Of a stretch of 64,000 bases of DNA, positions 1 through 64,000 are shown piece by piece. Below the pieces are notes generated by a model. That model worked only from the letters and a program-made list of their open reading frames with translations, made no database searches and was not told where the DNA came from. How positions within the stretch are numbered: the stretch's first letter is position 1; every line of letters begins with the position of its first letter. The position numbers and the translations under genes are program-made. Source of the stretch: a virus; IMG/VR virus record IMGVR_UViG_3300030102_006951, positions 42,538 through 106,537 of that record; one strand, 5' to 3'.

Positions 1-2
1 AC

Positions 3-482
3 GTTTCGGATTTAGATTATGCTTATAACCCACAAACTAAAGAGTTTGATTTGCCATCAGTTGAATGGTCAGATTGCTATGGTAAACATTGGCAAACTTT
101 TGAGTCTGAGGAGGCTAGAACTAAAGCCTTAGATGAGAATGAGAGGATTAATAACCAACCTCACATTAAGGCACAAATTGAGGCTGAGAGAAAAGAGGAT
201 GATGTCTTTTTCTATATGTCTGAAGTTGATTATTATTTAAATTGGAAAATGGAAAATTCCAAAAGAGTTGAATTCTCAGAGGCGATGTCTATTCGTTCAC
301 ATTTTAATATTGTTGATGAAAAACAAATCCGTATGAGTAATTCGCAGAATGAGGCTTATTTATTAGAGAATTTGCCTCACGTCCATAAGGCTATCAAAGA
401 GGCTGTTTTAAGCCATAATAAAGCACTTATGGGTGCTTCACATGTCAAACCCACAACCTATGCCTTAGGAGAGTTATTCTAA
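3..482 (+). CDS. Hypothetical protein, 5' end outside window
   Basis: The reading frame is open from the first complete codon of the window, so the N-terminus is missing; 159 codons are visible. The first in-frame start-like codon (TTG at 51) is unlikely to be the real start because coding-like sequence continues upstream of it. The visible part is charged and rich in Asn, Glu and Lys, with no membrane segment, Cys cluster or motif I recognise. A 44-base gap separates it from the next plus-strand gene, so the two may be cotranscribed. Confidence 0.6.
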   Translation, partial: VSDLDYAYNPQTKEFDLPSVEWSDCYGKHWQTFESEEARTKALDENERINNQPHIKAQIEAERKEDDVFFYMSEVDYYLNWKMENSKRVEFSEAMSIRSHFNIVDEKQIRMSNSQNEAYLLENLPHVHKAIKEAVLSHNKALMGASHVKPTTYALGELF

Positions 483-526
483 GGCTTATATACTATATTA
501 TTCGTTAATCATTTAAACTACTAATT

Positions 527-769
527 ATGAAAATTTCAGAATCTATTAAAAATGCTATTCATCATTTCTTATTTAACGTGGATACAAATCCATGTAATGA
601 ATCAGAGCCATATCCTATTAAGGAGATTTTAACTATTCGTATTGATGAACCTATAGAGTATGGGGAAAAGTTTATTACTAATGCTTTTGTAGTTGATTAC
701 ATTTGCCCAAAAGGTAAAAATGAAACTACATTGGTTTATGGGGGTCACATAGAAAAGTATCTTAATTGA
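527..769 (+). CDS. Small hypothetical protein, 80 aa
   Basis: Starts at ATG with an AAACTACTAATT leader and no Shine-Dalgarno sequence, as in most genes here. The protein is acidic and soluble, with no known motif. Its stop codon lies inside the loop of a terminator-like hairpin (752-780), which suggests that the transcript from the left ends here. Function unknown. Confidence 0.6.
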   Translation: MKISESIKNAIHHFLFNVDTNPCNESEPYPIKEILTIRIDEPIEYGEKFITNAFVVDYICPKGKNETTLVYGGHIEKYLN

Positions 770-780
770 TACTTTTTTTA
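752..780 (+). terminator. Intrinsic terminator
   Basis: AAAAGTATC (753-761) pairs perfectly with GATACTTTT (768-776) around a six-base loop, followed by a run of T. It overlaps the end of the 80-aa gene. Confidence 0.7.
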
Positions 781-1030
781 TTTCACGTTAAAAAAAAAGT
801 TAAGACGTGTCGGAGTCTACTCTTTAGGTGACTATCGCAACACCAACCCTTAATGATGATACAAATATCAGAATAATATTTTACATATCCAAACAATTCA
901 AACATTTTTTTATAACACTTATTAACATTAAATTGTTAATAACTATACAAAGTTTTTTACCTCAAAATTTGGTGGATTAAATATAATACCCTATATTTGT
1001 ACCGTTGTTAATCATTAAAAAAAACTTATT
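781..1030. other. 250-bp intergenic region with promoter and possible RNA structure
   Basis: No convincing ORF. The right end holds the host-type promoter at 968-999. At 807-843 there is a nested pairing, GTGT/ACAC outside and AGTC/GACT inside, in sequence less AT-rich than its surroundings. It could fold as a small RNA element, but the stems are short and this is weak evidence. Confidence 0.35.
968..999 (+). promoter_or_regulatory. Bacteroidota-type promoter for gene 1031
   Basis: TTTG at 968-971, a 20-bp spacer, then TATATTTG at 992-999. This matches the known Bacteroidota -33/-7 consensus (TTTG, TAnnTTTG). The start codon lies 31 bp downstream. Confidence 0.8.
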
Positions 1031-1588
1031 ATGACAAATTTAAAAGGACAAATCGAAGTAACTGCAAACGAATTAGAAACTATCTTATTGTCAATGCCTA
1101 AAGGTAGCACGTTCGCAAAAGTATTACAATATACTACGCCTAAGACCACTAAAAAAGATAGAGATACCAAAGAAGCATTTGTAGGTAAAATTCAGAAATT
1201 GACTGCCTTAACCGTACTATTGAATAGTAAGTACGCTAATGGAGTTAAAAACCAATTAGATAGAGAGAATAAAGAGCATAGCGAATATAAGCAAGGTGCT
1301 AACACAATGGAAATTGATTTTACTGAAAGTGAAAATAACTTTTGTGGACACTTTAGAGGTAACGCAGTTATCCAATACAGACCATTTGATAATTCTTATC
1401 CTACTACTAAATTCATTATGGATAACAAATTGACTGACAAGGATAAATTGCCTAACGTATTACCTACTAAAAGCAAGGCAACAAATCAAGGTACGGACAA
1501 AGAAATATTTTGGAGAAAGTTATATGTTAAGAATATCCGTAAAATTAAGATAGACGGAATACTTTACAAAAATATCGAGTGTGTGTAA
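1031..1588 (+). CDS. Hypothetical protein, 185 aa
   Basis: A basic, lysine- and threonine-rich soluble protein with no signal peptide or membrane segment. It has its own host-type promoter (968-999) and its own terminator (1614-1646), so it is a monocistronic unit, probably expressed early by unmodified host RNA polymerase. The C-terminal part (WRKLYVKNIRKIKIDGILY) looks like a beta-rich repeat or binding strand. I do not recognise a family. Early single-gene phage units often encode host-takeover proteins, but nothing in the sequence proves that here. Confidence 0.7.
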   Translation: MTNLKGQIEVTANELETILLSMPKGSTFAKVLQYTTPKTTKKDRDTKEAFVGKIQKLTALTVLLNSKYANGVKNQLDRENKEHSEYKQGANTMEIDFTESENNFCGHFRGNAVIQYRPFDNSYPTTKFIMDNKLTDKDKLPNVLPTKSKATNQGTDKEIFWRKLYVKNIRKIKIDGILYKNIECV

Positions 1589-1613
1589 CACTTGATACTT
1601 CACTAACAAAATT

Positions 1614-1646
1614 AAAAGGGGATTGTTAATAACTTTCCCCTTTTTT
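1614..1646 (+). terminator. Intrinsic terminator
   Basis: AAAAGGGGA (1614-1622) pairs with TCCCCTTTT (1636-1644) around a 13-base loop, followed by T-rich sequence. It closes the 185-aa gene transcript. Confidence 0.75.
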
Positions 1647-1647
1647 A

Positions 1648-1943
1648 TTTGTATATATAATTTATTTTACATGTATGAAAATAAGACGTTTTAAGCGACT
1701 TTAAGTCCATGGGGTATATAGATATCAGTATAAGGCTAAACGGGGGGGAGGGGGCATATATACCCCCCATAGACCCCCCCCTGTAACCCCTCTTACATAC
1801 CCCCCGTATCGACCTCATATAGGGCGGTTAGAGTTGTTCACAAAAATTTTTTGGGGAATTTTTTGGATTTAGTTTAAGGGTAACCCCTTTTTAAAAAAAA
1901 TTTTTTGGGAAAATTTCGACCATATTTTTAAGACTATTACAAG
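1648..1943. other. Non-coding island with G and C runs
   Basis: Nearly 300 bp without a convincing gene. Positions 1741-1808 carry G runs (up to seven) followed by several C runs (up to eight), which is extreme against the AT-rich background. ATGGGG-TATATA (1709-1720) is inverted as TATATA-CCCCCC-AT (1757-1770). The right third (1841-1930) holds A/T palindrome blocks of the AAAAAATTTTTTGGG type. It could be an origin, a packaging site or a recombination site; nothing decides between these. Confidence 0.5.
1887..1930 (+). repeat. 44-bp direct repeat, left copy
   Basis: CTTTTTAAAAAAAA-TTTTTTGGG followed by AAATTT and ACCATATTTTTA. It is nearly identical to 2822-2865. The two copies flank the metallopeptidase gene at 1965. 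A partial third version (ATTTTTTGGGGAA) lies at about 1848. Confidence 0.8.
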
Positions 1944-1950
1944 ATGAGTA

Positions 1951-1958
1951 ATATTTAT
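1951..1958 (+). promoter_or_regulatory. Late-type promoter element, gene 1965
   Basis: ATATTTAT, 6 bp before the ATG at 1965. If it acts like a T4 late -10 box, the message would be leaderless or nearly so. Confidence 0.5.
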
Positions 1959-1964
1959 AGACAT

Positions 1965-2789
1965 ATGAGGAGTTTTATAAGACAAAGATTATTAGAAGGA
2001 TTAAGTGAGGGAATTATCAAGGTGCCAGACAAGGTTCTTGCTAAAGCAGATGATTTATACAGGGCGTTATATGATGACTGGGACTTAATGCTTGAAAAGA
2101 CTGAAGGTAGAAGTCATGATAACCCTTATATGGATTCAAGGTTAAGGGGTTATTTCAAGTTAAAGGATTTAAAGGGCGATGACTTAACGGTAGATGTTGG
2201 TCTTTATAATGATGAGAATGACGCTGGTGCTGGAAGAATGGATACTATAGATGATATATTATTAGTTAACCTACCCTTTATTACAAATGATAGTGATTTC
2301 AAAAACTTAATAGAGCATGAGCTAATACATGCTATGGACCCATTGGTTAGAGATGAAAAGGTATTTGGTAAGTATTATTTAAAAAAGGGTGCTGAGCCAT
2401 CTGGTTCACAGTTCAACTTATCAAAGAGGGTTGGTAGTAAGAGTGAGTTTGGTAGAAATATGGATAAGTACTTTAAGAGTCAGCATGAATTCAATGCATT
2501 TCTAGGTCCAATAGTTACAGAGTTAAAAAAGATGGATGTAACTGGTAATGCTATTGTAAATATATTCAATGAAATTAAGAAATCATCAGATTTAGAAGAT
2601 GTGTATCATGAAACACCAGATAACATTAGAGCTATGTTTACTAAATCAAAGGAAAAAGATGATATTGACCAAGCCTATTGGGACTTTTTAAACTATGATG
2701 TTTTGTATGATTTTGTTAAGGCTGTGGCTAGTAAACCGACACTATATAAAAAGTTAATAAACAAGGTTTACGTAGAGTTGAATAAGTAG
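1965..2789 (+). CDS. Putative capsid-targeted zinc metallopeptidase
   Basis: The 274-aa product carries HELIH (residues 118-122), the HExxH signature of zincin metallopeptidases. A downstream QHEFNAF segment could supply the third zinc ligand. I chose ATG 1965 over 1944 because it follows the late-type element and because its N-terminus (MRSFIRQRLLEGLSE, then G) aligns with the leaders of the proteins at 12249 and 45952. The leader ends in L-S-E, a plausible cut site for a gp21-type prohead protease. Inference: the protein is packaged in the head, trimmed and injected. The gene is flanked by 44-bp direct repeats, as if it were a cassette. The substrate is unknown. Confidence 0.7.
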   Translation: MRSFIRQRLLEGLSEGIIKVPDKVLAKADDLYRALYDDWDLMLEKTEGRSHDNPYMDSRLRGYFKLKDLKGDDLTVDVGLYNDENDAGAGRMDTIDDILLVNLPFITNDSDFKNLIEHELIHAMDPLVRDEKVFGKYYLKKGAEPSGSQFNLSKRVGSKSEFGRNMDKYFKSQHEFNAFLGPIVTELKKMDVTGNAIVNIFNEIKKSSDLEDVYHETPDNIRAMFTKSKEKDDIDQAYWDFLNYDVLYDFVKAVASKPTLYKKLINKVYVELNK

Positions 2790-2821
2790 CTCTAAAAAAA
2801 CATTTCAATATATTAGTTAGG

Positions 2822-2865
2822 CTTTTTAAAAAAAAATTTTTTGGGAAATTTTCACCATATTTTTA
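2822..2865 (+). repeat. 44-bp direct repeat, right copy
   Basis: It differs from 1887-1930 at only a few positions. It starts 33 bp after the metallopeptidase stop codon, whereas the left copy ends just before the start. That placement would allow duplication or excision of the gene by homologous recombination. Confidence 0.8.
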
Positions 2866-2927
2866 GGGGTAGTGTTGTTAGTAAAAAACATTTAACATAA
2901 ATTTAATGTCGTAATGGATATTTGTTG

Positions 2928-2935
2928 TTATTTAT
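2928..2935 (+). promoter_or_regulatory. Late-type promoter element (variant), gene 2968
   Basis: TTATTTAT, one base off ATATTTAT, 32 bp before ATG 2968. Confidence 0.35.
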
Positions 2936-2967
2936 ATTAGGAATAATAAAAAAATAAACAATTAGAA

Positions 2968-3084
2968 ATGGATTTAAGTGGCATAGTATTTTATACAATT
3001 TTTCTTTTACCTACAGTATATTTAATGTGTAATAGTTTAATTAGATATATAGTAAAAAACAAATTTTCACATAGGGCTAAATAG
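2968..3084 (+). CDS. Single-span membrane microprotein, 38 aa
   Basis: ATG at 2968 preceded by an A-rich leader. Residues about 4-28 are hydrophobic (IVFYTIFLLPTVYLM) and the C-terminus is basic (RYIVKNKFSHRAK), so a single membrane span with the tail in the cytoplasm is likely. Function unknown. Confidence 0.45.
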   Translation: MDLSGIVFYTIFLLPTVYLMCNSLIRYIVKNKFSHRAK

Positions 3085-3137
3085 GTTTAGTACTGTGATT
3101 GGGTGTATTTAATTACGCACATAAAAATGTCTTTTTT

Positions 3138-3180
3138 GGCCTTCGGCCTTTTCCTAACACCCCCAGCCCCCTCTAAGGTT
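3138..3180 (+). repeat. GGCCTTCGGCC / CCCCCAGCCCCC repeat, copy A
   Basis: A GGCC-TTC-GGCC hairpin followed by TTTTCCTAACACCCCCAGCC and CCCTCT. Almost identical to copy B at 4788 and related to copy C at 6234. It lies between convergent genes. Its composition is quite unlike the surrounding AT-rich DNA. Confidence 0.8.
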
Positions 3181-3202
3181 TTTCAAAGTAATTATATATA
3201 AA

Positions 3203-3234
3203 AAGGGTCTCAAATTGAGACCCTTATTTTTTAG
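3203..3234. terminator. Bidirectional intrinsic terminator
   Basis: GGGTCTC (3207-3213) and GAGACCC (3219-3225) form a perfect stem with a five-base loop. T-rich tails on both strands suit the convergent genes ending at 3084 (plus) and 3250 (minus). Confidence 0.85.
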
Positions 3235-3249
3235 GTTATATTATGTATA

Positions 3250-4710
3250 TTATAGATTAATTTTTTTCTTAAGTCTTTCTTGTAAATCTTGTTTACTTTC
3301 AAGTTCATCGAAATCTTTACCAAATCCTGTAAGGTCAGCAATTTTTTCTGCACTAATGTGTTTACCTTTTGCATTGCCAGCTTCATTAAGTGATTTGATT
3401 TGTTTATTAACTTCATCGACTAGGTGGTTAACTACTTTTGATACAGTATTAAATACTTGTAGCATATTTTCTTTATTACCTCCCCACATAACGGTATAGT
3501 TAAGTGATGTTGTTTTCACATCGAATCCGAATGCATACATAAACATCCATGCTGATAGTTCAGCTTGTTGTTCAACGGTTTCAGTAGTTAATTCAAATTT
3601 ACCACCGATATGATATTTACCAGCTGATTTTCCTTTTTGTTTTAAGTAAGATTGGTGTAATAATTCGTGAGTAATTTCATGGGCTAATGTTTTAGTAAGT
3701 CCCACATCGTTACCTTCATTTTTTAGTATTTTAATTCTACCAGACATACTAACACCTCTAGCGCCTCCTAGGTCGTCAACTATTTCAATTTTTAGGTCAT
3801 TAGCTTCAGCATATTTAATTAATCCAGTATATACTGGTCTTACTTTATCTGAAATCATATTATCTTCGAACCATTTAACATTTTTTCTAGCGTCTTCGGC
3901 TTTTTTGATAAAGTCTTCGGTACCTTCTTTTTGTATTGTATCAGATACTGAATAAACTGGAACTAATTTAAATCTAGTAGCATAAACGGTATCTCTTGTT
4001 AATTCTTTAAGTTTGATACCTTCACCTGGTGTTAATTTATCTCCTGGTTTTTTATTTATTTTTTTATAGAACATTGATTTTAGTTCACTTTTCTTTTTAT
4101 CTGATTGTTTAAACTTAGAACCTTGTGGTGCCCACACTAATAGTGTTTTTGCGGTTGGTTTAACTTCTCTATTATAAAATTTAAACCAGTTTGTTTTAGA
4201 GTTAACCATTCCAGCGTTTTTATTTTGTATGAATATTAGAATTGCATTACCGAATGAGAATTTTTGTCCTTGTGCGGCTTTAATGTCTATAACTTTTTTC
4301 ATTACATCTTTAAACTCTTCGTCTTCGCCTATATTAAGGAGCATTTCTTTAAAGCTTTGTAATTTTTTCTTTATATCGGTTTCTTCTGATTTGGATATTC
4401 CGACTTCTTCTTTATCAGATGGTGATTCTGCGGATATCGCAGATATGATTTCATCTATTTCTTGAATGAAGTCTTTATGTTTTTCTCTAACTTCAGCGAT
4501 TGCTGGTTTTATCTTATTGTCTATTATGGTTTTTTCGTCTTCTCTATTTGCCCACCAGTACCAGTACTTTCCGAATTTATTCCAGAACGCACCATGTTTT
4601 TTGAATATGTCTTTGTATGGGAATGAGTCACCGTCTATTTTGATAATTTTGGTATTATTTTTACCTACGGTTGCTCTTTTAAGTTGTATTTTTCCTTCTA
4701 ATAAATTCAT
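3250..4710 (-). CDS. ArdC-like antirestriction protein with metallopeptidase domain
   Basis: 486 aa. The N-terminus (FPYKDIFKKHGAFWNKFGKYW) resembles the small DUF5710-type domain. The middle (FGNAILIFIQNKNAG, then VKPTAKTLLVWAPQG, later VPVYSVSDT) follows the pattern of the ArdC N-terminal ssDNA-binding domain. The C-terminal half carries HEITHELLH (about residues 343-351) and a downstream Glu-rich helix (TVEQQAELSAW), as in the zincin domain fused to ArdC. Known ArdC proteins protect incoming DNA from restriction, so an early counter-defence role is likely. However, the only promoter I see is a late-type element 20 bp upstream, which would fit packaging with the virion. Confidence 0.65.
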   Translation of the reverse strand: MNLLEGKIQLKRATVGKNNTKIIKIDGDSFPYKDIFKKHGAFWNKFGKYWYWWANREDEKTIIDNKIKPAIAEVREKHKDFIQEIDEIISAISAESPSDKEEVGISKSEETDIKKKLQSFKEMLLNIGEDEEFKDVMKKVIDIKAAQGQKFSFGNAILIFIQNKNAGMVNSKTNWFKFYNREVKPTAKTLLVWAPQGSKFKQSDKKKSELKSMFYKKINKKPGDKLTPGEGIKLKELTRDTVYATRFKLVPVYSVSDTIQKEGTEDFIKKAEDARKNVKWFEDNMISDKVRPVYTGLIKYAEANDLKIEIVDDLGGARGVSMSGRIKILKNEGNDVGLTKTLAHEITHELLHQSYLKQKGKSAGKYHIGGKFELTTETVEQQAELSAWMFMYAFGFDVKTTSLNYTVMWGGNKENMLQVFNTVSKVVNHLVDEVNKQIKSLNEAGNAKGKHISAEKIADLTGFGKDFDELESKQDLQERLKKKINL

Positions 4711-4730
4711 AACACTAAATGTTTTTATTA

Positions 4731-4738
4731 ATAAATAT
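4731..4738 (-). promoter_or_regulatory. Late-type promoter element, ardC-like gene
   Basis: ATATTTAT on the minus strand, continuing TAATAA, 20 bp before the ATG at 4710. Confidence 0.5.
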
Positions 4739-4787
4739 TAATAATGTGATATAAGTCATTAAAAAGGGTTAAAAAAATCATTTCTTC

Positions 4788-4830
4788 GGCCTTCGGCCTT
4801 TTCCTAACACCCCCAGCCCCCTCTCAGGTT
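4788..4830 (+). repeat. GGCCTTCGGCC / CCCCCAGCCCCC repeat, copy B
   Basis: Matches copy A over about 43 bp with a single difference (TCAGG for TAAGG). It is in the same orientation and lies between the 58-aa gene and the ardC-like gene. Confidence 0.8.
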
Positions 4831-4835
4831 TTTCT

Positions 4836-5012
4836 TTATTCTATTATGGGTTGTATTCTGTCTTCTGGGTTTATTGACATTTCGTCTAGCATTGATAGAT
4901 TTGTTATTTCCCAGAACCCACTTACTTCGTGACCCATGCTTACGTATAGAGATTCATTTGAAACTAATTTACCTTCAGGGTTTATCTCTAGAGTTTGATT
5001 TTTTTGGCTCAT
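4836..5012 (-). CDS. Small hypothetical protein, 58 aa
   Basis: ATG at 5012 on the minus strand. Acidic and soluble, with no Cys. The segment YVSMGHEVSGFWEITNLSML is well ordered, with typical phage codon use, so I take it as a real gene. No family recognised. Confidence 0.5.
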   Translation of the reverse strand: MSQKNQTLEINPEGKLVSNESLYVSMGHEVSGFWEITNLSMLDEMSINPEDRIQPIIE

Positions 5013-5117
5013 TTTACATAAGTTTTAACAAAAATAGTAAAAATTATGTTTTTGGTGCGGTTTTTTTTAATTTTATGGGTCATTTTACCATATATATTAT
5101 AAAGGGCTTTTATTTCC

Positions 5118-5570
5118 ATGAGTTTTAATGTTTCCATAAGAGTTGGCGCTATTGTTTTAGCGATGCTACAACCGATAATAATTTTATTAGTTTGTGGTGA
5201 GATAATTTCTTTTTCTGCGTCTTGGAATACTGTTTTACAACCATTATTTATTTTCACTAATGCGATTACCAGTTATTTTTTGTTTAGTGTAAATAAATGG
5301 AAGATACCAGCATTATTTTTAATATTATTAACATCATTTTCTGTGGAATTTAGCTCATTATTACATGATATAATAGCGATGTGTTTTTTCATTTCTTGTA
5401 TTAGAGGATTATATGCTATTAACAGGCTTAGACATTATTTATACATTTATTTATGTAGTATACCCATGTTATTTATTTCTGGTTTATTTTGTTTTGAGAC
5501 TATTGCTGTTTGGGTATTATGTTTTTACCACTTAAATCTTATGTTTGAAACTATTAAAATAAAGTATTAG
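5118..5570 (+). CDS. Multi-span membrane protein, 150 aa
   Basis: About four to five hydrophobic segments (residues roughly 9-28, 35-55, 63-80, 85-95, 108-140) with short basic loops (NKWK, RLRHY), so it is an integral membrane protein. No enzyme motif seen. It heads a set of three plus-strand membrane genes. A holin or superinfection-exclusion protein would look like this, but there is no specific evidence for either. Confidence 0.55.
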   Translation: MSFNVSIRVGAIVLAMLQPIIILLVCGEIISFSASWNTVLQPLFIFTNAITSYFLFSVNKWKIPALFLILLTSFSVEFSSLLHDIIAMCFFISCIRGLYAINRLRHYLYIYLCSIPMLFISGLFCFETIAVWVLCFYHLNLMFETIKIKY

Positions 5571-5590
5571 AGTTTTAAGATTTTATCTGG

Positions 5591-5598
5591 ATATTTAT
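5591..5598 (+). promoter_or_regulatory. Late-type promoter element, gene 5624
   Basis: ATATTTAT followed by TTTAAGG, 25 bp before the ATG. Confidence 0.5.
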
Positions 5599-5623
5599 TT
5601 TAAGGTGTATAAACTAATTAACT

Positions 5624-5809
5624 ATGAAAGATTATTTAAAGGATAACATGGTTCATATAATTGCTTTAATTTTTTTGGCGGGCATGGCTTATGCGGAGTT
5701 TAAGATAATGCAGTTGGAGATTGAGACAATCGAGCAGCGTCTAGACAAAAAAATTAAAATGATTAATGAATTGGAGGATAGAATTATTCAGATAGAAAAA
5801 GAGTTATAA
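5624..5809 (+). CDS. Membrane-anchored coiled-coil protein, 61 aa
   Basis: One N-terminal membrane span (residues about 9-26) followed by a heptad-patterned charged helix (IMQLEIETIEQRLDKKIKMI onward to the end). This N-in/coiled-coil shape is seen in i-spanins and in other phage envelope proteins. The gene is 3 bp from the next membrane gene, so the two are probably cotranscribed. A lysis role is only a guess. Confidence 0.55.
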   Translation: MKDYLKDNMVHIIALIFLAGMAYAEFKIMQLEIETIEQRLDKKIKMINELEDRIIQIEKEL

Positions 5810-5812
5810 ATT

Positions 5813-6211
5813 ATGTTGAGTATATTATTTTTGGCTATTGCTGGTATGTGTAACGCCATCATGGATAAGATTAATTTCCATTGGGACAGTTGCGTATTTA
5901 AAGGGAGTAAGTTAGATTGGTGGGCAAACCCAGCTATTAGTTATAGAAATAAATGGAAAAACAATAGTGATAGTTCTGATGGTGAGAGATTTCCAGGTTC
6001 TTCCACTATTTTTGTTTGGGTGACTGACTTATGGCATTTTGCTCAGTCATTTATGATTACATTTTTTATTTTAGGTATATTATTTTACGGTGATGGTATT
6101 ATAAATTATTTTGATAATAATTGGTATAATATTATATTTGATTTTTTAATACTTAAGGCCGTATTTTCGTTTACCTTTGAATTGTTTTGGTCGGTTATAT
6201 TGAAGAAATAA
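5813..6211 (+). CDS. Membrane protein, 132 aa
   Basis: An N-terminal hydrophobic start (MLSILFLAIAGMCNAIMDKI), then a soluble loop rich in Trp, Asn and Ser (FHWDSCVF, DWWANPAISYRNKWKN, GERFPGSSTIFVWVTDLWH), then two C-terminal membrane spans. The ordered Trp/His/Asp motifs suggest a conserved uncharacterised membrane family rather than random sequence. I can assign no function. Expected to be cotranscribed with gene 5624. Confidence 0.55.
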   Translation: MLSILFLAIAGMCNAIMDKINFHWDSCVFKGSKLDWWANPAISYRNKWKNNSDSSDGERFPGSSTIFVWVTDLWHFAQSFMITFFILGILFYGDGIINYFDNNWYNIIFDFLILKAVFSFTFELFWSVILKK

Positions 6212-6233
6212 TTGCTTGTAAAATTATTCGCTC

Positions 6234-6280
6234 GGCCTTCGGCCTGATTGTTTTCTTAAAACCCCCAGCCCCCTTTAATG
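6234..6280 (+). repeat. GGCCTTCGGCC / CCCCCAGCCCCC repeat, copy C
   Basis: The same hairpin and the same C-run module as copies A and B, but with a diverged 16-base linker between them. It sits between convergent genes (6211 plus, 6298 minus). Confidence 0.7.
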
Positions 6281-6297
6281 TTTTTAGTTATATTGAG

Positions 6298-6519
6298 CTA
6301 TAACTTAATAGTTAAGATTCCGTTATTTATTGGAGATATTTCTGGTGTTAATCCGTAATCTATTAGAACGTCTTTAACGACTTTTTTCATATTATCACTG
6401 TTTCCTGTTATGACTACAACTTCATTGGTCCCTCTCATCATGTGTTTGCCCAGAAATTCGTCTAATTTTGTTTGGACATCTTTGTGTCTAGTGTAATGTA
6501 AGTCTAATTCTAGATTCAT
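6298..6519 (-). CDS. Smr-like domain protein, 73 aa
   Basis: The N-terminal LDLHYTRHKDV and the later VVVITGNSDNMKKVV match the two landmarks of the Smr fold: the LDLH motif, and the glycine loop, which is usually TGxG or HGKG. Smr domains bind or cut nucleic acid. Here the second motif is degenerate (ITGNS), so nuclease activity is uncertain. It covers a minimal Smr domain only. Last gene of the minus-strand cluster that starts at 8358. Confidence 0.6.
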   Translation of the reverse strand: MNLELDLHYTRHKDVQTKLDEFLGKHMMRGTNEVVVITGNSDNMKKVVKDVLIDYGLTPEISPINNGILTIKL

Positions 6520-6522
6520 ATA

Positions 6523-6597
6523 TTAATCGTTAATACTCATTATGGATGTTACAAGCATACATATTATTATGAATATAAATGATATTATTTTTACCAC
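6523..6597 (-). CDS. Possible tiny membrane peptide, 24 aa
   Basis: A GTG-initiated ORF between two tightly spaced genes. It encodes MVKIISFIFIIICMLVTS and a few more residues, that is, one membrane span. It fills the gap in the cluster exactly, but such hydrophobic ORFs arise easily in AT-rich DNA. Confidence 0.3.
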   Translation of the reverse strand: MVKIISFIFIIICMLVTSIMSIND

Positions 6598-6604
6598 CTT
6601 ACAT

Positions 6605-6751
6605 TTAGTTTTTACTTTCCATAGATAAAATAAGAAGTACAAATAGCGCTGTAAATGCAAGTCCGTATATCATTAGGTCTGGCACCTCTATAATGTCACC
6701 AGAACTAGTTTCACCTAACTTTATCATAAAGTCTTGCTGGTAATAGTCCAT
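6605..6751 (-). CDS. Small membrane protein, 48 aa
   Basis: Starts 3 bp after the stop of the gene at 6755. An acidic N-terminus (QDFMIKLGETSSGDIIEVP) is followed by one membrane span (LMIYGLAFTALFVLLILS) and a short charged tail. Its tight spacing in the operon supports a real gene. Function unknown. Confidence 0.5.
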   Translation of the reverse strand: MDYYQQDFMIKLGETSSGDIIEVPDLMIYGLAFTALFVLLILSMESKN

Positions 6752-6754
6752 AAT

Positions 6755-6937
6755 TTATTTATTATTTTCTTTTATGTTTTCATCATCTGTTTCATATGCA
6801 GATGGTGATGGCAACCCGCTATAGTGACAGTAATCCTCTTTTGGGTAGCTTTCTAGAGTTTTAAAACTATACTTTAGTTTTTCCTCTTTTTTCTTTTTTT
6901 GTTGGGGGGAATCTACCCCAGTTTCCGTGTCCGTCAT
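6755..6937 (-). CDS. Hypothetical protein or displaced C-terminal half of gene 6867
   Basis: A 60-aa ORF that overlaps the preceding gene by 71 bases in another frame. Its Lys-rich start, then YSFKTLESYPKEDYCHYSGL, continues naturally from that gene if one base is removed from a C6 run at about 6904-6909 (minus-strand sense). It may therefore be the second half of a frameshifted gene, or the product of a programmed slip, rather than a separate protein. Confidence 0.45.
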   Translation of the reverse strand: MTDTETGVDSPQQKKKKEEKLKYSFKTLESYPKEDYCHYSGLPSPSAYETDDENIKENNK

Positions 6938-7058
6938 AATCTATTATATCATCTTTTAAAATTATATTATTTTGTATTTCTTTTTTGGTACTAAATGTAA
7001 AAAACAACACATAGGTACAAAATATCACAAAGCCTACTATGAATATTAAGAATCCCAT
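6867..7058 (-). CDS. Small membrane protein, 63 aa (possible frameshift)
   Basis: N-terminal membrane span MGFLIFIVGFVIFCTYVLFF, then a polar tail ending in GNWGRFPPTKKEKRGKTKV. The span is clearly related to that of the upstream gene (7046-7234), which indicates tandem duplication. A C6 run and adjacent A runs lie where the frame could slip into the ORF at 6755-6937. Start overlaps the upstream gene by 13 bases. Confidence 0.5.
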   Translation of the reverse strand: MGFLIFIVGFVIFCTYVLFFTFSTKKEIQNNIILKDDIIDYDGHGNWGRFPPTKKEKRGKTKV

Positions 7059-7234
7059 TTTTGGTATTCCTTTATTTTTTCAAATTTATTTTTCTTTGAC
7101 TTTTTGTATGGTTTATAGTTATACTTACCCTGTTCTTTTTCTTGTTGTTTGTGTGCCCTGTTAATCATTCTAACTAGGAAGAACATATATGTAACGAAAA
7201 TAACTAAACCAATGGCAAATATTAAAATATCCAT
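7046..7234 (-). CDS. Small membrane protein, 62 aa
   Basis: MDILIFAIGLVIFVTYMFFL span followed by a strongly basic tail (KKSKKNKFEKIKEYQKW). Its paralogue is the next gene downstream (6867). The shared pattern is xLIFxxGxVIFxTYxxF. Probably a single-span inner-membrane protein with a cytoplasmic tail. No function known to me. Confidence 0.55.
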   Translation of the reverse strand: MDILIFAIGLVIFVTYMFFLVRMINRAHKQQEKEQGKYNYKPYKKSKKNKFEKIKEYQKWDS

Positions 7235-7238
7235 CTTA

Positions 7239-7403
7239 TTATTTTTTTAATGTGTTAAAAAAGCAACCTAATCCCAATATGGAAGGTACCCATATTCCAA
7301 CAAACATACCTTCATCTTTATAGCCCATAAACCATAATGTAACTGAGAACAAAAAGCTTATAAAAGCCAGTAATATTGGATAATATTTATCTAAATTTTT
7401 CAT
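7239..7403 (-). CDS. Two-span membrane microprotein, 54 aa
   Basis: ATG at 7403. It has two hydrophobic segments (YPILLAFISFLFSVTLWFMG and MFVGIWVPSILGLGCFF) joined by a short charged turn (YKDEG), and a KK end. It lies directly after the iron-sulfur subunit gene and 4 bp before the next gene. Well-formed small membrane proteins like this occur in respiratory complexes, but I cannot link this one to any. Confidence 0.5.
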   Translation of the reverse strand: MKNLDKYYPILLAFISFLFSVTLWFMGYKDEGMFVGIWVPSILGLGCFFNTLKK

Positions 7404-7461
7404 AAAATAATTTTAATTTTTGGCTAATATAGCACTTATTTTCTTTAAAAACAAGAATTCT

Positions 7462-8211
7462 TTACTTTTTTTTAAATAAAGTTGATTTTAAATAGTCTCT
7501 ATTCATTCTAGCGATATTATCTAAAGATATTCCTTTTGGGCATTCTGCTTCGCAAGCCCCAGTATTACTACAATTTCCGAATCCCTCTTTATCCATTTGA
7601 TTAACCATGCTTAAAACTCTTTCTTTAGCTTCAACTTGTCCTTGCGGTAAAAGTGAGAATTGAGATACTTTTGCTCCAACAAATAACATTGCCGAGCTAT
7701 TTTTACATGCTGCAACACAAGCACCACAACCTATACAGGTTGCTGCGTTAAAAGAATCGTCAGCAGCTTCTTTTTTAATTGGTATTGTGTTTGCGTCTAT
7801 TGCGCTACCAGTGTTTATAGATATGTATCCACCAGATTGTTGTATTCTATCGAAAGCACTTCTATCCACGACAAGGTCTTTAATTATTGGAAACGCCTTA
7901 GCTCTAAATGGTTCGATATATATTGTATCACCATTTTTAAATTTTCTCATGTGTAATTGGCAAGTTGTTACACCTTTGTCTGGCCCATGTGGTTCACCGT
8001 TAATATACATTGAGCACATTCCGCATATACCTTCTCTACAGTCATGGTCAAATGCAACTGGCTCTTCACCTTTTTCGATTAATTCTGAGTTCAAAACATC
8101 CATCATTTCCAGGAAGGACATATCCCCAGATATGTTTTCTATATGATAGTCTACAATCTTACCTTTAGATTTTGAATTTTTTTGTCTCCAAATTTTTAAG
8201 TTAAGTTTCAT
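7462..8211 (-). CDS. sdhB: Succinate dehydrogenase/fumarate reductase iron-sulfur subunit
   Basis: 249 aa, the normal length for the Bacteroidota enzyme. All cluster ligands are present. The [2Fe-2S] ligands are Cys58, Cys63, Cys66 and Cys84. The Cys159-x2-Cys162-x2-Cys165-x3-Cys169 array, together with Cys214, Cys220 and Cys224, serves the [4Fe-4S] and [3Fe-4S] centres. In cells this subunit carries electrons between the flavoprotein (SdhA) and the membrane quinone site (SdhC). Neither partner gene is in the window, so the phage protein would have to work with host subunits or do something else. It sits in a phage-like operon of small genes, with similar base composition and no sign of a contig join. 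Promoter: late-type element at 8388. Confidence 0.93.
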
Positions 8212-8223
8212 TTTTTGAAATAT

Positions 8224-8358
8224 TTAACTTAACTTTTGGTTTTTTTCAATGATTTCTTTTATAATTTCAACCAACCAATCATAATCTATATGTTTATTTG
8301 TTGCTAGTAATCTGAAAGATATCAAATCTGCATATTTTTTTATTAATTCTTCGTCCAT
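8224..8358 (-). CDS. Small hypothetical protein, 44 aa
   Basis: First gene of the sdhB operon. It ends 12 bp before the sdhB start. A predicted helical, charged protein (YADLISFRLLATNKHIDYDW, then VEIIKEIIEK). No motif recognised. Confidence 0.5.
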   Translation of the reverse strand: MDEELIKKYADLISFRLLATNKHIDYDWLVEIIKEIIEKNQKLS

Positions 8359-8387
8359 TTTTTAATAGTATTAACTAATTGTTATAA

Positions 8388-8395
8388 ATAAATAT
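8388..8395 (-). promoter_or_regulatory. Late-type promoter element, sdhB operon
   Basis: ATATTTAT followed by TTATAAC on the minus strand, 29 bp before ATG 8358. It suggests that the respiratory subunit is made late in infection. Confidence 0.5.
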
Positions 8396-8414
8396 AATAT
8401 TATATTTTATATTA

Positions 8415-8735
8415 TCAAGTGTGATGTGAGTTTTTGGAATTTCTTTTTATAATATTAACAATCTTATAGTATTTTAAATAAACTTCATCTTTAAAGAAAT
8501 TTAACATATGTTCCACACATTCTTTTTTATCTAACCCGTATAGTTCTGAAATATCATTCACAGATTTTTTAGTTATTTTGTTTAATTCTCCAGATATTGG
8601 GAAATCGGAATTAATATAATTCTTTATATTTGAGCACATATTTATGAAGGTTGTGTAGTTTGTTAACTTACGCATATTTTCATAAAGTGACTCGCATAAA
8701 CTATAATATATTAATTCTTTGTAATCCTTCTCCAT
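8415..8735 (-). CDS. Hypothetical protein, 106 aa
   Basis: I place the start at ATG 8735 (MEKDYKELIYYSLCESL) rather than at the upstream in-frame ATG 8792, because the host-type promoter lies at 8762-8793, between the two. The protein is helical and charged with three Cys and no recognised motif. It probably belongs to an early single-gene unit. Confidence 0.6.
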   Translation of the reverse strand: MEKDYKELIYYSLCESLYENMRKLTNYTTFINMCSNIKNYINSDFPISGELNKITKKSVNDISELYGLDKKECVEHMLNFFKDEVYLKYYKIVNIIKRNSKNSHHT

Positions 8736-8761
8736 TAATAAAAAAAACGTATAAATTCCTA

Positions 8762-8793
8762 CAAATTTAGGCATAAAAATGGTAAAAGTCAAA
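8762..8793 (-). promoter_or_regulatory. Bacteroidota-type promoter for gene 8735
   Basis: Minus strand: TTTG (8793-8790), 20-bp spacer, TAAATTTG (8769-8762). The -33 box overlaps the first base of the plus-strand late element at 8793. Confidence 0.8.
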
Positions 8794-8800
8794 TATTTAT
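8793..8800 (+). promoter_or_regulatory. Late-type promoter element, gene 8816
   Basis: ATATTTAT followed by ATATAAAA, 15 bp before the ATG. It is back to back with the early promoter of the divergent gene. Confidence 0.5.
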
Positions 8801-8815
8801 ATATAAAACAGTTTT

Positions 8816-9058
8816 ATGGCGAAAATAGAAGATATAGTTTACAGAGCAATCGATTTAAATTTACATGAAGAGTTATTTAAGGAAGTAAGTAGGTTACGAT
8901 TTAAAAATGATAAAAAAAAGCAACTATCTGAGATATATGAAGACGCTTTTGATAATATAAAACCAACATATGAAAGTTTGGTTCAAATAAATGATGTTTA
9001 TGAGGAAGAAGAAGAGGAAAACTACGGATTTGGCGACCATAGCATCACGCAATTTTAG
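8816..9058 (+). CDS. Small hypothetical protein, 80 aa
   Basis: Helical N-terminus (IEDIVYRAIDLNLHEELFKE) and a very acidic run (EEEEEE) near the C-terminus. No motif recognised. Its end overlaps the next ORF by 68 bases. Confidence 0.55.
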   Translation: MAKIEDIVYRAIDLNLHEELFKEVSRLRFKNDKKKQLSEIYEDAFDNIKPTYESLVQINDVYEEEEEENYGFGDHSITQF

Positions 9059-9296
9059 TAATGATGATGTTATTTATGGTTTAATGTTTTCTTTTATTAA
9101 AAATAATTACCCGATTGTAAAAATAAAAGAAAAAAACAGATTTAAACGTGGGATAATTATTGATGGTAAAAAATATTTATTACCTAGAGATAATAATACG
9201 GCATTTTTTACTTTATTTTCTATACTTGATATGCTTTATGGTGTTCATGAGGATATAACGACCTTGGTTATAAAGAATTACTATAATTTATCCTAA
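8991..9296 (+). CDS. Hypothetical protein, 101 aa or shorter
   Basis: Its frame is +1 relative to the gene it overlaps. The conserved-looking part begins after residue 20 (DDVIYGLMFSFIKNNYPIVK, then FKRGIIIDGKKYLLPRDN), so the true start may be later than 8991; ATG 9084 is another option. Function unknown. It ends 3 bp before the convergent lipoprotein gene, with no terminator. Confidence 0.5.
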   Translation: MMFMRKKKRKTTDLATIASRNFSNDDVIYGLMFSFIKNNYPIVKIKEKNRFKRGIIIDGKKYLLPRDNNTAFFTLFSILDMLYGVHEDITTLVIKNYYNLS

Positions 9297-9299
9297 TTT

Positions 9300-9881
9300 T
9301 TACCACTCAGTAATTTTAATCATAGTTAATTCAGTAAAATACTTACAATTCCACCCATCAATATTTTCATATGACGTTTGTATGTAAAAATTAACAATAT
9401 TTTCTTCATAATCTAGAATTACTGCCTCTAATGGTCTAGATGAACCACCTATTTGTGGCCCTCCGTTGTTATAAGATAGTGGATGTTCAACAATTGACCA
9501 ATTTGAGTTGGTTACATAGAACCCATATGGTTGTATTGTATCGTAATTTAGTATAAAATCGCCATGTCCTGGTACGAAATTAGGTTGTTTTATACCCCAA
9601 ACAGTAACATTTTGCTCAATATCCTCTATTTCATAGAGTGAACCTGAATATCTAAGGCTGGATGTTGTTTTTATTGAATCAAAATGGTTATAAACCGTTC
9701 TTTCATGCGTTTCTAAATTTTCAATATACATTTTAGCATCCAAAAGAAGCCATTCACCGTATAATCTAATCTCATCTGTAGATTCAACAGTTTCTTGAGT
9801 GTCTATTGGCTCAATGGTCTCTTTTTTACAAGAAACAAAGAATAATAGTAGTAATAACGGTATGTAATAAAACTTTTTCAT
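9300..9881 (-). CDS. Predicted lipoprotein, 193 aa
   Basis: I chose ATG 9881 because MKKFYYIPLLLLLFFVSC is a textbook lipoprotein signal, with the lipobox Cys at residue 18. The host-type promoter lies 24 bp upstream. After the Cys comes KKE and an acidic stretch, which resembles the lysine-acid surface-export signal of Bacteroidota lipoproteins. The rest is beta-rich with no family I can name. A phage-encoded early surface lipoprotein could block adsorption of other phages; this is inference only. Confidence 0.7.
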   Translation of the reverse strand: MKKFYYIPLLLLLFFVSCKKETIEPIDTQETVESTDEIRLYGEWLLLDAKMYIENLETHERTVYNHFDSIKTTSSLRYSGSLYEIEDIEQNVTVWGIKQPNFVPGHGDFILNYDTIQPYGFYVTNSNWSIVEHPLSYNNGGPQIGGSSRPLEAVILDYEENIVNFYIQTSYENIDGWNCKYFTELTMIKITEW

Positions 9882-9905
9882 GTCATTTTTTTTGTTAATA
9901 TTAGT

Positions 9906-9936
9906 CAAATATACAAAAAAGTTTTAAATAAACAAA
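9906..9936 (-). promoter_or_regulatory. Bacteroidota-type promoter for lipoprotein gene
   Basis: Minus strand TTTG (9936-9933), 19-bp spacer, TATATTTG (9913-9906). A perfect match to both boxes. Confidence 0.82.
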
Positions 9937-9937
9937 A

Positions 9938-10642
9938 TTATGGTAATATAATTTCGATTTTATCTTGAATTTCTCTAATATTAAGAATATAATTACTTAA
10001 ATCGTCTTCTATTTTTTTATTTGGTAGGTAATACCCTATAGTGTCTGAATTACCTTCATTAAATATATATAACACCTTAAAGTAAAAATTAGGTACACCA
10101 ACTTTATTATCACCAATAACATTTAATGAGTCACTTAAATCACCACCAGTAACTACTTTAACACTATCATTGATTAATACTAGGTTTCTTACATATGATT
10201 CTAGTTTTTTCCAAGCGCCTCTATTTAATTTTGGGGATTGTGGTGACATGTTAGACATTAGAAATGTTTCATCCATTTGTTCTTGGTCGCAAGATTCATC
10301 TGCTGATGCTTTTAGGTGGCCTCTATCATAACCGCTACCTTTATAATCTTTAAGACTTGCTGATTTGGTAGATATTAAGCCATCTTCTTTAAAGTTATTT
10401 TTTCTTTTAGCTTTAACTTCACATGTTAAATCTTTTGGGGTTATTGTATATTGGACCCAATTTGGTTGTTCGTATTTTTCATTGTATGATAATGAATAAC
10501 CATTTCTGTGATATATTGTTGTATCATCTTTATTAATACTTGTTGTATCATCTTTATTAATGCCAGCTTCTGGTGTTGGCATTGCTTCACAACTATTAAC
10601 TACTGTAGTTAATAAAATCGCTAATGTCATTTCTTTAATCAT
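9938..10642 (-). CDS. Lipoprotein DNA/RNA non-specific endonuclease (DRGH family)
   Basis: 234 aa. Asp106-Arg-Gly-His109 in YDRGHLKASAD is the catalytic motif of the beta-beta-alpha Me nuclease family (NUC1/Serratia type), with a following NMSPQ and LNRGAW that fit the metal-binding Asn region. The N-terminus is a hydrophobic signal ending in VVNSC (Cys18), so the enzyme is probably exported and lipid-anchored. An eight-residue direct repeat (INKDDTTS, INKDDTTI) follows the anchor as a linker. Possible roles: scavenging nucleotides, or destroying DNA of competing phages at the envelope. It is the last gene of an operon that starts at 12181. Confidence 0.85.
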   Translation of the reverse strand: MIKEMTLAILLTTVVNSCEAMPTPEAGINKDDTTSINKDDTTIYHRNGYSLSYNEKYEQPNWVQYTITPKDLTCEVKAKRKNNFKEDGLISTKSASLKDYKGSGYDRGHLKASADESCDQEQMDETFLMSNMSPQSPKLNRGAWKKLESYVRNLVLINDSVKVVTGGDLSDSLNVIGDNKVGVPNFYFKVLYIFNEGNSDTIGYYLPNKKIEDDLSNYILNIREIQDKIEIILP

Positions 10643-10829
10643 GATTTATTTTTTTTATAATTTCATTATAGGCCATTTGATATGCCTCAACAATGTTAAT
10701 ACCTAAATTATTATTAATTATTTTAATGGCTAAATCATTAACCTCTAATTTTAAATTATATGCCGAAGCTTCATTTAAAATTAAATCAACGTGTTCATAT
10801 TCTATGTTTGTTGCTTTGTTAATGGTCAT
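10635..10829 (-). CDS. Small hypothetical protein, 64 aa
   Basis: Overlaps both neighbours by 4-8 bases, a sign of translational coupling within the nuclease operon. Predicted all-helical (EYEHVDLILNEASAYNLKLE and onward). It could be an accessory or inhibitor of one of the flanking nucleases, but there is no direct evidence. Confidence 0.55.
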   Translation of the reverse strand: MTINKATNIEYEHVDLILNEASAYNLKLEVNDLAIKIINNNLGINIVEAYQMAYNEIIKKINHD

Positions 10830-11338
10830 TTAAGTCTCTTTTTTTGTGCTTCTGTTATTAGTTTTTTTGGTATTTTAAACTTTTCGTTGAGTATGTTTAA
10901 GTCTAGGCTCCACTTGTACTTAGACCTTTCCATCCAAATCATCATTGAGTCTCCAGCGTGTTTAACACAGTCTTTATGGCTCCAGTTGTTAACCTTCTCC
11001 ATGTGTTCGAACGCTTCAGCCTGTTTACCTATCGCTGATGTTCTACCAAAGTGTTTTACTTGGTGACATTTGGGGCATAGGGATATTAGACCTAGTAATT
11101 TTTGTGTTCTGCTATTTTCATCGTAATCCCATATCTCATGGCATTCAACATTATGATTATAACCTTGGTTTTTACCAGTATCCCCACATATCTGACATTT
11201 ATTTTTGGCTATTTCGTATGATTCTTTTCTTAGTTGGTCCCAGTACTTATTCGGTAGTAGGGTTCTAACGTTTGAATAAAAGCAAGTTTTGGGTACTAAC
11301 TCAATGTGTAGTTCCGTTTTTTTATTTTTACCAGTCAT
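10826..11338 (-). CDS. HNH endonuclease with zinc ribbon
   Basis: 170 aa. Two CxxC pairs (Cys48/Cys51 and Cys88/Cys91) frame CHEIW (residues 66-70) and KCHQVKH (His92, His96), the layout of zinc-stabilised HNH nucleases. It could be a homing-type enzyme, but it interrupts no gene and lies in an operon with two other nucleases. Host-DNA degradation or a packaging-linked role is therefore equally possible. Start overlaps the upstream gene by 11 bases. Confidence 0.8.
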   Translation of the reverse strand: MTGKNKKTELHIELVPKTCFYSNVRTLLPNKYWDQLRKESYEIAKNKCQICGDTGKNQGYNHNVECHEIWDYDENSRTQKLLGLISLCPKCHQVKHFGRTSAIGKQAEAFEHMEKVNNWSHKDCVKHAGDSMMIWMERSKYKWSLDLNILNEKFKIPKKLITEAQKKRLK

Positions 11339-11837
11339 AATCTATTTTAAAAACTTTAAATTCTTTTTTATGTTCTTCTCTAGGTATTAAATATCCTCTA
11401 GTATCAGAATCTGTGTCTCCAGAATCTTTTGTTTCTCTAAAACTATTTTCTTTTATTAGTCTCTTTAATTTATTGACGTTTATAGACCAGTACTCCTTGA
11501 AAAATGGGAAGTAATATATGAATGTTTCGGCTTTTGTGACTGAAATGCCAGATGGTTTGTTTCTTGACTCAAACTCTATAAATAAGTTTCCGCTGTCTTT
11601 TGCTTCGGTCCATATTCTACCAAATGGTAAATCTAAATACCTACCTGGTGCGCACCAAACATCGGTTTTTATTTCTAGTGTTGTTTCCCTACCGCTTGGT
11701 AGTTTAAATTTTATGTCGTACTCATTATTTTTGTTATCATTTATGAATACTAACCCTTTTTTTTCAAATTCATTTATTAGTGCTAGTTCACCTCTTTCAC
11801 CAACATCTACGTCCTGATTAAAATTATATTCTGCCAT
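11328..11837 (-). CDS. PD-(D/E)XK superfamily nuclease
   Basis: 169 aa. Asp41 in NEYDIKFK and Glu55-Ile-Lys57 in TLEIKTD form the D-x(n)-ExK active site, preceded by an acidic helix (GERGELALINEFEKKG) as in Holliday-junction-resolvase-like and restriction-type members. The later WTEAKDSGNLFIEFE and KAETFIYYFP fit the same core fold. Exact substrate unknown. Part of the three-nuclease operon. Confidence 0.7.
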   Translation of the reverse strand: MAEYNFNQDVDVGERGELALINEFEKKGLVFINDNKNNEYDIKFKLPSGRETTLEIKTDVWCAPGRYLDLPFGRIWTEAKDSGNLFIEFESRNKPSGISVTKAETFIYYFPFFKEYWSINVNKLKRLIKENSFRETKDSGDTDSDTRGYLIPREEHKKEFKVFKIDYDW

Positions 11838-11848
11838 ATTATTATCAT

Positions 11849-12181
11849 TTATTTCATACTATCAATTAAATTTCTTATAACCCCATCAAAATACGATATG
11901 TGTTTATAGTCACCACCAGAAATTGCATTATGTGACCTTAAGTCATTAAGTAGTATCATTGGGTTCTTTTTAGTTGGTTTTACTAAAGATTTAGTTTTTG
12001 ATGATTCTTCACCAGAAAGTTGATTATATAACTCTTCAATACTTATTGTTACAGTTCCAGTTCTTTTACCCTTAAGCTTCATTGAAACCTTTTGGTCTTT
12101 TGTTAATGTAACCATTATTTCCTTATCGTCACACAATACAGCGGATTCTCTGGTTATATCTTTTTCAAGTTTAGTTGCCAT
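11849..12181 (-). CDS. Hypothetical protein, 110 aa; first gene of nuclease operon
   Basis: A basic N-terminal half with beta-strand character (VTLTKDQKVSMKLKGKR) and a helical C-terminus. No recognised motif. It directly follows a host-type promoter, so the operon of this gene, the PD-(D/E)XK, the HNH and the lipoprotein nuclease is probably early. Confidence 0.6.
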   Translation of the reverse strand: MATKLEKDITRESAVLCDDKEIMVTLTKDQKVSMKLKGKRTGTVTISIEELYNQLSGEESSKTKSLVKPTKKNPMILLNDLRSHNAISGGDYKHISYFDGVIRNLIDSMK

Positions 12182-12196
12182 AGTTATCTTTTAAAA

Positions 12197-12228
12197 CAAA
12201 GATAAGTTAATTCTTTCTTATTTACAAG
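12197..12228 (-). promoter_or_regulatory. Bacteroidota-type promoter for nuclease operon
   Basis: Minus strand CTTG (12228-12225), 20-bp spacer, TATCTTTG (12204-12197). The -33 box has one mismatch and again abuts a plus-strand late element. Confidence 0.7.
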
Positions 12229-12235
12229 TATTTAT
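12228..12235 (+). promoter_or_regulatory. Late-type promoter element, gene 12249
   Basis: GTATTTAT followed by ATAAAAA, 13 bp before the ATG. One base off the common form. Confidence 0.45.
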
Positions 12236-12248
12236 ATAAAAAGAATTT

Positions 12249-12998
12249 ATGAAGTCTTTTATAAAAAATAGGTTAAGAGTTTTGCTTGAGGCTGGCCCTA
12301 GAAGTAGGCACACACCAGTTAATCCAACTGGCGGTAGGTCTAATGCTAAACCAACAAATGCCGACCTAAATAGAGTTACTCATGATGTTGTTTCAGCACA
12401 TAAGAAGTGGTTGGGTAATGAATATATGAACAATCCTAATTCTGGTGATGGCTTGTATTTGGTTACTGTTAACTTTAAAGGTAGATTTAATGACATAAGA
12501 ACACCTAATGAGAAGGTTGACCCAGGAATGATAGGTATGCCATGGATGTCTGACGAAGGTGTGTTTTCAGTTTATGTTAAGGCTAACTCTAATGTTGGTT
12601 ATGATGAATTTGACCAAACTGGAAAATCTGAAACTGGTTCTCCAGCTGGGGATGCTAAGCAAAAGGCTCTTTTAACTCTGGGTAAAGAGTTAATTGATTA
12701 TATTAGAAATCAAATGGACTTACATAAAGATAAATCCCCAGAAGAAAAAGCCAAGGAAATGGCTGCATATAAAGATGAAACTCCAGAGGGCTTGAGGTAT
12801 AAGTACGATAAGTTTGAAAAAGAAAAGAAGTTTGCAAAGAATAAAAGTCAAATAACTATGGATTCAGAAGAGGCTGAGATAAGAACTAAGCTTATGAATG
12901 TAGTTAAGGCAAAGGTTGAGGCAATTAATAATCGCGATAAGGAGTTAAGTAAGAAATTAAAAAATATAGAGTCTGAATTAAGGGCTAAATTAAAATAG
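12249..12998 (+). CDS. Putative capsid-targeted protein, 249 aa
   Basis: The N-terminus MKSFIKNRLRVLLE, then A, aligns residue for residue with the leaders of the proteins at 45952 and 1965. It ends in L-L-E/A, a good gp21-type cleavage site. After that comes a Pro/Arg-rich linker, a beta-rich middle with TVNFKGRFNDIRTP and GVFSVYVKANSN, and a long charged C-terminal coiled coil (residues about 150-249). Inference: a packaged internal protein delivered with the DNA. It is cotranscribed with the metallopeptidase gene 4 bp downstream. No enzyme motif seen. Confidence 0.6.
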   Translation: MKSFIKNRLRVLLEAGPRSRHTPVNPTGGRSNAKPTNADLNRVTHDVVSAHKKWLGNEYMNNPNSGDGLYLVTVNFKGRFNDIRTPNEKVDPGMIGMPWMSDEGVFSVYVKANSNVGYDEFDQTGKSETGSPAGDAKQKALLTLGKELIDYIRNQMDLHKDKSPEEKAKEMAAYKDETPEGLRYKYDKFEKEKKFAKNKSQITMDSEEAEIRTKLMNVVKAKVEAINNRDKELSKKLKNIESELRAKLK

Positions 12999-13002
12999 TA
13001 AT

Positions 13003-13383
13003 ATGGTTAGTGAAAGAATGACAAATAGGGCGTTAATGGAAAAATTTATAGAATTTTGTAATACTAATTTAGGTATCGAAACTCCCTGTAGAATTAGATT
13101 AACTAAAGATAGGGATTCTAATGGAATAACAACAACGGCATATTACAATATACCGAAATGCACAATATGTGTTTATACCAAAGATAGAGCTATAATGGAC
13201 ATAATGCGTTCTGTAGCACATGAATTAGTTCACCACAAACAAAATGAAAGGGGTGACTTAAATGGTAGTCCAGAAGAAGGCGCTGATGGTTCTCCTTTAG
13301 AGAATGAGGCAAATGCTAGAGCTGGAGAGATAATAAGAATTTTTGGTAAGCAAAACCCAGAAATTTATAGTAATAACAAATGA
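13003..13383 (+). CDS. Zinc metallopeptidase-like protein, 126 aa
   Basis: HELVHHKQ (His73, Glu74, His77) is an HExxH motif, and ENEANARAG about 25 residues later supplies a plausible third ligand (Glu100 or Glu102). This is the compact zincin arrangement seen in many phage-encoded peptidases. No signal peptide. It is probably cotranscribed with the putative capsid-targeted protein upstream and may act on it or travel with it. Target unknown. Confidence 0.75.
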   Translation: MVSERMTNRALMEKFIEFCNTNLGIETPCRIRLTKDRDSNGITTTAYYNIPKCTICVYTKDRAIMDIMRSVAHELVHHKQNERGDLNGSPEEGADGSPLENEANARAGEIIRIFGKQNPEIYSNNK

Positions 13384-13400
13384 TTTAATACCCATAAAAA

Positions 13401-13664
13401 ATGTTAGAGGAAAAAGTTTTTGAAATTGAGATTAATAATGACATTATGGAATCTAAAATAATCAAGGAATTAGTAAACAGTAAAATATCAGAAATAAATA
13501 AACTTAAGTCAGAGGTTTATGAATTACAAAATAAGTGTAATTGTAAAACATATGAAATCAAGAACGTAAGTGATGGAGTAGTTTCCCTAAGAAAGGTTTG
13601 TACTACTTGTAGTAAAATTGTTGGTTATCCTAGTCTGGATGAATTAAGAGAGGCTGGTTACTAA
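13401..13664 (+). CDS. Small zinc-ribbon protein, 87 aa
   Basis: An N-terminal coiled coil (residues about 1-45) followed by CNC and CTTC, a two-knuckle zinc ribbon. The stop codon directly abuts the stop of the convergent RNase H gene, with no terminator between them. Probably a nucleic-acid or protein adaptor; function unknown. Confidence 0.55.
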   Translation: MLEEKVFEIEINNDIMESKIIKELVNSKISEINKLKSEVYELQNKCNCKTYEIKNVSDGVVSLRKVCTTCSKIVGYPSLDELREAGY

Positions 13665-14159
13665 TTATTTTCTACCAAAGTCTGCTGGTATTTCACCCCA
13701 ATGTTTGGTTTTCCATTTATTTATTAGAATATCTTTATTCTTAATATACTCGCATGCCTTGTTAAGTCTATCTATTATTGGGCCCTTAATACTTGTATTT
13801 ACCTTTTTATTTTTAATCCAGGTAATTGCTGTAATACTATCTGACCATATATTCACTTCTAAATTATGTTTTTCGCAGTAGTGTATTGCGTGAACTATCG
13901 CTAAAAATTCAGCAATGTTATTGGTCCCCTCACCCAAGTGCTTTTTAAATAATACTTTATTTGTTTCTATATCTACAGCCCTATAAAAACAAGGGCCTGG
14001 ATTCCCTTCTGTCCCACCATCAACACATATACCACGTTTTGGTTTTGTGATGGTGTGTTCTTTAATTATACTATCGAATAGTGCGGTGTATTCACTATTT
14101 TTATTATACAGTTCTTTATGTACTTGATATAAAGCTTCTTTATTCGGCTCTTTAGACAT
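13665..14159 (-). CDS. rnhA: Ribonuclease HI
   Basis: 164 aa with the four catalytic acids in order: Asp47 (CVDGG), Glu84 (NIAEFLAI), Asp107 (IWSDSIT) and Asp160 (IPADFGRK). It would remove RNA from RNA-DNA hybrids, for example lagging-strand primers, as T4 RNase H does with an unrelated fold. The N-terminal 40 residues are a helical extension. It follows MarC in the same operon. Confidence 0.85.
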   Translation of the reverse strand: MSKEPNKEALYQVHKELYNKNSEYTALFDSIIKEHTITKPKRGICVDGGTEGNPGPCFYRAVDIETNKVLFKKHLGEGTNNIAEFLAIVHAIHYCEKHNLEVNIWSDSITAITWIKNKKVNTSIKGPIIDRLNKACEYIKNKDILINKWKTKHWGEIPADFGRK

Positions 14160-14176
14160 GTGTCTTAACTTTTAGT

Positions 14177-14755
14177 TTATAAAAATAAATTAAATTTAAT
14201 CATTTTAATGGCTATTGCTAGACATATGATTCCAAAAACTTTTCTTAATACCATCATTCCATTCTTGCCTAATATCTTTGATAGTTTATCACTAAACTTT
14301 AATGTGGCATATACAACTATCAGGTTTAGGATAATACCAATCAATATTGTGTAAAATGGGTATAATGAATTAAAAGATATTATCGTTGTTAATGAGCCTG
14401 GACCAGCTATTAATGGAAATGCCAATGGGACAATGGATGAGCCTTCCGTATCTGGTTCGCTTTTGAAAAAAGTTAATCCTAGTACCAGTTCTAAGCCCAT
14501 GAAAAATAATATTAGCCCACCAGCGATTGAAAATGAAGCAACATCTATTCCTAAGAATGATAGTGCCCTCTCACCAGTAAACAAAAATAAGACCATTATA
14601 AAAAAGGATATTAATGTTGCTTTAAGACTTTCTATCTTACCAACCTTTTCTCTTAAGTCTAAAACTATGGGTATTGAACCAAATATATCAATAACCGCAA
14701 AGAGTGTCATACTTATTGTTAAAATTTCATTTATCATAATTCCGTTGTTACCCAT
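14177..14755 (-). CDS. MarC-family integral membrane protein
   Basis: 192 aa with six hydrophobic segments. The pattern LTISMTLFAVIDIFGSIPIV near the N-terminus and SSIVPLAFPLIAGPGSLTTI in the middle are typical MarC signatures. MarC proteins are inner-membrane proteins of unresolved function, found in nearly all bacteria. ATG 14737 (MINEILTISM) is an alternative start that better matches family N-termini. A MarC gene is unexpected in a phage and looks host-derived, though its base composition matches its neighbours. Confidence 0.85.
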   Translation of the reverse strand: MGNNGIMINEILTISMTLFAVIDIFGSIPIVLDLREKVGKIESLKATLISFFIMVLFLFTGERALSFLGIDVASFSIAGGLILFFMGLELVLGLTFFKSEPDTEGSSIVPLAFPLIAGPGSLTTIISFNSLYPFYTILIGIILNLIVVYATLKFSDKLSKILGKNGMMVLRKVFGIICLAIAIKMIKFNLFL

Positions 14756-14805
14756 ATTAAATATCTACTAATTAACTTTTAATATATTAAAATTATGTTA
14801 ATTTA

Positions 14806-15249
14806 TTACTTTCCATTATTGTCTTTTTCAGATATAGTTAATAGCTCTTTAGATTTTATATAAGAAAGTATTAAATCATTAACTTCTGGTATGTCCGACC
14901 AAACAAGGCTATGTTCTGAATCTGGATTATATTCGCCCTCAACAGCATAAGTGAATATAGTGTTTGGTTCTAGTGTTAGATAGCCATGAGCATATTTTTT
15001 ACCAACATATAGTGGCTCAGAATGTTTATTCAATATCCAGGTTTCAACTACTCTGGTTTCTAAATTAAATAGAATATCTAAGACTTCACCTTGTATTACT
15101 TTAACAGTTTTTGCTTGAGGTGGGTCTGTTTGGTAGTGTAATCCTCTTAGGGTGTATTTTTTTGTATTGGTTACGACATTTACTTGGTCGCAATTATTTG
15201 CATCGAAGAGTGTAAAATCACCTCTTTTATCCGAAAACTTTTTAATCAT
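14806..15249 (-). CDS. RmlC-like dTDP-sugar epimerase (cupin)
   Basis: I place the start at ATG 15249 (MIKKFSDKRGDF), which overlaps the stop of the zinc microprotein by eight bases. The 147-aa product has LRGLHYQ (residues 34-40, catalytic His38), KTVKVIQGEVLDILFNL and KKYAHGYLTL, the order found in dTDP-4-dehydrorhamnose 3,5-epimerase. It is shorter than most RmlC (about 180 aa), so it could also be a related dTDP-sugar isomerase or a WbtF/WxcM-type cupin. It probably supplies deoxysugar for the glycan genes at the right end of the window. Confidence 0.75.
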   Translation of the reverse strand: MIKKFSDKRGDFTLFDANNCDQVNVVTNTKKYTLRGLHYQTDPPQAKTVKVIQGEVLDILFNLETRVVETWILNKHSEPLYVGKKYAHGYLTLEPNTIFTYAVEGEYNPDSEHSLVWSDIPEVNDLILSYIKSKELLTISEKDNNGK

Positions 15250-15373
15250 GTTTTTTATTTTGATTATATATTTCGTTAATTTTAATCTCACACTCTTGAG
15301 AGCATATCGACCCTTCTTCATCGAAGTGTGTTCCGCACATAAAACATTTATTATCTTCTATTTTATTATTCAT
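15242..15373 (-). CDS. Zinc-finger microprotein, 43 aa
   Basis: CFMCGTHFDEEGSICSQEC holds four Cys in a CxxC-x10-CxxxC array. It is a treble-clef-like zinc knuckle followed by a helix (IKINEIYNQNKKHD). Its last codons overlap the RmlC-like start (ATGATTAA), implying translational coupling. It lies 8 bp after the PcfJ-like gene. Confidence 0.6.
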   Translation of the reverse strand: MNNKIEDNKCFMCGTHFDEEGSICSQECEIKINEIYNQNKKHD

Positions 15374-15380
15374 GTAATTA

Positions 15381-16661
15381 TTAAAATGGTAATTCATCAC
15401 AAAAATCATCTGAAACTAATTCGTCCATGTCTATAATGCGTTTACTACCAGTTAAACTAAACTTAGATGTATTGTCTATACCCATTTCTGACAATAAATT
15501 AAGGTTAAAGTCTTTGACCTTACCCCTAACCATATTTAACGATTCTTCATCAGGCATATTATTTGAGTAGCCTCTTAGTTGGCCTATTGTTAGTAGGGGT
15601 GACTTTGATGTTTTAGTGGTAAACTTGAGGTTTAATTCAAGTGTATACCCATTTACTCTATATATCCCACAATAACCAGTTTCAACTTTATTAACATATG
15701 TGGCCACGCAATGATTTTGTTTCTTACCCTCAAAAGCCATTTCTTTGGTTGTTTTTATCATTTCAAAGTTCGAGTATTTTTCAAAATCTGAAAATATTGG
15801 CATTATTTTCATTTTTCTATCTGAACCTGTAAATACAATATCGTTAATTATCTTGGTGAAATTATCATGTTCCATTTTTAATCTTTTACTAGACCACGAA
15901 CAATTAACTTTTTTATCCAATATTTTTGCCATTTTTACGGTGTCTATAAGCATCCCTAATTTTGATGAGTTACCTGGTTTTACCCATTCTGGTTTTAAAG
16001 ATTCTATGTTTTTAAGATATGGTAAATAATATTTAAAATAGTCTTTCACCCATCGGTCTGGTGAATCATGTATTATAGTTGCAATTGGTTTAGGGACTTT
16101 GTATTGAAATTGTAAAGCTTTTTTAAGATTAAATAGTTTATTCTTAATGATTGTATTAAATGCAATATTAGTCATTACTTTATGTTCTCTAACAAATCTA
16201 AGCCATGTAAATCTTTCTTCAAGTATATTTAGGATTATTTCAGCTTCTTTAGATTCTGAAAGTCCAATCTGTATGTTTGGGAAAAAATGATTTATGAAAT
16301 TAATAGTAAGGGGTCTAACGGACTTATGTTTACCAGAATTATCTATTAACCAAAACTTGCCTTCTTTATATGATATTGTCAATAATCTTTTTTCTGAGTT
16401 ATATATCTTATTTGAAATGCTTATACCAAACTTTTTTCTAAACAATACAAATTGAAAGTTACCGTTTTCTTCCCTAAATAATATTAACCTAAAATTTTCG
16501 TAACCAATAGGGTCATTCATATATACAACTCTTGATGTATATTTGTCTTTTTTATATAGTTTAAATAAGTGTTCTACCTTAGATGAAGGGTTATCGTATA
16601 TTATTTCTGCTGACTTTTTAAACCATTCTGGATTATTCTTTTTATTAAATTTTTTACCCAT
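15381..16661 (-). CDS. PcfJ-like protein, 426 aa
   Basis: The C-terminal third carries QNHCVATYVNKV and GYCGIYRVNGYTLELNLKF, then LLTIGQLRGYSNN. This is the GxxQHHCVGxY ... LTIGQxRGxxN pattern of PcfJ-domain proteins, which occur on conjugative plasmids and phages of unknown mechanism. The N-terminal two thirds are helical and basic. It has its own host-type promoter, so it is probably expressed early, and it may be the first gene of an operon running to RNase H. Confidence 0.6.
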   Translation of the reverse strand: MGKKFNKKNNPEWFKKSAEIIYDNPSSKVEHLFKLYKKDKYTSRVVYMNDPIGYENFRLILFREENGNFQFVLFRKKFGISISNKIYNSEKRLLTISYKEGKFWLIDNSGKHKSVRPLTINFINHFFPNIQIGLSESKEAEIILNILEERFTWLRFVREHKVMTNIAFNTIIKNKLFNLKKALQFQYKVPKPIATIIHDSPDRWVKDYFKYYLPYLKNIESLKPEWVKPGNSSKLGMLIDTVKMAKILDKKVNCSWSSKRLKMEHDNFTKIINDIVFTGSDRKMKIMPIFSDFEKYSNFEMIKTTKEMAFEGKKQNHCVATYVNKVETGYCGIYRVNGYTLELNLKFTTKTSKSPLLTIGQLRGYSNNMPDEESLNMVRGKVKDFNLNLLSEMGIDNTSKFSLTGSKRIIDMDELVSDDFCDELPF

Positions 16662-16689
16662 GTTTAATTAAATTTTAATCTGTTACGGG

Positions 16690-16720
16690 CAAATATAAGA
16701 ATAATAATTTAATTAACAAA
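16690..16720 (-). promoter_or_regulatory. Bacteroidota-type promoter for PcfJ-like gene
   Basis: Minus strand TTTG (16720-16717), 19-bp spacer, TATATTTG (16697-16690), 28 bp before the ATG. Confidence 0.82.
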
Positions 16721-16735
16721 ATTATTTTATCTTTT

Positions 16736-16987
16736 TTAATATATTGGTCTTATCTTGATTAAACCCATGTCGTAGTCTTTTTGTTTTTGTTTTAAAAATT
16801 GTTTTGCTACTGTTCTTATATGACCAGATGTGTATGGGGGGGTTAATATTCCGTCAGTCAGTTTGGCTATTTGATTTATTGCACTAATTTTACTTCTATT
16901 CTTACCCATTATGTATTGGTATATTGCTGGGTGGTCGTCTGGAATAGATACTTCAATAAATTCTTTAATAATTTCTGAGTCACTCAT
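16736..16987 (-). CDS. Small hypothetical protein, 83 aa
   Basis: Soluble, with SKISAINQIAKLTDGILTPP followed by YTSGHIRTVAKQFL. The ordered helix-turn-helix-like pattern could bind nucleic acid, but I do not recognise a family. The possible promoter is the minus-strand half of the near-palindromic element at 17020-17037. Confidence 0.5.
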   Translation of the reverse strand: MSDSEIIKEFIEVSIPDDHPAIYQYIMGKNRSKISAINQIAKLTDGILTPPYTSGHIRTVAKQFLKQKQKDYDMGLIKIRPIY

Positions 16988-17019
16988 TGATTTTGCTTAA
17001 AAAAATCTTATATTTGGTT

Positions 17020-17037
17020 ATATTTATATATAAATAA
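17020..17037. promoter_or_regulatory. Bidirectional late-type promoter element
   Basis: ATATTTAT on plus (17020-17027) and TTATTTAT on minus (17037-17030) form a near-palindrome between divergent genes 16987 and 17059. A plus-strand TATATTTG (17009-17016) with a TTG 19 bp upstream might add a weak host-type promoter for thioredoxin. Confidence 0.45.
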
Positions 17038-17058
17038 GTAGTTAAAAAAAAATTAAAT

Positions 17059-17370
17059 ATGAGTTTAGAAGTTACGGATGACATGTTAAATGATATTACA
17101 ACTAAAGAAGGTATAGTTCTTTTAGATTTTTATGCTGATTGGTGTCAGCCATGTAAGGTCTACAGCCCAATAATTGAAGAATTTTCGAAAGAGGTGTCAG
17201 ATATCTTTATAGGTAAGGTGAATATTGACCTACATAATAAATTTACCTTAAAATACGGTATTAGGAGTATACCAACTACGATAATATTTAAAAATGGTGA
17301 ATTAATGAAAAAAATACCAGGTGTTATGCAAAAAAATAAATTACATGATTTGGTCGAACATTTAAGGTAG
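17059..17370 (+). CDS. trxA: Thioredoxin
   Basis: 103 aa, with the redox pair Cys29 and Cys32 in ADWCQPCK (usual form WCGPCK) and the cis-proline region GIRSIPTTIIFKNGE. It is a complete single thioredoxin domain without a signal peptide, so it is cytoplasmic. Likely role: supplying electrons to ribonucleotide reductase, or acting as a polymerase or assembly partner as in other phages. A Gln replaces the usual Gly in the active site, which would shift its redox potential. Confidence 0.9.
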   Translation: MSLEVTDDMLNDITTKEGIVLLDFYADWCQPCKVYSPIIEEFSKEVSDIFIGKVNIDLHNKFTLKYGIRSIPTTIIFKNGELMKKIPGVMQKNKLHDLVEHLR

Positions 17371-17376
17371 TCTGGC

Positions 17377-17384
17377 ATATTTAT
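17377..17384 (+). promoter_or_regulatory. Late-type promoter element, gene 17389
   Basis: ATATTTAT only 4 bp before the ATG, implying a leaderless message if it is a promoter. Confidence 0.4.
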
Positions 17385-17388
17385 TAGT

Positions 17389-17733
17389 ATGAAGAAGAAG
17401 TTAGTCATATCTGAAAAACAACTCAAAGGTTTAACTAATTATATACTAGAAAATACTAGGTACCAACACATGGTTGAAGTAATAGTATCTCATTTAGAAA
17501 AAAACTATAACAAGGCTATAGAGACTAATGAGGATATTGTTTCTGGGGAATATGTTGACAGAAAAGTTTTTGAGAATAAGTTCAGCGGTGAAGTCATAGA
17601 CCCAAAATCTCTATCCGAATATATTCAAGAGAAATACAAGGTTAGTAAGGGCTTTTCACAGCAAATATTGGATGACTGGTGTTCTGGTAAGATTAATAAC
17701 GGATTACTATCAAAAAACACAAGTATTGATTAA
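17389..17733 (+). CDS. Hypothetical protein with ISE-x-x-L leader, 114 aa
   Basis: The N-terminus KLVISEKQLKGLTNYILENT matches the leader of the 65-aa protein at 20295 (VKITENELVDLIDNIVNEA) at I-S/T-E-x-x-L-x-x-L-x-x-x-I-x-x-x. The rest is helical and charged with no enzyme motif. The leader could be a targeting or processing signal. The gene is followed 5 bp later by gene 17739. Confidence 0.55.
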   Translation: MKKKLVISEKQLKGLTNYILENTRYQHMVEVIVSHLEKNYNKAIETNEDIVSGEYVDRKVFENKFSGEVIDPKSLSEYIQEKYKVSKGFSQQILDDWCSGKINNGLLSKNTSID

Positions 17734-17738
17734 TAGCC

Positions 17739-18065
17739 GTGGATTTAAAAAACAAAATACGACAAACTTTAAGAGAGGTCTATGGTAGTTTCGACACATA
17801 CCTAGAACACGAATATGAAACTCATTTAACTGAACATATTAACGGTGATTCAATGAATGATAAGCGAAAGTGGGTAACTTATAATCAAGTTTTATTAGAG
17901 CTAAAACATAATATAAAGGATATGTTAAAAGTTAAGGAGCTTCAATATAAATTAACAGAAGACGATTCTAATCCAACAATATCTTGTATGGACGTTTTAG
18001 ATAGCTTAAAGACCAGGAGTGATGAGTTGGAAAGATTATACAACAAGATAAGAAATTTTGACTAA
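17739..18065 (+). CDS. Hypothetical protein, 108 aa; paralogue of 18130
   Basis: GTG start. The C-terminal half (LQYKLTEDDSNPTISCMDVL) aligns with YRLTDGENPNYVMLDIIE of the next gene, so the pair arose by duplication. Helical and acidic. No known family. Confidence 0.55.
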   Translation: MDLKNKIRQTLREVYGSFDTYLEHEYETHLTEHINGDSMNDKRKWVTYNQVLLELKHNIKDMLKVKELQYKLTEDDSNPTISCMDVLDSLKTRSDELERLYNKIRNFD

Positions 18066-18092
18066 TCTCTTTACAGATTACTAACTCTTCAA

Positions 18093-18100
18093 ATATTTAT
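18093..18100 (+). promoter_or_regulatory. Late-type promoter element, gene 18130
   Basis: ATATTTAT followed by TATTAATAA, 29 bp before the ATG. Confidence 0.5.
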
Positions 18101-18129
18101 TATTAATAACGAGGTTTAAATTTGAATCT

Positions 18130-18465
18130 ATGAAAGCCTTTGAATTCACTATTAGAGCTAGTTCTGGCGAATATAACAGACTAGATAAAGAATATAGCAA
18201 ATACCTAATAAATACCATGGTTAACGTATCAGAAGAAAAATATTTTAGGTGGGAAGCATATAATTTAATCATGGAACAACTAATAAATGAGGGTAGATAC
18301 TCTGAATTTGATGAAGCCAAGTATAGATTAACTGATGGCGAAAATCCAAATTATGTCATGTTAGATATCATTGAAAGAGATAAAAACGAACACGGTTTGA
18401 TATGGTTAATGCGTAAAAGAATTTTAGAGTACATTGAGGAGGATTTTTTTGCTAAATTTTATTAA
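18130..18465 (+). CDS. Hypothetical protein, 111 aa; paralogue of 17739
   Basis: Shares the K-Y-R/K-L-T-D/E-x(2-3)-N-P core with gene 17739 and has a similar helical layout. Its N-terminus MKAFEFTIRASSGEYNRLD differs. No known family. It is separated from the LRR gene by a host-type promoter. Confidence 0.55.
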   Translation: MKAFEFTIRASSGEYNRLDKEYSKYLINTMVNVSEEKYFRWEAYNLIMEQLINEGRYSEFDEAKYRLTDGENPNYVMLDIIERDKNEHGLIWLMRKRILEYIEEDFFAKFY

Positions 18466-18482
18466 ATAGTTTTAACTAATTT

Positions 18483-18514
18483 GTTGTCTGTTGTAACTCT
18501 AAATACTATATTTG
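18483..18514 (+). promoter_or_regulatory. Bacteroidota-type promoter for LRR gene
   Basis: GTTG (18483-18486), 20-bp spacer, TATATTTG (18507-18514). The ATG at 18524 follows 9 bp later, so the leader would be very short. Confidence 0.65.
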
Positions 18515-18523
18515 AATAAAATT

Positions 18524-19975
18524 ATGTCTATGGCCACCACAGATAAAATAAATAGAGTTGAGTTTCTTGGTGAAAAGTTTGGGGTTTTTGATGATTCGAG
18601 CGAGGAGTCAATTGAATCAGAAATCAAGACATTAATAAGTGAGGGTCAATTTTCAGATGTTAAACCATTTAGGGGTGGTAATGGTGATATAGTAATCGCA
18701 TTAATATGTGTACAGGAAGTTTCTAAAAAATCCTCAAGTGGTGAAACAATAGTTAAACTAAGTAAGGGTATCAGAGTGGCCTATTCTGTATTTAAATCTA
18801 TGTTGAGTTCTGACCCAACTAAAAAGAAAAAATATACTCAATGGATGTTAGAGGTTTTCAGTAGGTTACTTAAAGAGTCTAAATATAGTGATGCAGATAG
18901 ATTTGTTACTGAGGATTTACCATTGGCCACTGAATATCTAACACTATTTGAACACCATAAGAAAAAGAAATTATTTAAAGAGTTGGCAAGAGAGTCATAT
19001 GCTTTAAAGGGCATTGTTGAAGACCCAACAAATATAAATCAATATAAATCATTATCTACATTATATGATGCTGTAGACCCTTTCATAGAGAGAGATTCTT
19101 CTGAAATGGAGAAGTTAATAAAAACTTATATCGATTCTGGTATGGCCGACTTGGTTGTTAAGGATAGGAAATTTTCAGTTATAATTCCTAGGGATGTAAA
19201 ATTTTGTATAATTTTTGATAAATTCGTTGCTTGGTGTACTTCAAAACCTGGTAACGGAATGTTTTCAAATTATACTACAAGTAGAACATATAATAGACCA
19301 AATGGTAAAAACTCAGAACTTTATATTATAATAGACCATAAGTTTTTTAATGGAGATTTAAGTGACGGTAGTTTATATCAAATTCATTTTGAGAGTAAGC
19401 AAGTAAGAAATAGGAAACAAAATAACAAAACTAGTTTTTATTTAGACGTTTTAGAAAAAAGTGTTGCGGTATCAAACTATTTTAATGAGGTATTAACCAT
19501 TAATGCTAAGCAAGTTGGTAATGTTAATAATAATTTATATGTTGATTATCTAATAAAGTTTGGCTGGACTGAGGCTTTATTTGAAATGATGGATGATTTT
19601 ACACCTATAATAAAATTTATGAATAAGGAGTTACCTAGGATTCCAGACGTATCTAAATTTAAAGACCTACACACTTTGATTGTGGCCAAATCTAAGTTAA
19701 GACACATAGATTCGTCAATAGGTAGTTTGCAAAATCTAAAAGAATTATTGTTACCACAAAATAACATCACTATTTTACCTAAAGAGATTGGAAATCTTAA
19801 GAATATGATAATGTTAAATCTATTAGGTAATAAATTAGAAAAAATACCAGACGAAATCAAGTATTTAGATAAAACAAACGGTGGTTCATTATATAGGTTA
19901 TCAGTCAGTAGGGAAGATGTCGGTGAGAAAAACTATAGAAAATTAAAAAACTTGTTGCCATCAGTTAAGATGTAA
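18524..19975 (+). CDS. Leucine-rich-repeat protein, 483 aa
   Basis: I place the start at ATG 18524, because the upstream TTG in frame lies in the promoter. The C-terminal 110 residues hold about three to four leucine-rich repeats (FKDLHTLIVAKSKLRHIDSS, LQNLKELLLPQNNITILPKE, LKNMIMLNLLGNKLEKIPDE), the plant/bacterial LxxLPxxIGxLxxLxxLxLxxN type. The N-terminal 370 residues are a charged helical region with an FCIIFDKFVAWCTS segment resembling PcfJ-like or phage LRR-associated domains. LRRs bind proteins; the host-type promoter suggests an early interaction with a host factor. Confidence 0.65.
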   Translation: MSMATTDKINRVEFLGEKFGVFDDSSEESIESEIKTLISEGQFSDVKPFRGGNGDIVIALICVQEVSKKSSSGETIVKLSKGIRVAYSVFKSMLSSDPTKKKKYTQWMLEVFSRLLKESKYSDADRFVTEDLPLATEYLTLFEHHKKKKLFKELARESYALKGIVEDPTNINQYKSLSTLYDAVDPFIERDSSEMEKLIKTYIDSGMADLVVKDRKFSVIIPRDVKFCIIFDKFVAWCTSKPGNGMFSNYTTSRTYNRPNGKNSELYIIIDHKFFNGDLSDGSLYQIHFESKQVRNRKQNNKTSFYLDVLEKSVAVSNYFNEVLTINAKQVGNVNNNLYVDYLIKFGWTEALFEMMDDFTPIIKFMNKELPRIPDVSKFKDLHTLIVAKSKLRHIDSSIGSLQNLKELLLPQNNITILPKEIGNLKNMIMLNLLGNKLEKIPDEIKYLDKTNGGSLYRLSVSREDVGEKNYRKLKNLLPSVKM

Positions 19976-20033
19976 CAAGTATGTTAAATAACGTTTGCGG
20001 TTTAATATTAACTGATTTTAACATACCTTAAGT

Positions 20034-20041
20034 ATATTTAT
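20034..20041 (+). promoter_or_regulatory. Late-type promoter element, gene 20046
   Basis: ATATTTAT 4 bp before the ATG, the same unusually short spacing as at 17377. Confidence 0.4.
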
Positions 20042-20045
20042 AAAT

Positions 20046-20210
20046 ATGACGTACGGTTTAGTAACTATGGATGGTGAAGTTATATTGAAAGTAAATAGTC
20101 AAACTATTAAATCGGCTATTGAGTATTTTTCAAAAATAAAAAAATTACCTAAAGATAAACTATTATCAATATTTTATGTGGTTAATGTAAATTCTAACCA
20201 ATTGAATTAA
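20046..20210 (+). CDS. Small hypothetical protein, 54 aa
   Basis: MTYGLVTMDGEVILKVNSQT, then IKSAIEYFSKIKKLPKDKLL. It has a well-formed beta-hairpin plus helix, so it is likely a real gene. No recognised function. Confidence 0.5.
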   Translation: MTYGLVTMDGEVILKVNSQTIKSAIEYFSKIKKLPKDKLLSIFYVVNVNSNQLN

Positions 20211-20246
20211 TTTAATTATTTTATTTGTCTTTTGTCCTTTTTAAAC

Positions 20247-20254
20247 ATATTTAT
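20247..20254 (+). promoter_or_regulatory. Late-type promoter element, gene 20295
   Basis: ATATTTAT followed by TTAATAG, 40 bp before the ATG. Confidence 0.45.
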
Positions 20255-20294
20255 TTAATAGACAAATAAAATTTTATTAAAACTTAAGTGCGTT

Positions 20295-20492
20295 ATGTCA
20301 AATACTAAGAAAACCGTTAAAATTACAGAAAATGAGTTGGTTGATTTAATCGACAACATCGTTAATGAAGCAGTGGGAGTTAAAAAAACTGAATGGATTG
20401 CTGAACAAGAATCAAAAAAAGCTACCGTATTAGAAAGCAAAATTGCTGAATTAGAAGAAAAGGTTAAGTCAATTACTGAATCTAAAAAATAG
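20295..20492 (+). CDS. Small coiled-coil protein with ITE-x-x-L leader, 65 aa
   Basis: The leader VKITENELVDLIDNIVNEA shares its pattern with gene 17389. It is followed by a continuous charged helix (EQESKKATVLESKIAELEEK). Probably a small structural or packaged protein. Followed by two terminators. Confidence 0.5.
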   Translation: MSNTKKTVKITENELVDLIDNIVNEAVGVKKTEWIAEQESKKATVLESKIAELEEKVKSITESKK

Positions 20493-20516
20493 ATTTAATC
20501 TAAAAAAAAACATACT

Positions 20517-20556
20517 AAGCTGATGGGGTGTTTATATGTTCCACAGCTTTTTTGTT
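20517..20556 (+). terminator. Intrinsic terminator
   Basis: AAGCTG-A-TGG (20517-20526) pairs with CCA-CAGCTT (20541-20549), followed by a T6 run. Confidence 0.65.
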
Positions 20557-20592
20557 GCCTTATTTGAATAAAAAATATTAAAGTATTTACAT

Positions 20593-20627
20593 AAAAAAAG
20601 CGGAATTAATTCCGCTTTTGTTTTTAA
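20593..20627. terminator. Bidirectional terminator before clpC end
   Basis: AAAAGCGGAATT and AATTCCGCTTTT form a perfect 12-bp palindromic stem with A and T runs on both sides. It lies between convergent genes 20492 (plus) and 20642 (minus). Confidence 0.85.
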
Positions 20628-20641
20628 TAAACTTTATAATA

Positions 20642-23170
20642 TTATGATAAAGTTATTTTTTTATTCTTTTTACTAAAACTAATTTTTATGGTGTCACCCT
20701 CTTTGTATTCACCATTTAGTATTGCATCAGTCATTGGGTCTTCGATGTGCCTTTGTATTGCTCTAGCTAATGGCCTTGCACCGTAAGCCTCATCATATCC
20801 CTGTTCTGAAACATAATCCACCGCACTTTTGTTTATTTTAATGCTGTAACCTATTTCTGAAACCCTTTCTTTTAATTTATCTAATTCGTTATATATTATA
20901 ACGTTTATGTCATCCTTTTTAAGGCTATTAAAAATTATAGTTTCATCAATTCTATTAAGAAATTCTGGTTTAAATTTCTTTTTAAGTGCTTTTTGAATTA
21001 TAGCCCTAGATTTTTCTTCTTCATTTGCTATTGCGGCTCCAGTTTTGAACCCCATATCTTTACCAAAATTATTTATTTCAACAACACCAACATTAGACGT
21101 CATTATAATTAAAGTATTTTTAAAGTTTATTTTTCTACCCAAACCATCGGTCAATGTTCCTTCATCTAGAAGTTGTAATAACATATTGAACACATCTGGG
21201 TGTGCTTTCTCTATTTCATCAAATAAAACAACACTATATGGTTTTCTCCTTACTTTTTCAGTCAACTGACCCCCTTCTTCATATCCAACATACCCAGGTG
21301 GTGGCCCAACCAGTCTTGATACTGAGTGTTTTTCCATGTACTCTGACATATCCATTCTAACTATTGCATCTGAGTCACCAAATATTTGCTCGGCCAATAG
21401 TTTGGATAAATATGTTTTACCAACACCTGTTGGCCCTAAAAATATAAAAGACCCAATTGGCTTTGATTTATCTTTAATACCCAACCTATTTCGTTTTATG
21501 GATTTAGTTACCTTTTCAACTGCATCGTCTTGACCAATAACCCTACCTTTCAACTCTTCATTCATTGACATTAACTTTTTGGTTTCTTGTGAAGAAATCT
21601 TATTTACTGGAATACCAGTCATCATAGAGACCACCTGGCAAACAAGGTCGACATCTACTATTGTTCTTTTTTTATCTAATGAGTTTAACCAATCAGCCTT
21701 TGCCGATTCTAATTCTTCGTTTACTTTTCTTTCTGAATCTCTAAGCTTTGCAGCCTCCTCATATCTTTGTTGTTTAACCACAGATATCTTATCTATATTA
21801 ATCTTTTCCTTTTCTTCTTCTAGTTTTTTAATGTTTTCTGGCACATCTATTTCAATATTAGTTGTTGAGCCAGCTTCATCTAAAACATCTATTGCCTTAT
21901 CTGGCATGGCTCTATCTGATATATATCTATCTGCCATTTTAACACACTCTTCTATAGATTCTTTAGTGTATATAACTCTATGATGGTCTTCGTATTTTTC
22001 TTTTATGTTATTTAATATAGTGATAGTTTCATCATTAGTTGGTTCATCGACCAAAACCTGTTGAAATCTTCTTGTTAAGGCCCCGTCTTTTTCAACGTTT
22101 TCTCTAAACTCGTCCAGTGTTGTCGCCCCTATTATTTGTATTTCACCTCTTGCTAGAGCTGGTTTAAATATGTTTGCTGCATCCATGCCGCCAGATGCAT
22201 TTCCAGCACCAATTATTGTGTGTAATTCATCTATGAATAAAATAACGTTTGGGTTTACTTTTAATTCTTCCAATATGGCTTTCATTCTTTCCTCAAATTG
22301 ACCCCTGTATTTTGTCCCAGCAACAATTGATGATAAATCCAGTGAGTATAATTTTTTATCCAAAATAACTCTTGGGGCTTTACCCTCTTTTATTAAACTA
22401 GCTAGTCCCTCAACAATAGCTGTTTTTCCAACTCCAGGCTCACCGATTAAAACTGGGTTATTCTTTTTTCTTCTAGATAAAATCTGGGAAACACGCTTTA
22501 TTTCGTCTTTTCTACCAACAACTGGGTCTAATAGACCATCTTCAGCACACTTAGATATATCTCTACAGAAGTTATCTAATATTGGTGTCTTGGTATTATA
22601 TTTTTTTCCCTTTTTTTTCTGCTTATTTTTATCACTAAATAGCCCACTACCATCTTCTTCGTCATCCATGAAAGAGGCTCTAATTTGCTCGTCTAAAGTC
22701 TTTTTATTTTTTTTCGGCTCTACATTTCCTAAATTCATAAGTTTTTCATTAAAATTATTATATGTTATATTAAATTTATTTAATAATTTATTTAAATTTA
22801 ATTTTCTATTATTTAATATGGCCAGCATTAAATGTGCTGTATCTATTACATGGTCATTTAAATTATCGCTTTCTAACTCAACTGATTTTAATATTTTTTG
22901 AGTTTCTTCACTAAATGGTAATCTAAGCCGTCTACTTTGAGTTGTAATTATGTTTATATTCGAGTTTCTAGTGTATTCTGAAATTAAGTCATATAGCTCA
23001 TTTAAATCAACATTCATTTCTATTAAAATTTTAACACACCTGTTGTTACCATTGCTTATGGTCGATAAAAGTATGTGTTCTGGCCTGACAACTTTATCAT
23101 CATATGATTTTGCCTCCTCCTGAGCCTTATTCATGACTTTTTTTAACTTAGGTACTATTTCTTTTTTCAT
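20642..23170 (-). CDS. clpC: ClpC-type AAA+ unfoldase
   Basis: 842 aa, full length for ClpC. An N-terminal double Clp-N repeat (residues about 1-145) is followed by AAA-1 with GEPGVGKT (about 242) and VILFIDELHTIIG. Next come a short UVR-type middle helix (YEEAAKLRDSERKVNEEL), AAA-2 with GPTGVGKT (about 577) and VVLFDEIEKAHPDV, and the C-terminal domain. A KDMGFK loop near residue 706 sits where the ClpP-docking tripeptide ([LIVM]-G-F) is found, so it may dock on host ClpP and redirect proteolysis. No clpP is present in the window. It has a host-type promoter, so it is probably early. Confidence 0.92.
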   Translation of the reverse strand: MKKEIVPKLKKVMNKAQEEAKSYDDKVVRPEHILLSTISNGNNRCVKILIEMNVDLNELYDLISEYTRNSNINIITTQSRRLRLPFSEETQKILKSVELESDNLNDHVIDTAHLMLAILNNRKLNLNKLLNKFNITYNNFNEKLMNLGNVEPKKNKKTLDEQIRASFMDDEEDGSGLFSDKNKQKKKGKKYNTKTPILDNFCRDISKCAEDGLLDPVVGRKDEIKRVSQILSRRKKNNPVLIGEPGVGKTAIVEGLASLIKEGKAPRVILDKKLYSLDLSSIVAGTKYRGQFEERMKAILEELKVNPNVILFIDELHTIIGAGNASGGMDAANIFKPALARGEIQIIGATTLDEFRENVEKDGALTRRFQQVLVDEPTNDETITILNNIKEKYEDHHRVIYTKESIEECVKMADRYISDRAMPDKAIDVLDEAGSTTNIEIDVPENIKKLEEEKEKINIDKISVVKQQRYEEAAKLRDSERKVNEELESAKADWLNSLDKKRTIVDVDLVCQVVSMMTGIPVNKISSQETKKLMSMNEELKGRVIGQDDAVEKVTKSIKRNRLGIKDKSKPIGSFIFLGPTGVGKTYLSKLLAEQIFGDSDAIVRMDMSEYMEKHSVSRLVGPPPGYVGYEEGGQLTEKVRRKPYSVVLFDEIEKAHPDVFNMLLQLLDEGTLTDGLGRKINFKNTLIIMTSNVGVVEINNFGKDMGFKTGAAIANEEEKSRAIIQKALKKKFKPEFLNRIDETIIFNSLKKDDINVIIYNELDKLKERVSEIGYSIKINKSAVDYVSEQGYDEAYGARPLARAIQRHIEDPMTDAILNGEYKEGDTIKISFSKKNKKITLS

Positions 23171-23187
23171 AGATAAATTATTTAAGT

Positions 23188-23219
23188 CAAATATATAACT
23201 TTATTCTTTAAAAATCAAC
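23188..23219 (-). promoter_or_regulatory. Bacteroidota-type promoter for clpC
   Basis: Minus strand GTTG (23219-23216), 20-bp spacer, TATATTTG (23195-23188), 17 bp before the ATG. Confidence 0.72.
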
Positions 23220-23245
23220 TATTGATTTTATTATAAATATTCTTT

Positions 23246-23253
23246 ATATTTAG
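23246..23253 (+). promoter_or_regulatory. Late-type promoter element (variant), gene 23279
   Basis: ATATTTAG, one base off, 25 bp before the ATG of a four-gene run. Confidence 0.35.
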
Positions 23254-23278
23254 TTAAGTTAATAAATAAACAAAATAT

Positions 23279-23494
23279 ATGCAAGGAGCACCGATTTTTG
23301 GTAAAATAGAGTTATTAATTAAAGATAAGGGTGGAATTAATAAAGAAGAGTACTATGATTCTGGTATGGTAATTACTGGGAATTATATCATTATTGTTGT
23401 CAATGAAAGAGATGATGTTGAGACAACAAATTCAAGTACTGGAATAATATATAAAATGGAAGACATAAAGTCTTACAGAACGCACGCAAAATAA
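23279..23494 (+). CDS. Small hypothetical protein, 71 aa
   Basis: Soluble, beta-rich (GMVITGNYIIIVVNERDDVE). First gene of the run leading to thymidylate synthase. No motif recognised. Confidence 0.55.
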   Translation: MQGAPIFGKIELLIKDKGGINKEEYYDSGMVITGNYIIIVVNERDDVETTNSSTGIIYKMEDIKSYRTHAK

Positions 23495-23499
23495 AAATT

Positions 23500-23928
23500 A
23501 TGATTTTAGAAAGAGTAGAAAAAGATAATTTGGTAAATGTTATTTACGAGTCATCAAATATCGTAGCATCAACTTATGATAAAGCAAGGGGGGATTTAAA
23601 TGTTATATTTAAGAATGGGGGTAGTTATACCTACCAAAATGTTCCGTCTACAGATTATTTTAGATTTGAGACCGCTGATAGTCAGGGTAAAGAAATTAAT
23701 AAGACAATTAAAAAATATTCATTTTTAAAACATGAGAAAGTTAATACTGACGATGTAATTAAAAAAATAAAGACCCTTAAAAACGATGAAATTAAATCTT
23801 TAGAAGTCGGTCTTGTGTCTTTAATGAAGAAAACAATAGATGATTACGAATCAAATGTTAAATTAGTTGACCATGACATAGAAAAACTTAATAAAATGAT
23901 TAATTTATTAATTAACGCTAAAAAATAA
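23500..23928 (+). CDS. KTSC-domain protein, 142 aa
   Basis: Residues about 15-70 (SSNIVASTYDKARGDLNVIF, then KNGGSYTYQNVPSTDYFRF, then ADSQGKEINKTIK) match the KTSC domain. That domain is named after the KTSC tetrapeptide of lysyl-tRNA synthetase fusions and is frequent in phages. The C-terminal half is a coiled coil. The biochemical role of the domain is not established; RNA or nucleotide binding has been suggested. Confidence 0.75.
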   Translation: MILERVEKDNLVNVIYESSNIVASTYDKARGDLNVIFKNGGSYTYQNVPSTDYFRFETADSQGKEINKTIKKYSFLKHEKVNTDDVIKKIKTLKNDEIKSLEVGLVSLMKKTIDDYESNVKLVDHDIEKLNKMINLLINAKK

Positions 23929-23932
23929 ATTT

Positions 23933-24250
23933 ATGGAAGATATTAACGAAGAGGCCAGGATAAAAATTGAGGATTTAAGAAAAAAATACGTAATATCAGA
24001 TGAGGATTTAAAACTATATAAATCACAAAAGCTTTTAAAATCTTTTAAAGGTGTTACTAATTTGATGCGAAGTGAAGGGCTATACAAAACATTTAAAGGG
24101 GATTTACACTTTGAAGATATTGATGATGAAGAGTTTCATAAACTAAGGGGTTATTTAATTCAACACATTGATTTAATGGAGTTTTATTTAAAAAATCAAA
24201 TTAATAAATTAGAAAAAAATATTGATGACTATGATACAGACCAAGATTAA
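23933..24250 (+). CDS. Hypothetical protein, 105 aa
   Basis: Highly charged helical protein with no Cys and no recognised motif. It sits 4 bp after the KTSC gene and 4 bp before the thyA start, so all three are cotranscribed. Confidence 0.55.
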   Translation: MEDINEEARIKIEDLRKKYVISDEDLKLYKSQKLLKSFKGVTNLMRSEGLYKTFKGDLHFEDIDDEEFHKLRGYLIQHIDLMEFYLKNQINKLEKNIDDYDTDQD

Positions 24251-24254
24251 AAGT

Positions 24255-25232
24255 ATGAACATAGATGAACAATACTTATCTATTGCTAAATTAATATTGG
24301 ATGAGGGTATTAATAAAGAAGATAGGACTGGTACTGGTACTAAATCAATATTTTCTGCACAGGTGGTTCATAATATGTCTGAAGGGTTTCCTTTACTAAC
24401 AACCAAAAAAATGTATTGGAAAGGAATTGTAACAGAATTGTTATGGTTCTTACGTGGTGATACAAACATCAAATATCTTGTTGATAATGATTGTCATATT
24501 TGGGATGGGGACGCTTATAAGAGCTATAAAGTATGGGCTGATGATTTATCTAAAACCCATATGTATTTACCTTACACAAAAGAACAATTTATTGAGAAAA
24601 TCAAAACAGATGATGAGTTCGCAAAGAAGTGGGGTGAATTAGGTCCAGTATATGGTAAGCAATGGAGAGATTGGGGTGGTTATTTTTCAAACGGTCACTG
24701 GAATGGTCAAAATAATAGTACAGGTTTACATATTGGTGGGGTGGACCAAATCCAAAACCTAATAGATTCGCTTAAAACAAATCCAGATAGTAGACGATTA
24801 ATGGTTAACGCTTGGAATGTTGGTGAATTAGACCACATGACACTTCCCCCTTGTCATTGGGCATTTGAGTTGTATACTGAAGAAACTGATTTAGGTAAAA
24901 GAAGGTTATCACTTAAGTGGCATCAACGAAGCGTTGATTTGCCATTAGGGCTACCTTTTAATATTGCCTCATATGCTTTGTTATTGGAGATACTGGCCAA
25001 AGAGGTTAATATGATACCAGGTACGTTGATTGGTGATTTAACAAATGTTCACATATATAATGACCAGATTGTAGGTATATTAGAACAACTTAATGCGAAC
25101 CCATACAAATATGATTACCCAAATTTAGTTATTGGTGATAACGCAACTTGGGGTAATGATTTTTTAGTGTCTGATTTTCAACTTATAGGGTATAACAGTT
25201 ACCCAAAAATTAAAATACCACTCAGTAATTAA
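24255..25232 (+). CDS. thyA: Thymidylate synthase (ThyA)
   Basis: Methylates dUMP to dTMP using methylene-tetrahydrofolate, supplying dTTP for an AT-rich genome. Motifs: DRTGTGT (phosphate loop), GPVYGKQWRDWGG, the catalytic Cys in LPPCHWAFELY, and RSVDLPLGLPFNIASYALL. The product is 325 aa, longer than E. coli ThyA (264), owing to an insert between the WADDLSK and GPVYGK regions. I chose ATG 24255 because the upstream in-frame ATG 24222 lies inside the previous gene. Confidence 0.95.
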   Translation: MNIDEQYLSIAKLILDEGINKEDRTGTGTKSIFSAQVVHNMSEGFPLLTTKKMYWKGIVTELLWFLRGDTNIKYLVDNDCHIWDGDAYKSYKVWADDLSKTHMYLPYTKEQFIEKIKTDDEFAKKWGELGPVYGKQWRDWGGYFSNGHWNGQNNSTGLHIGGVDQIQNLIDSLKTNPDSRRLMVNAWNVGELDHMTLPPCHWAFELYTEETDLGKRRLSLKWHQRSVDLPLGLPFNIASYALLLEILAKEVNMIPGTLIGDLTNVHIYNDQIVGILEQLNANPYKYDYPNLVIGDNATWGNDFLVSDFQLIGYNSYPKIKIPLSN

Positions 25233-25246
25233 AAATTTTAAAAGTA

Positions 25247-25384
25247 ATGATTATTAATATAATATTATTCATACTCGGTTTATTTTTATTTCATACCTAT
25301 GTTTATCCCATCATAGATGGTTTCATAGACGGATATAGGGATGCCAAAAACGGAAGACCGTATAATGATAAAGAAGAAGAATAG
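25247..25384 (+). CDS. Single-span membrane microprotein, 45 aa
   Basis: N-terminal span MIINIILFILGLFLFHTYVY, then an acidic polar tail (IDGFIDGYRDAKNGRPYNDK). 14 bp after thyA. Function unknown. Confidence 0.5.
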   Translation: MIINIILFILGLFLFHTYVYPIIDGFIDGYRDAKNGRPYNDKEEE

Positions 25385-25506
25385 TTACTAATTTAATACA
25401 CTTAAACTTTAACTACATTAATAAATTAACGATATCTACATTATTAAAAAGCGCTAATAAAATTATAAATAAAGGCAGATAAATGTCTTTTTTTTCTTTT
25501 CTTGGT

Positions 25507-25514
25507 ATATTTAT
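25507..25514 (+). promoter_or_regulatory. Late-type promoter element, structural operon start
   Basis: ATATTTAT followed by AATAAAAAAG, 24 bp before ATG 25539. It opens the 20-kb structural block. Confidence 0.55.
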
Positions 25515-25538
25515 AATAAAAAAGAAACTAATTAGTTT

Positions 25539-25799
25539 ATGGCAGTTAATAGAAGAATAGCTTCAGTAATAAGGCGTTGGGATAATGCTGATTTCAATGA
25601 GCACAAATATACTATAGTATATGCTAGTAGGGATTCAGAAGCAATCATCAATGGTGAAGAGGTTTTTTTAGTTGCTACAACTCAATTAGATTTTAATGTT
25701 AGTAGTATTAGTGCTAACACAAATAATGTATATGTGTTAGGTGATAACTCTAATGTTGTTGAAGGTACAGCAACACTTAGTCATTACCCTAACCCTTAA
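25539..25799 (+). CDS. Small putative virion protein, 86 aa (tandem copy 1)
   Basis: Paralogue of the next gene. Shared landmarks: VYAxxxxEAxINGxxV in the middle and VYVLGDNSNVVEGTATLSHY with a final NP. Beta-rich and neutral, of a size like capsid decoration or fibre-head proteins. Its position at the head of the structural block supports a virion role, but no family is recognised. Confidence 0.55.
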   Translation: MAVNRRIASVIRRWDNADFNEHKYTIVYASRDSEAIINGEEVFLVATTQLDFNVSSISANTNNVYVLGDNSNVVEGTATLSHYPNP

Positions 25800-25812
25800 A
25801 AAAAATATTGTT

Positions 25813-26067
25813 ATGCCTTTAAAGAGTGGAGTTTATACAGTAATAGATTCAGCAGCTACTGCTAATTTTGATGAAAACACATATAATAAAGTTTATGCTG
25901 GGTCAAATACAGAAGCCGTTATAAACGGTACTACTGTTAATATGACTGGTGGTTCAACTATAGATATTGCTGTTAGAAGCATAAGTGGTACAGATATTTA
26001 CGTTATAGGTGACCCTAAAAATGTGGTTGATGGGCCACAAACGCTTAGTCATTATATTAATCCATAA
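25813..26067 (+). CDS. Small putative virion protein, 84 aa (tandem copy 2)
   Basis: I place the start at ATG 25813 because the sequence aligns with the previous protein from there (KVYAGSNTEAVINGTTV; IYVIGDPKNVVDGPQTLSHY). A tandem duplicate that has diverged by about half. Confidence 0.55.
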   Translation: MPLKSGVYTVIDSAATANFDENTYNKVYAGSNTEAVINGTTVNMTGGSTIDIAVRSISGTDIYVIGDPKNVVDGPQTLSHYINP

Positions 26068-26087
26068 TAACTTTGCAAAAAAAGATA

Positions 26088-26095
26088 ATATTTAT
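26088..26095 (+). promoter_or_regulatory. Late-type promoter element, gene 26113
   Basis: ATATTTAT followed by TAATAAAG, 17 bp before the ATG. Confidence 0.55.
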
Positions 26096-26112
26096 TAATA
26101 AAGTCAATTAAG

Positions 26113-26913
26113 ATGAAAAATAGAAACATTATAAAACCAACTGGTTTAAAAGGAAAAGAAGTTATAAACAGAATGAGAGAACTTATGCGTTCTACATCAA
26201 TTAACGAAGATGTTAAGGGTTCTGTTGTTGAGTTAACTAAAGAAGGTCCAGATGGTAAGGTTTATGCAGTCATAAGAGAAAATCAAGAATACTACATTAA
26301 GGTATCTGAAAATAAAAGTAATCTAGTAACTGAAGATTTTAACTACATCGGTGGGTTACAAAATAAGAAGGATAAGTCGTATCCATCTTACGCTAAAGCT
26401 ATTAAACACCTAAATCTTAAATTTATGAGTCTTAATGAGGCTATTGGTAAATCTGGTCAAGTAAATGTATTTGAAGATGATAATTTAATCACAGAACATC
26501 ACCCACTTAAGGCTGATATGAAATTGTCTGCTGAAAAGGGTATTGGTGATGGTGCTGAGTATGTGGTTGACAAGGATGGTGCTGAATTAAAATATGATTC
26601 TAAAGAAGGTAAAGAAGAAGACGGTTTCGGTGATAACGTTGCTGATTCTACTGCTAAAAAAGATATCGAGGAAGTTAAGTTGAATGAGACTGAAGCTGCT
26701 ATCGATGAAATGATTACTGATGAAGAAGTAATTGAAGAAGAAATTAAAGATGAAAAACCTAAAAAAGGGTTTTCAATCTCTAGAGCCATTCAAGAAATGG
26801 ATGAGGTGATTGATTCACTTGCTACAGAAGACGATAAGGTTGATGAAATACTTGAATCTCTTAGTGAGGAAGAAAGAGCTATCATGATGGAGGCTTTAAA
26901 AAAAAAAGATTAA
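26113..26913 (+). CDS. Putative structural protein, 266 aa
   Basis: N-terminal basic helix (GKEVINRMRELMRSTSINED), then a compact domain with YAVIRENQEYYIKVSENK and FNYIGGLQNKKDKSYPSYAK. A long acidic C-terminal half follows. Acidic tails are common in head and neck proteins of T4-like phages. It directly precedes related acidic proteins, so a virion or assembly role is likely. Confidence 0.55.
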   Translation: MKNRNIIKPTGLKGKEVINRMRELMRSTSINEDVKGSVVELTKEGPDGKVYAVIRENQEYYIKVSENKSNLVTEDFNYIGGLQNKKDKSYPSYAKAIKHLNLKFMSLNEAIGKSGQVNVFEDDNLITEHHPLKADMKLSAEKGIGDGAEYVVDKDGAELKYDSKEGKEEDGFGDNVADSTAKKDIEEVKLNETEAAIDEMITDEEVIEEEIKDEKPKKGFSISRAIQEMDEVIDSLATEDDKVDEILESLSEEERAIMMEALKKKD

Positions 26914-26939
26914 ATAGTAATGATTCATCTGTAAATGAG

Positions 26940-28508
26940 ATGAAGCACGATGATAAATCTACAGGTCTTTTTTCTGATGAAGAAGAAGGATATAATCTAG
27001 AGGAGGAGACTAAATATAAACTGAAGCTGGGCGCAAAAAGCGAACCAGCTTCTTCTGTTTCTGATGATGAGGAAGAGTCTTTAGACGTTTTTGATGATGC
27101 GGAAGGTGGTGATGAGTTGTCTTTCGGTGATGATAAGGATGCTAAGGGTGATAATGATAAGCCATTCGATGATGAACCATTTGATGCTGGAGTTGAGGCT
27201 GATGAGGGTGAGGACCCAGAAAAATTTATACAACAACTTGCTGGTAAATTAGGTACATCTCTTAGGAAGTATAATGACGAGAGAGGTGAACCAGATTTTG
27301 ATTTAGAAAAATATGCTATTAATAGTGTAATATCTGCTACTCATACGGCTGAAATGGATGAAGAAGACCAAAAAGATATTATTAAGAAAGTTAAGATGTC
27401 TGGTGCTGGTGATGATAATGATGATGTTGACAAAGACTTAGACATGAGTTCTGAAGAAGAGCCTGAATCGGAAAAAGAATTAAATGAAAAATTTTTAGGT
27501 AAATTAAAAAACTTTTCTGCTGGAGTATTGGCAACGTTGGGTATTCAAGAGTATGGATGGAAGATTTTTAACAGCATAACTAGTATAATAGCTAACAAAT
27601 TACCAGAAGATAAAGCGCAAGAATTTTCGGACACAATTCAAAGTGCTGTAGATTACTTGGTAAACTCAAATTTTGTTGGTGAAGGCTATACTGATAATGA
27701 ACTTGATGAATTATTTAAAAAAAAATTAAGTAAGGATACTATTGAGTTACAAGGTGATGAGATTAATAGATTAAAAAAAAAGTTTCCAGGTATAACTGAT
27801 AAGGAAATTGCGGATATGTTATTAGACCCAAAAGCTAAGGCTGACGGAATTACTAGTGATGTTTTTTTGACTAGAGAGTATGATTTGGGGGAAGGTTATT
27901 ACGAGGAGTCTTGGTCGGACCCAATGGAGTTAAAAGAGGGTACTGAGATTTCTGATGATTTGAGGTATCACCTAGATAATAATATTTCTTTAGGTGAGAG
28001 TGTATTTAGATATGGTTCAGATAAGTATGTTGAATTGTGTAGTGAGGTTAAGGATTTAAGAGAAAAAGAATTAATTAATCTTAATGAAAATGATGAGAAG
28101 TTACTTGAAGATTTTACTAATCAATCTATTATTATAGAGGGTGAAACAATTCTTTTAAACCTTATTATTGAAGATAATGGTGAATATATTTTAGAGGGTG
28201 ATAAGTACAAGGGTAAAAAAACCAATTCACCAACTAGGGGTGCTGGTGGTGGAAAGGCGTATAAGGTATTTGTACCTGGATGTGCCAAAGAAACTAAGTC
28301 AAATCCAAGAGGTATTAAAAAAATAACATTCGGTTCTGGTGGGCTAAAGGCTAAATTAACTAATAGTGAGGCTAAGAAATCTTATAATGCTAGACACGGT
28401 TGTTCTAAAGGTAAACATAACGATAAGTGTAAGGCTGGATACTGGTCATGCAGATTACCTAGATATGCTAATAAGCTAGGTTTGTCTGGTGGTGGTACTT
28501 GGTGGTAA
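26940..28508 (+). CDS. Putative virion protein with Cys-rich C-terminal module, 522 aa
   Basis: An acidic N-terminal region (residues about 1-180, many Asp and Glu), a helical middle, and a basic C-terminal module of about 85 residues (KAYKVFVPGCAKET, ITFGSGGLKAKLTN, YNARHGC, GYWSCRLPRYA). The ARHxC...GYWSC pattern resembles the DUF5872-type module found at the ends of phage structural proteins. Two-part acidic/basic design suggests contact with DNA or other head proteins. Confidence 0.55.
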   Translation: MKHDDKSTGLFSDEEEGYNLEEETKYKLKLGAKSEPASSVSDDEEESLDVFDDAEGGDELSFGDDKDAKGDNDKPFDDEPFDAGVEADEGEDPEKFIQQLAGKLGTSLRKYNDERGEPDFDLEKYAINSVISATHTAEMDEEDQKDIIKKVKMSGAGDDNDDVDKDLDMSSEEEPESEKELNEKFLGKLKNFSAGVLATLGIQEYGWKIFNSITSIIANKLPEDKAQEFSDTIQSAVDYLVNSNFVGEGYTDNELDELFKKKLSKDTIELQGDEINRLKKKFPGITDKEIADMLLDPKAKADGITSDVFLTREYDLGEGYYEESWSDPMELKEGTEISDDLRYHLDNNISLGESVFRYGSDKYVELCSEVKDLREKELINLNENDEKLLEDFTNQSIIIEGETILLNLIIEDNGEYILEGDKYKGKKTNSPTRGAGGGKAYKVFVPGCAKETKSNPRGIKKITFGSGGLKAKLTNSEAKKSYNARHGCSKGKHNDKCKAGYWSCRLPRYANKLGLSGGGTWW

Positions 28509-28520
28509 AATATAATTGAT

Positions 28521-29960
28521 ATGGATAGGTTACAAAATTATATGTTTTTTGAGAATCTAGAGCAAATCTCTAGAGATATTAATAAAATAATGTCCTTGGA
28601 TAAGGAGCAAATTGATTCTATAATAACTAATGGGCATGACTGGGCTGGTGAACATATAACAACAGCTAAAGATGATATTGAAGAGGTTACTAATTTTTTA
28701 TTAAGTAATACTAAAGAAAATAAACCATACGGTGAAGAAATTGATGAGAACGGTATCATTAGAAGAACTTTCTATGAGAATGTCGATGAATCTGAACTAG
28801 AGTGGCATAGAGATAAAGAAGATAGAATCGTTCTTCCTATTAATGAAAATGATTGGTCAATTCAATTTGATAATGAATTACCTAAGAAGTTAAATGTAAA
28901 CGAAGAGTTCTTTATACCAAAAGAAACTTTTCATAGAGTTATTAAAGGTTCCACAGACTTAGTTGTTGAAGTTATAGAAACTGAATTCGAAGAGGATGAG
29001 TATGAGCTTATTGAAGTATATGAAACTTATGAAGTTATAGAAGAGGGTAAAAAGAAAAAAAAGAAGAAAAAAAAGAAAAAGAAGTCGGAAGCTAAAAAAG
29101 ATGCTTGCTATTATAAGGTTAAGGGTAGATATGAGGTTTGGCCTTCAGCGTATGCCTCTGCTGCGTTATCAAAATGTAGAAATGTTGGTGCCGCTAACTG
29201 GGGTAATAGTACTGATGAATCTGAATTAGATGAAGCTAAGAAAAGAAAACTAACAGCTAAACCAAGTTCTGAAAAAAACCTAGGCGACTGGTTCGCTAGA
29301 AAAGGTGGTGGTTGGGTAGACTGTAACACTTGTAGAAAGGATTCTAAGACTGGCAGAAAGAAATGTAAACCTTGTGGTAGAAAAGAAGGTGAGAAAAGAG
29401 CTAAGTACCCAGCTTGCAGACCAACACCAGCCGCTTGTTCCACAAAGGGCAAAGGAACAAAGTGGGGAAAGAAGTCTAAGAAGAATGAAAGTTTGGATAA
29501 TTCAGAAAAAAATCATATATTTGACGAAAATTCAAATATGAAGGATATTATATTACATAATTTACATGAAACGACTAAACCAACTCCAGTTAGAGAAGAA
29601 CCAGCGGTTGTTCCAGAAAGGGAGAAGTCACCATCACCAAGAAGGAGAAGGATATGGGAAACTAAACCATCTGTTAAGCCGAATCCTAAAATGGAGGAGG
29701 GTAAGATAGTTAACACTTTGGAATTAAATGACCTTGAGGCTAAATTAGACGTCATTATTGATGGCAAACTGGTTAAAAACATTAGTTTTGAAAATACTGG
29801 AGAATGTGTAGTTGAACCTATGGCCTATGATGAAGAGTGGGTTTACAGTTATGTCGGAGAACATAATGGTAAAGAATATTCAGTTGGTGTGGGCTTTTTT
29901 GGTCACCCAGATTATAACTTAGAGATTTCAGATATTGGAGATTATGTAGAGGAATTATAA
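28521..29960 (+). CDS. Cupin plus Cys-rich modular protein, 479 aa
   Basis: Residues about 75-165 form a cupin-like barrel (SELEWHRDKEDRIVLPIN, FFIPKETFHRVIKGSTDLVV). A poly-lysine stretch encoded by a long purine tract (about 29049-29084) follows. Then comes a Cys-rich module (ACYYKVKGRYEVWPSAYASA, KCRNVGAANWG, GGWVDCNTCRKDSK, YPACRPTPAACSTKG). A beta-rich C-terminal domain closes it. The combination recurs in phage structural proteins, but the enzyme role of the cupin, if any, is unknown. The tract is a possible slippage site. Confidence 0.55.
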   Translation: MDRLQNYMFFENLEQISRDINKIMSLDKEQIDSIITNGHDWAGEHITTAKDDIEEVTNFLLSNTKENKPYGEEIDENGIIRRTFYENVDESELEWHRDKEDRIVLPINENDWSIQFDNELPKKLNVNEEFFIPKETFHRVIKGSTDLVVEVIETEFEEDEYELIEVYETYEVIEEGKKKKKKKKKKKKSEAKKDACYYKVKGRYEVWPSAYASAALSKCRNVGAANWGNSTDESELDEAKKRKLTAKPSSEKNLGDWFARKGGGWVDCNTCRKDSKTGRKKCKPCGRKEGEKRAKYPACRPTPAACSTKGKGTKWGKKSKKNESLDNSEKNHIFDENSNMKDIILHNLHETTKPTPVREEPAVVPEREKSPSPRRRRIWETKPSVKPNPKMEEGKIVNTLELNDLEAKLDVIIDGKLVKNISFENTGECVVEPMAYDEEWVYSYVGEHNGKEYSVGVGFFGHPDYNLEISDIGDYVEEL

Positions 29961-30382
29961 TGGAAGAATTATATTTAATATACGTTAATAGAATAGGTGA
30001 GGATTGGACAGGCAAACATCTTTATGAGTTTTTATTTTCAGAAACTACTGAGAATGTAGATGGTGATGATTGGGATGCTTATCCAGCTTCTGGTAGACCG
30101 TCACCACCTAATGGTGGGTTTGTTAAGAAGGTCGGTAAATTAGTGTCTGACGAATTAAAATTTAAACTAATTCAAAATAGTTCTGAGTTTGCAGTTTGGG
30201 ATGCCGTTGATGGTGTTATTGCATTGGCTTGGGAAGATATGGAGGATTATGATGATTATCCAGAAAATAGAGTTGCATTTCATTTTGGTGATTCTATTAA
30301 GGATGTAGAGGATAAATTATATGAACATGATTTAGTTCTAGAATATAACATTGCAACAAAAGAAGTAAGTAATGAGGATTAA
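29960..30382 (+). CDS. Hypothetical protein, 140 aa
   Basis: Start overlaps the previous stop by one base (TAATG). Acidic, with IYVNRIGEDWTGKHLYEFLF and a Pro/Gly-rich segment (YPASGRPSPPNGGFVKKVGK). Similar layout to the C-terminal domain of the previous protein (shape of a small beta domain). Probably part of the virion assembly set. Confidence 0.5.
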   Translation: MEELYLIYVNRIGEDWTGKHLYEFLFSETTENVDGDDWDAYPASGRPSPPNGGFVKKVGKLVSDELKFKLIQNSSEFAVWDAVDGVIALAWEDMEDYDDYPENRVAFHFGDSIKDVEDKLYEHDLVLEYNIATKEVSNED

Positions 30383-31304
30383 GAAAAAAAATGTTGGTGA
30401 AAACATAGATAAAGCTAAAGAATACGCTAAAGATAGTGTTGATAGACTTAAAACAGATTTAGAACCAGTTTCAAAGGAAATTGAACAAGGTATTAAAGAT
30501 ATAACTGATAACCCAAAAACTGCAAGCACTATAGCTAAAAAAATGGCTGCTTCAGCAATAGATAAGGCTTATAGTGATGTTAATGAAGCTGTCAATGGTA
30601 AACATACTGTTGAGTATCACAGTGACAGGACAGATGAAACACCTTTTATTATTAATGGTATTAAGTGGCAATATGTTAATGCTATTTATCCAGATGGTAA
30701 AAGAGATATAGGTGTTTACAGATTTGACCATGATTTGACTTATGATTTTAAATGGTTCATGGATGAGGTTGTACCTAAACCAGCTAATTATGTCGTTATG
30801 GATGAATCTGTAGTGTCTGAGGCCATGTCAGACATTTCAGATACTAGAGAGAGTGTTAGTATGTTTGATTACGCTTGGCACTCTAATTTGAGTAGTATGA
30901 TATCCGATAAGCTTGATGAGTTTGGTGTTCCGCATGAATTAAATGAACTTATCATTAGTAATTTGTCTAGTGCAATTTGGGATTCTTATCATGAGTATAG
31001 AAGAGACAATGGCGGTGATATAGATGAAAATGAGGATAGAATAGCTTCAGACGCAATAAAACAAGGTATTAAACAAGGTGAGGTTGGTGATTCTGAATAC
31101 GATGAATATCAGACACTACTTAGGAGTCTTGCGGCAGATAGTAAAGAGATAGAAAATGACAACAAAGAAACAAATGATTTACCATTTGAATCTATTAAGC
31201 CAAAAATGACTAAGAGTGAGTTGGTTGAGAGTATTTTGAAAAATTCAATTAAGAAAAGAAAAGTTATAAAAACAATTAGTGTTAAAAATTTAAGAAATGA
31301 GTAG
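30372..31304 (+). CDS. Putative structural protein, 310 aa
   Basis: N-terminal basic helix rich in Lys (IKKKNVGENIDKAKEYAKDS), a central domain (INGIKWQYVNAIYPDGKRDI, FKWFMDEVVPKPANYVVMDE) and a helical C-terminus. Overlaps both neighbours by 8-11 bases, so translation is coupled. No family I can name. Confidence 0.55.
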   Translation: MRIKKKNVGENIDKAKEYAKDSVDRLKTDLEPVSKEIEQGIKDITDNPKTASTIAKKMAASAIDKAYSDVNEAVNGKHTVEYHSDRTDETPFIINGIKWQYVNAIYPDGKRDIGVYRFDHDLTYDFKWFMDEVVPKPANYVVMDESVVSEAMSDISDTRESVSMFDYAWHSNLSSMISDKLDEFGVPHELNELIISNLSSAIWDSYHEYRRDNGGDIDENEDRIASDAIKQGIKQGEVGDSEYDEYQTLLRSLAADSKEIENDNKETNDLPFESIKPKMTKSELVESILKNSIKKRKVIKTISVKNLRNE

Positions 31305-32484
31305 ATATAAAGACTTAGCCAAAAAAGCATTAGAAGAAAATAGAAAAGAAGGTAAAAACATTATTAACGAAAACTTACTCTATGAAGATGGTATTACAGA
31401 AAGAATACACCCTAAAATAGAGCAGAGAATTAGGGATGGTAAGCATTCTTTATCTGGTTGTGGGGTTTTCCCAGAAGGAGATATTATATCTAGTGAAATG
31501 AAATTGATTCGTGAACGATTCAAAGAGGTTGTAGTTAGGTGTAGAGAGGCTTTTGATGTAGATGAGGTTGAAAATTCAATGATTATTAGTCAACAAATGC
31601 CTTTAGTTATGGAAGCTATGGCTATGGAAGAAAAACACAAAGAAGAACTTGAGAAGTTGGCTGTTGAAATGATTATGGAAGAATTTGATATTCCAGAGGG
31701 TTCTGTTGAATTTGATGCTAAATTAAGGCCAAAGATAACTAGGGCGGGTACTATTAACGAACCAAAAGAGTCTTTAGATGAAGATTTTAATGATAATGAT
31801 GAAAAGGTTATGGCTAATGAACACGTTCATAAAAGAAGAGCCCTAAATGCAATGACACAGGGGGCCGCTAAAAGTGTTAATCATATGTTTCATATGGTTC
31901 ATGAACAACTAACGGATATGAACCCTAGGTTACCAGGTAATTATAAGAAAATGATGTCGGCTGCTGATTATATGTACTTTATAATTCCAGATATGGACTC
32001 ACAAATTAATGGTGGTAGATGTGATTGCGATTATCAAGAAACTGAAGATGGGGTGTCAAAACCAGTTATAAAAGCTGAGGCTATGGTTTTCCCAGTTTTA
32101 ATTCATGAGTTATATAAAGGCGTTATGGAGGTTTTATCTGCACATGGCCTACCTACACAAGAGAATATAGCTGAATATGTGATTGGTAAAGCTGATTTTA
32201 TTAAAGCTGAGCCAGACGATATGCGATTGGGAACGCCTATGTGGAGAAGATTTTGTGATGCTGTACCAGCTGAAGATTTTAATTTAAAACACCACGTTTA
32301 TGCTGATTTAGCCTCTTTAGAACCTAAAGAGTTTAATGTAGTTATGAAAGAAGTGTTGGGTAAGACTAAGAGGGGTAAGAGTTTAATTACTGAAATGGTC
32401 TCTAACATAAAAAAGGAAATGCAAGAGGATGATTATAACGAAGCGATGGGTGACGACCTTTTTGAAATAGGAGACATTTTATAA
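31297..32484 (+). CDS. Putative structural protein upstream of terminase, 395 aa
   Basis: N-terminal helix MSRYKDLAKKALEENRKEGK, then a compact helical domain with PEGDIISSEMKLIRERFKEV and MSAADYMYFIIPDMDSQING. Large acidic helical C-terminus. Position just before the terminase gene suggests a neck, head-completion or packaging-related protein. Not recognised. Confidence 0.55.
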   Translation: MSRYKDLAKKALEENRKEGKNIINENLLYEDGITERIHPKIEQRIRDGKHSLSGCGVFPEGDIISSEMKLIRERFKEVVVRCREAFDVDEVENSMIISQQMPLVMEAMAMEEKHKEELEKLAVEMIMEEFDIPEGSVEFDAKLRPKITRAGTINEPKESLDEDFNDNDEKVMANEHVHKRRALNAMTQGAAKSVNHMFHMVHEQLTDMNPRLPGNYKKMMSAADYMYFIIPDMDSQINGGRCDCDYQETEDGVSKPVIKAEAMVFPVLIHELYKGVMEVLSAHGLPTQENIAEYVIGKADFIKAEPDDMRLGTPMWRRFCDAVPAEDFNLKHHVYADLASLEPKEFNVVMKEVLGKTKRGKSLITEMVSNIKKEMQEDDYNEAMGDDLFEIGDIL

Positions 32485-32506
32485 TAAATTATTAATACGA
32501 AATAAA

Positions 32507-32863
32507 ATGAGCAAAAAATCACTAGAAGAAAAATTATTAAAACCTTATTCAGATGGTGCGATTAAGATTAGGAGAATCCTTTTTAATTTATATAGACCCA
32601 TAATGCACGACAAGTCTGAATCTATTTGGAATCAACATGCGTTATCATATCTTATGTTGGTTTTATTTATTTGGACTTCAATTCTTGTTGGAATGGATAG
32701 TGCAAATTATTACATACCATTTCTTTCTGGTTGGATTTTAATACCTATCACTTGGGTATACTTTAAGTTTTGCCCACAAACCTGGGTTGAGATGTATGAT
32801 TATGAGAAAGAAGCTTTTAGAGCTATATGGAAATTACCAGCTGACTGGACGCCCATTAAATAG
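32507..32863 (+). CDS. Two-span membrane protein, 118 aa
   Basis: Two hydrophobic segments (SYLMLVLFIWTSILVGMDSA and YYIPFLSGWILIPITWVYFK) separated by a short loop, with a Trp-rich C-terminal tail (TWVEMYDYEK, AIWKLPADWTPIK). A holin is possible because the gene lies in the late block, but there is no proof. Confidence 0.55.
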   Translation: MSKKSLEEKLLKPYSDGAIKIRRILFNLYRPIMHDKSESIWNQHALSYLMLVLFIWTSILVGMDSANYYIPFLSGWILIPITWVYFKFCPQTWVEMYDYEKEAFRAIWKLPADWTPIK

Positions 32864-32883
32864 TTTTTTTTAGTTTAAATACT

Positions 32884-32916
32884 CCAACACCTTTTCTTTT
32901 TTTTTAGGTGTGTTGG
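32884..32916 (+). other. Hairpin before terminase gene
   Basis: CCAACACC (32884-32891) can pair with most of GGTGTGTTGG (32907-32916) around a pyrimidine loop. There is no T run after it, so it may be an RNA processing or protective stem rather than a terminator. Confidence 0.35.
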
Positions 32917-32917
32917 C

Positions 32918-32925
32918 ATATTTAT
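32918..32925 (+). promoter_or_regulatory. Late-type promoter element, terminase
   Basis: ATATTTAT followed by ATAATATATATAAAA, 17 bp before ATG 32943. Confidence 0.55.
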
Positions 32926-32942
32926 ATAATATATATAAAAAT

Positions 32943-34739
32943 ATGCTTACCAATAAAGAAATACTTACTGAGTACTTTAAGTGCGTTAAAAATCCAATAC
33001 ATGCTATAGAGACCTATCTTGAAACTAAAGATTTGACTCAGGGTGGTTTTGTACCTTTTAGACTATTTCCTAGACAAAAAGAAATTATATCTGCATATGA
33101 AAATCATAGGTTTAACTTAGTTACAAAGCCTAGACAGGCTGGTATTTCAACTACAACACAAGCTTACATGGCTATTAAGGCAGCTTTTTGTGACCCAGAT
33201 AATCCAGAAACTATATTGGTGATAGCAAATAAATTGAAGTTGGCCCAAAAATTTGTTAGAGGTATAAAAGATTACTTAAGTCAAGTCCCTAGATGGGCTT
33301 GGGGTCCAGAATATTATGGCTCAGATGAGAATAATAAGAAGTCGATATTTGTTACCGATTCAAAAATAGAGTTAGAATTACCAAATGGGACTCAAATCAT
33401 TGCAGTCGCTACATCTGAAGATGCACTTAGGGGTTATACACCAACTTTTTTGGTTTTTGATGAGGCTGCGTTTATTGACAATGGTGATGCTGTTTATGCA
33501 GCGGCTATGTCTTCTTGTGCTACTGGTGGTAAGGTTATGTTAATATCTACCCCAAATGGTATGGACCCACTATACTACAAAACTTACGAACAATCTAAGG
33601 TTGGTAAAAACACGTATAATGTGATTGAGATGAGGTGGTATGAAGACCCAAGATATAATAAAGATTTAAGGTGGATTAAAAAGAATGAACAAGGTGATGT
33701 TGTTGAAGAAATTGAGGAGTTTGAATTTATTGTTGAAGGGTATGAGACAAAATTTAAAGATGGTTATAAGCCCACATCTAGTTGGTATGAAAATATGTGT
33801 ATGACTTTAAATAATAATACCAGAAAAATAGCTCAGGAGTTGGATGTTTCATTTCTTGGTTCTGGTGGTAACGTAATAAATGATGAAGACATAACATTTC
33901 ACGAAGAAAATAATGTTAAAGACCCAGTTTGGGTTGATGGTAAAGAAAGGGAATTTTGGATTTGGGAGAAACCCACAGAGGGGCATAAATATATTTTGGG
34001 TGTTGACGTTGCAAGAGGTGATGGTGAAGATTCATCAACAATGGTGATAATTGATTTTACAACTATGACTCAAGTGATGGAGTATCAAGGTAAAATTAAA
34101 CCAGATAAATTGGCCGAAATAGTTTATGAGTATGGAAACTTATATAAAGCATATACTGTAGTTGATATAACTGGTGGTATGGGAGTATCAACAGTTCTTA
34201 AATTACTAGAATTAAAATATAAACATTTACATTATGATGAACCAAGAGGCAAAATACTTAATAGTAAAAAGGCTCAATTGGATTTATACACTAAAGATAA
34301 TCAGACACCTGGTTTTAATATTAATGGTGTTAGGACACCAATGATTGACCATTTGGAGTTTATGATTAGGAGTAATGGGATTAAGATTAGGTCTAGAAGA
34401 ACCACATCTGAAATGAAGACCTTTGTTTATAAAAATGGTAAACCAGACCACATGGAAGGTTACCACGATGATTTATTAATGGCTTTTGCAATGCCTTTAT
34501 GGGTGTTGGAACATTCATTTAAAAAATTAGAAAAAATGGAAAAGCAGTCTAGAGCTATGTTGAGTAGTTGGATGATTGGTGATTCAACAAAAAATAACGA
34601 TAATTATAACACTGGGTTTGTACCAGCAAATCAAAGAAATAAAAAAGCGCTAAATAAACCTAAATTTAGTCCAGATGTGTCTAAAAACATGCAAGACCCA
34701 AATGGTGATTATTTATGGTTATTTAGCGGTAGTAAGTAA
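32943..34739 (+). CDS. terL: Terminase large subunit (gp17-like)
   Basis: 598 aa. The packaging ATPase has a Walker A variant KPRQAGIST (about residues 62-70) and a Walker B FLVFDEAAF. The C-terminal RNase H-like nuclease shows its acids in LGVDVARGDGEDSS, VVDITGG and HDDLLMAFA. It pumps DNA into the prohead through the portal and cuts headful lengths. I rejected the upstream GTG 32910 because it lies inside the promoter element. Placed just upstream of the portal, as in T4. Confidence 0.95.
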   Translation: MLTNKEILTEYFKCVKNPIHAIETYLETKDLTQGGFVPFRLFPRQKEIISAYENHRFNLVTKPRQAGISTTTQAYMAIKAAFCDPDNPETILVIANKLKLAQKFVRGIKDYLSQVPRWAWGPEYYGSDENNKKSIFVTDSKIELELPNGTQIIAVATSEDALRGYTPTFLVFDEAAFIDNGDAVYAAAMSSCATGGKVMLISTPNGMDPLYYKTYEQSKVGKNTYNVIEMRWYEDPRYNKDLRWIKKNEQGDVVEEIEEFEFIVEGYETKFKDGYKPTSSWYENMCMTLNNNTRKIAQELDVSFLGSGGNVINDEDITFHEENNVKDPVWVDGKEREFWIWEKPTEGHKYILGVDVARGDGEDSSTMVIIDFTTMTQVMEYQGKIKPDKLAEIVYEYGNLYKAYTVVDITGGMGVSTVLKLLELKYKHLHYDEPRGKILNSKKAQLDLYTKDNQTPGFNINGVRTPMIDHLEFMIRSNGIKIRSRRTTSEMKTFVYKNGKPDHMEGYHDDLLMAFAMPLWVLEHSFKKLEKMEKQSRAMLSSWMIGDSTKNNDNYNTGFVPANQRNKKALNKPKFSPDVSKNMQDPNGDYLWLFSGSK

Positions 34740-34750
34740 AATTAAAAATT

Positions 34751-34996
34751 ATGGGATTAGGTCCAAAAGTATTTATTAGAAATAATCAGGGTAAAAACCC
34801 TGTGTCATTGTATAAATGGTCACCAGGCAATCAAGATGCTAAAATTAAGAAGGGTAAAGGCTCGGCTAAATATTTTTGTGTCTCACCAAGTGGTTCGCAA
34901 GGTAATGATTTTATATCAACATATAGTTATGTTCTTGTCATTTTAGATGGTGTTGCTGAAAGACACCCTTATGTTCAATGTGATTATGTGAAATAA
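34751..34996 (+). CDS. Small hypothetical protein, 81 aa
   Basis: Basic, beta-rich (GPKVFIRNNQGKNPVSLYKW; FISTYSYVLVILDGVAERHP). Between terminase and portal, where T4 has the tail sheath and tube genes. It is far too short to be either. A decoration or neck protein is possible. Confidence 0.5.
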   Translation: MGLGPKVFIRNNQGKNPVSLYKWSPGNQDAKIKKGKGSAKYFCVSPSGSQGNDFISTYSYVLVILDGVAERHPYVQCDYVK

Positions 34997-35044
34997 GTAT
35001 TTAATTTTTTAAAAAATTAAGTATAATTAAACAAAATAAGAGTT

Positions 35045-37063
35045 ATGGCTAAACAGAAACTGACTGTATTTCAAAGACTAAATAATATTTTTAGTCCAGA
35101 TGGTATAAATGTACCAAAAGATAAAACTAATAGATATTCTATTGGTAATGATGTTTTATTAAAAACTCAAGATAAAAGCGAGTATGAATATGCTAAATTA
35201 CAAGCTCAGCAAAACAAATACCTTGGTGGTATGTGGAGAAAAACTGAAGCTGAGTTATTTAGACAGTCTATACACTATGAAACAACTCGTATAGGTTCTT
35301 ATAGTGATTTTGAATCAATGGAGTTCTATCCAGAAATATCAGCAACTTTAGATATTATGATGGAGGAGTCTAGTACCGTAAATGAAAAGGGTAGGGTTTT
35401 AAATATTTACTCAGATTCTGATAGAGTAAAGACTATTTTAGAAGACTTATTTTTTAATAGGTTAGACATTCACACATCACTACCTATGTGGACTAGAAAC
35501 ACATGTAAGTATGGTGATAACTTTGTATTTTTAAATATTGATGATAGGGCTGGAGTTATTGGGGCTAGACAAATGCCCAACTTTGAAATGGAAAGAAGAG
35601 AGGGTGATATATTTAATGGTTTAGCAACAAATAATCATAGTGGTAGTGATGTTGATGAAGATGGTGAGTCTAAAGTTAAATTCTTTTGGAGGGGTAGAGA
35701 CATGGAATTCAATTCATGGCAAATGGCTCATTTTAGATTGTTAGGTGATGATAGAAGATTACCATATGGGACATCCGTATTAGAAAAGGCTAGAAGAATT
35801 TGGAAACAATTAATATTATCTGAAGACGCTATGTTGATTTATAGAATAACTAGGGCCCCAGAAAGAAGAGTTTATAAAATATTTGTTGGTAACATAGATG
35901 ATGAGGATGTAACGGCTTACGTAGATGACATAGCAAATAGGTTTAAACGTACACCTATTGTAGACCCACAAACAGGTCAAGTTGATTTAAAATATAATCA
36001 AATGGCGAATGACCAAGATTTCTTTATACCAGTTAGAAGTGAAGACGCTCCAACGCCAATAGATACGCTACCTGGTGCAACTAATCTTGACCAAATAGCA
36101 GATATAGAATATTTACAAAGAAAACTATTTACGGCTCTTAGGGTTCCTAAATCATTTTTAGGGTTTGAAGAACCAACTGGTGAGGGTAAAAATCTAGCAT
36201 TACAGGATATCAGATTTAGTAGAACAATAAATAGGATTCAGCAAGCTATGATTATGGAATTAAATAAAATAGCTATACTACATTTATTCTTGTTGGGATT
36301 AGAAGATGAATTAGATAACTTTACTCTAACGTTAAATAATCCTTCAACTCAAGCAGAAATGCTTAAGATTGAACAATTGCAGTCTAAGGTTACATTATTC
36401 AAGGACGCTGTATCTGATGCTGGGAATGGATTTTCACCTATGAGTTTAACAAGGGCTCACAGAGAAATTCTTGGCTGGTCGGATGATGAAATTAAAAACG
36501 ACTTACTATTACAAAGAATGGAAAAAGCGGCTTCGGCTGAACTTGAGAATACTGCCAACGTTATTAAACATACTGGTACATTTGATGAAGTTGATAAAAT
36601 ATACGGAGATATGGAAGCTGCACTAAGTGGTGGTGGAGATTCCGCTAGTGGTGGAGATTCTGGAGACGGAGATTCTTCTGGAGGTGGTTTCGGAGGAGGC
36701 GGTGGCTTCGGAGGGGGTGGAGGCCTTGACTTTGGTGAAGGTGGTGATGAAGATGTTCCAGCTGATGAAGATGTTCCAGCTGATGAAGGTGGTGCTGATG
36801 AAGGTGGTGCTGATGAAGGTGGCGCTGATGAAGGTGGATTTGGTGAGTCAATTAGGTCTGAAAGGGATAATTTATTAGTTGAAAATAATATGCGTAAAAG
36901 TGGTGTGGTTAGTAAAAATAAATTTAATGATTTATTAAAATCTATAAAGCCAGAAGAAAAAACTATTTTAAATGAAAGAGTTAAAATCACCGATAAAAAC
37001 ATTAAAATTAACGAAAGTGTTAATGATATGATTAGTGATATTGACAAAATGTTAGATGAATAA
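35045..37063 (+). CDS. Portal protein (gp20-like)
   Basis: 672 aa. The body (IHYETTRIGSYSDFESMEFY, PEISATLDIMMEESS, MWTRNTCKYGDNFVFLNID, LPYGTSVLEKARRIWKQL, PKSFLGFEEPTGEGKNLA) follows the T4-like portal family. It forms the dodecameric ring at the head vertex through which DNA passes. Its C-terminal 150 residues are unusual: a Gly-rich stretch followed by tandem VPADED and EGGADEGG repeats, then helices with INE and LDE ends. Confidence 0.9.
   Translation: MAKQKLTVFQRLNNIFSPDGINVPKDKTNRYSIGNDVLLKTQDKSEYEYAKLQAQQNKYLGGMWRKTEAELFRQSIHYETTRIGSYSDFESMEFYPEISATLDIMMEESSTVNEKGRVLNIYSDSDRVKTILEDLFFNRLDIHTSLPMWTRNTCKYGDNFVFLNIDDRAGVIGARQMPNFEMERREGDIFNGLATNNHSGSDVDEDGESKVKFFWRGRDMEFNSWQMAHFRLLGDDRRLPYGTSVLEKARRIWKQLILSEDAMLIYRITRAPERRVYKIFVGNIDDEDVTAYVDDIANRFKRTPIVDPQTGQVDLKYNQMANDQDFFIPVRSEDAPTPIDTLPGATNLDQIADIEYLQRKLFTALRVPKSFLGFEEPTGEGKNLALQDIRFSRTINRIQQAMIMELNKIAILHLFLLGLEDELDNFTLTLNNPSTQAEMLKIEQLQSKVTLFKDAVSDAGNGFSPMSLTRAHREILGWSDDEIKNDLLLQRMEKAASAELENTANVIKHTGTFDEVDKIYGDMEAALSGGGDSASGGDSGDGDSSGGGFGGGGGFGGGGGLDFGEGGDEDVPADEDVPADEGGADEGGADEGGADEGGFGESIRSERDNLLVENNMRKSGVVSKNKFNDLLKSIKPEEKTILNERVKITDKNIKINESVNDMISDIDKMLDE
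36746..36840 (+). repeat. In-gene tandem repeat of portal tail
   Basis: Two copies of GATGAAGATGTTCCAGCT followed by three to four copies of a 15-base unit GGTGGTGCTGATGAA-type. Encodes ADEDVP and ADEGG repeats. Likely variable in copy number between relatives. Confidence 0.8.
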
Positions 37064-37083
37064 CATTTTTCTTTTAAAAATAC

Positions 37084-37091
37084 ATATTTAT
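37084..37091 (+). promoter_or_regulatory. Late-type promoter element, gene 37107
   Basis: ATATTTAT followed by ATTTAAAGG, 15 bp before the ATG. Confidence 0.5.
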
Positions 37092-37106
37092 ATTTAAAGG
37101 TTAATT

Positions 37107-37874
37107 ATGAAAAATTTTGGTAAGATTAAAAATGTATTTAATAATATATTAGGTGAAGCAATTGCCAACAAGGACGTTTCTAAAAAAAAATTATTTAACA
37201 AGTATGTTAATAATTTAAAAGAAGACGAAATACTTAAAAAGCAATTTGACGTATACACCTATGTTGAGACATTAATAGAGGAAAATCAATTTAAAGCTTC
37301 AGAAAAAATAAAATTAAATCTAGATACCCTAAGTGAAATAAAAAGAGATGATATTATAGAATCTAACAATAGATTATTGTCTTTGCTTGGTGATGTTAAG
37401 TTAGATAGTAAATACGATAATGAAGAAATTCATGAATCAATTTCTAATTTAATATTTTCTAAGGATATTAACGACTATGTTGATTACCTAAATGAAGTTA
37501 TTGATTATGTTAAATCTAATAAACCTAAAAAGATTTTTGAATCTACTGAAATACCTAACAGCATTTTAACTTCAATAGTTGTTGATAAGTTTAATGGAAA
37601 ATATGGTTCATTGGATGAGTCTAGTAAAGAACTAATAAAGTTAATGTTCAATGGTTCTGAAAAAGAAAAAATTAATCTTTTCGAGACTTCTGTTAAAGAT
37701 TGCTTAAATTTAATAAACGCAAAGCTAAGTGATGATGGGGGTGATATAGAAGATTTAGAAGTTAAAGAGGGTCTAATGTCGGCTAAAGAAAATCTTTTAC
37801 TAAGAGAATACAAAAAAGATACATTCGAAAAAGACATGGTAAAAATTATTAATCTTAAGAACGATTTAAATTAA
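37107..37874 (+). CDS. Putative head-assembly protein, 255 aa
   Basis: All-helical and charged, with FNNILGEA near the N-terminus, which could be a processing site (I-L-G-E or L-G-E). Position between portal and protease is where T4 has the small prohead core genes 67 and 68, but there is no clear sequence link. Cotranscribed with the PAS protein 5 bp downstream. Confidence 0.5.
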   Translation: MKNFGKIKNVFNNILGEAIANKDVSKKKLFNKYVNNLKEDEILKKQFDVYTYVETLIEENQFKASEKIKLNLDTLSEIKRDDIIESNNRLLSLLGDVKLDSKYDNEEIHESISNLIFSKDINDYVDYLNEVIDYVKSNKPKKIFESTEIPNSILTSIVVDKFNGKYGSLDESSKELIKLMFNGSEKEKINLFETSVKDCLNLINAKLSDDGGDIEDLEVKEGLMSAKENLLLREYKKDTFEKDMVKIINLKNDLN

Positions 37875-37879
37875 TTGCC

Positions 37880-38332
37880 GTGAATAACTCAAAAGAAAAT
37901 ATCAATAAACTTAAGTTGTTGGTTGAAGAACTAACTATAAGAGATACTAAAGTTTTTAAAAGAAAAGAACTTTTAGAGTTGTTAATGACCATAACTTCTG
38001 ACGGGTTATGGGATTGGAATTTATCAACTAATGAAGTTTTTTTAAACCCTAACTATAAGATGCAGTTAGGTTATAAACCAGAAGAGTTAGAGGACTCACC
38101 TAAAACATGGGAAAAGCTTATGTTAGATGATGATTTAAAAGTCATGGAAGATAAACTAAATAAACATGTTGCTAGTAAGGGTAAAGAGCCTTTTAAAATG
38201 GTTGCTAGGTATACACACAAAAATGGTCATACAGTTAAAATATTGTGTAGGGGTATGGTTGTTGAGTGGGATGATAATAATAAACCTATAAGGATGGTTG
38301 GGACTCATGTTGACCTGACGGATATTTGTTAA
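37880..38332 (+). CDS. Stand-alone PAS-domain protein, 150 aa
   Basis: GTG start. Residues about 35-150 form a canonical PAS fold of the PAS_3 type: SDGLWDWNLSTNEVFLNPNY, LGYKPEELEDSPKTWEKLM, then FKMVARYTHKNGHTVKILCR and MVGTHVDLTDIC. PAS domains bind small ligands or cofactors and mediate dimerisation in sensor proteins. Here it has no kinase, cyclase or DNA-binding partner domain, only a short N-terminal helix, and it sits inside the head-gene block. It may have been recruited from a host signalling protein as a structural or regulatory module. Confidence 0.8.
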   Translation: MNNSKENINKLKLLVEELTIRDTKVFKRKELLELLMTITSDGLWDWNLSTNEVFLNPNYKMQLGYKPEELEDSPKTWEKLMLDDDLKVMEDKLNKHVASKGKEPFKMVARYTHKNGHTVKILCRGMVVEWDDNNKPIRMVGTHVDLTDIC

Positions 38333-38341
38333 AATATTAAT

Positions 38342-38668
38342 ATGAAAAAGGATATAAATCAAAATGGCTGGAATGAGTATTCTAAATTAGTTTTAGCTGA
38401 ATTAGAAAGGCTTAATGAGAATGATGAAAGAATACAGGATACCCTGAATGAGATTAATCTTAAACTTGGTAAGATTGATGCAATGGAAAAGGATGTTCAA
38501 GATATAGAAAGATGGAAAAAATATATGGATGACGTTGCTAGCCCAAACACCTTAAAAGATATTAAAAAGGATGTTAAGTCTTTGATAACATTTAAGACTG
38601 TAGCTACAACAATCTGGGCCGTAGTTCAAATAGCTTTCGGTGTATTTATTGCTTTCTACAAAAAGTAA
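38342..38668 (+). CDS. Coiled-coil protein with C-terminal membrane anchor, 108 aa
   Basis: A long charged heptad region (residues about 15-80, LAELERLNENDERIQDTLNE onwards) followed by one C-terminal span (TIWAVVQIAFGVFIAFY) and KK. The layout is that of XhlA-type or other tail-anchored phage membrane proteins, so a lysis accessory role is possible. Confidence 0.55.
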   Translation: MKKDINQNGWNEYSKLVLAELERLNENDERIQDTLNEINLKLGKIDAMEKDVQDIERWKKYMDDVASPNTLKDIKKDVKSLITFKTVATTIWAVVQIAFGVFIAFYKK

Positions 38669-38722
38669 TTTACATTTGACTTTTAAAAAAAAAATCGGTA
38701 TTCTTAATGAAAATTAAGAGTT

Positions 38723-39166
38723 ATGATTAGTAAAACAGGTAAACAGTTAATGGTTAAAAACTATGAAAATTATAAAGTGCTTTCTGGCACTGTAGATAAT
38801 AGAAAACCTAAAACATTATATTTAAATATTTCAGCGTGGGGACTTCCGCTAATAGATGATGATGATATAAATTATAATGGGGTTATTAGATACTTAACAA
38901 AATCAATAAAAACAGAATTATTTAATACTTTGGATAGGTCATTATTTATGCCAAATAGAACAATTGTTGATTTTGACATGAGGACATCTGGTATACAGTA
39001 TGGTAAAAAAAGTTATATGAATTGTGAAATAACATTATTCCAAAAACATAGTTTTAAATTACAGGAAAAGATAATACAAAGTTCAATAAAAAGTATAAGT
39101 GAAAATATAACTGATACTGTTTTGGATAAAAATATTTATTTTTCTTTTCATAAAACTAAAAATTAA
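38723..39166 (+). CDS. Hypothetical protein of the head-gene block, 147 aa
   Basis: Beta-strand pattern with KTLYLNISAWGLPLIDDDDI and RTIVDFDMRTSGIQYGKKSY, MNCEITLFQKH. Well-ordered, soluble, no Cys cluster. It lies just before the prohead protease gene. Likely an assembly or virion protein; no named family. Confidence 0.5.
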   Translation: MISKTGKQLMVKNYENYKVLSGTVDNRKPKTLYLNISAWGLPLIDDDDINYNGVIRYLTKSIKTELFNTLDRSLFMPNRTIVDFDMRTSGIQYGKKSYMNCEITLFQKHSFKLQEKIIQSSIKSISENITDTVLDKNIYFSFHKTKN

Positions 39167-39216
39167 AAATTAACCATACTTTTATTAATAAAGCTGGGTT
39201 TTTATTTTTAATAGAC

Positions 39217-39224
39217 ATATTTAT
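39217..39224 (+). promoter_or_regulatory. Late-type promoter element, prohead protease
   Basis: ATATTTAT followed by AATAAAAGAAAAG, 14 bp before the ATG. Confidence 0.55.
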
Positions 39225-39238
39225 AATAAAAGAAAAGT

Positions 39239-39934
39239 ATGTCTGAAATTAAAATCTTAAAACCTGGTCAAAGTGGATTTGGTTACTTAATAGAGCAAGA
39301 TGCTGGATACATTTCTCCAGAAGATTCTAGAAACAAGGCTTTTATTAGTGAAATTAAAAAACTAGATAAAGGACAACCCATAATGGCCGAACCACTAGTA
39401 CTATATGTAGTATTGCAAAAGTGGGGGGTTAAAAACAGGAATGGTAGGATATACCCAAAAGAAATATTAGAGAGGGAAGTAGAAAGATATCAAGACCTAA
39501 TTAAGGAAAGAAGGGCCGTAGGTGAATTAGACCATCCAGAATCTTCTATAATTGCTGGTGATAGAATATCACATAATATTATAGAAACTTGGTGGGAAGG
39601 TAAAACACTTATGGGTAAAATGGAAATTCTAATGACCCCAGGATACATTAATTATGGTATTGTATCAACTAAAGGTGACGAGGTTGCTAATCTAATTAGA
39701 AATAATATTATGATTGGTGTTTCATCTAGAGGTGTTGGTTCTCTTAAACAAATCAACGGTGACCATATAGTTCAAGACGACTTTGAAATAATCTGTTGGG
39801 ATGTAGTCACGTCCCCTAGCACCCCAGGTTCCTGGATGTTTAGAGAAAAAAGTGAAGCTAAACCATTTACTGAATCAACAAAAAATAAGTCTAATTTGCT
39901 CAAAGATAATATAAATAAATTTTTATTGGATTAG
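39239..39934 (+). CDS. Prohead maturation protease (gp21-like)
   Basis: 231 aa. The serine-protease fold shared with herpesvirus assemblins is indicated by NRNGRIYPKEIL, catalytic His99 in GELDHPESS, and the Ser162-Ser163 pair in GVSSRGVGS. It digests the scaffold and trims the capsid and internal proteins after L/I-x-E during head maturation. This matches candidate sites in the capsid protein (LTE/S) and in the leaders at 1965, 12249 and 45952. Confidence 0.9.
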   Translation: MSEIKILKPGQSGFGYLIEQDAGYISPEDSRNKAFISEIKKLDKGQPIMAEPLVLYVVLQKWGVKNRNGRIYPKEILEREVERYQDLIKERRAVGELDHPESSIIAGDRISHNIIETWWEGKTLMGKMEILMTPGYINYGIVSTKGDEVANLIRNNIMIGVSSRGVGSLKQINGDHIVQDDFEIICWDVVTSPSTPGSWMFREKSEAKPFTESTKNKSNLLKDNINKFLLD

Positions 39935-39951
39935 TATTTTTATTTAATAAA

Positions 39952-39977
39952 ATGTGCTTTTTTAGAAAAAAGCGCAT
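39952..39977 (+). other. Hairpin overlapping a late promoter
   Basis: ATGTGCTTTTTT (39952-39963) pairs with AAAAAAGCGCAT (39966-39977) with one G-T pair. No T run follows, and its right arm overlaps the late-type element at 39976. Confidence 0.45.
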
Positions 39978-39983
39978 ATTTAT
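39976..39983 (+). promoter_or_regulatory. Late-type promoter element, scaffold and capsid
   Basis: ATATTTAT followed by TAACAAG, 59 bp before ATG 40043, the longest leader of the set. Confidence 0.45.
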
Positions 39984-40042
39984 TAACAAGTGGGGATTAT
40001 ATCCTCGTTTCAATAATTATTTTTTTAAAAAAATGAAAAAAA

Positions 40043-41488
40043 ATGGCAAATGAGAAATCAATTTTAGATGAGGCTTTTTTGGATGCGAAAAGAATCCAAG
40101 AAGCTCTAAATGCCAACACAAAAGAAATACTTCGTTCTATTACGAAAGAAGAAATTGACAGTGTAGTGAAAGAATCTTTACAAGAAGATTATTTAGAAGA
40201 AGATGTTGAGGACATTAAAGAGTTAGAAATGGAAGCTGAAGCTGGTGCTGAAGTAGAAATGGATAGCGAAGAAGGTGACCTCGAAGTTGGTGACATCGAA
40301 AACTCAGAAGAAGGTGATGACGTTGAAGGCGATGAGCTTGATGGTGATTACGAATCTGGAATGGATGCGGTAGCATCAGATGACGAAGTTGAGATGGATA
40401 TGACAGCGGCATCTGACGATGACGTTATAGCAGTTTATAAAAAATTAACTGGCGATGATGAAATCGAAGTTGTAGTTGATGACGAAGCTGGTGAAGTTCA
40501 TTTATCTGTTGAAGAACCTGGTGAGTATGTTATTAAGACAGACGAAGCTGGTAAAGAAGCTGGTGAAGGACTTGAAATGGAAGAAGGTTATTATGAAGAA
40601 TCTGAAAACATGAAAGAAACTGAGCACATGGAAGAAAAAGAAATGTGTGAAGATGAAAATATGGAAGAAGGTTATTATGAAGAATCTGAAAACATGAAAG
40701 AAGCTGAGCACATGGAAGAAAAAGAAATGTGTGAAGATGAAAACATGGAAGAAGGTTATTATGAAGAATCTGAAAACATGGAAGAAGCTAAGGATGTTGA
40801 TGAAGAAATCGTTTATGAAATCGCTTTAGAAGAAGAAATCACAGAAAAAGAAGCTTGTGAAGAAGGTGAAGAACTTTCTGAAGAAGTTGTTTCTGAAGAA
40901 GAGGCTTGCGAAGAAGGTGAGGAAATCGCTGAAGAGGAAGTTGCTGAGGGTGATGAGATTGAAGAAATCGCTAGAACTAAAGGGTATTATGCTTTACCAA
41001 AGCAAAAGGGAAGTAAAAACCCAGTTGCTAAAAATTATAACCCAGGTGGTGAAAAAATCAATGAGTCTAAAGAGGATGAAAAATACAATGCATTGTTAAC
41101 AGAAGCTAAAGAGCTTAAGGGTAAAAACGAAGAATACAAAACTGCTCTTAAGAAATTTAGAACTATGTTAGCAGAAACGGTTGTTTTCAATTCAAATTTA
41201 ACTTACGTTGCTAAGTTATTTATGGAACATTCGACTACTAAGGAAGAAAAAGAATCAATCTTTAAAAGATTTGATGATGAAGTTTCTACACTTAAAGAGT
41301 CTAAAAAATTATATAAAACAATTGATAGTGAGTTGGGTAATAGAAAACCAATTAACGAAACAATTGAAAATAAAATAGTAACTGAGGTTGCTTCAAGTAA
41401 GTCTGCTCAATTAAACGAGTCTACGGCTTATGTTGATAAAGAAACCTCAAGGATTATGGACCTTATGAAAAGAGTCAATAATCGATAA
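40043..41488 (+). CDS. Prohead core scaffold protein (gp22-like)
   Basis: 481 aa. Extremely acidic (Glu and Asp runs) and almost all helix, located between the protease and the major capsid protein exactly as T4 gp22. It would form the prohead core and be digested by the protease. Residues about 179-249 hold two and a half copies of a 28-residue repeat (MEEGYYEESENMKEAEHMEE plus KEMCEDEN), each with one Cys. The C-terminal 150 residues (helical, less acidic) resemble the T4-like scaffold core. Confidence 0.82.
   Translation: MANEKSILDEAFLDAKRIQEALNANTKEILRSITKEEIDSVVKESLQEDYLEEDVEDIKELEMEAEAGAEVEMDSEEGDLEVGDIENSEEGDDVEGDELDGDYESGMDAVASDDEVEMDMTAASDDDVIAVYKKLTGDDEIEVVVDDEAGEVHLSVEEPGEYVIKTDEAGKEAGEGLEMEEGYYEESENMKETEHMEEKEMCEDENMEEGYYEESENMKEAEHMEEKEMCEDENMEEGYYEESENMEEAKDVDEEIVYEIALEEEITEKEACEEGEELSEEVVSEEEACEEGEEIAEEEVAEGDEIEEIARTKGYYALPKQKGSKNPVAKNYNPGGEKINESKEDEKYNALLTEAKELKGKNEEYKTALKKFRTMLAETVVFNSNLTYVAKLFMEHSTTKEEKESIFKRFDDEVSTLKESKKLYKTIDSELGNRKPINETIENKIVTEVASSKSAQLNESTAYVDKETSRIMDLMKRVNNR
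40577..40789 (+). repeat. 84-bp tandem repeats in scaffold gene
   Basis: Units at 40577-40660 and 40661-40744 are nearly identical, with a partial third at 40745-40789. They encode the 28-residue acidic repeat. Confidence 0.85.
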
Positions 41489-41524
41489 TAAGTAATAAAA
41501 CAAGAAAAAAAATAATTTAAAATT

Positions 41525-43300
41525 ATGTCACATTTATTAAATTCAGGGGCTGTTGGAAATATCGGATTAAACCACATGAAGGAAATTCGTCAGCAGACTC
41601 AAGCAAAATGGGATTCTTTAGGATTTTTAGAAGGTCTTAAAGGTCACGTAAAAGAAAACGTTGCTCAATTATTTGAGAATCAAGCGTCTTCTTTATTAAC
41701 GGAATCTACTACAGCTAGTAATAGTGGTTCTTTTGAAACAGTAGTATTCCCAATCGTTAGAAGAGTATTTTCTAAATTACTAGCTAACGATGTAGTATCA
41801 GTACAGGCAATGAACATGCCAATTGGAAAATTATTCTACTTCGTACCTCAAACTTCTTCAAGAGTTGATGGTACTGGAGCAGCTGGTCAAGGTCCTAACT
41901 TCTCTGCACACACTGCAATGAAAGACAGCTTACCAGAATGTACTGGTTTTGGCGGTTGTGTTGTAACCGAATATATGAAAAAAAATCTTTATGATTTATA
42001 TTATAACGATGGACTATTTGATAACTCAAAAGGAACTATTACTTTTTCAGTTGGTACTGGTGTGTTCCAAACTTTAGGAGCTGACGGTGCGTTTGCTGAA
42101 GAGACTGGAAATATAGGTACTTTACCTAAAGCTACTGATGGTTCAACTAGAGCTGTTATCCTTAAAGTTGAAGGTTTTGATGGTACAAATAAAGGTAGAT
42201 TAACTGGACCAGATGGTAATGAAATGGATACTGAGGCTTTCTTGGCATCTTTAAAAGTTACTTCTACTCTTGCTATTGAAAATACTACAGATGGAGGAGA
42301 GATTATCTGTGCTGCTGGAGGTGAACTTCCATTCAGATTGGTAACTCAGAAATACGGTAAGGGTATCGTTGCATATGATGATATCTGTGATTCTGATGGT
42401 GGTTTATTTATAGAATTAGATTTAAGTGTACCAAGAGCTGCTGATGCTAACGCCACTTTTGATGGATACATTGGGGCTGAAGATGCTGATGCATTGAATG
42501 CTGCTAATTTCAATATTTCTTGGGCTACTTACGATACTCTAGAATTAGAAACAGAACTTGGTGAAGTTTCTTTCAAACTAGACGAAGTTGTTGTATCTGT
42601 AGAAGAAAGAAAATTAAGAGCTACATGGTCTCCAGAATTAGCACAAGATGTTAGTGCATTCCACAACATTGATGCTGAGGCTGAATTGACTGCAATGCTT
42701 TCTGAGCAAGTTGCTGCTGAAATCGACAGGGAAATCCTTAGAGATTTAAGAAAAGCTGCTGCTTGGCAACTAAGATGGGATTACAACGGATGGAGAAAAG
42801 CTTCTTCTGCTGCAAGTCCTTATACACAAAAAGACTGGAACCAAACTTTAATTACTAAAGTTAACCAAATTTCAGCTCAAATCCATAAGTCTACTTTAAG
42901 AGGTGGTGCTAACTTTATCGTAGTATCTTCTGAATTATCTGCAATCTTTGATGATTTAGAGTACTTCCACGTAAGTGATGCTAACCCAGAGCAAGACCAA
43001 TACAACATGGGTATTGAAAGAGTAGGTTCTTTATCTGGAAGATACCAGGTATATAGAGACCCATATGCTCCTTCTTTCTCAATGATTATTGGACATAAAG
43101 GAAAATCATTGTTAGACACTGGTTACATCTACGCACCATACGTGCCAATGCAACTTACACCTACAATGTACAATCCTTTCAACTTCGCGCCAGTGAAGGG
43201 GATTATGACAAGATACGCTAAAAAAGTGGTAAACAACAGATTCTACGGTCACGTAAGAGTTGATGGTGTACCTACATTTAACGTAGCTGAATTAAGATAA
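41525..43300 (+). CDS. Major capsid protein (gp23-like)
   Basis: 591 aa. The N-terminal region (GFLEGLKGHVKENVAQLFEN, ASSLLTE, FETVVFPIVRRVFSKLLAND, VVSVQAMNMPIGKLFYFVP) is the strongly conserved start of T4-like capsid proteins. LTE60/Ser61 is the likely maturation cut, close to T4 gp23 residue 65. The C-terminal half (VAAEIDREILRDLRKAA, MGIERVGSLSGRYQVYRDPY) completes the HK97-type fold family. An insert around residues 170-370 may be a surface domain. A terminator follows. Confidence 0.95.
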   Translation: MSHLLNSGAVGNIGLNHMKEIRQQTQAKWDSLGFLEGLKGHVKENVAQLFENQASSLLTESTTASNSGSFETVVFPIVRRVFSKLLANDVVSVQAMNMPIGKLFYFVPQTSSRVDGTGAAGQGPNFSAHTAMKDSLPECTGFGGCVVTEYMKKNLYDLYYNDGLFDNSKGTITFSVGTGVFQTLGADGAFAEETGNIGTLPKATDGSTRAVILKVEGFDGTNKGRLTGPDGNEMDTEAFLASLKVTSTLAIENTTDGGEIICAAGGELPFRLVTQKYGKGIVAYDDICDSDGGLFIELDLSVPRAADANATFDGYIGAEDADALNAANFNISWATYDTLELETELGEVSFKLDEVVVSVEERKLRATWSPELAQDVSAFHNIDAEAELTAMLSEQVAAEIDREILRDLRKAAAWQLRWDYNGWRKASSAASPYTQKDWNQTLITKVNQISAQIHKSTLRGGANFIVVSSELSAIFDDLEYFHVSDANPEQDQYNMGIERVGSLSGRYQVYRDPYAPSFSMIIGHKGKSLLDTGYIYAPYVPMQLTPTMYNPFNFAPVKGIMTRYAKKVVNNRFYGHVRVDGVPTFNVAELR

Positions 43301-43323
43301 TATAATATAAATCTTATATAATT

Positions 43324-43357
43324 AAAAAGGCTTCTCATTAGAGAGGCCTTTTTTGTT
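43324..43357 (+). terminator. Intrinsic terminator after capsid gene
   Basis: AAAAAGGCTTCTC pairs with GAGAGGCCTTTTT (one G-T pair) around ATTA, followed by T's. Confidence 0.8.
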
Positions 43358-43365
43358 TTTAACAT

Positions 43366-43373
43366 ATATTTAT
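43366..43373 (+). promoter_or_regulatory. Late-type promoter element, gene 43390
   Basis: ATATTTAT followed by TATTAAAG, 16 bp before the ATG. Confidence 0.55.
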
Positions 43374-43389
43374 TATTAAAGACTAAACA

Positions 43390-43512
43390 ATGAGATTTTC
43401 AATAAAAGATAAACCTAAAAAAAAGAGACCTGGGGTTCATTCCAAAAATAAAACATCAAGGTCTAAAAACTCAAAATTCTACAAGAAGAAAAGTAGAGGT
43501 CAGGGTAAATAG
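43390..43512 (+). CDS. Highly basic small protein, 40 aa
   Basis: Contains KPKKKRPGVHSKNKTSRSKN and ends in RGQGK; about 40 percent Lys and Arg, with no acidic excess. It has its own late-type promoter just after the capsid gene. Likely a DNA- or capsid-bound virion peptide. The ordered end (KNSKFYKKKSRGQGK) suggests a conserved family. Confidence 0.6.
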   Translation: MRFSIKDKPKKKRPGVHSKNKTSRSKNSKFYKKKSRGQGK

Positions 43513-43533
43513 TATTAAATAAAATTTATAGTT

Positions 43534-44238
43534 ATGAGAAAGTTTGATAAAAAAAATAAAATGGTTTCAGCAAATATTATGGCTGAGAAAAGATATTTAG
43601 AATCTAAAGGGTTTATTAATGAAAATGTATTTCATGCTGAGGGTGGTATTAATGTTTTTTCAGAATCAAGTAACGCTAAATTTGATTTAAATTCTAACGA
43701 TAATGAGTTTTCTAGAGAATTAAGTAAGTTAATTAACAGATACGTTGGTTTAAGTAACACAAATGACGCTGGAATGAGTAATGATAATAGGGTTTTTATA
43801 CATAAAAATCTAATGAAAATTGTAAATCAAACATTTCCAACAACATCTTTAAGAGTTGGTGTTGATGGTAAGGAATATTATACTAACAGACCTGAAGAAA
43901 TGGGAGAGTTTTTAACTTCAATGGGTATTACTGATTTCAGATTAAAGGGTGTTAACGAGAGTCATTATGGTTCTGAAGAAGGGGAAAGTTATGGTAGTAG
44001 CATAGATAGAGTAAATTATAGCCCAGAAAAAGGTAATACATTAACTCAATTTATGGACGAATTAATTGCTAAAGGACTCACTGGGGTTAGTTTTGTTAAG
44101 GTTGATGGTAACAAGATGATTTTTTCAACGGATACACCAATAGAAAATGAAATAGTTGTTGGTTTAGGTCGTCATTATGACGTTAAGTCTATTGATGGTG
44201 GTAACGGAAAAACCTTATTAGTTTTTAATATGGTTTAA
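43534..44238 (+). CDS. Putative virion protein, 234 aa
   Basis: N-terminal FDKKNKMVSANIMAEKRYLE, then a helical domain and a C-terminal beta domain (LTGVSFVKVDGNKMIFSTDT, IENEIVVGLGRHYDVKS). Lies between the basic peptide and the secreted protease gene. No known family. Confidence 0.5.
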   Translation: MRKFDKKNKMVSANIMAEKRYLESKGFINENVFHAEGGINVFSESSNAKFDLNSNDNEFSRELSKLINRYVGLSNTNDAGMSNDNRVFIHKNLMKIVNQTFPTTSLRVGVDGKEYYTNRPEEMGEFLTSMGITDFRLKGVNESHYGSEEGESYGSSIDRVNYSPEKGNTLTQFMDELIAKGLTGVSFVKVDGNKMIFSTDTPIENEIVVGLGRHYDVKSIDGGNGKTLLVFNMV

Positions 44239-44256
44239 TTAAATTTAAAAAGTTTT

Positions 44257-45507
44257 ATGGGTAGATTATTAATAATCTTATTTATTTGTTTTATAAATAT
44301 AAATGGTTTTGGTCAGTTAAAATGTGGAACTGATGAATATAATAGACCATTCATAAGACAATATCCCGAAAAATACGATAAGATAGAAAAAGATATTCAA
44401 AACTATCTTAGAAACCCAAAGGTTAAATCAGATGGTACTTATGTCATACCAGTTGTATTTCATATTGTGTATAATCACTGGAAAGAGAACCTTAACGACA
44501 GTGTTATTATTCAACAATTAAATGTATTAAATGATAGGTTTAATTTAAGAAACGCTGATACTATACTATTAACCGATACACTACAAAATTGGAAGGGTAA
44601 TTTTAAAATTACATTTGAATTGGCCCATTTAGACCCAGATGGTTATCCAACAACTGGTATTACAAGAACTTATACAAATGTTGGTGAATTTTCATATTGG
44701 AGTAATCCAGTCAAAAAGGCAAGTCAGGGTAAAGCGGGCTGGCCGAATGACAGATATCTTAATATTTGGGTTTGTGACCTTTATGACGGGCTTATGGGTT
44801 ATGCACAGTTTCCTGGTGGAGAAGACTGGTCGGACGGAGTGGTTATAGATTGGCAAAGTGTTGGTGATAGAGTTTATCCTTGGACTTATTCAATATATGA
44901 TAAATGGGCTAAGGGTCACGTGTTAGTGCATGAAATAGGTCATTGGTTAAACCTTAAACACCCATGGGGTAATTATGGGCCTTGTGGTGATGACCATATT
45001 CCAGAAACTGGGTTACAGGATGGACCTATTTACCCAAGTGCAGAATGTCCAGATACTCTATTTAGTACTTGCGACACACCAGAGAGGATATTTGTAAAAC
45101 ACTATATGGATTATGTTGGTGCGGATTGTATGTGTACGTTTACAAAAAATCAAGTAGTTAGGGGGATAGCCTCTATGGAGACATATAGACAAGACTTATT
45201 AAATAATTACGTCCCCAAACCAAATGTGACTGGTTTTGAAAACACTATGGTTAGACCAACATATACTAAGGGTAGAGTCGTAATTGAGTTTCCGAAATAC
45301 GAAGGTAAATTAGAAATAATGGTATTTGATATGATTGGTAGGTTAGTTTATAAAACCACAACTACACATCCATTTATTGATTTTAAATTAAATATGGGTA
45401 ATGGTAGTTACTTAATAGATATAATTAAAGACGAACGAAGGGTATTCCAGGAAAAAATAATTATTAATTCTGCATCTCCTTATGGGGCTAATTTTTTAAA
45501 TAATTGA
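44257..45507 (+). CDS. Secreted M43-type metalloprotease with type IX-like sorting domain
   Basis: 416 aa. Signal peptide MGRLLIILFICFININGFGQ. The catalytic domain carries HEIGHWLNLKH (about residues 225-235, the HExxHxxGxxH zinc site with Asn in place of Gly) and the Met-turn MDYVGADCMC (about 284), the pattern of pappalysin/cytophagalysin M43 peptidases. The last 85 residues (LEIMVFDMIGRLVYKTTT, MGNGSYLIDIIKDERRVFQE, KIII) follow the type A C-terminal sorting domain of Bacteroidota type IX secretion. It would be exported and released or anchored by host machinery. No separate promoter is seen; it probably reads through from 43390. Confidence 0.85.
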   Translation: MGRLLIILFICFININGFGQLKCGTDEYNRPFIRQYPEKYDKIEKDIQNYLRNPKVKSDGTYVIPVVFHIVYNHWKENLNDSVIIQQLNVLNDRFNLRNADTILLTDTLQNWKGNFKITFELAHLDPDGYPTTGITRTYTNVGEFSYWSNPVKKASQGKAGWPNDRYLNIWVCDLYDGLMGYAQFPGGEDWSDGVVIDWQSVGDRVYPWTYSIYDKWAKGHVLVHEIGHWLNLKHPWGNYGPCGDDHIPETGLQDGPIYPSAECPDTLFSTCDTPERIFVKHYMDYVGADCMCTFTKNQVVRGIASMETYRQDLLNNYVPKPNVTGFENTMVRPTYTKGRVVIEFPKYEGKLEIMVFDMIGRLVYKTTTTHPFIDFKLNMGNGSYLIDIIKDERRVFQEKIIINSASPYGANFLNN

Positions 45508-45524
45508 AAAAATTATTTATTATA

Positions 45525-45746
45525 TTAGTTAGATTTTTCTTGTATATCGGATATTTTTTTTATAACACTTTTGGGATTTGACTTATTACTAAAAAATTCA
45601 ACAAATGTGTGTGTATAGTATCCTGTATTACCATGTTCTCTTTGGACCTTCTCCATAACAATTCTTTTTTCCATAGAAATATAATAATCTCTAATATCAT
45701 GTGTGGTATGGATAGTTTCAATATGTGTTAATTCATTTTCAATCAT
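45525..45746 (-). CDS. Hypothetical protein, 73 aa
   Basis: I place the start at ATG 45746 (MIENELTHIETIHTTHDIRD), since the longer ORF reaches back through the promoter. The promoter lies only 4 bp upstream, so the message would be nearly leaderless. Soluble, His- and Glu-rich. No motif. It is convergent with the M43 protease gene. Confidence 0.5.
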   Translation of the reverse strand: MIENELTHIETIHTTHDIRDYYISMEKRIVMEKVQREHGNTGYYTHTFVEFFSNKSNPKSVIKKISDIQEKSN

Positions 45747-45750
45747 AACA

Positions 45751-45782
45751 CAAATATATATATAAAAAATGAGACATACAAC
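45751..45782 (-). promoter_or_regulatory. Bacteroidota-type promoter for gene 45746
   Basis: Minus strand GTTG (45782-45779), 20-bp spacer, TATATTTG (45758-45751). Confidence 0.65.
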
Positions 45783-45817
45783 AGTATACCTCATTTTGTA
45801 AAAATTTTAATTTTTAT

Positions 45818-45928
45818 TTAGCAATCACAACATGCACAATCACATGATTTACTACAATTACATTTCATACAGTTACATGCTTTTTGGCACTTACAATTTT
45901 CACAGTTACAATTTTGTCGGTTACGCAT
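45818..45928 (-). CDS. Metallothionein-like Cys-rich peptide, 36 aa
   Basis: 13 of 36 residues are Cys (positions 7, 9, 12, 14, 18, 20, 23, 25, 29, 31, 33, 34, 36), mostly as CxC and CxxC pairs separated by Asn, Lys and Asp. There are no aromatic residues. This is the composition of metallothioneins, which bind clusters of zinc, copper or cadmium through thiolates. It is preceded by a virion-type operon and lies 23 bp after the gene at 45952, so it is probably cotranscribed late. Too short to be in most gene calls. An accidental ORF with such regular Cys spacing is unlikely. Confidence 0.65.
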   Translation of the reverse strand: MRNRQNCNCENCKCQKACNCMKCNCSKSCDCACCDC

Positions 45929-45951
45929 AATTATTAATTTTAATTTAATTG

Positions 45952-46227
45952 TTATTTACAAAGTCTAGAGGCTATTTTATGGGTTGCGGTATTAAGTAAG
46001 TCTTCATCATTGGTTGCCTCATCATTTATATCAGATTTTAATTTATTTAGTATTCCTTGTATATTATCCCAATCTTTTTGTTCAATATGTGATTTTTTTA
46101 ATAAAGTTATTAGTTCATCATAAGTGTTAACACTTAAATCATTACATATGTTCCACACGCCTGAACTTGAGTTCTTAGTTGATTCTATAAGGAATTTTCT
46201 TACTCTATTTTTAATTAAGTTTTTCAT
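45952..46227 (-). CDS. Putative capsid-targeted protein, 91 aa
   Basis: The leader MKNLIKNRVRKFLIE, then S, aligns with those at 12249 and 1965 and ends in L-I-E/S, a gp21-type site. The mature part is a small helical protein (VWNICNDLSVNTYDELITLL, IEQKDWDNIQGILNKLKSDI). Its ATG shares the stop codon region of the upstream gene (TAATG). Probably an internal head protein. Confidence 0.55.
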   Translation of the reverse strand: MKNLIKNRVRKFLIESTKNSSSGVWNICNDLSVNTYDELITLLKKSHIEQKDWDNIQGILNKLKSDINDEATNDEDLLNTATHKIASRLCK

Positions 46228-47636
46228 TACTGGCTAATTCTTAAGTCGCTTTGACTTACAATATCAAAACTAAGCACTTCGGCTATTGTATTGACTTCTA
46301 AATTAGATTCTACCTTAACATCCAAATAGTAAGTGTTGGGCACTAGGCTTGCCGTATCTAGTAAAAAATAATTATTATTATTTGTCATCTCAACGTCTTG
46401 AAAGTCAATTACTGTGTATTGGTTCTTACCTTCTTTAACGTATAAGCGATATTTTAAGCTATCTACGGTCTGTTTTTGCTCTACTGTATAAGGAATTCTA
46501 GTAGAAACTATAACTTTCCTTATATCGCCTCTATGAATCTCCTCATCTCTTTTAATTCCAGTAATATTAACACCAACTTTTTTAGGTAATTCGTCTGAGT
46601 CACCAATATTATAATAACCCATACTATCTTTTAATGCAAAGTCTAGCTCTATTTCAGGCCTAGAAACCCCATTAATAACTATTCCAGACCAAACATCACT
46701 AAATAATGTGCAGTCACCATAGTTTGCGGTTGTTGGTACGTTTATGTCTATTGAATATACACCCTTTGTTACATGGGTTACATCACCAGGTGCGTATGAT
46801 GAGAATAACAACCCGTTATTGTCTAATATGTTTACACTAGGCATTGAGTCTAGGTTGGTTGGCTTACCATTTATATTAACGTATAAGTATAATTTATTGT
46901 CTTTATCTAGATAGAAGTCTGTTCTGTCATCTTTTATATGACAATCGTAAATAGTTTCAACGTATGGTTCGTAAAATGATTGTGTGTGTCTTGTGAAAAA
47001 CCCTACGTATTGATGTTCTGTTGTTGGTGTTTCCTCCAATACTCTAGTAAAGGCAATACCTAAACCGTGATTTGTATCTCCAGTTATATATGAATTAACT
47101 ATATCAGTTATATCCATTTCTAAATTTTCGTTACCTTTGTCGAAGTGTTGTGTGACTAACACTGTTGGTGAACCTGAGTAGACTCCGTTACCGTTAGTCC
47201 ATGGCGTATTTGTTCTAGCGTCTAGCCAGTTTGATGGGCTGAATGATTGTGATACTTCACCCCCACCTATAAATGAACATGTTGCGTAATCATAACCGTA
47301 ACCCTCGTCCCATTCTTCGTTTAATGGGAAAAGTATCAAGTCGAAAGAGCCAGTCCTTTCTTTTCCGAAACAAAATGGTTTGCCCAATAGTTCCTTATCG
47401 AATGCACCAGTATTAGTCATTCTTAATGTGTGTTTTAGTTTTGTTAAATCTGTATAAGTACCGCCACTGTATAAGTCTCTTAACCTTGTCTCATCAAAAT
47501 AAAATATAAATCTACTATACGACTGTGATGCTGTATCACCACCGTAAAATAGCTCTGAAACTGGGTTTAAGCCAGTATTAACTTTACTATTATAAACTAA
47601 TGTATTGTTCTTATCGAAAAATGTTCTTATTACCAT
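46227..47636 (-). CDS. Putative tail or fibre protein with DNRLRE-like domain, 469 aa
   Basis: Beta-sandwich pattern throughout. The first 210 residues (SRFIFYFDETRLRDLYSGGT, LKHTLRMTNT, FDLILFPLNEEWDEGYGYDY, MDITDIVNSYITGD) resemble DNRLRE/carbohydrate-binding modules of extracellular proteins. The C-terminal 250 residues look like two Ig-like domains (YVNINGKPTNLDSMPSVNIL). Good candidate for a receptor-binding or fibre-associated protein. It has its own late-type element 14 bp upstream. Confidence 0.55.
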   Translation of the reverse strand: MVIRTFFDKNNTLVYNSKVNTGLNPVSELFYGGDTASQSYSRFIFYFDETRLRDLYSGGTYTDLTKLKHTLRMTNTGAFDKELLGKPFCFGKERTGSFDLILFPLNEEWDEGYGYDYATCSFIGGGEVSQSFSPSNWLDARTNTPWTNGNGVYSGSPTVLVTQHFDKGNENLEMDITDIVNSYITGDTNHGLGIAFTRVLEETPTTEHQYVGFFTRHTQSFYEPYVETIYDCHIKDDRTDFYLDKDNKLYLYVNINGKPTNLDSMPSVNILDNNGLLFSSYAPGDVTHVTKGVYSIDINVPTTANYGDCTLFSDVWSGIVINGVSRPEIELDFALKDSMGYYNIGDSDELPKKVGVNITGIKRDEEIHRGDIRKVIVSTRIPYTVEQKQTVDSLKYRLYVKEGKNQYTVIDFQDVEMTNNNNYFLLDTASLVPNTYYLDVKVESNLEVNTIAEVLSFDIVSQSDLRISQ

Positions 47637-47650
47637 TTTATACTTTATTA

Positions 47651-47658
47651 ATAAATAT
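47651..47658 (-). promoter_or_regulatory. Late-type promoter element, gene 47636
   Basis: ATATTTAT followed by TAATAAAG on the minus strand, 14 bp before the ATG. Confidence 0.55.
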
Positions 47659-47667
47659 CTAAAAATA

Positions 47668-48723
47668 TTAATTAATTCGTATATTCTTGGATAACATTGC
47701 TTTTTCTAATTCATCAGACCTTTTGATAAATTCGACTATCGGGTATCCTTCTGGCTGGGCTGGTACCTCATTTATTTGATGTCTGTGAGTTAAAAATGCT
47801 AGTTTTAATAATTTAAGATATTCAATTAATAAGTCCCCAAATACCAATGGGTGGGCATTATTTAATATTTTATCCATCTCAGATGAATTTATGTATTCTG
47901 CCGCACCATTTATATTTTCTTTTGCTGAAGTTATATTATATGTGTTGTCATTGTTGTGTGTTAATAAATTAATTTTATTTGAAACTATGTTTGTTACTGA
48001 AACTTCTTTTGTTTTTTTATTACTGGTTTCATTAACATTATTTTTTTCTGCAACACCAAAATTATTTAATTCCTTTTCATTAAAAATATGATTATGTTTT
48101 ATTTGTATATAACCAGGATTTAAAGCATTGAATTCTTTGGGTTTATTCTCAACAAACTTACCAGCTCTAATTAAAATTTCACTCTTTCTTTGTATTATAT
48201 CAGTGTTTTGTCTACCATTTATGATAACATTTTCAGGATTTCCGTAAGCCCCCTTAAGGGTTGGTATTTTGTTTATATCTTCACCTGGAGAAGATGTACC
48301 AGCTAATTTATTAGCGGTAGCTGTTGTGTCGGAAAAATCTCCACCAAATTTTAATTCATTTGATATTAGTGGACCTATATAGTATCTATCACCGTTAATG
48401 TCTCGTTTACCTTCAACTAAAACTAAAACTATTTCACCAATTTTTGGTACAAAATTTAAGTGTTTTGGTAAAATTGGGAAGCAATTTGGAAGCTCTTCAG
48501 TCTGAGTTCCGTTATCATATTGTCTACCTTCAATTCTAACTCTTATACAATGTGTATCAGAATTAAATCTAGCATCTTTTTTAATCCTGTCTGGTTTACC
48601 ATTATTATCAATAGGTATTTGACCCACTTTTATTACTTTACCCAGAACAAAGTTTCTAAATTCAGTTGACTTATTAAATCTACTGGCTCTACCACTACTA
48701 AGTTTATTGCTAGCTATACTCAT
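47668..48723 (-). CDS. Baseplate hub/spike protein with gp5-like OB fold, 351 aa
   Basis: Residues about 28-125 (VLGKVIKVGQIPID, HCIRVRIEGRQYDN, LPNCFPILPKHLNFVPKIGE, IVLVLVEGKRD, DRYYIGPLIS) follow the OB-fold domain of T4 gp5 and related baseplate spikes. No lysozyme domain is present. The C-terminal part (NPGYIQIKHNHIFNEK, FGDLLIEYLKLLKLAFLTHR) is typical of T4-like marine phage baseplate proteins, with a His-rich end. It probably sits at the tail tip. Confidence 0.7.
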   Translation of the reverse strand: MSIASNKLSSGRASRFNKSTEFRNFVLGKVIKVGQIPIDNNGKPDRIKKDARFNSDTHCIRVRIEGRQYDNGTQTEELPNCFPILPKHLNFVPKIGEIVLVLVEGKRDINGDRYYIGPLISNELKFGGDFSDTTATANKLAGTSSPGEDINKIPTLKGAYGNPENVIINGRQNTDIIQRKSEILIRAGKFVENKPKEFNALNPGYIQIKHNHIFNEKELNNFGVAEKNNVNETSNKKTKEVSVTNIVSNKINLLTHNNDNTYNITSAKENINGAAEYINSSEMDKILNNAHPLVFGDLLIEYLKLLKLAFLTHRHQINEVPAQPEGYPIVEFIKRSDELEKAMLSKNIRIN

Positions 48724-48724
48724 T

Positions 48725-48901
48725 TTATTTTGTGTTTAACCTTTTTGATACTATTTCGGAAGCTATTTTAGCTTCTTTTTCAATGTCGACTAGTTTATCA
48801 AAATCACGAAGCATTTTTTCTTTGAGGTTGAAATGGTCAATTTCCATTTTCTTTATACTCATTAGTATTTCATTGTTGGACATTTCTTGGTACTTACTCA
48901 T
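48725..48901 (-). CDS. Small coiled-coil protein, 58 aa
   Basis: ATG 48901. Its stop is one base before the next ATG. Helical and charged (YQEMSNNEILMSIKKMEIDH onwards). Probably a small baseplate or assembly factor in the tail operon. Confidence 0.5.
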   Translation of the reverse strand: MSKYQEMSNNEILMSIKKMEIDHFNLKEKMLRDFDKLVDIEKEAKIASEIVSKRLNTK

Positions 48902-48912
48902 GGCTAGTATGT

Positions 48913-49350
48913 TTATCTGCCACCCCCACTAATAGGTGTTATTATGTTATTTGCGCCTTGAACCACTATTGGCCCCCCAGCGTTACCCCCAACCGCAGTA
49001 ATTTGTATACTTCCTGGTGGTATTACAGCGTCTATTTTCATATTCGTTTGTATTTCATTAATCATTTGTTGAGACATTGTTAAAACAAAAAGAGAAAATT
49101 TATTTTGTTCCCCACCGAATATATCATCAGTCATGGGTATTCCTTGTTGCTCTAATTTAGATATTGTCTTTGCGGCAAGATTTCTTGCGCTCAACCCAGG
49201 CTTTAATTTAGCACCAACCATCAATAGTGGTGGTGGTATTTGTGGTAGTGGCTCAGAGCCAAAAGATGATTTACCAAAAGTCTTAAGCAGCTTAATTATT
49301 GAATAGATTGAACTTAAGTCTGTATTTTTAACGATTTCTTTTATACTCAT
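48913..49350 (-). CDS. Putative tail/baseplate protein, 145 aa
   Basis: Pro-rich middle (FGSEPLPQIPPPLLMVGAKL), a helical part and a Gly-rich C-terminal end (IQITAVGGNAGGPIVVQGAN). 3 bp from the neighbouring gene. Predicted virion protein; not recognised. Confidence 0.5.
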   Translation of the reverse strand: MSIKEIVKNTDLSSIYSIIKLLKTFGKSSFGSEPLPQIPPPLLMVGAKLKPGLSARNLAAKTISKLEQQGIPMTDDIFGGEQNKFSLFVLTMSQQMINEIQTNMKIDAVIPPGSIQITAVGGNAGGPIVVQGANNIITPISGGGR

Positions 49351-49353
49351 AGT

Positions 49354-50802
49354 TTATAATAAATTACTTAATATGTTTTTATGTTCTGAACTAACTGGTA
49401 GGTAACTGAATAATACTTTAGCGTAGCTTGTAGCTTGTTCTACTTTATCACCAGCTTTCTTTTTTATTAATTTTTTTAAATATAACCTTAACGCAAATAT
49501 TAGTACTATTGCAATTATTGCTTGTATAATTCTTTTTCTTACAGCTTTAAAAATGTTTTCATTTTCCTTTATCAAGTCAACTGCGCTATTATACTTTGGT
49601 GTAACACCGCCATTAATTATTGTAAAATTAATCATTAGTATAGTTACAAACTTTGGTGAAATAAATTGAGTCATAATAATTAAAATCAATTTATCTATAA
49701 TTTCTTTAAAGAAATTATATTTTATACTTTCACCATCTTCAGTATTAGCTTGTTCTGACTGCGTATTTGCTAAATTGTTTAGGGATTTATCAACCTGTTT
49801 TAATTCACCAGCCTTATCGTTGGGGGTTAATAAATCGAATTCTTGGTTAATTTCTAATATTTGACTTAATGGTATTGTCAGTTCCTCTTCTTCACAACAT
49901 CTGGCCTCTAATATACCCTTTTTTCTATTATTAACTTCATTACCTATTTTAGCTATTTCTTTATTTGTGAATACATATGCCCCCTCTTCTATTTCATCTT
50001 CAGATTCTATTATTTTTTTTAAAACTTCTCTAACCTCAACCTCAGATTTTATTTGTTCTTTACTTTTGTTTGGTGAGCTAAATGAACTAAACAATTCTTC
50101 AAGTATTAAATTAATCATTACTTGTGAGTTTAGGATATCTGGGTTTCCAAACAAACTTATTGAGTCTAAGTAGTTATCGTTAAAATCAACCATGGTCTTT
50201 CCGCTATCATATGTTTGACTCGCTTTAAATGTTAACATATTATTTTCATTGTTAACATTTGTTTGTTCAAATTTACTGTTTAAAATATCGAAACCAGAAA
50301 CACTAGAACCAAAAATTTCATCAGTTCCAGCACTTTGTATTGTCCCATTTAGATATGTGTTGAAATCTTTACTGTTAACCCCAGAGTTAACGTCTGAATA
50401 AACCAGCCCACCACTAAATGTTGTTGGGTCTACTTTCATTATATCAAAAAAATCGATATCTTTTACGGGTACACTTATTCCGTCACCAGTTGATTTAAAA
50501 TAATCTGGTATTGATGGATTTACATTACATGCAACACACTCTTTTAAACTATCCCTTAGAGCTTCTTTTATTTCTTCTTCTAGTCTGGGTAGTTGGTAGG
50601 TTATAATATCTATAGTTATTTTTTTTAAAGCATTTAGTTCTGCTAATACAACTAGAACATCAGCTAAAAATTTCATTGAGTTTTTACTGTTATCAGCAGA
50701 TTCTAGAGAGTTGTTCTTACTTTCCTTTGGCATTTTACCATTCACGGTATTCAAAGCGGCTATATCCCCAAATATTTCTTTTTTGTCATCTATTATAGCC
50801 AT
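49354..50802 (-). CDS. Putative tail protein with C-terminal membrane segment, 482 aa
   Basis: Asn/Ser-rich with a central beta region and one strong hydrophobic segment near the end (AIIAIVLIFALRLYLKKLIK), plus a weaker one before it (ILIIMTQFISPKFVTILMIN). A CNVNPSIPDYF and EARCCEEEEL motif may bind metal. Proteins of this layout occur in T4-like tail operons, perhaps reaching the host membrane at injection. No named family. Confidence 0.5.
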   Translation of the reverse strand: MAIIDDKKEIFGDIAALNTVNGKMPKESKNNSLESADNSKNSMKFLADVLVVLAELNALKKITIDIITYQLPRLEEEIKEALRDSLKECVACNVNPSIPDYFKSTGDGISVPVKDIDFFDIMKVDPTTFSGGLVYSDVNSGVNSKDFNTYLNGTIQSAGTDEIFGSSVSGFDILNSKFEQTNVNNENNMLTFKASQTYDSGKTMVDFNDNYLDSISLFGNPDILNSQVMINLILEELFSSFSSPNKSKEQIKSEVEVREVLKKIIESEDEIEEGAYVFTNKEIAKIGNEVNNRKKGILEARCCEEEELTIPLSQILEINQEFDLLTPNDKAGELKQVDKSLNNLANTQSEQANTEDGESIKYNFFKEIIDKLILIIMTQFISPKFVTILMINFTIINGGVTPKYNSAVDLIKENENIFKAVRKRIIQAIIAIVLIFALRLYLKKLIKKKAGDKVEQATSYAKVLFSYLPVSSEHKNILSNLL

Positions 50803-50804
50803 AA

Positions 50805-51188
50805 TTAATCTTCTATTTCTGAATCTTTGGATGAATCTTCTATCATCCTTCTGATTTCTCTAAAATCATTAATACCAACTTTACCTCCGCTTCTTTCTTT
50901 CATTGCAGCTTCAGCATCACCACTATGTTTTATAATATCGTTTTGTACTTTAGCTATCTCTAATTTTATTTTAATGGCTGAGTCTTTAACTTTTAGAGCA
51001 TTTGTTTTTTCTTTAGCTATTTTTGTTAAATCATCAACGTCTTCTGGTTCAGCGGAGTTTTCCATCTCGTTTATAGTTTTCTGGGCGTCATTTATATTTC
51101 CACAAGCATCGTTGTAAGTTTCTTGTAATAACCCCTCTAAACTATCTATGTTATTTGTCTTTATATCCTGTTTTTTCTTTCTAGGCAT
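50805..51188 (-). CDS. Hypothetical protein, first gene of tail operon, 127 aa
   Basis: Basic start (MPRKKKQDIK), then helical and acidic (LEGLLQETYNDACGNINDAQ; AKVQNDIIKHSGDAEAAMKE). A small-terminase-like helical bundle or a tail assembly factor could look like this. It directly follows a late-type element. Confidence 0.5.
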   Translation of the reverse strand: MPRKKKQDIKTNNIDSLEGLLQETYNDACGNINDAQKTINEMENSAEPEDVDDLTKIAKEKTNALKVKDSAIKIKLEIAKVQNDIIKHSGDAEAAMKERSGGKVGINDFREIRRMIEDSSKDSEIED

Positions 51189-51204
51189 ATTCTATACTTT
51201 AATA

Positions 51205-51212
51205 ATAAATAT
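51205..51212 (-). promoter_or_regulatory. Late-type promoter element, tail operon
   Basis: ATATTTAT followed by TATTAAAG on the minus strand, 16 bp before ATG 51188. Confidence 0.55.
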
Positions 51213-51229
51213 TATGATGACAATTTTTT

Positions 51230-51979
51230 TTAATCAGTTATACCATTTTCAATACCATCTATTTTAACAATACCATATAATTCTTTAAATCTCTTCATGG
51301 CAACCCTAATATCCTTTGTGTTCAATCCAGTATAATTTCTCATACTTTCTAAAACAGAATTTTTATTAAATTTTGTACCTCCAGCCATAGAGTCTAAAGT
51401 AACTTCCCAATCTCTTAGTATATCTATTAGTGCTAAACCAACCTTTTCTTCATTCTCGGTTATTTTCTTTTTACCAACAATACTTTTGCCACCTTCTAGC
51501 TCATCGGTAATTGTATTTACTAATCTACCTATGAATTTATCCATAGTAAATTCTAAATCATCTAGCTCATAATGAAAGTCTTTCTTCTCTTCAAGAGCTG
51601 GTGCAATATCCTCATAAGAATATATTTGCTTGGTTTTTTTATCGTCACTAATTAGTAACCCTAAAATGTAGTTTTTACATATTGTTCCATAATAAGAATA
51701 GGCTTTGGTGCCTTTAGAATTTTCAAATTTATGAGCCTTTGTCATTAGGAATGATAGTGTGTCACTATGTAATTGTTCAAAACTTTCGCTCTTCCTATAC
51801 AATTTGTATTTCCTAATTATTGATTCAATCATTTTATTTAGCGGTTCACGTAGCCACTCATTGTAGATTGCATTCCTTTCTAATTCATCCTCTGAATTTA
51901 AATAATTTAAAACAGCCGTTTCTTGTTCTGGACCAAAGTATAAATTACTAGTCCGTTTACGTCCACGTTTCTTAGCCAT
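51230..51979 (-). CDS. Probable late sigma factor (gp55-like)
   Basis: 249 aa. The central region (ERNAIYNEWLREPLNKMIES, KLYRKSESFEQLHSDTLSFL, KAHKFENSKGTKAYSYYGTI, CKNYILGLL) follows the region-2 pattern of gp55-type phage sigma factors: an acidic patch, then KF-x(3)-G-x(2)-AxxYxxTICKN. A basic N-terminus (KKRGRKR) and a helical C-terminus follow. It would direct host RNA polymerase to the late-type elements listed here. The similarity is by eye, so another sigma-like role remains possible. It is the last gene of the operon starting at 54906. Confidence 0.62.
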   Translation of the reverse strand: MAKKRGRKRTSNLYFGPEQETAVLNYLNSEDELERNAIYNEWLREPLNKMIESIIRKYKLYRKSESFEQLHSDTLSFLMTKAHKFENSKGTKAYSYYGTICKNYILGLLISDDKKTKQIYSYEDIAPALEEKKDFHYELDDLEFTMDKFIGRLVNTITDELEGGKSIVGKKKITENEEKVGLALIDILRDWEVTLDSMAGGTKFNKNSVLESMRNYTGLNTKDIRVAMKRFKELYGIVKIDGIENGITD

Positions 51980-51983
51980 TTTA

Positions 51984-52790
51984 TTAAGTTGTTTCTTCGT
52001 ATGTTATCTCTCTTTCGTTATCAAAATAATATTCTTTTTTAGCTTGTGCTAACCACCAGTTAGCCTCAACTGGGTCCATTTCTTCTTTATATTTAACAAA
52101 AAGAGAGTCTGGCCTTTGATTTAAATGTTTATAACCTAATTTAGGTATAACCATAACTTTTTGGTCTTTGAAAGTGATTCTAAGTAAAAATTCATAAATG
52201 AATGTTAACTTAATATTTGATTTTAATCCACCACTTTCATTAAATGCTTCGGTTTTCATTGTTATACCATCAATATTAAAGTTTTGGAATGATAATAATG
52301 CGTTGTTATCTAAAACGCCTAATTCATCTGAAAAACTGTTGGCCCATACTGCCTCATTTGTTAAGCCCATAAACGAACCGTCTTTTTGGTTAACGTCAAT
52401 TATAATGGGCATGAATACATCAACATCTTTATGGGCTTCTTTGTATTTAACTACGTTTTTAAACCACTTACTTGAGTACTCATCATCAAACTCTAAAATA
52501 CTAAACCACTCTGTTTTGCACTGAGAAACACCATAGTTAACTTGACTTGAGAAATCAGTTCCTCCAGGATTTTCAAGTATTGTTGTTTTAACACCATGAC
52601 TTGTTAAGTCCATATCTTTTAGTTTTTTATAAACATCTGAGCCTTTTGGCGTTACAATTAATACTGAATCTGGTTTTACTTCTTGATTTCCAATACTTGT
52701 CATTGCATTATTGAATAATTTCATATTTTCTTCACCCACCAATTCATGCACTGGTAGAACTACTGATATATTTGTTTTTTTATTTGCCAT
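51984..52790 (-). CDS. Glycosyltransferase family 2-like protein, 268 aa
   Basis: GT-A start (ISVVLPVHELVGEENMKLFN), nucleotide-binding strand and the acidic motif in WFSILEFDDEYSSKWF, where a D-D-E replaces the usual DxD. The C-terminal region (GYKHLNQRPDSLFVKYKEE) fits a sugar acceptor domain. Predicted to add a sugar to a phage or host glycan. 5 bp from the sigma gene. Confidence 0.65.
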   Translation of the reverse strand: MANKKTNISVVLPVHELVGEENMKLFNNAMTSIGNQEVKPDSVLIVTPKGSDVYKKLKDMDLTSHGVKTTILENPGGTDFSSQVNYGVSQCKTEWFSILEFDDEYSSKWFKNVVKYKEAHKDVDVFMPIIIDVNQKDGSFMGLTNEAVWANSFSDELGVLDNNALLSFQNFNIDGITMKTEAFNESGGLKSNIKLTFIYEFLLRITFKDQKVMVIPKLGYKHLNQRPDSLFVKYKEEMDPVEANWWLAQAKKEYYFDNEREITYEETT

Positions 52791-52803
52791 TTCTATTTAT
52801 TTA

Positions 52804-53919
52804 TTATTGAGCCACTTCTGTTATTTGCTCTAAAACGTTATTAAATTCTGAAAGTCTGTTTTTAACTAATGTGCCGTAAACATTTTCAATAATCTCTTTT
52901 TGATTTTCTGCTGTATACGTGTTTTTAGTTGATTCCATACCATCCAATAAATCTTGTGGTACTGTGTCTTCAAGCCAAACTTTCATATAAGTTGCTATTA
53001 ATTCTGGAATATTTAAGTGGGTATTTGTCCAAACACCGTTATTTTTAATCTTACCATTACCCTCAGCGTCTATCTCTTCCATCCACTCAGGAATCATATT
53101 TGGCATTTTACCAATTACTGGTGTGTTGCATTGAATGGCTTCTAGTGGGAAGGTGCCAAATCCAGCTCTGTCATCTAACCACACAGCTAGACATGATTTG
53201 CCTAACTCTTCAGCAAACTGTCTTTTTGGGATTCCTCTTAGTTCTTTAAATGTTATCCACTTATATAATGGGTTTTGTAAGTAAAACATTTTAGCTATTT
53301 TAGCTGCGTCACCCTGTTCTCTAGCTACAATACTAACCACTGGTATTTTAGGTTTATCAGAGTCAACAAAATAATCGGATATACTTATTGGTACCGTATA
53401 TGTGTTAATTGACGGGAACATACTTTTCAAATATTCACCTTGTTTTTTAGATGTAGTAATAACATCATTAAAACCATAATCCGTCCACCTTCTACCTATC
53501 GGTAGTAATTCAGTGATGTAGTCATAACTTTGAGATATAACTATTTTTTTACATGGGAATTGTTTGACTTGGTCCATTAAGTTTGAAAAGACTTCTGGAA
53601 CTATTATAAAGTCTTGTGGGCCAACATTTAATTGTTGCGATTCTATAGACATGTGTGGTAGTTTAGTGTATTCCTCACCTAACCAATCAGATAGCCCCAT
53701 GCCCTCTGAGTCACCATGCATTTTATAGTCATTTTTTTCGTGTAATATAGTCGCACTGTAACCAAGTTCATTTAGAACCTTAACATGCTCATAGATATTT
53801 GCAACGCCAGCTGTTGGGTTACCTTTAGTGTCTAGTGTGAAAAAATATAATCCAAATTCTTTATTTTCTAGTTTGGATATGATTTCTTCCACTGTTGATT
53901 TTTTTACTTTTTCACTCAT
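52804..53919 (-). CDS. Glycosyltransferase GT4-like (GT-B), 371 aa
   Basis: N-terminal GAGVANIYEHVKVLNELGYS-type region (here PTAGVANIYEHVKVLNELGY) and the C-terminal FGTFPLEAIQCNTPVIGKMP, the G-x-F-x-x-x-E-A-x-x-x-x-x-P-V-I donor motif of GT-B retaining enzymes. Complete length. Probably transfers a nucleotide sugar onto a growing glycan; acceptor unknown. Confidence 0.7.
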   Translation of the reverse strand: MSEKVKKSTVEEIISKLENKEFGLYFFTLDTKGNPTAGVANIYEHVKVLNELGYSATILHEKNDYKMHGDSEGMGLSDWLGEEYTKLPHMSIESQQLNVGPQDFIIVPEVFSNLMDQVKQFPCKKIVISQSYDYITELLPIGRRWTDYGFNDVITTSKKQGEYLKSMFPSINTYTVPISISDYFVDSDKPKIPVVSIVAREQGDAAKIAKMFYLQNPLYKWITFKELRGIPKRQFAEELGKSCLAVWLDDRAGFGTFPLEAIQCNTPVIGKMPNMIPEWMEEIDAEGNGKIKNNGVWTNTHLNIPELIATYMKVWLEDTVPQDLLDGMESTKNTYTAENQKEIIENVYGTLVKNRLSEFNNVLEQITEVAQ

Positions 53920-53951
53920 TTTTTTTAATTATTTGATTATTATTTAAATTA

Positions 53952-54299
53952 TTATTCTATTTCAACTATAATTCCATAGTCTAATAGAGTGTTAAATGCC
54001 ATTTTAAATGGTAGCGGGGCCGAATCAAGTGCTCTTGCTAAACCTAAGGTTGAATCTACTTCCTCGTTGTAAACTAAAACCACTTCCATGAACCCTCTAA
54101 TTGATTCATATTTGGTTGCATCTATTTCTCTGGACCTCGGACTTTTTGTTTTTATAATTTCTTTGGTTACTAACTTATCATTAGAATCAGTTGTTATTTT
54201 TTCTTGAAATTCTTCAAATGTATCAGGATTATTTACCCTAATTATTTTTTCTAAAGCGTCTAAATCAAACTTAAATATTTTACCGCCAATATCTAACAT
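53952..54299 (-). CDS. Hypothetical protein, 115 aa
   Basis: Compact alpha-beta protein (GKIFKFDLDALEKIIRVNNP; GLARALDSAPLPFKMAFNTL). No motif recognised. 1 bp from its upstream neighbour, so coupled to the HAD-like gene. Confidence 0.5.
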   Translation of the reverse strand: MLDIGGKIFKFDLDALEKIIRVNNPDTFEEFQEKITTDSNDKLVTKEIIKTKSPRSREIDATKYESIRGFMEVVLVYNEEVDSTLGLARALDSAPLPFKMAFNTLLDYGIIVEIE

Positions 54300-54300
54300 A

Positions 54301-54906
54301 TTATTTAATTTCTTCGTATGTTGTTATCCTTGTGTTTAAAATTTTTTCTCTTAAATCACTATCTTTGATAAAGTCAATAATACTATCTAGTTCAAAATCA
54401 GAACCTGAAGTTTTATTGTAGCTTGAGTTTACTTTAACCGATATTTTTTCATTTGGTTTGGTTTCTAAAGCTTTTGGATTTGCTGTGATTAGTAAATCAA
54501 TGTTATCCCAAATATCTTCATACTTTGAAACAAAAATTATCTTGTCTGCCCTACAACCTAACTTGGATAAGAAAAAGTATGTTGACGGTATACTTTTAGC
54601 GACTTCTTTAGAGGTTATTATTATTTCATGTTCCTCCTCATCTTTTATGTCCATCAAAAACATATTTAATTGAGCCATTAAGTTTTCGTGTAATTGGTCC
54701 GCATGTCCGAACACTTCTAAAGATGCTTCCATAAATAAAAATTTATTCATGTCATCCACCGTTTCAAATTTAAAATGTTTGATTAAATCAAAACTATCTA
54801 CTGGGTTTTCTTCAATATCTAGTTCACCAATATATTTTTCATACGTGTATGCGAACTGACCTATAAAGTCTCTTAAAACCTCATTAATATCTATACCAAT
54901 TTTCAT
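54301..54906 (-). CDS. HAD-superfamily phosphatase-like protein, 201 aa
   Basis: IGIDINEVLRDF has the motif-I position of HAD enzymes with D-I-N in place of DxD, and EIIITSKE and DLLITANP fit motifs II and IV. The nearest type is the 5'(3')-deoxyribonucleotidase (NT5C) group. The second motif-I acid is Asn, so phosphatase activity is doubtful. First gene of the operon to the sigma factor. Confidence 0.55.
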   Translation of the reverse strand: MKIGIDINEVLRDFIGQFAYTYEKYIGELDIEENPVDSFDLIKHFKFETVDDMNKFLFMEASLEVFGHADQLHENLMAQLNMFLMDIKDEEEHEIIITSKEVAKSIPSTYFFLSKLGCRADKIIFVSKYEDIWDNIDLLITANPKALETKPNEKISVKVNSSYNKTSGSDFELDSIIDFIKDSDLREKILNTRITTYEEIK

Positions 54907-54943
54907 ATTAATAAGAATACCCTAATTTAGGCTAAAGTAAAGT

Positions 54944-55792
54944 TTAAATATTAAATTTTCGTTTTAAGAAAATATTTATTCTTCTAATTAATTTTATCTT
55001 TTTATTTTTTCTTTTTGATTTGTTTTTAATAGAATCGATTTTTACATGATTTTTATTATCTATCATGTTATCTGTATTATCATAATTATTAAGAATTTTA
55101 GATATGATTGGGTTTCTAACTATGTCTTCGATTTTAAATTCAAAGAACCCAATCTCAGATATATTTCTATGTCTATTCATTGCATCATATAACCCGCTTT
55201 GTTTTACATTTTTATATCTATCTGATTGGTCTAGGTCTCCAGATAATACGTACTTTGAATTTTCACCTATTCTGGTTAAAATTGTTTTTACTTGTTCTGG
55301 TGACATGTTTTGGACTTCTTCCACAATAACTACTGAATTATCAATTGTCTTGCCTCTTATGAAACCTAGTGGTTCAACTTTAATTATCTCTAATTCTTCT
55401 AATTTCTGCCTATTAGATTTACCAATTATTTTATCAATAATATCTAATGATGAAGCAACGTGAGGTTCCATTTTTTCTTTCATGTCACCTGGTAGATGAC
55501 CTAGCTTTTCCCCAGCTTCTATGGCTGGCTTTGTAATTATTAATGTTTTATATGGGGTTGTTTTGTTTTGTATTAATTCAATACCTCTTGCAATTGCTAT
55601 ATAACTTTTACCTACACCAGCTGGTCCAGCAGCAATTATAATTTCTTTTTCATTGATTAAATTTGCAAATTCTTTTTGTTTTATGTTTTTACATTTTAAC
55701 CTGTGTTTTTTTGTGAGAACTGAATCTATAACCCTATTTTGTTTTTTGGTTTCTAAAATTGATGATGGGGCTCTTCTTTGTGTTTTTGGCAT
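54944..55792 (-). CDS. phoH: PhoH-like ATPase
   Basis: 282 aa with Walker A GPAGVGKS (residues 56-63) and the PhoH marks ITKPAIEAGEKLGHLPGD, KVEPLGFIRGKT, VVIVEEVQNMSPEQVKTILT (Walker B) and SGDLDQSD. PhoH proteins are common in large phages; they are thought to be RNA-linked ATPases, with no settled role. Basic C-terminal tail of about 40 residues rich in Lys. Confidence 0.92.
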   Translation of the reverse strand: MPKTQRRAPSSILETKKQNRVIDSVLTKKHRLKCKNIKQKEFANLINEKEIIIAAGPAGVGKSYIAIARGIELIQNKTTPYKTLIITKPAIEAGEKLGHLPGDMKEKMEPHVASSLDIIDKIIGKSNRQKLEELEIIKVEPLGFIRGKTIDNSVVIVEEVQNMSPEQVKTILTRIGENSKYVLSGDLDQSDRYKNVKQSGLYDAMNRHRNISEIGFFEFKIEDIVRNPIISKILNNYDNTDNMIDNKNHVKIDSIKNKSKRKNKKIKLIRRINIFLKRKFNI

Positions 55793-55795
55793 ATA

Positions 55796-56770
55796 TTACC
55801 TTTTTGACTCTTTATTTTTGTATTTTTTATCCAACTCTTCTAGTCGGTACTTTTCTAATAAATATTCGCCATTTATGATAACTTCACATTTAAATTTAAT
55901 TATATAGTGCCCATCAAACTCAACTACCTTGTCAAATTCTTTTATATCGTATTGAAATAAATAGAAATCTTTAACACCAATGTCTTTATATGTTGTAAAC
56001 CCAACACCTTTGATGTCTAACATACTTGACTTTTTTGGGGTTTTTAAACACTTTTTTAACTCAGATATAAATAACCTACTTTTTCTATCATACTCATCTG
56101 GATACTTACTAACATAAAACTCTATTAACCTTTCATTATCATTTATAATTCTAATATTCATTTTATTTGTAAATGATTCAATTTCAAATTTACTCCTTGA
56201 ATCCCTAATTACTTTAATAGGTTTTTCAGCTTTTATAGTTGAATGGTATTTTTCGCTATCTATTTCTCCTAGTGTTGCTGATGTGGTATCTTTATTTGAT
56301 ATGATTGATTCTGACCTTTCATTAGAATTGTATTCACTTATATTTTTATTTGATAATATATCATCGCTACTTAGTGTTATTTCTTTATTATCAATAACCA
56401 TCTCAAGTGGGTAGTTGTCTTCTTTGTCTAGTTTAATCTTTTTCAAACCGCTTTTAATTGTTGCTGAAGTACTTTTTTTAACATTTAAGTCATGATAGCC
56501 TTCACTATCTGTTGATAGTGATTTTATCATCATCTTATCCGAAGCCTCTAATATTTTAAATAGTCTCCACCTTAGCTCTTTAACTTCTTGAGTTATTTCA
56601 CCCCTATTTAAAGAGTCTGCAAGTGTACCTTGATTGTGTCTTTGGAATTTGCCGATAGCACCTTCCAATTCCTCTGATGATTGTCCTAGTAAATCTTTTT
56701 CAACGCTAGCGGTAGCTAAGGCTATAGTTGCCATCTTTCTTCTTAGCCAATTAACAGTCTTTTTTATCAT
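55796..56770 (-). CDS. Hypothetical protein, 324 aa
   Basis: N-terminal basic helix (MIKKTVNWLRRKMATIALAT), then SVEKDLLGQSSEELEG and SLNRGEITQEVKELRWRLFK, a helical module with the R-W-R/K pattern seen in several T4-like marine phages. Its C-terminal half is beta-rich (YDIKEFDKVVEFDGHYIIKF). 3 bp from phoH. Function unknown. Confidence 0.5.
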   Translation of the reverse strand: MIKKTVNWLRRKMATIALATASVEKDLLGQSSEELEGAIGKFQRHNQGTLADSLNRGEITQEVKELRWRLFKILEASDKMMIKSLSTDSEGYHDLNVKKSTSATIKSGLKKIKLDKEDNYPLEMVIDNKEITLSSDDILSNKNISEYNSNERSESIISNKDTTSATLGEIDSEKYHSTIKAEKPIKVIRDSRSKFEIESFTNKMNIRIINDNERLIEFYVSKYPDEYDRKSRLFISELKKCLKTPKKSSMLDIKGVGFTTYKDIGVKDFYLFQYDIKEFDKVVEFDGHYIIKFKCEVIINGEYLLEKYRLEELDKKYKNKESKR

Positions 56771-56781
56771 AAAATTTTATT

Positions 56782-57870
56782 TTAACGTTTATTCACTAGT
56801 TCCCTAGTATTTGGTTCAGAACCAAATTCTCTACGATAAACAGTTTTTCCGTTATCTGGACTTTCATAGACGTAAACTTTATTTTTCACTTGTTCATCTA
56901 TCCATTCATAAGTTTTTTTCATACCTTCTATAAGTGGTTGAGAGACTGCCCACCCTATTTTTTCATTATAAAGTTTATTGTCAGAATTTCTACCTCTAAC
57001 ACCTAACGGACATTTAAAACCATATTTTTCAATAAAATCTTGTCCGTCTATATTACTAATTTTAACATCTTTATTTGATATGTCAATAGCCATTTGTGCG
57101 AGTTCATTAATAGTTACCATTTCTTCAGAACCTATATTGACAGGGCCTATAAAATCTGATTCCATAAGACGAAGCACTGCTTCTACACATTCGTCTACAT
57201 ATAAAAATGAACGGGTCTGTTTTCCATCACCCCAGACTTCTACCGTTTTGTTTGATTCTGATACTTTCCTACACATAGCTGCTGGAGCTTTTTCCTTACC
57301 CCCTGTCCACGTACCCATAGGTCCAAATATATTATGAAATCTTGCGATTCGAACATTTAAACCATAGTTACGACTAAAGGATAAAAATAATCTTTCAGAA
57401 AATAGTTTTTCCCATCCATATTCCGAATCTGGGTTGGCGGGGTAAGCTGATGATTCTTCACAATTAGGACTATTAGAATCAAGTTGATTATGTTCTGGAT
57501 ACATACATGCGGAAGAGGAGTAGAAAACTTTTTTTACTTTCTTTTTAGTACACTCATGAACAACATTCAAATTAATTAATGCGGAATTGTGCATGACGTT
57601 AGCATCATTTTCACCTGTAAATATATAACCAGCACCGCCCATATCTGCGGCTAATTGATAAACCTCGTCTACATCATCACCTATAACTTCTGACACTACT
57701 TTAGCATCCCTCAAATCCCCTTTAAAAAATTTGTCACATATGTCATCGTGATTGAAGAATTCATGATTTTTTATATCACAAATTATTACTGTATTACCTT
57801 CTTTTTTTAATCTTTTCGCAAGATGACCTCCGATAAAGCCACCCCCACCTAGAACTACTATTTTTTTCAT
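56782..57870 (-). CDS. GDP-mannose 3,5-epimerase-like sugar epimerase
   Basis: 362 aa. NAD-binding GGGGFIGGHLAKRLKKEG. The family marks LAADMGGAGYIF, YSSSACMYPE (catalytic Cys), YGWEKLFSE (Tyr-Lys pair), RFHNIFGPMGTWTGGKEKAP (catalytic Lys) and SFLYVDECVEAVLRLMES match plant and bacterial GDP-mannose 3,5-epimerase very closely. That enzyme makes GDP-L-galactose (and GDP-L-gulose) from GDP-mannose. GDP-L-galactose is a close analogue of GDP-L-fucose, and the GT11 gene at 59954 is a natural user. It forms a unit separated by 146 bp from the methyltransferase gene upstream. Confidence 0.85.
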   Translation of the reverse strand: MKKIVVLGGGGFIGGHLAKRLKKEGNTVIICDIKNHEFFNHDDICDKFFKGDLRDAKVVSEVIGDDVDEVYQLAADMGGAGYIFTGENDANVMHNSALINLNVVHECTKKKVKKVFYSSSACMYPEHNQLDSNSPNCEESSAYPANPDSEYGWEKLFSERLFLSFSRNYGLNVRIARFHNIFGPMGTWTGGKEKAPAAMCRKVSESNKTVEVWGDGKQTRSFLYVDECVEAVLRLMESDFIGPVNIGSEEMVTINELAQMAIDISNKDVKISNIDGQDFIEKYGFKCPLGVRGRNSDNKLYNEKIGWAVSQPLIEGMKKTYEWIDEQVKNKVYVYESPDNGKTVYRREFGSEPNTRELVNKR

Positions 57871-58016
57871 ATTTTAATTATACTATTAAAATTACATAAA
57901 GTAAAGATTGTATTTACAATATTACATCAGTATCCTAAATAGATTATACCCCATTAATAAATTTTTCACAACTTTCTCAGGGCCATTCTGGTCTTGTGAG
58001 ATATAAATTTGCAATG

Positions 58017-58640
58017 TTACTTCACCCATATCATTCCCCATTTATCTTTTCTGTTTATGTCTATATCGTTGTGTATTTCACACTCTTCCCACGATGTATA
58101 TATTTCTGGTTTTTTTAAATATTCATCACCATATATAACACCAAAATCAGTATATCCAATAGATTTTAAATGTTCACAAGTTTTATTAATGTTAACATAT
58201 TGTTCTTCAGCCCATTCAAAACAAATTTCTTTCTGCTTATTTGACAGTCCCTTTATAACTTCTAATTCATACCCTTCAACGTCAATCTTAATTAAGTCTG
58301 GTGTTTTGTGGTTAATAACTAAATCATCTAAGCTTATAGTGTTTTTAACAATAGTAGAGTTCCATTTGTAATTATTAGAAAATCTAGAATTATTAATCCA
58401 ATCAATACTAGCGGTAGATATTGTGTCTGCATTGCTTATGTGAAATTGAATTTTTTTATTACTTTCAGTAGAAACTAAATCTTCAATTATAACCACATTT
58501 TTATTAAAAAATTTCTTTTTTAACTTATTATATAACTCTATATTTGGCTCAACTGAAATAACTTTGCAATTTGGATATAATTCTAAACATTTATCTGTAA
58601 AATTACCCACGTTTGCACCTACATCAAAAATCAAATCCAT
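58017..58640 (-). CDS. FkbM-family methyltransferase 1, 207 aa
   Basis: SAM-binding motif IFDVGANVGNFTDKC and the FkbM mark LIKIDVEGYELEVIKGLSN. It probably O-methylates a sugar residue of the glycan built by its neighbours. 3 bp from the second FkbM gene. Confidence 0.8.
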   Translation of the reverse strand: MDLIFDVGANVGNFTDKCLELYPNCKVISVEPNIELYNKLKKKFFNKNVVIIEDLVSTESNKKIQFHISNADTISTASIDWINNSRFSNNYKWNSTIVKNTISLDDLVINHKTPDLIKIDVEGYELEVIKGLSNKQKEICFEWAEEQYVNINKTCEHLKSIGYTDFGVIYGDEYLKKPEIYTSWEECEIHNDIDINRKDKWGMIWVK

Positions 58641-58642
58641 AA

Positions 58643-59272
58643 TTAATTATTTTTTATATAAAAAGCATCTCCCCATTCATAGGGTGTCATTTTTATTTCA
58701 ACTCTTTTAAATCCAAATTGAGACAAATATTCATCTATCTCTTCTATTTTGGCGCACTTTTTGTAAACCTCTCCAGAATTAACTTCAGTATAAATGTAGT
58801 CTATTTTTTCTAAAGAATTTTTCATACCTTTCAATGCTAACAATTCAGCACCTTGTATGTCTAAGTTTAAAAAATTATAATCATAAGGATTGAATCCTTC
58901 CTCTTCAAAAAAAGTGTCAATTTTTTTAGTTTTAACAATTTTTTTATCAACTACGGTTATGTGGGGGTGATGCTTTGTATGTTTTCCCATCTCTAAAATT
59001 GAAGAAGACTCCCCATTGCTAGCCACATGGAAATCAATCTCTTTACCGTCTATATCAGATGCAGCAAAACAATAAGATTTATGTAATGGGTATTTATTAA
59101 TAATCAGACTTAATTCTTTAAACGTATCAATGTCGGCCTCTACCCACAAAACATCTTTGACACCAGACTGTACATAAGAGTCTGCTTCTTGAGCATGGTG
59201 AGCGCCAACGTGTAATATTCCCCTTGGTGTTATTCCGTACTTATTTACTATATCTTTAAATTTAATTAGCAT
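58643..59272 (-). CDS. FkbM-family methyltransferase 2, 209 aa
   Basis: GITPRGILHVGAHHAQEADS is a variant SAM motif and NFLNLDIQGAELLALKGM is the FkbM acidic loop. Distinct from the first copy (low identity), so it likely acts on another position. Only 2 bp from the glycosyltransferase upstream of it. Confidence 0.8.
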   Translation of the reverse strand: MLIKFKDIVNKYGITPRGILHVGAHHAQEADSYVQSGVKDVLWVEADIDTFKELSLIINKYPLHKSYCFAASDIDGKEIDFHVASNGESSSILEMGKHTKHHPHITVVDKKIVKTKKIDTFFEEEGFNPYDYNFLNLDIQGAELLALKGMKNSLEKIDYIYTEVNSGEVYKKCAKIEEIDEYLSQFGFKRVEIKMTPYEWGDAFYIKNN

Positions 59273-59273
59273 A

Positions 59274-59942
59274 TTAATTGTATTTTTCTAAAATTTGTTT
59301 TAAATCATATTTCTTTGTATTAAAGTTGCTGCCCTTATGTATTCTATGTAACACTAACTCTTCTTTTATATTCATAAACTTAGCCCCGTGTTTCATTAAC
59401 CTTAACCAAAAATCAAAGTCTTCAATACCAGATAATTTTTCGTCCCACCCATTAATTTTTTTAGCAATGCTTGTTTTTAAAATAGCAGAACTATTTGCAA
59501 TTTGATTATCACCCATCATTGAGCGTGAAAATATTTCATCATGTTCTGCACACAAATTTGGTTGTCCTGTTATTATTTCAGATTCATTACAGTAAAATAT
59601 TTTAGAACCTATAACATCGTATTTCCCAGTTTTAGAAAACTTATTTTGTATTTCAAGTTTTTTTGGTAACCATATATCGTCATCATCCTGAATTGCAATC
59701 CATTCACCCCTAACTTCTTTTAATAATTTGTTTAATGTTTTTGATTTACCTTTATCTAACCCATAATCAAAAACTCTAATTCTTTTATCGTTATAATTTT
59801 TAACAATATTTTTTGAATTGTCGTTTGTTCCATTAAAACCAATAAGTAATTCCCAATCTGTATATGTTTGGTTTATTATTGAATCAATGGATTTACTAAT
59901 ATATTTTTCACCGTTGTATGTTGCTAATAATATTGATATCAT
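59274..59942 (-). CDS. Family 2 glycosyltransferase, 222 aa
   Basis: Classic GT2: ISILLATYNGEKYISKSIDS at the N-terminus, WIAIQDDDDIWLPKKLEIQN with the DxD-type site, and GIEDFDFWLRLMKHG in the C-terminal acceptor region. Complete. Adds one sugar to the glycan of the cluster. Confidence 0.88.
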   Translation of the reverse strand: MISILLATYNGEKYISKSIDSIINQTYTDWELLIGFNGTNDNSKNIVKNYNDKRIRVFDYGLDKGKSKTLNKLLKEVRGEWIAIQDDDDIWLPKKLEIQNKFSKTGKYDVIGSKIFYCNESEIITGQPNLCAEHDEIFSRSMMGDNQIANSSAILKTSIAKKINGWDEKLSGIEDFDFWLRLMKHGAKFMNIKEELVLHRIHKGSNFNTKKYDLKQILEKYN

Positions 59943-59953
59943 AAATTACTTAT

Positions 59954-60772
59954 TTAAATTACAATCCAGTTTGTTTCGTATATATCTTTAACATCTTTAG
60001 GTCCTTTAGGTCCAAACCATATTCTGGGTGCAATTACCTTATTATTGTGTGGGCATAAATAAGCTCCCCACCAGCTGAAACTACTATTAGCTATAATGTG
60101 ATTATTAGACTGTACTAGTAAACATAAATCATCTATTTCATTTTTAAAAGGTGAATAATATATATTTTTAGCTTTAAAGTTATCTTTGCACCACTCAATA
60201 TCGTCTGATACAAATATAAATTTAGTATTATTATCACCTATAATATCCATACTTTTTTTATAATAATCAACGCTACATGTTGGGTGGTAACCTGGGTTAT
60301 TAAGGTAATCACCTCTACGAACATGAACAGATGTTATATTATTATCATTTCCAATATTATTTACAAAATCACAAACTCTATCTACCCTTTCTTTTGAGAA
60401 ATGAAAAAGTTTTGATATTTCATTTTTAAAATCGTGAAAATACTTTGAGCTTTGGAAGTAGCCGAATATTTCCAACCCCTCCGACCATTTTTTAGTGGGT
60501 GCAATTTCTGAATAAGAAAAACCATTTTCTTTATATTTGTGTTTTAAATTACCAATATTTTGGTTTGGGATATTTTTAAAGAAGTCATTTTTGTATGTGT
60601 TCGACACATTTCCCTGTAATTGTGTATCACATTTATTAAAATCAAACGTACATTTAACACTTTTATAGTCTTCTGGGTATAACTCTTTTAACTTCATGGT
60701 TAAACCCTTTGCGGCTGCTATCTGAAACATTTGGTTGCCGATGCCTCCCATTAATTGTGCTGTAATAATCAT
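59954..60772 (-). CDS. GT11 alpha-1,2-fucosyltransferase-like enzyme
   Basis: 272 aa. N-terminal GGIGNQMFQIAAAKGL, central SVHVRRGDYLNNPGYHP (donor-binding H-x-R-R-G-D) and ANSSFSWWGAYLCPHN are the GT11 marks. Cellular members move L-fucose from GDP-fucose to the 2-position of galactose (H-antigen synthesis). The neighbouring GT6 gene and the GDP-L-galactose-type epimerase in the same region suggest either fucose or L-galactose as donor. Confidence 0.88.
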   Translation of the reverse strand: MIITAQLMGGIGNQMFQIAAAKGLTMKLKELYPEDYKSVKCTFDFNKCDTQLQGNVSNTYKNDFFKNIPNQNIGNLKHKYKENGFSYSEIAPTKKWSEGLEIFGYFQSSKYFHDFKNEISKLFHFSKERVDRVCDFVNNIGNDNNITSVHVRRGDYLNNPGYHPTCSVDYYKKSMDIIGDNNTKFIFVSDDIEWCKDNFKAKNIYYSPFKNEIDDLCLLVQSNNHIIANSSFSWWGAYLCPHNNKVIAPRIWFGPKGPKDVKDIYETNWIVI

Positions 60773-60779
60773 AATTATA

Positions 60780-61457
60780 TTAATTTCTAACTTCTTCGTG
60801 GTTTTTATCTAATGCTATTAATTTCTTATCAAATGGTATATTCATACTTTCACCATAACAATAACTGGGGTTAAGAATCTTAGTTGGTGTGTTGTCAAAG
60901 AAATATCTATTCATGTGACTTTCATCATGCCACTTAGCGATAATACCATTTTTAAAATCAATGTCAATATTATCTGCTAAGTTTTTAGCCATTTTTAAAT
61001 ACTCTTCACTTGTACCGCCATTAAAACCACCAGCAAAATACTGATTTTGGTCGTTTGGGTCTATGTAAGCTAATGAATTTGGGTTGGTTTCTGGAGTTCC
61101 TTTACTACCATAGAAACCAGGGTGTTGTGTTGCAACTCTTTCTGAAATTATTTCATCACCAACCTCACTAACGAATTTCATATCGGCATCTGAATAAAAT
61201 AAATAATCCATTTCAGATAATTCTTTTCTTGACTCGTTAAATATTTTATATCTACCTAGTGTCATCCATGGCCAATCTTTATGTTCAACATTTATTTTAA
61301 CCACATTTCTTTCAGTGAATAACTCAACATCTTCATTGGTAAATACAAAGTATGTAACCTCTTGATTTTTAAGTAAAAATTTATCAGCGCTAGTTATGAG
61401 TGGTTGTAAAAATCTAATATACTTGTTTGTTGCTATAATTAATAAACCTATTTTCAT
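60780..61457 (-). CDS. GT6 (ABO-type) glycosyltransferase
   Basis: 225 aa. EHKDWPWMTLGRYKIF, YLFYSDADMKFV (residues 90-92 keep a DxD metal site), YFAGGFNGGTSEEYLKMA and GIIAKWHDESHMNRYF with NPSYCY are the marks of family GT6, which includes the human ABO enzymes and bacterial relatives. GT6 enzymes add alpha-1,3 Gal or GalNAc to galactose, and for ABO-type members the galactose must carry alpha-1,2-fucose. A catalytic domain only, no membrane anchor. It overlaps the previous gene by 4 bases. Confidence 0.85.
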   Translation of the reverse strand: MKIGLLIIATNKYIRFLQPLITSADKFLLKNQEVTYFVFTNEDVELFTERNVVKINVEHKDWPWMTLGRYKIFNESRKELSEMDYLFYSDADMKFVSEVGDEIISERVATQHPGFYGSKGTPETNPNSLAYIDPNDQNQYFAGGFNGGTSEEYLKMAKNLADNIDIDFKNGIIAKWHDESHMNRYFFDNTPTKILNPSYCYGESMNIPFDKKLIALDKNHEEVRN

Positions 61458-62173
61458 GATTGTATTTTTTTATATGGTGTCATATTTCTTATTTTAATGG
61501 CGATATCATTAACAAGTGCTAAGTCTACCTTGTGGTCATTAAGTGGATTTTCTTCATTATAAATATAATTGATATCATCCATAAATTTATAGTGTTCTTG
61601 TCCAGCCATTTCTAGCATTGGGTACATGAATGATAAATCACCAGTTACTTTCCAATATACACCATTTTCATCTTTTAAATCGTCTTGCTTTATATTTCTC
61701 CACAGAAATGTTCTCCACGTTCTTATATGTGACGCTGTAAATCTAGACTTGCGTAAGTTAGGTGTGATAATTTGTTCTGAAGAAAATCCAGGATTTCCAT
61801 TAGAATATCTGAAGCTGCCGTTGGCAATCCATACTTCTGGGTCTGAATAGACCTCAGCTATTCTAGAAAGTGTTTTAGAATCTGGTAACCAATCGTCACC
61901 ATCAACCTCAACGATTACTTCGTCATCAGAAATTTTGTCGTTATATCTAATAACTTGGTCATAATTACCTGGTTGGTATAATTTTTCCTTATTCTCTATA
62001 AGAATGAATCTATCGTCACCATTAATCATGTTTTTAACTTTATCTACAGACCCATCAGTACTGATATCATCCGTAATATAACATGTGAAACCTTTATAAT
62101 TTTGGCCCATAAGTGAGCTAATACATTTTTCAACATAATCTTCTGCATTATATAATGTTGTAATTATTATCAT
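61454..62173 (-). CDS. Family 2 glycosyltransferase, 239 aa
   Basis: IIITTLYNAEDYVEKCISSL and GYITDD-like CYITDDISTDGSVDKVKNM, then VIVEVDGDDWLPDSKTLSRI with the DxD. A typical GT2. The C-terminal part (YRFMDD-type YKFMDDINYIYNEENPLND) is unusual but coherent. Overlaps the next gene by 4 bases. Confidence 0.82.
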   Translation of the reverse strand: MIIITTLYNAEDYVEKCISSLMGQNYKGFTCYITDDISTDGSVDKVKNMINGDDRFILIENKEKLYQPGNYDQVIRYNDKISDDEVIVEVDGDDWLPDSKTLSRIAEVYSDPEVWIANGSFRYSNGNPGFSSEQIITPNLRKSRFTASHIRTWRTFLWRNIKQDDLKDENGVYWKVTGDLSFMYPMLEMAGQEHYKFMDDINYIYNEENPLNDHKVDLALVNDIAIKIRNMTPYKKIQS

Positions 62174-62964
62174 AATTCTAAAACTTTAACCCACTCTTTA
62201 ATGATTTCTTCATTCGTTAAATCTTTAGTGTCGTGGTTAGTTGCGTGATTACCAAAAAATTTAGTGCCATTAGTTTCGCACTCGTCCTTAACCAGGCTGG
62301 CTACTTCTGATTTAGAAGAAAGGTAAACAGCGTCTATCATATTGTACATCTTTTCTTTATCAGATATAAACCCATATTCAATTATCTTGTCTTTATTGTC
62401 TTCTATTATTGGTTTTACTTCGTTTTCATAAAATTGTTGGTCTGTTACATTACCAAATATATATACTTTATCATACCCGTCATTAATTGCTCTAAGGATT
62501 GATATATGTGTTTGTTTGTTTTTATCTATTGAACCAATAACTCCAGCGCATTTATCAGCACCTTCTTCCTTAATGCTATTGGGTAGTGGTTCTTTTAAAT
62601 TTGGTATTGTTACATAAGAACCCGTATATGCACTATGGTATTTTCTTTGTTTTTCATTAAGAAAAATACATTCATCCCAAAACGGAACAACTCTACTAAC
62701 TTCATATACGTCTTTTTCGTGACAATTTAAGACTACTTTTTTAACTGGTGGTCTATCTGGTAAAGCTAAGAAGTGTATGATAAGTGTGTCATCAGGTTCT
62801 GGTTTAAAATTATCCAATTTATCTGATTTACACTTATCTAAGTGCCAATCATGCGGACCATACATTTTAGCTTCGTATCCAGCGTCATTTAATGCGTTTG
62901 TTAGTCGTATAAATGCAAATGTGGAACCACCTTTATTACTCCAACCAGTAAGTATTTTTATCAT
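62170..62964 (-). CDS. Glycosyltransferase, GT-B type, 264 aa
   Basis: N-terminal LTGWSNKGGSTFAFIRLTNA with the G-G-S loop, and a C-terminal Rossmann half (VIGSIDKNKQTHISILRAIN, VYIFGNVTDQQFYENEV, YGFISDKEKMYNMIDAVYL). No E-x7-E motif is obvious, so the family is uncertain (GT4-like). Overlaps its neighbour by 4 bases. Confidence 0.65.
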   Translation of the reverse strand: MIKILTGWSNKGGSTFAFIRLTNALNDAGYEAKMYGPHDWHLDKCKSDKLDNFKPEPDDTLIIHFLALPDRPPVKKVVLNCHEKDVYEVSRVVPFWDECIFLNEKQRKYHSAYTGSYVTIPNLKEPLPNSIKEEGADKCAGVIGSIDKNKQTHISILRAINDGYDKVYIFGNVTDQQFYENEVKPIIEDNKDKIIEYGFISDKEKMYNMIDAVYLSSKSEVASLVKDECETNGTKFFGNHATNHDTKDLTNEEIIKEWVKVLEL

Positions 62965-64000
62965 GATAAAACTTTTTGATATACGTTTATTATTTCTTCA
63001 ATATCGCCATCCACAGTAACGCAAGGTAATTCTGGATATAATTTTTTAAGGTCAGATGTTTTTTCAGTATCTGTGGTGTGTGTTAAATGGAATTTTACCT
63101 CACTCATTCTATATAACTTATTTGGTTCTGAAGTTACAGGTCCGTTGGGTGTGTTTACACCCCATTTTCCATCTCCAATTCTGTAACCTGGGGGTTCGTT
63201 TATTGGTACGAATTTAACTCGCTTAAACATTAGTCTTTTAAAGTTGTTTTTATCCGAATCTAATATAGGGGTTGAAACAGTGACATTATGTTTATCTTTT
63301 TTAAGTTTATCAACTAATTCAATAGTTTCACCAATACTGCTACCGACAACTAAAACGTTGTATTTTTCCTTTCCAGTGAATACTTTATCTATTTTTACTG
63401 GTAAGTTTTCTTTAAACTTATTAGCGAACTCTTTTCTGTTGTCTTCCCATTCTTGATTTGTTTCACCAACCGATTTATGATTTACTCTAACATTAGTATG
63501 AACTCCAATTTTAACCCCAGATAAATAATTTCTGAAACAAAAATCTACATCATAAAAATGAAACCCCTTAACATTTAAATCAAAGTCTTTATTTATTCTA
63601 CCTCTATGAACACTAAAAAAAACTCCATCTACAATAACAACTTCAGTTATTTCATTTCCTAAATCTTCACTATATGAAGATAACCAGGTTTTTCCATTTG
63701 ATGTATGTGCCACCTTACCATACATTTTTTTCCTATCATCCCACCACCTTCCGCTTTCACTCATGTATTTAGTTCCAGCAACTCCAATTATCCCAAATTC
63801 TGGATTGTCTTCAAAAAGCTTGGTTATTTTTTTGGCTATTTGTTTGGTTTCAATTGTTATGTCATCATGACAAAAAACAATGATATCATTTTTAGCTTCC
63901 TTAATCGCTTTATGATAGTATTTTGTTAACCCTTCACCTTTGTTTATATATTCTATTATCTCAACTTTTGGGTTACCACATGCTTTTGATAAATGCTCCT
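62961..64000 (-). CDS. Glycosyltransferase (GT2-type), N-terminus outside window
   Basis: The frame is open from the right edge; 346 codons are visible. The first internal Met (63764) is not the start, because coding sequence upstream of it is conserved-looking: NDIIVFCHDDITIETKQIAK and EDNPEFGIIGVAGTKYM. With WWDDRKKMYGKVAH, VVIVDGVFFSVHRGRI and FHFYDVDFCFRNYLSG this fits the Glyco_tranf_2_5 type. A C-terminal extension (residues after about 215 visible) resembles a GT-B Rossmann or nucleotide-recognition domain. Multi-gene overlap shows one operon. Confidence 0.78.
   Translation of the reverse strand, partial: EHLSKACGNPKVEIIEYINKGEGLTKYYHKAIKEAKNDIIVFCHDDITIETKQIAKKITKLFEDNPEFGIIGVAGTKYMSESGRWWDDRKKMYGKVAHTSNGKTWLSSYSEDLGNEITEVVIVDGVFFSVHRGRINKDFDLNVKGFHFYDVDFCFRNYLSGVKIGVHTNVRVNHKSVGETNQEWEDNRKEFANKFKENLPVKIDKVFTGKEKYNVLVVGSSIGETIELVDKLKKDKHNVTVSTPILDSDKNNFKRLMFKRVKFVPINEPPGYRIGDGKWGVNTPNGPVTSEPNKLYRMSEVKFHLTHTTDTEKTSDLKKLYPELPCVTVDGDIEEIINVYQKVLS

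What the first reader, a model, noticed from the sequence alone, without database searches (positions are those of the whole stretch)
44257..45507. Phage protease that appears built for the host's type IX secretion system
The M43-type protease between the head genes and the tail genes has a signal peptide, an HEIGHWLNLKH zinc site, and a C-terminal 85 residues with the FDMIGRLVY ... GSYLIDI ... KIII pattern of type A sorting domains. It would use the flavobacterial type IX pathway to reach the surface or medium. Possible jobs: receptor shaving, blocking rival phages, opening surface layers at lysis, or virion attachment. A phage cargo of this kind is, to my knowledge, rarely or not described.
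Basis: partly seen in the sequence, partly recalled or inferred. Interest (0 to 1): 0.82.

Follow-up and report, generated by a model that had tools for sequence, protein, structure and literature searches.

The report
Phage protease exported by host secretion
A large virus that infects Bacteroidota bacteria carries a gene for a dormant protein-cutting enzyme tagged so that the infected cell's own secretion machine (type IX) should push it outside; at least eleven other phages carry the same tagged enzyme, so it is a standing part of phage biology rather than a one-off, although what it cuts is not known.

Summary
Window 44257-45507 (+) encodes a 416-aa pappalysin (M43) protease: a Bacteroidota-style signal peptide obeying the "Q-rule", a cysteine-switch pro-segment, an intact HEIGHWLNLKH site and Met-turn, then a seven-stranded C-terminal domain that passes the curated TIGR04183 cut-off and resembles a cargo domain solved inside the Flavobacterium T9SS. 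Eleven further phage contigs carry the same design; all twelve pass the cut-off. The eleven complete proteins form one strongly supported clade, in differing neighbourhoods and even in phages whose head genes barely match. Catalytic dN/dS is about 0.07, sorting-domain dN/dS 0.17-0.33. The phage lacks Shine-Dalgarno sites and its nearest isolate infects Flavobacterium, so a T9SS host is likely. A distant relative carries the enzyme domain on a long protein without signal peptide or sorting domain, probably a virion part. Best reading: an exoprotease secreted by the infected cell, acting on surface or matrix proteins. Phage-encoded T9SS cargo was already reported (2019, 2020) for other proteins, so this is a new variant, not a new kind. 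Substrate and benefit remain untested.

The parts
44257..45507 (+). M43 (pappalysin) zymogen protease with T9SS type A sorting domain, 416 aa
   Evidence: 11 further phage homologues
44257..44313 (+). Sec signal peptide, residues 1-19, followed by Q20 (Bacteroidota Q-rule)
   Evidence: sequence; strongest hydrophobic N-terminus among 191 ORFs of the phage; Q kept after the signal peptide in all 11 full-length phage homologues; Q-rule from PMC5837995
44314..44436 (+). pro-segment with cysteine-switch Cys23 (residues about 20-60; exact end not known)
   Evidence: aligns with promirolysin, whose Cys23 blocks the zinc (PMC6949598); Cys kept in all 11 full-length homologues, followed by G, A or K
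44437..45204 (+). M43 catalytic domain (residues 61-316)
   Evidence: PF05572; mirolysin E=1.5e-51, ulilysin; dN/dS about 0.07
44929..44961 (+). zinc site HEIGHWLNLKH, residues 225-235 (general base E226)
   Evidence: motif intact in all homologues
45106..45108 (+). Met-turn Met284
   Evidence: same residue as mirolysin Met284; invariant in the 7-sequence alignment
45256..45468 (+). T9SS type A sorting domain (residues 334-404), seven-stranded beta domain
   Evidence: TIGR04183 over cut-off; model pLDDT 81.7 with 7 strands; Foldseek to T9SS substrate chain 8glk_D, TM 0.78 by target
45469..45504 (+). extension beyond the sorting domain (residues 405-416, SASPYGANFLNN); disordered in the model
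   Evidence: SPYG-like motif in 9 of 12 phage homologues, absent in L017, L119, L120; low pLDDT
43534..44238 (+). 234-aa protein of unknown function, 18 bases upstream of the protease gene; possibly co-transcribed
   Evidence: no homologue among the loci searched, no PHROG match
43324..43353 (+). terminator-like hairpin between the major head protein gene and the protease unit
   Evidence: pattern scan only

Best explanation
The gene encodes a dormant exoprotease that the infected bacterium secretes for the phage. Steps: (1) the host Sec system exports it and signal peptidase cuts before Gln20 (inferred from the Q-rule); (2) in the periplasm it is held inactive because Cys23 of the pro-segment caps the zinc (inferred from promirolysin); (3) its C-terminal beta domain is recognised by the host type IX translocon, which moves it across the outer membrane and removes or exchanges the domain (domain shown by profile and fold; transport inferred); (4) outside, with calcium, it activates itself and cuts exposed proteins on the infected cell, its neighbours or the surrounding matrix (inferred). 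The likeliest benefit is clearing surface or matrix proteins so that virions leave and spread or reach new cells; feeding the host and excluding rival phages are live alternatives. Odds: T9SS-directed secreted protease 0.9; surface or matrix proteins outside the cell as the target 0.65; virion release or spread as the main benefit about 0.4.
For: Anatomy: M43 and TIGR04183 over cut-off; catalytic site, Met-turn, cysteine switch and four disulfide cysteines match mirolysin; CTD model matches a T9SS-bound substrate domain and PorZ. Repetition: 12 phage contigs with the same design, all over the CTD cut-off; the 11 complete proteins are one clade at 100/100 support. Selection: catalytic dN/dS 0.07-0.08 and CTD 0.17-0.33 among close homologues. 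Host: SD-like sites 5.1% against 3.8% in shuffles with A at -3 in 68% of genes, as in a Flavobacterium phage and unlike two cyanophages at 28-39%, matching F. johnsoniae translation (PMC6847099); nearest isolate by head protein and terminase infects Flavobacterium; Q-rule kept in 11 of 11. Outside target: a distant phage homologue keeps the M43 domain on a 1131-aa protein with no signal peptide or CTD, amid other long signal-less genes, so two delivery formats would both place it outside the cell. Other T9SS-tagged proteins in related phages include a subtilase, a polysaccharide lyase and an SprB-repeat protein.
Against: No experiment shows secretion, activity or a substrate. The host is not known, so its T9SS is inferred. 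The full-length fold model is poor (pLDDT 47). The CTD is less constrained than the enzyme, and most homologues have an odd C-terminal extension after it. Pfam's own CTD model is below cut-off. Timing is unknown: no late-promoter motif was found and the gene lies in different neighbourhoods in different phages.
Confidence: 0.72

Rival explanations
1. Nutrient-type auxiliary gene: the secreted protease digests dissolved or particulate protein so that the infected cell gains amino acids for virion production, mirroring the degradative T9SS secretome of Bacteroidota.
For: Other phage T9SS cargo are degradative enzymes (subtilase, polysaccharide lyase; endoglucanase and GH39 in Cryophage, PMC7468147). 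The window phage also encodes an SdhB and a nuclease with an export-type N-terminus, and SdhB recurs in two other carriers.
Against: A lytic infection leaves little time for gain; a virion-borne version of the enzyme domain would not fit feeding.
Confidence: 0.25
2. Superinfection exclusion: the secreted enzyme shaves receptors or gliding adhesins from the infected cell and its neighbours, shutting out rival phages.
For: Surface localisation is the natural outcome of T9SS export; proposed also for Cryophage cargo (PMC7468147). The gene moves between phages whose terminase or head genes barely match, as expected of a competition gene.
Against: Shaving its own receptor would also limit the phage's spread; no phage receptor is known here; no direct evidence.
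Confidence: 0.2
3. Virion protein: the protease is a structural or tail-associated enzyme used at entry, and its sorting-domain resemblance is incidental.
For: The gene lies next to head genes; a distant relative does carry the M43 domain on a probable virion protein.
Against: Signal peptide with Q-rule in all 11 full-length homologues, the CTD over cut-off in all 12, and disulfide and calcium features argue for export; the probable virion version lacks both signals.
Confidence: 0.06
4. Recent chance capture of a host exoprotease gene with no role in the phage, or an assembly join of host and phage DNA.
For: GC of the gene is slightly above the phage mean (33.6% vs 30.6%); the immediately upstream gene has no homologue in the loci searched.
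Against: Twelve phage contigs, one clade, strong purifying selection.
Confidence: 0.03

Closest known systems
Mirolysin of Tannerella forsythia (pappalysin family M43; PDB 6r7u/6r7v/6r7w)
   Same: Best solved relative (E=1.5e-51); same cysteine-switch position, zinc site, Met-turn and disulfide cysteines; secreted zymogen of a Bacteroidota member, one of the KLIKK proteases with a C-terminal secretion domain (PMC4404884).
   Different: Phage-encoded; sorting domain is type A (TIGR04183), not the KLIKK type; most members have an SPYG-type extension after the domain; forms its own clade against the few cellular homologues sampled.
Cryophage T9SS cargo (Bellas et al. 2020, PMC7468147)
   Same: Phage-encoded proteins with T9SS type A sorting domains thought to use the host system.
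   Different: Cryophage is a 76-kb Bacteroidetes phage with an endoglucanase, a GH39 enzyme and a PA14 protein; here a zymogen protease conserved across several large phage lineages.
T9SS sorting-domain proteins in gut crAss-BACON cluster 2 phages (PMC6949934)
   Same: T9SS sorting-domain proteins next to the head section of a phage genome.
   Different: Function not given; BACON-repeat context, no protease described.
Phage depolymerases (own knowledge)
   Same: Exoenzymes that clear the outside of host cells; the M43 domain on a probable virion protein in L123 resembles this format.
   Different: The window enzyme would be secreted by the infected cell through T9SS and cuts protein, not polysaccharide.

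Membership tests
M43 pappalysin metalloproteases | Extended zinc motif HEXXHXX(G/N/D)XXH with general base Glu and a Met-turn | tested here: met
   HEIGHWLNLKH 225-235, Met284; PF05572 over cut-off
M43 pappalysin metalloproteases | Cysteine-switch pro-segment, two disulfides | tested here: met
   C23, C243/C272, C264/C291 correspond to mirolysin C23, C243-C271, C262-C291; sequence level only
M43 pappalysin metalloproteases | Calcium-dependent proteolysis after autocatalytic activation | not testable with these tools
   needs purified protein
T9SS type A cargo | C-terminal TIGR04183 domain over the curated cut-off | tested here: met
   24.5-28.0 bits vs 23; Pfam PF18962 20.6 vs 27, below its cut-off
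T9SS type A cargo | Sec signal peptide | tested here: met
   hydrophobic N-terminus and Q-rule in all 11 full-length homologues; no SignalP run
T9SS type A cargo | Ig-like seven-stranded CTD fold | tested here: met
   model pLDDT 81.7, 7 strands; 8glk_D E=1.8e-3, TM 0.78 by target; a DUF3244 protein ranks slightly higher
T9SS type A cargo | Domain ends the protein (usual, not known to be strictly required) | tested here: not met
   12-residue extension after the domain; three homologues do end at it
T9SS type A cargo | Secretion depends on host T9SS and CTD removal | not testable with these tools
   host unknown; needs mutants
Phage-encoded T9SS cargo | Gene lies inside a phage genome | tested here: met
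   terminase, portal, head maturation protease, major head protein on the same contig; 11 further contigs classed viral or recognised as phage

The most novel reading that the evidence does not exclude
Large Bacteroidota phages carry a dedicated secretome that rides the host type IX system: a phage-only protease family, subtilases, lyases and binding proteins swapped in and out of variable sites (one lying between the head genes and the convergent minus-strand block), so the infected cell is turned into an exporter of phage enzymes that remodel its surroundings, with some phages instead mounting the same enzyme domain on the virion.
Probability: 0.4. Interest if true: 0.8.

Novelty: new variant of a known kind. 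Interest (0 to 1): 0.62.

Why it matters
If the cargo is secreted, lytic phages reprogramme the outside of Bacteroidota cells during infection, not just the inside. That would add a phage contribution to the extracellular enzymes of aquatic Bacteroidota and a new route for phage competition or spread, and it is testable with existing Flavobacterium T9SS mutants.

Tried and rejected
Full-length structure prediction was too poor to use (pLDDT 47). No T4-type late promoter enrichment (TATAAATA 22 found, 19.7 expected), so late timing is not claimed. No match to PADLOC defence families or PHROGs. The genome scan for cellular homologues gave only one hit, labelled Prochlorococcus, which proved to be phage DNA in a single-cell assembly. 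Considered that phages of this group infect cyanobacteria: rejected because their start sites lack Shine-Dalgarno sequences, unlike two cyanophages. Relatives by taxonomy could not be drawn for a virus record, so the cellular sampling in the tree is thin (plasmid homologues only). The 25.9%-identical protein in a faecal phage fragment is distant and not part of the family.

Full report
Observation. Pfam M43 (E=9.8e-12) and mirolysin (E=1.5e-51) identify a pappalysin. TIGR04183 scores 24.5 bits against a curated cut-off of 23, 28.0 with the C-terminal part alone, and is the only such match in the 158,420-base record. Pfam's sorting-domain model is below its own cut-off (20.6 vs 27), so a single-protein claim would be modest. 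The family removes that doubt.

The family. Scans of viral contigs and genomes gave eleven more phage contigs with the same design: L002-L004 (75-79% in the best segment), L017, L018, L019, L118-L121, and the 3' fragment L122. All twelve CTDs pass the TIGR04183 cut-off in six-frame search: 27.8, 25.4, 29.1, 35.5, 33.4, 35.8, 23.7, 35.0, 36.1, 38.8, 28.7, 34.5. The L018 domain is below cut-off (20.3) when its single start-to-stop protein is scanned. The eleven complete proteins form one clade, 100/100 support, on a branch of 1.47 changes per site, apart from the few plasmid-borne cellular homologues and from L123 (cellular sampling thin, some long branches).

Anatomy and mechanism. A strongly hydrophobic N-terminus is followed by Q20. 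Gln directly after the signal peptide is a Bacteroidetes-specific feature (PMC5837995) and is kept in 11 of 11. Cys23, then E226, Met284 and the cysteines C243/C272 and C264/C291 correspond to promirolysin, where Cys23 blocks the zinc and calcium is needed for activity (PMC6949598). The CTD model (pLDDT 81.7, seven strands) matches 8glk_D, a substrate bound in the T9SS complex (E=1.8e-3, TM 0.78 by target); a DUF3244 protein from Bacteroides ranks first and PorZ is also among the matches. The 12 residues beyond the CTD (an SPYG-like motif in 9 of 12 homologues) are disordered in the model and unexplained.

Selection and mobility. Between the window gene and L002-L004, dN/dS is 0.07-0.08 in the catalytic domain and 0.17-0.33 in the CTD (synonymous sites approach saturation, so these are rough). 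The protease is 75% identical in G003, yet that phage shows only a fragmentary head-protein match and no terminase match: the gene moves between phage lineages. Neighbourhoods differ: beside what reads as ribonucleotide reductase in L003 and methionine aminopeptidase in L019 (by eye), among small genes in L017 and L119.

The site. In 80 relatives found by the major head protein, the stretch after that gene is highly variable. In L070 (contig G025) it holds a subtilase and an SprB-repeat protein, both with T9SS CTDs. Of 50 contigs scanned (48 head-protein relatives, mostly the longer ones, plus L017 and L018), five carried a TIGR04183 match over cut-off, three of them head-protein relatives (G011, G022, G025); G047 fell just below. 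Sorting-domain genes near the head section were also seen in gut phages (PMC6949934).

Host. The phage's own host is not known. Evidence for Bacteroidota: no Shine-Dalgarno excess (5.1% vs 3.8% shuffled) and A-rich starts, like the Flavobacterium phage immuto and unlike two cyanophages, in line with F. johnsoniae (PMC6847099); nearest isolate for both major head protein and terminase is immuto; Q-rule signal peptides. The relative inside the 'Prochlorococcus' single-cell assembly (contigs C4, C9, C18) shows the same start-site signature and the rest of that assembly has no T9SS sorting domain, so it looks like a stray virus, not a cyanophage; infection of that cell cannot be excluded.

A second delivery format. 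L123 and L124 carry an identical 1131-aa protein whose first 300 residues or so are an M43 domain (36% identical, intact site, cysteine-glycine motif), with SprB-type repeats further on. It has no signal peptide and no CTD match, and sits among long genes without signal peptides beside a gene shared with carrier phages. A virion location is inference. If right, two phage groups deliver this enzyme to the outside of cells by different means, which favours an outside target.

What is shown and what is inferred. Shown by sequence: domain content, conservation, clade, selection, phage context. Inferred: export, T9SS use, activation, substrate, benefit.

Novelty. Phage-encoded T9SS cargo is known from Cryophage (PMC7468147) and mentioned for gut phages (PMC6949934); I found no report of a phage pappalysin with a sorting domain in the papers searched (open-licence papers only).

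Noticed in passing
window 7462-8211 (-): A phage-encoded succinate dehydrogenase/fumarate reductase iron-sulfur subunit (NF005746, 438 bits) without partner subunits seen nearby; two other protease-carrying phages, G003 and G057, have it at 84-86% identity. Possible metabolic gene worth its own study.
   Followed up: partly
window 9938-10642 (-) and 9300-9908 (-): A DNA/RNA non-specific endonuclease with an export-type N-terminus next to a lipoprotein with a CKKE-type start common in Bacteroidota (own knowledge); possibly further exported phage proteins.
   Followed up: partly
L123 8010-11405 (and identical L124): M43 protease domain joined to SprB-type repeats on a long protein without signal peptide or sorting domain, probably a virion part.
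   Followed up: partly
L019, L104-L107 (genome G004): The single-cell assembly titled Prochlorococcus sp. AG-409-L21 contains about 160 kb of a phage of this group on contigs C4, C9 and C18: contamination, or a co-sorted or infecting virus.
   Followed up: partly
L070 8015-12748: Four signal-peptide genes in the site after the major head protein, two with T9SS domains (subtilase and SprB-repeat protein).
   Followed up: partly
L084 9682-11673, L086 4757-6838, L087 5949-7328, L070 11792-12748: Signal-peptide proteins ending in a shared motif like KKIIKYVNLMGQEVNPDYTKGFVIEIYDDGSIRKMIR that no sorting-domain model recognises; perhaps an undescribed sorting-signal type.
   Followed up: no
L017 9215-9700, L121 11042-11581 (-), L002 5830-6426: Small signal-peptide proteins with a HELGH motif close to the M43 gene in L017 and L121 (L017 one has no Pfam match), and a DUF2927 signal-peptide protein in L002.
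   Followed up: no
window 14177-14755 (-): MarC/NAAT-family membrane protein nearly identical to one in the phage contig L019 and similar to one two genes from the protease in L121.
   Followed up: no
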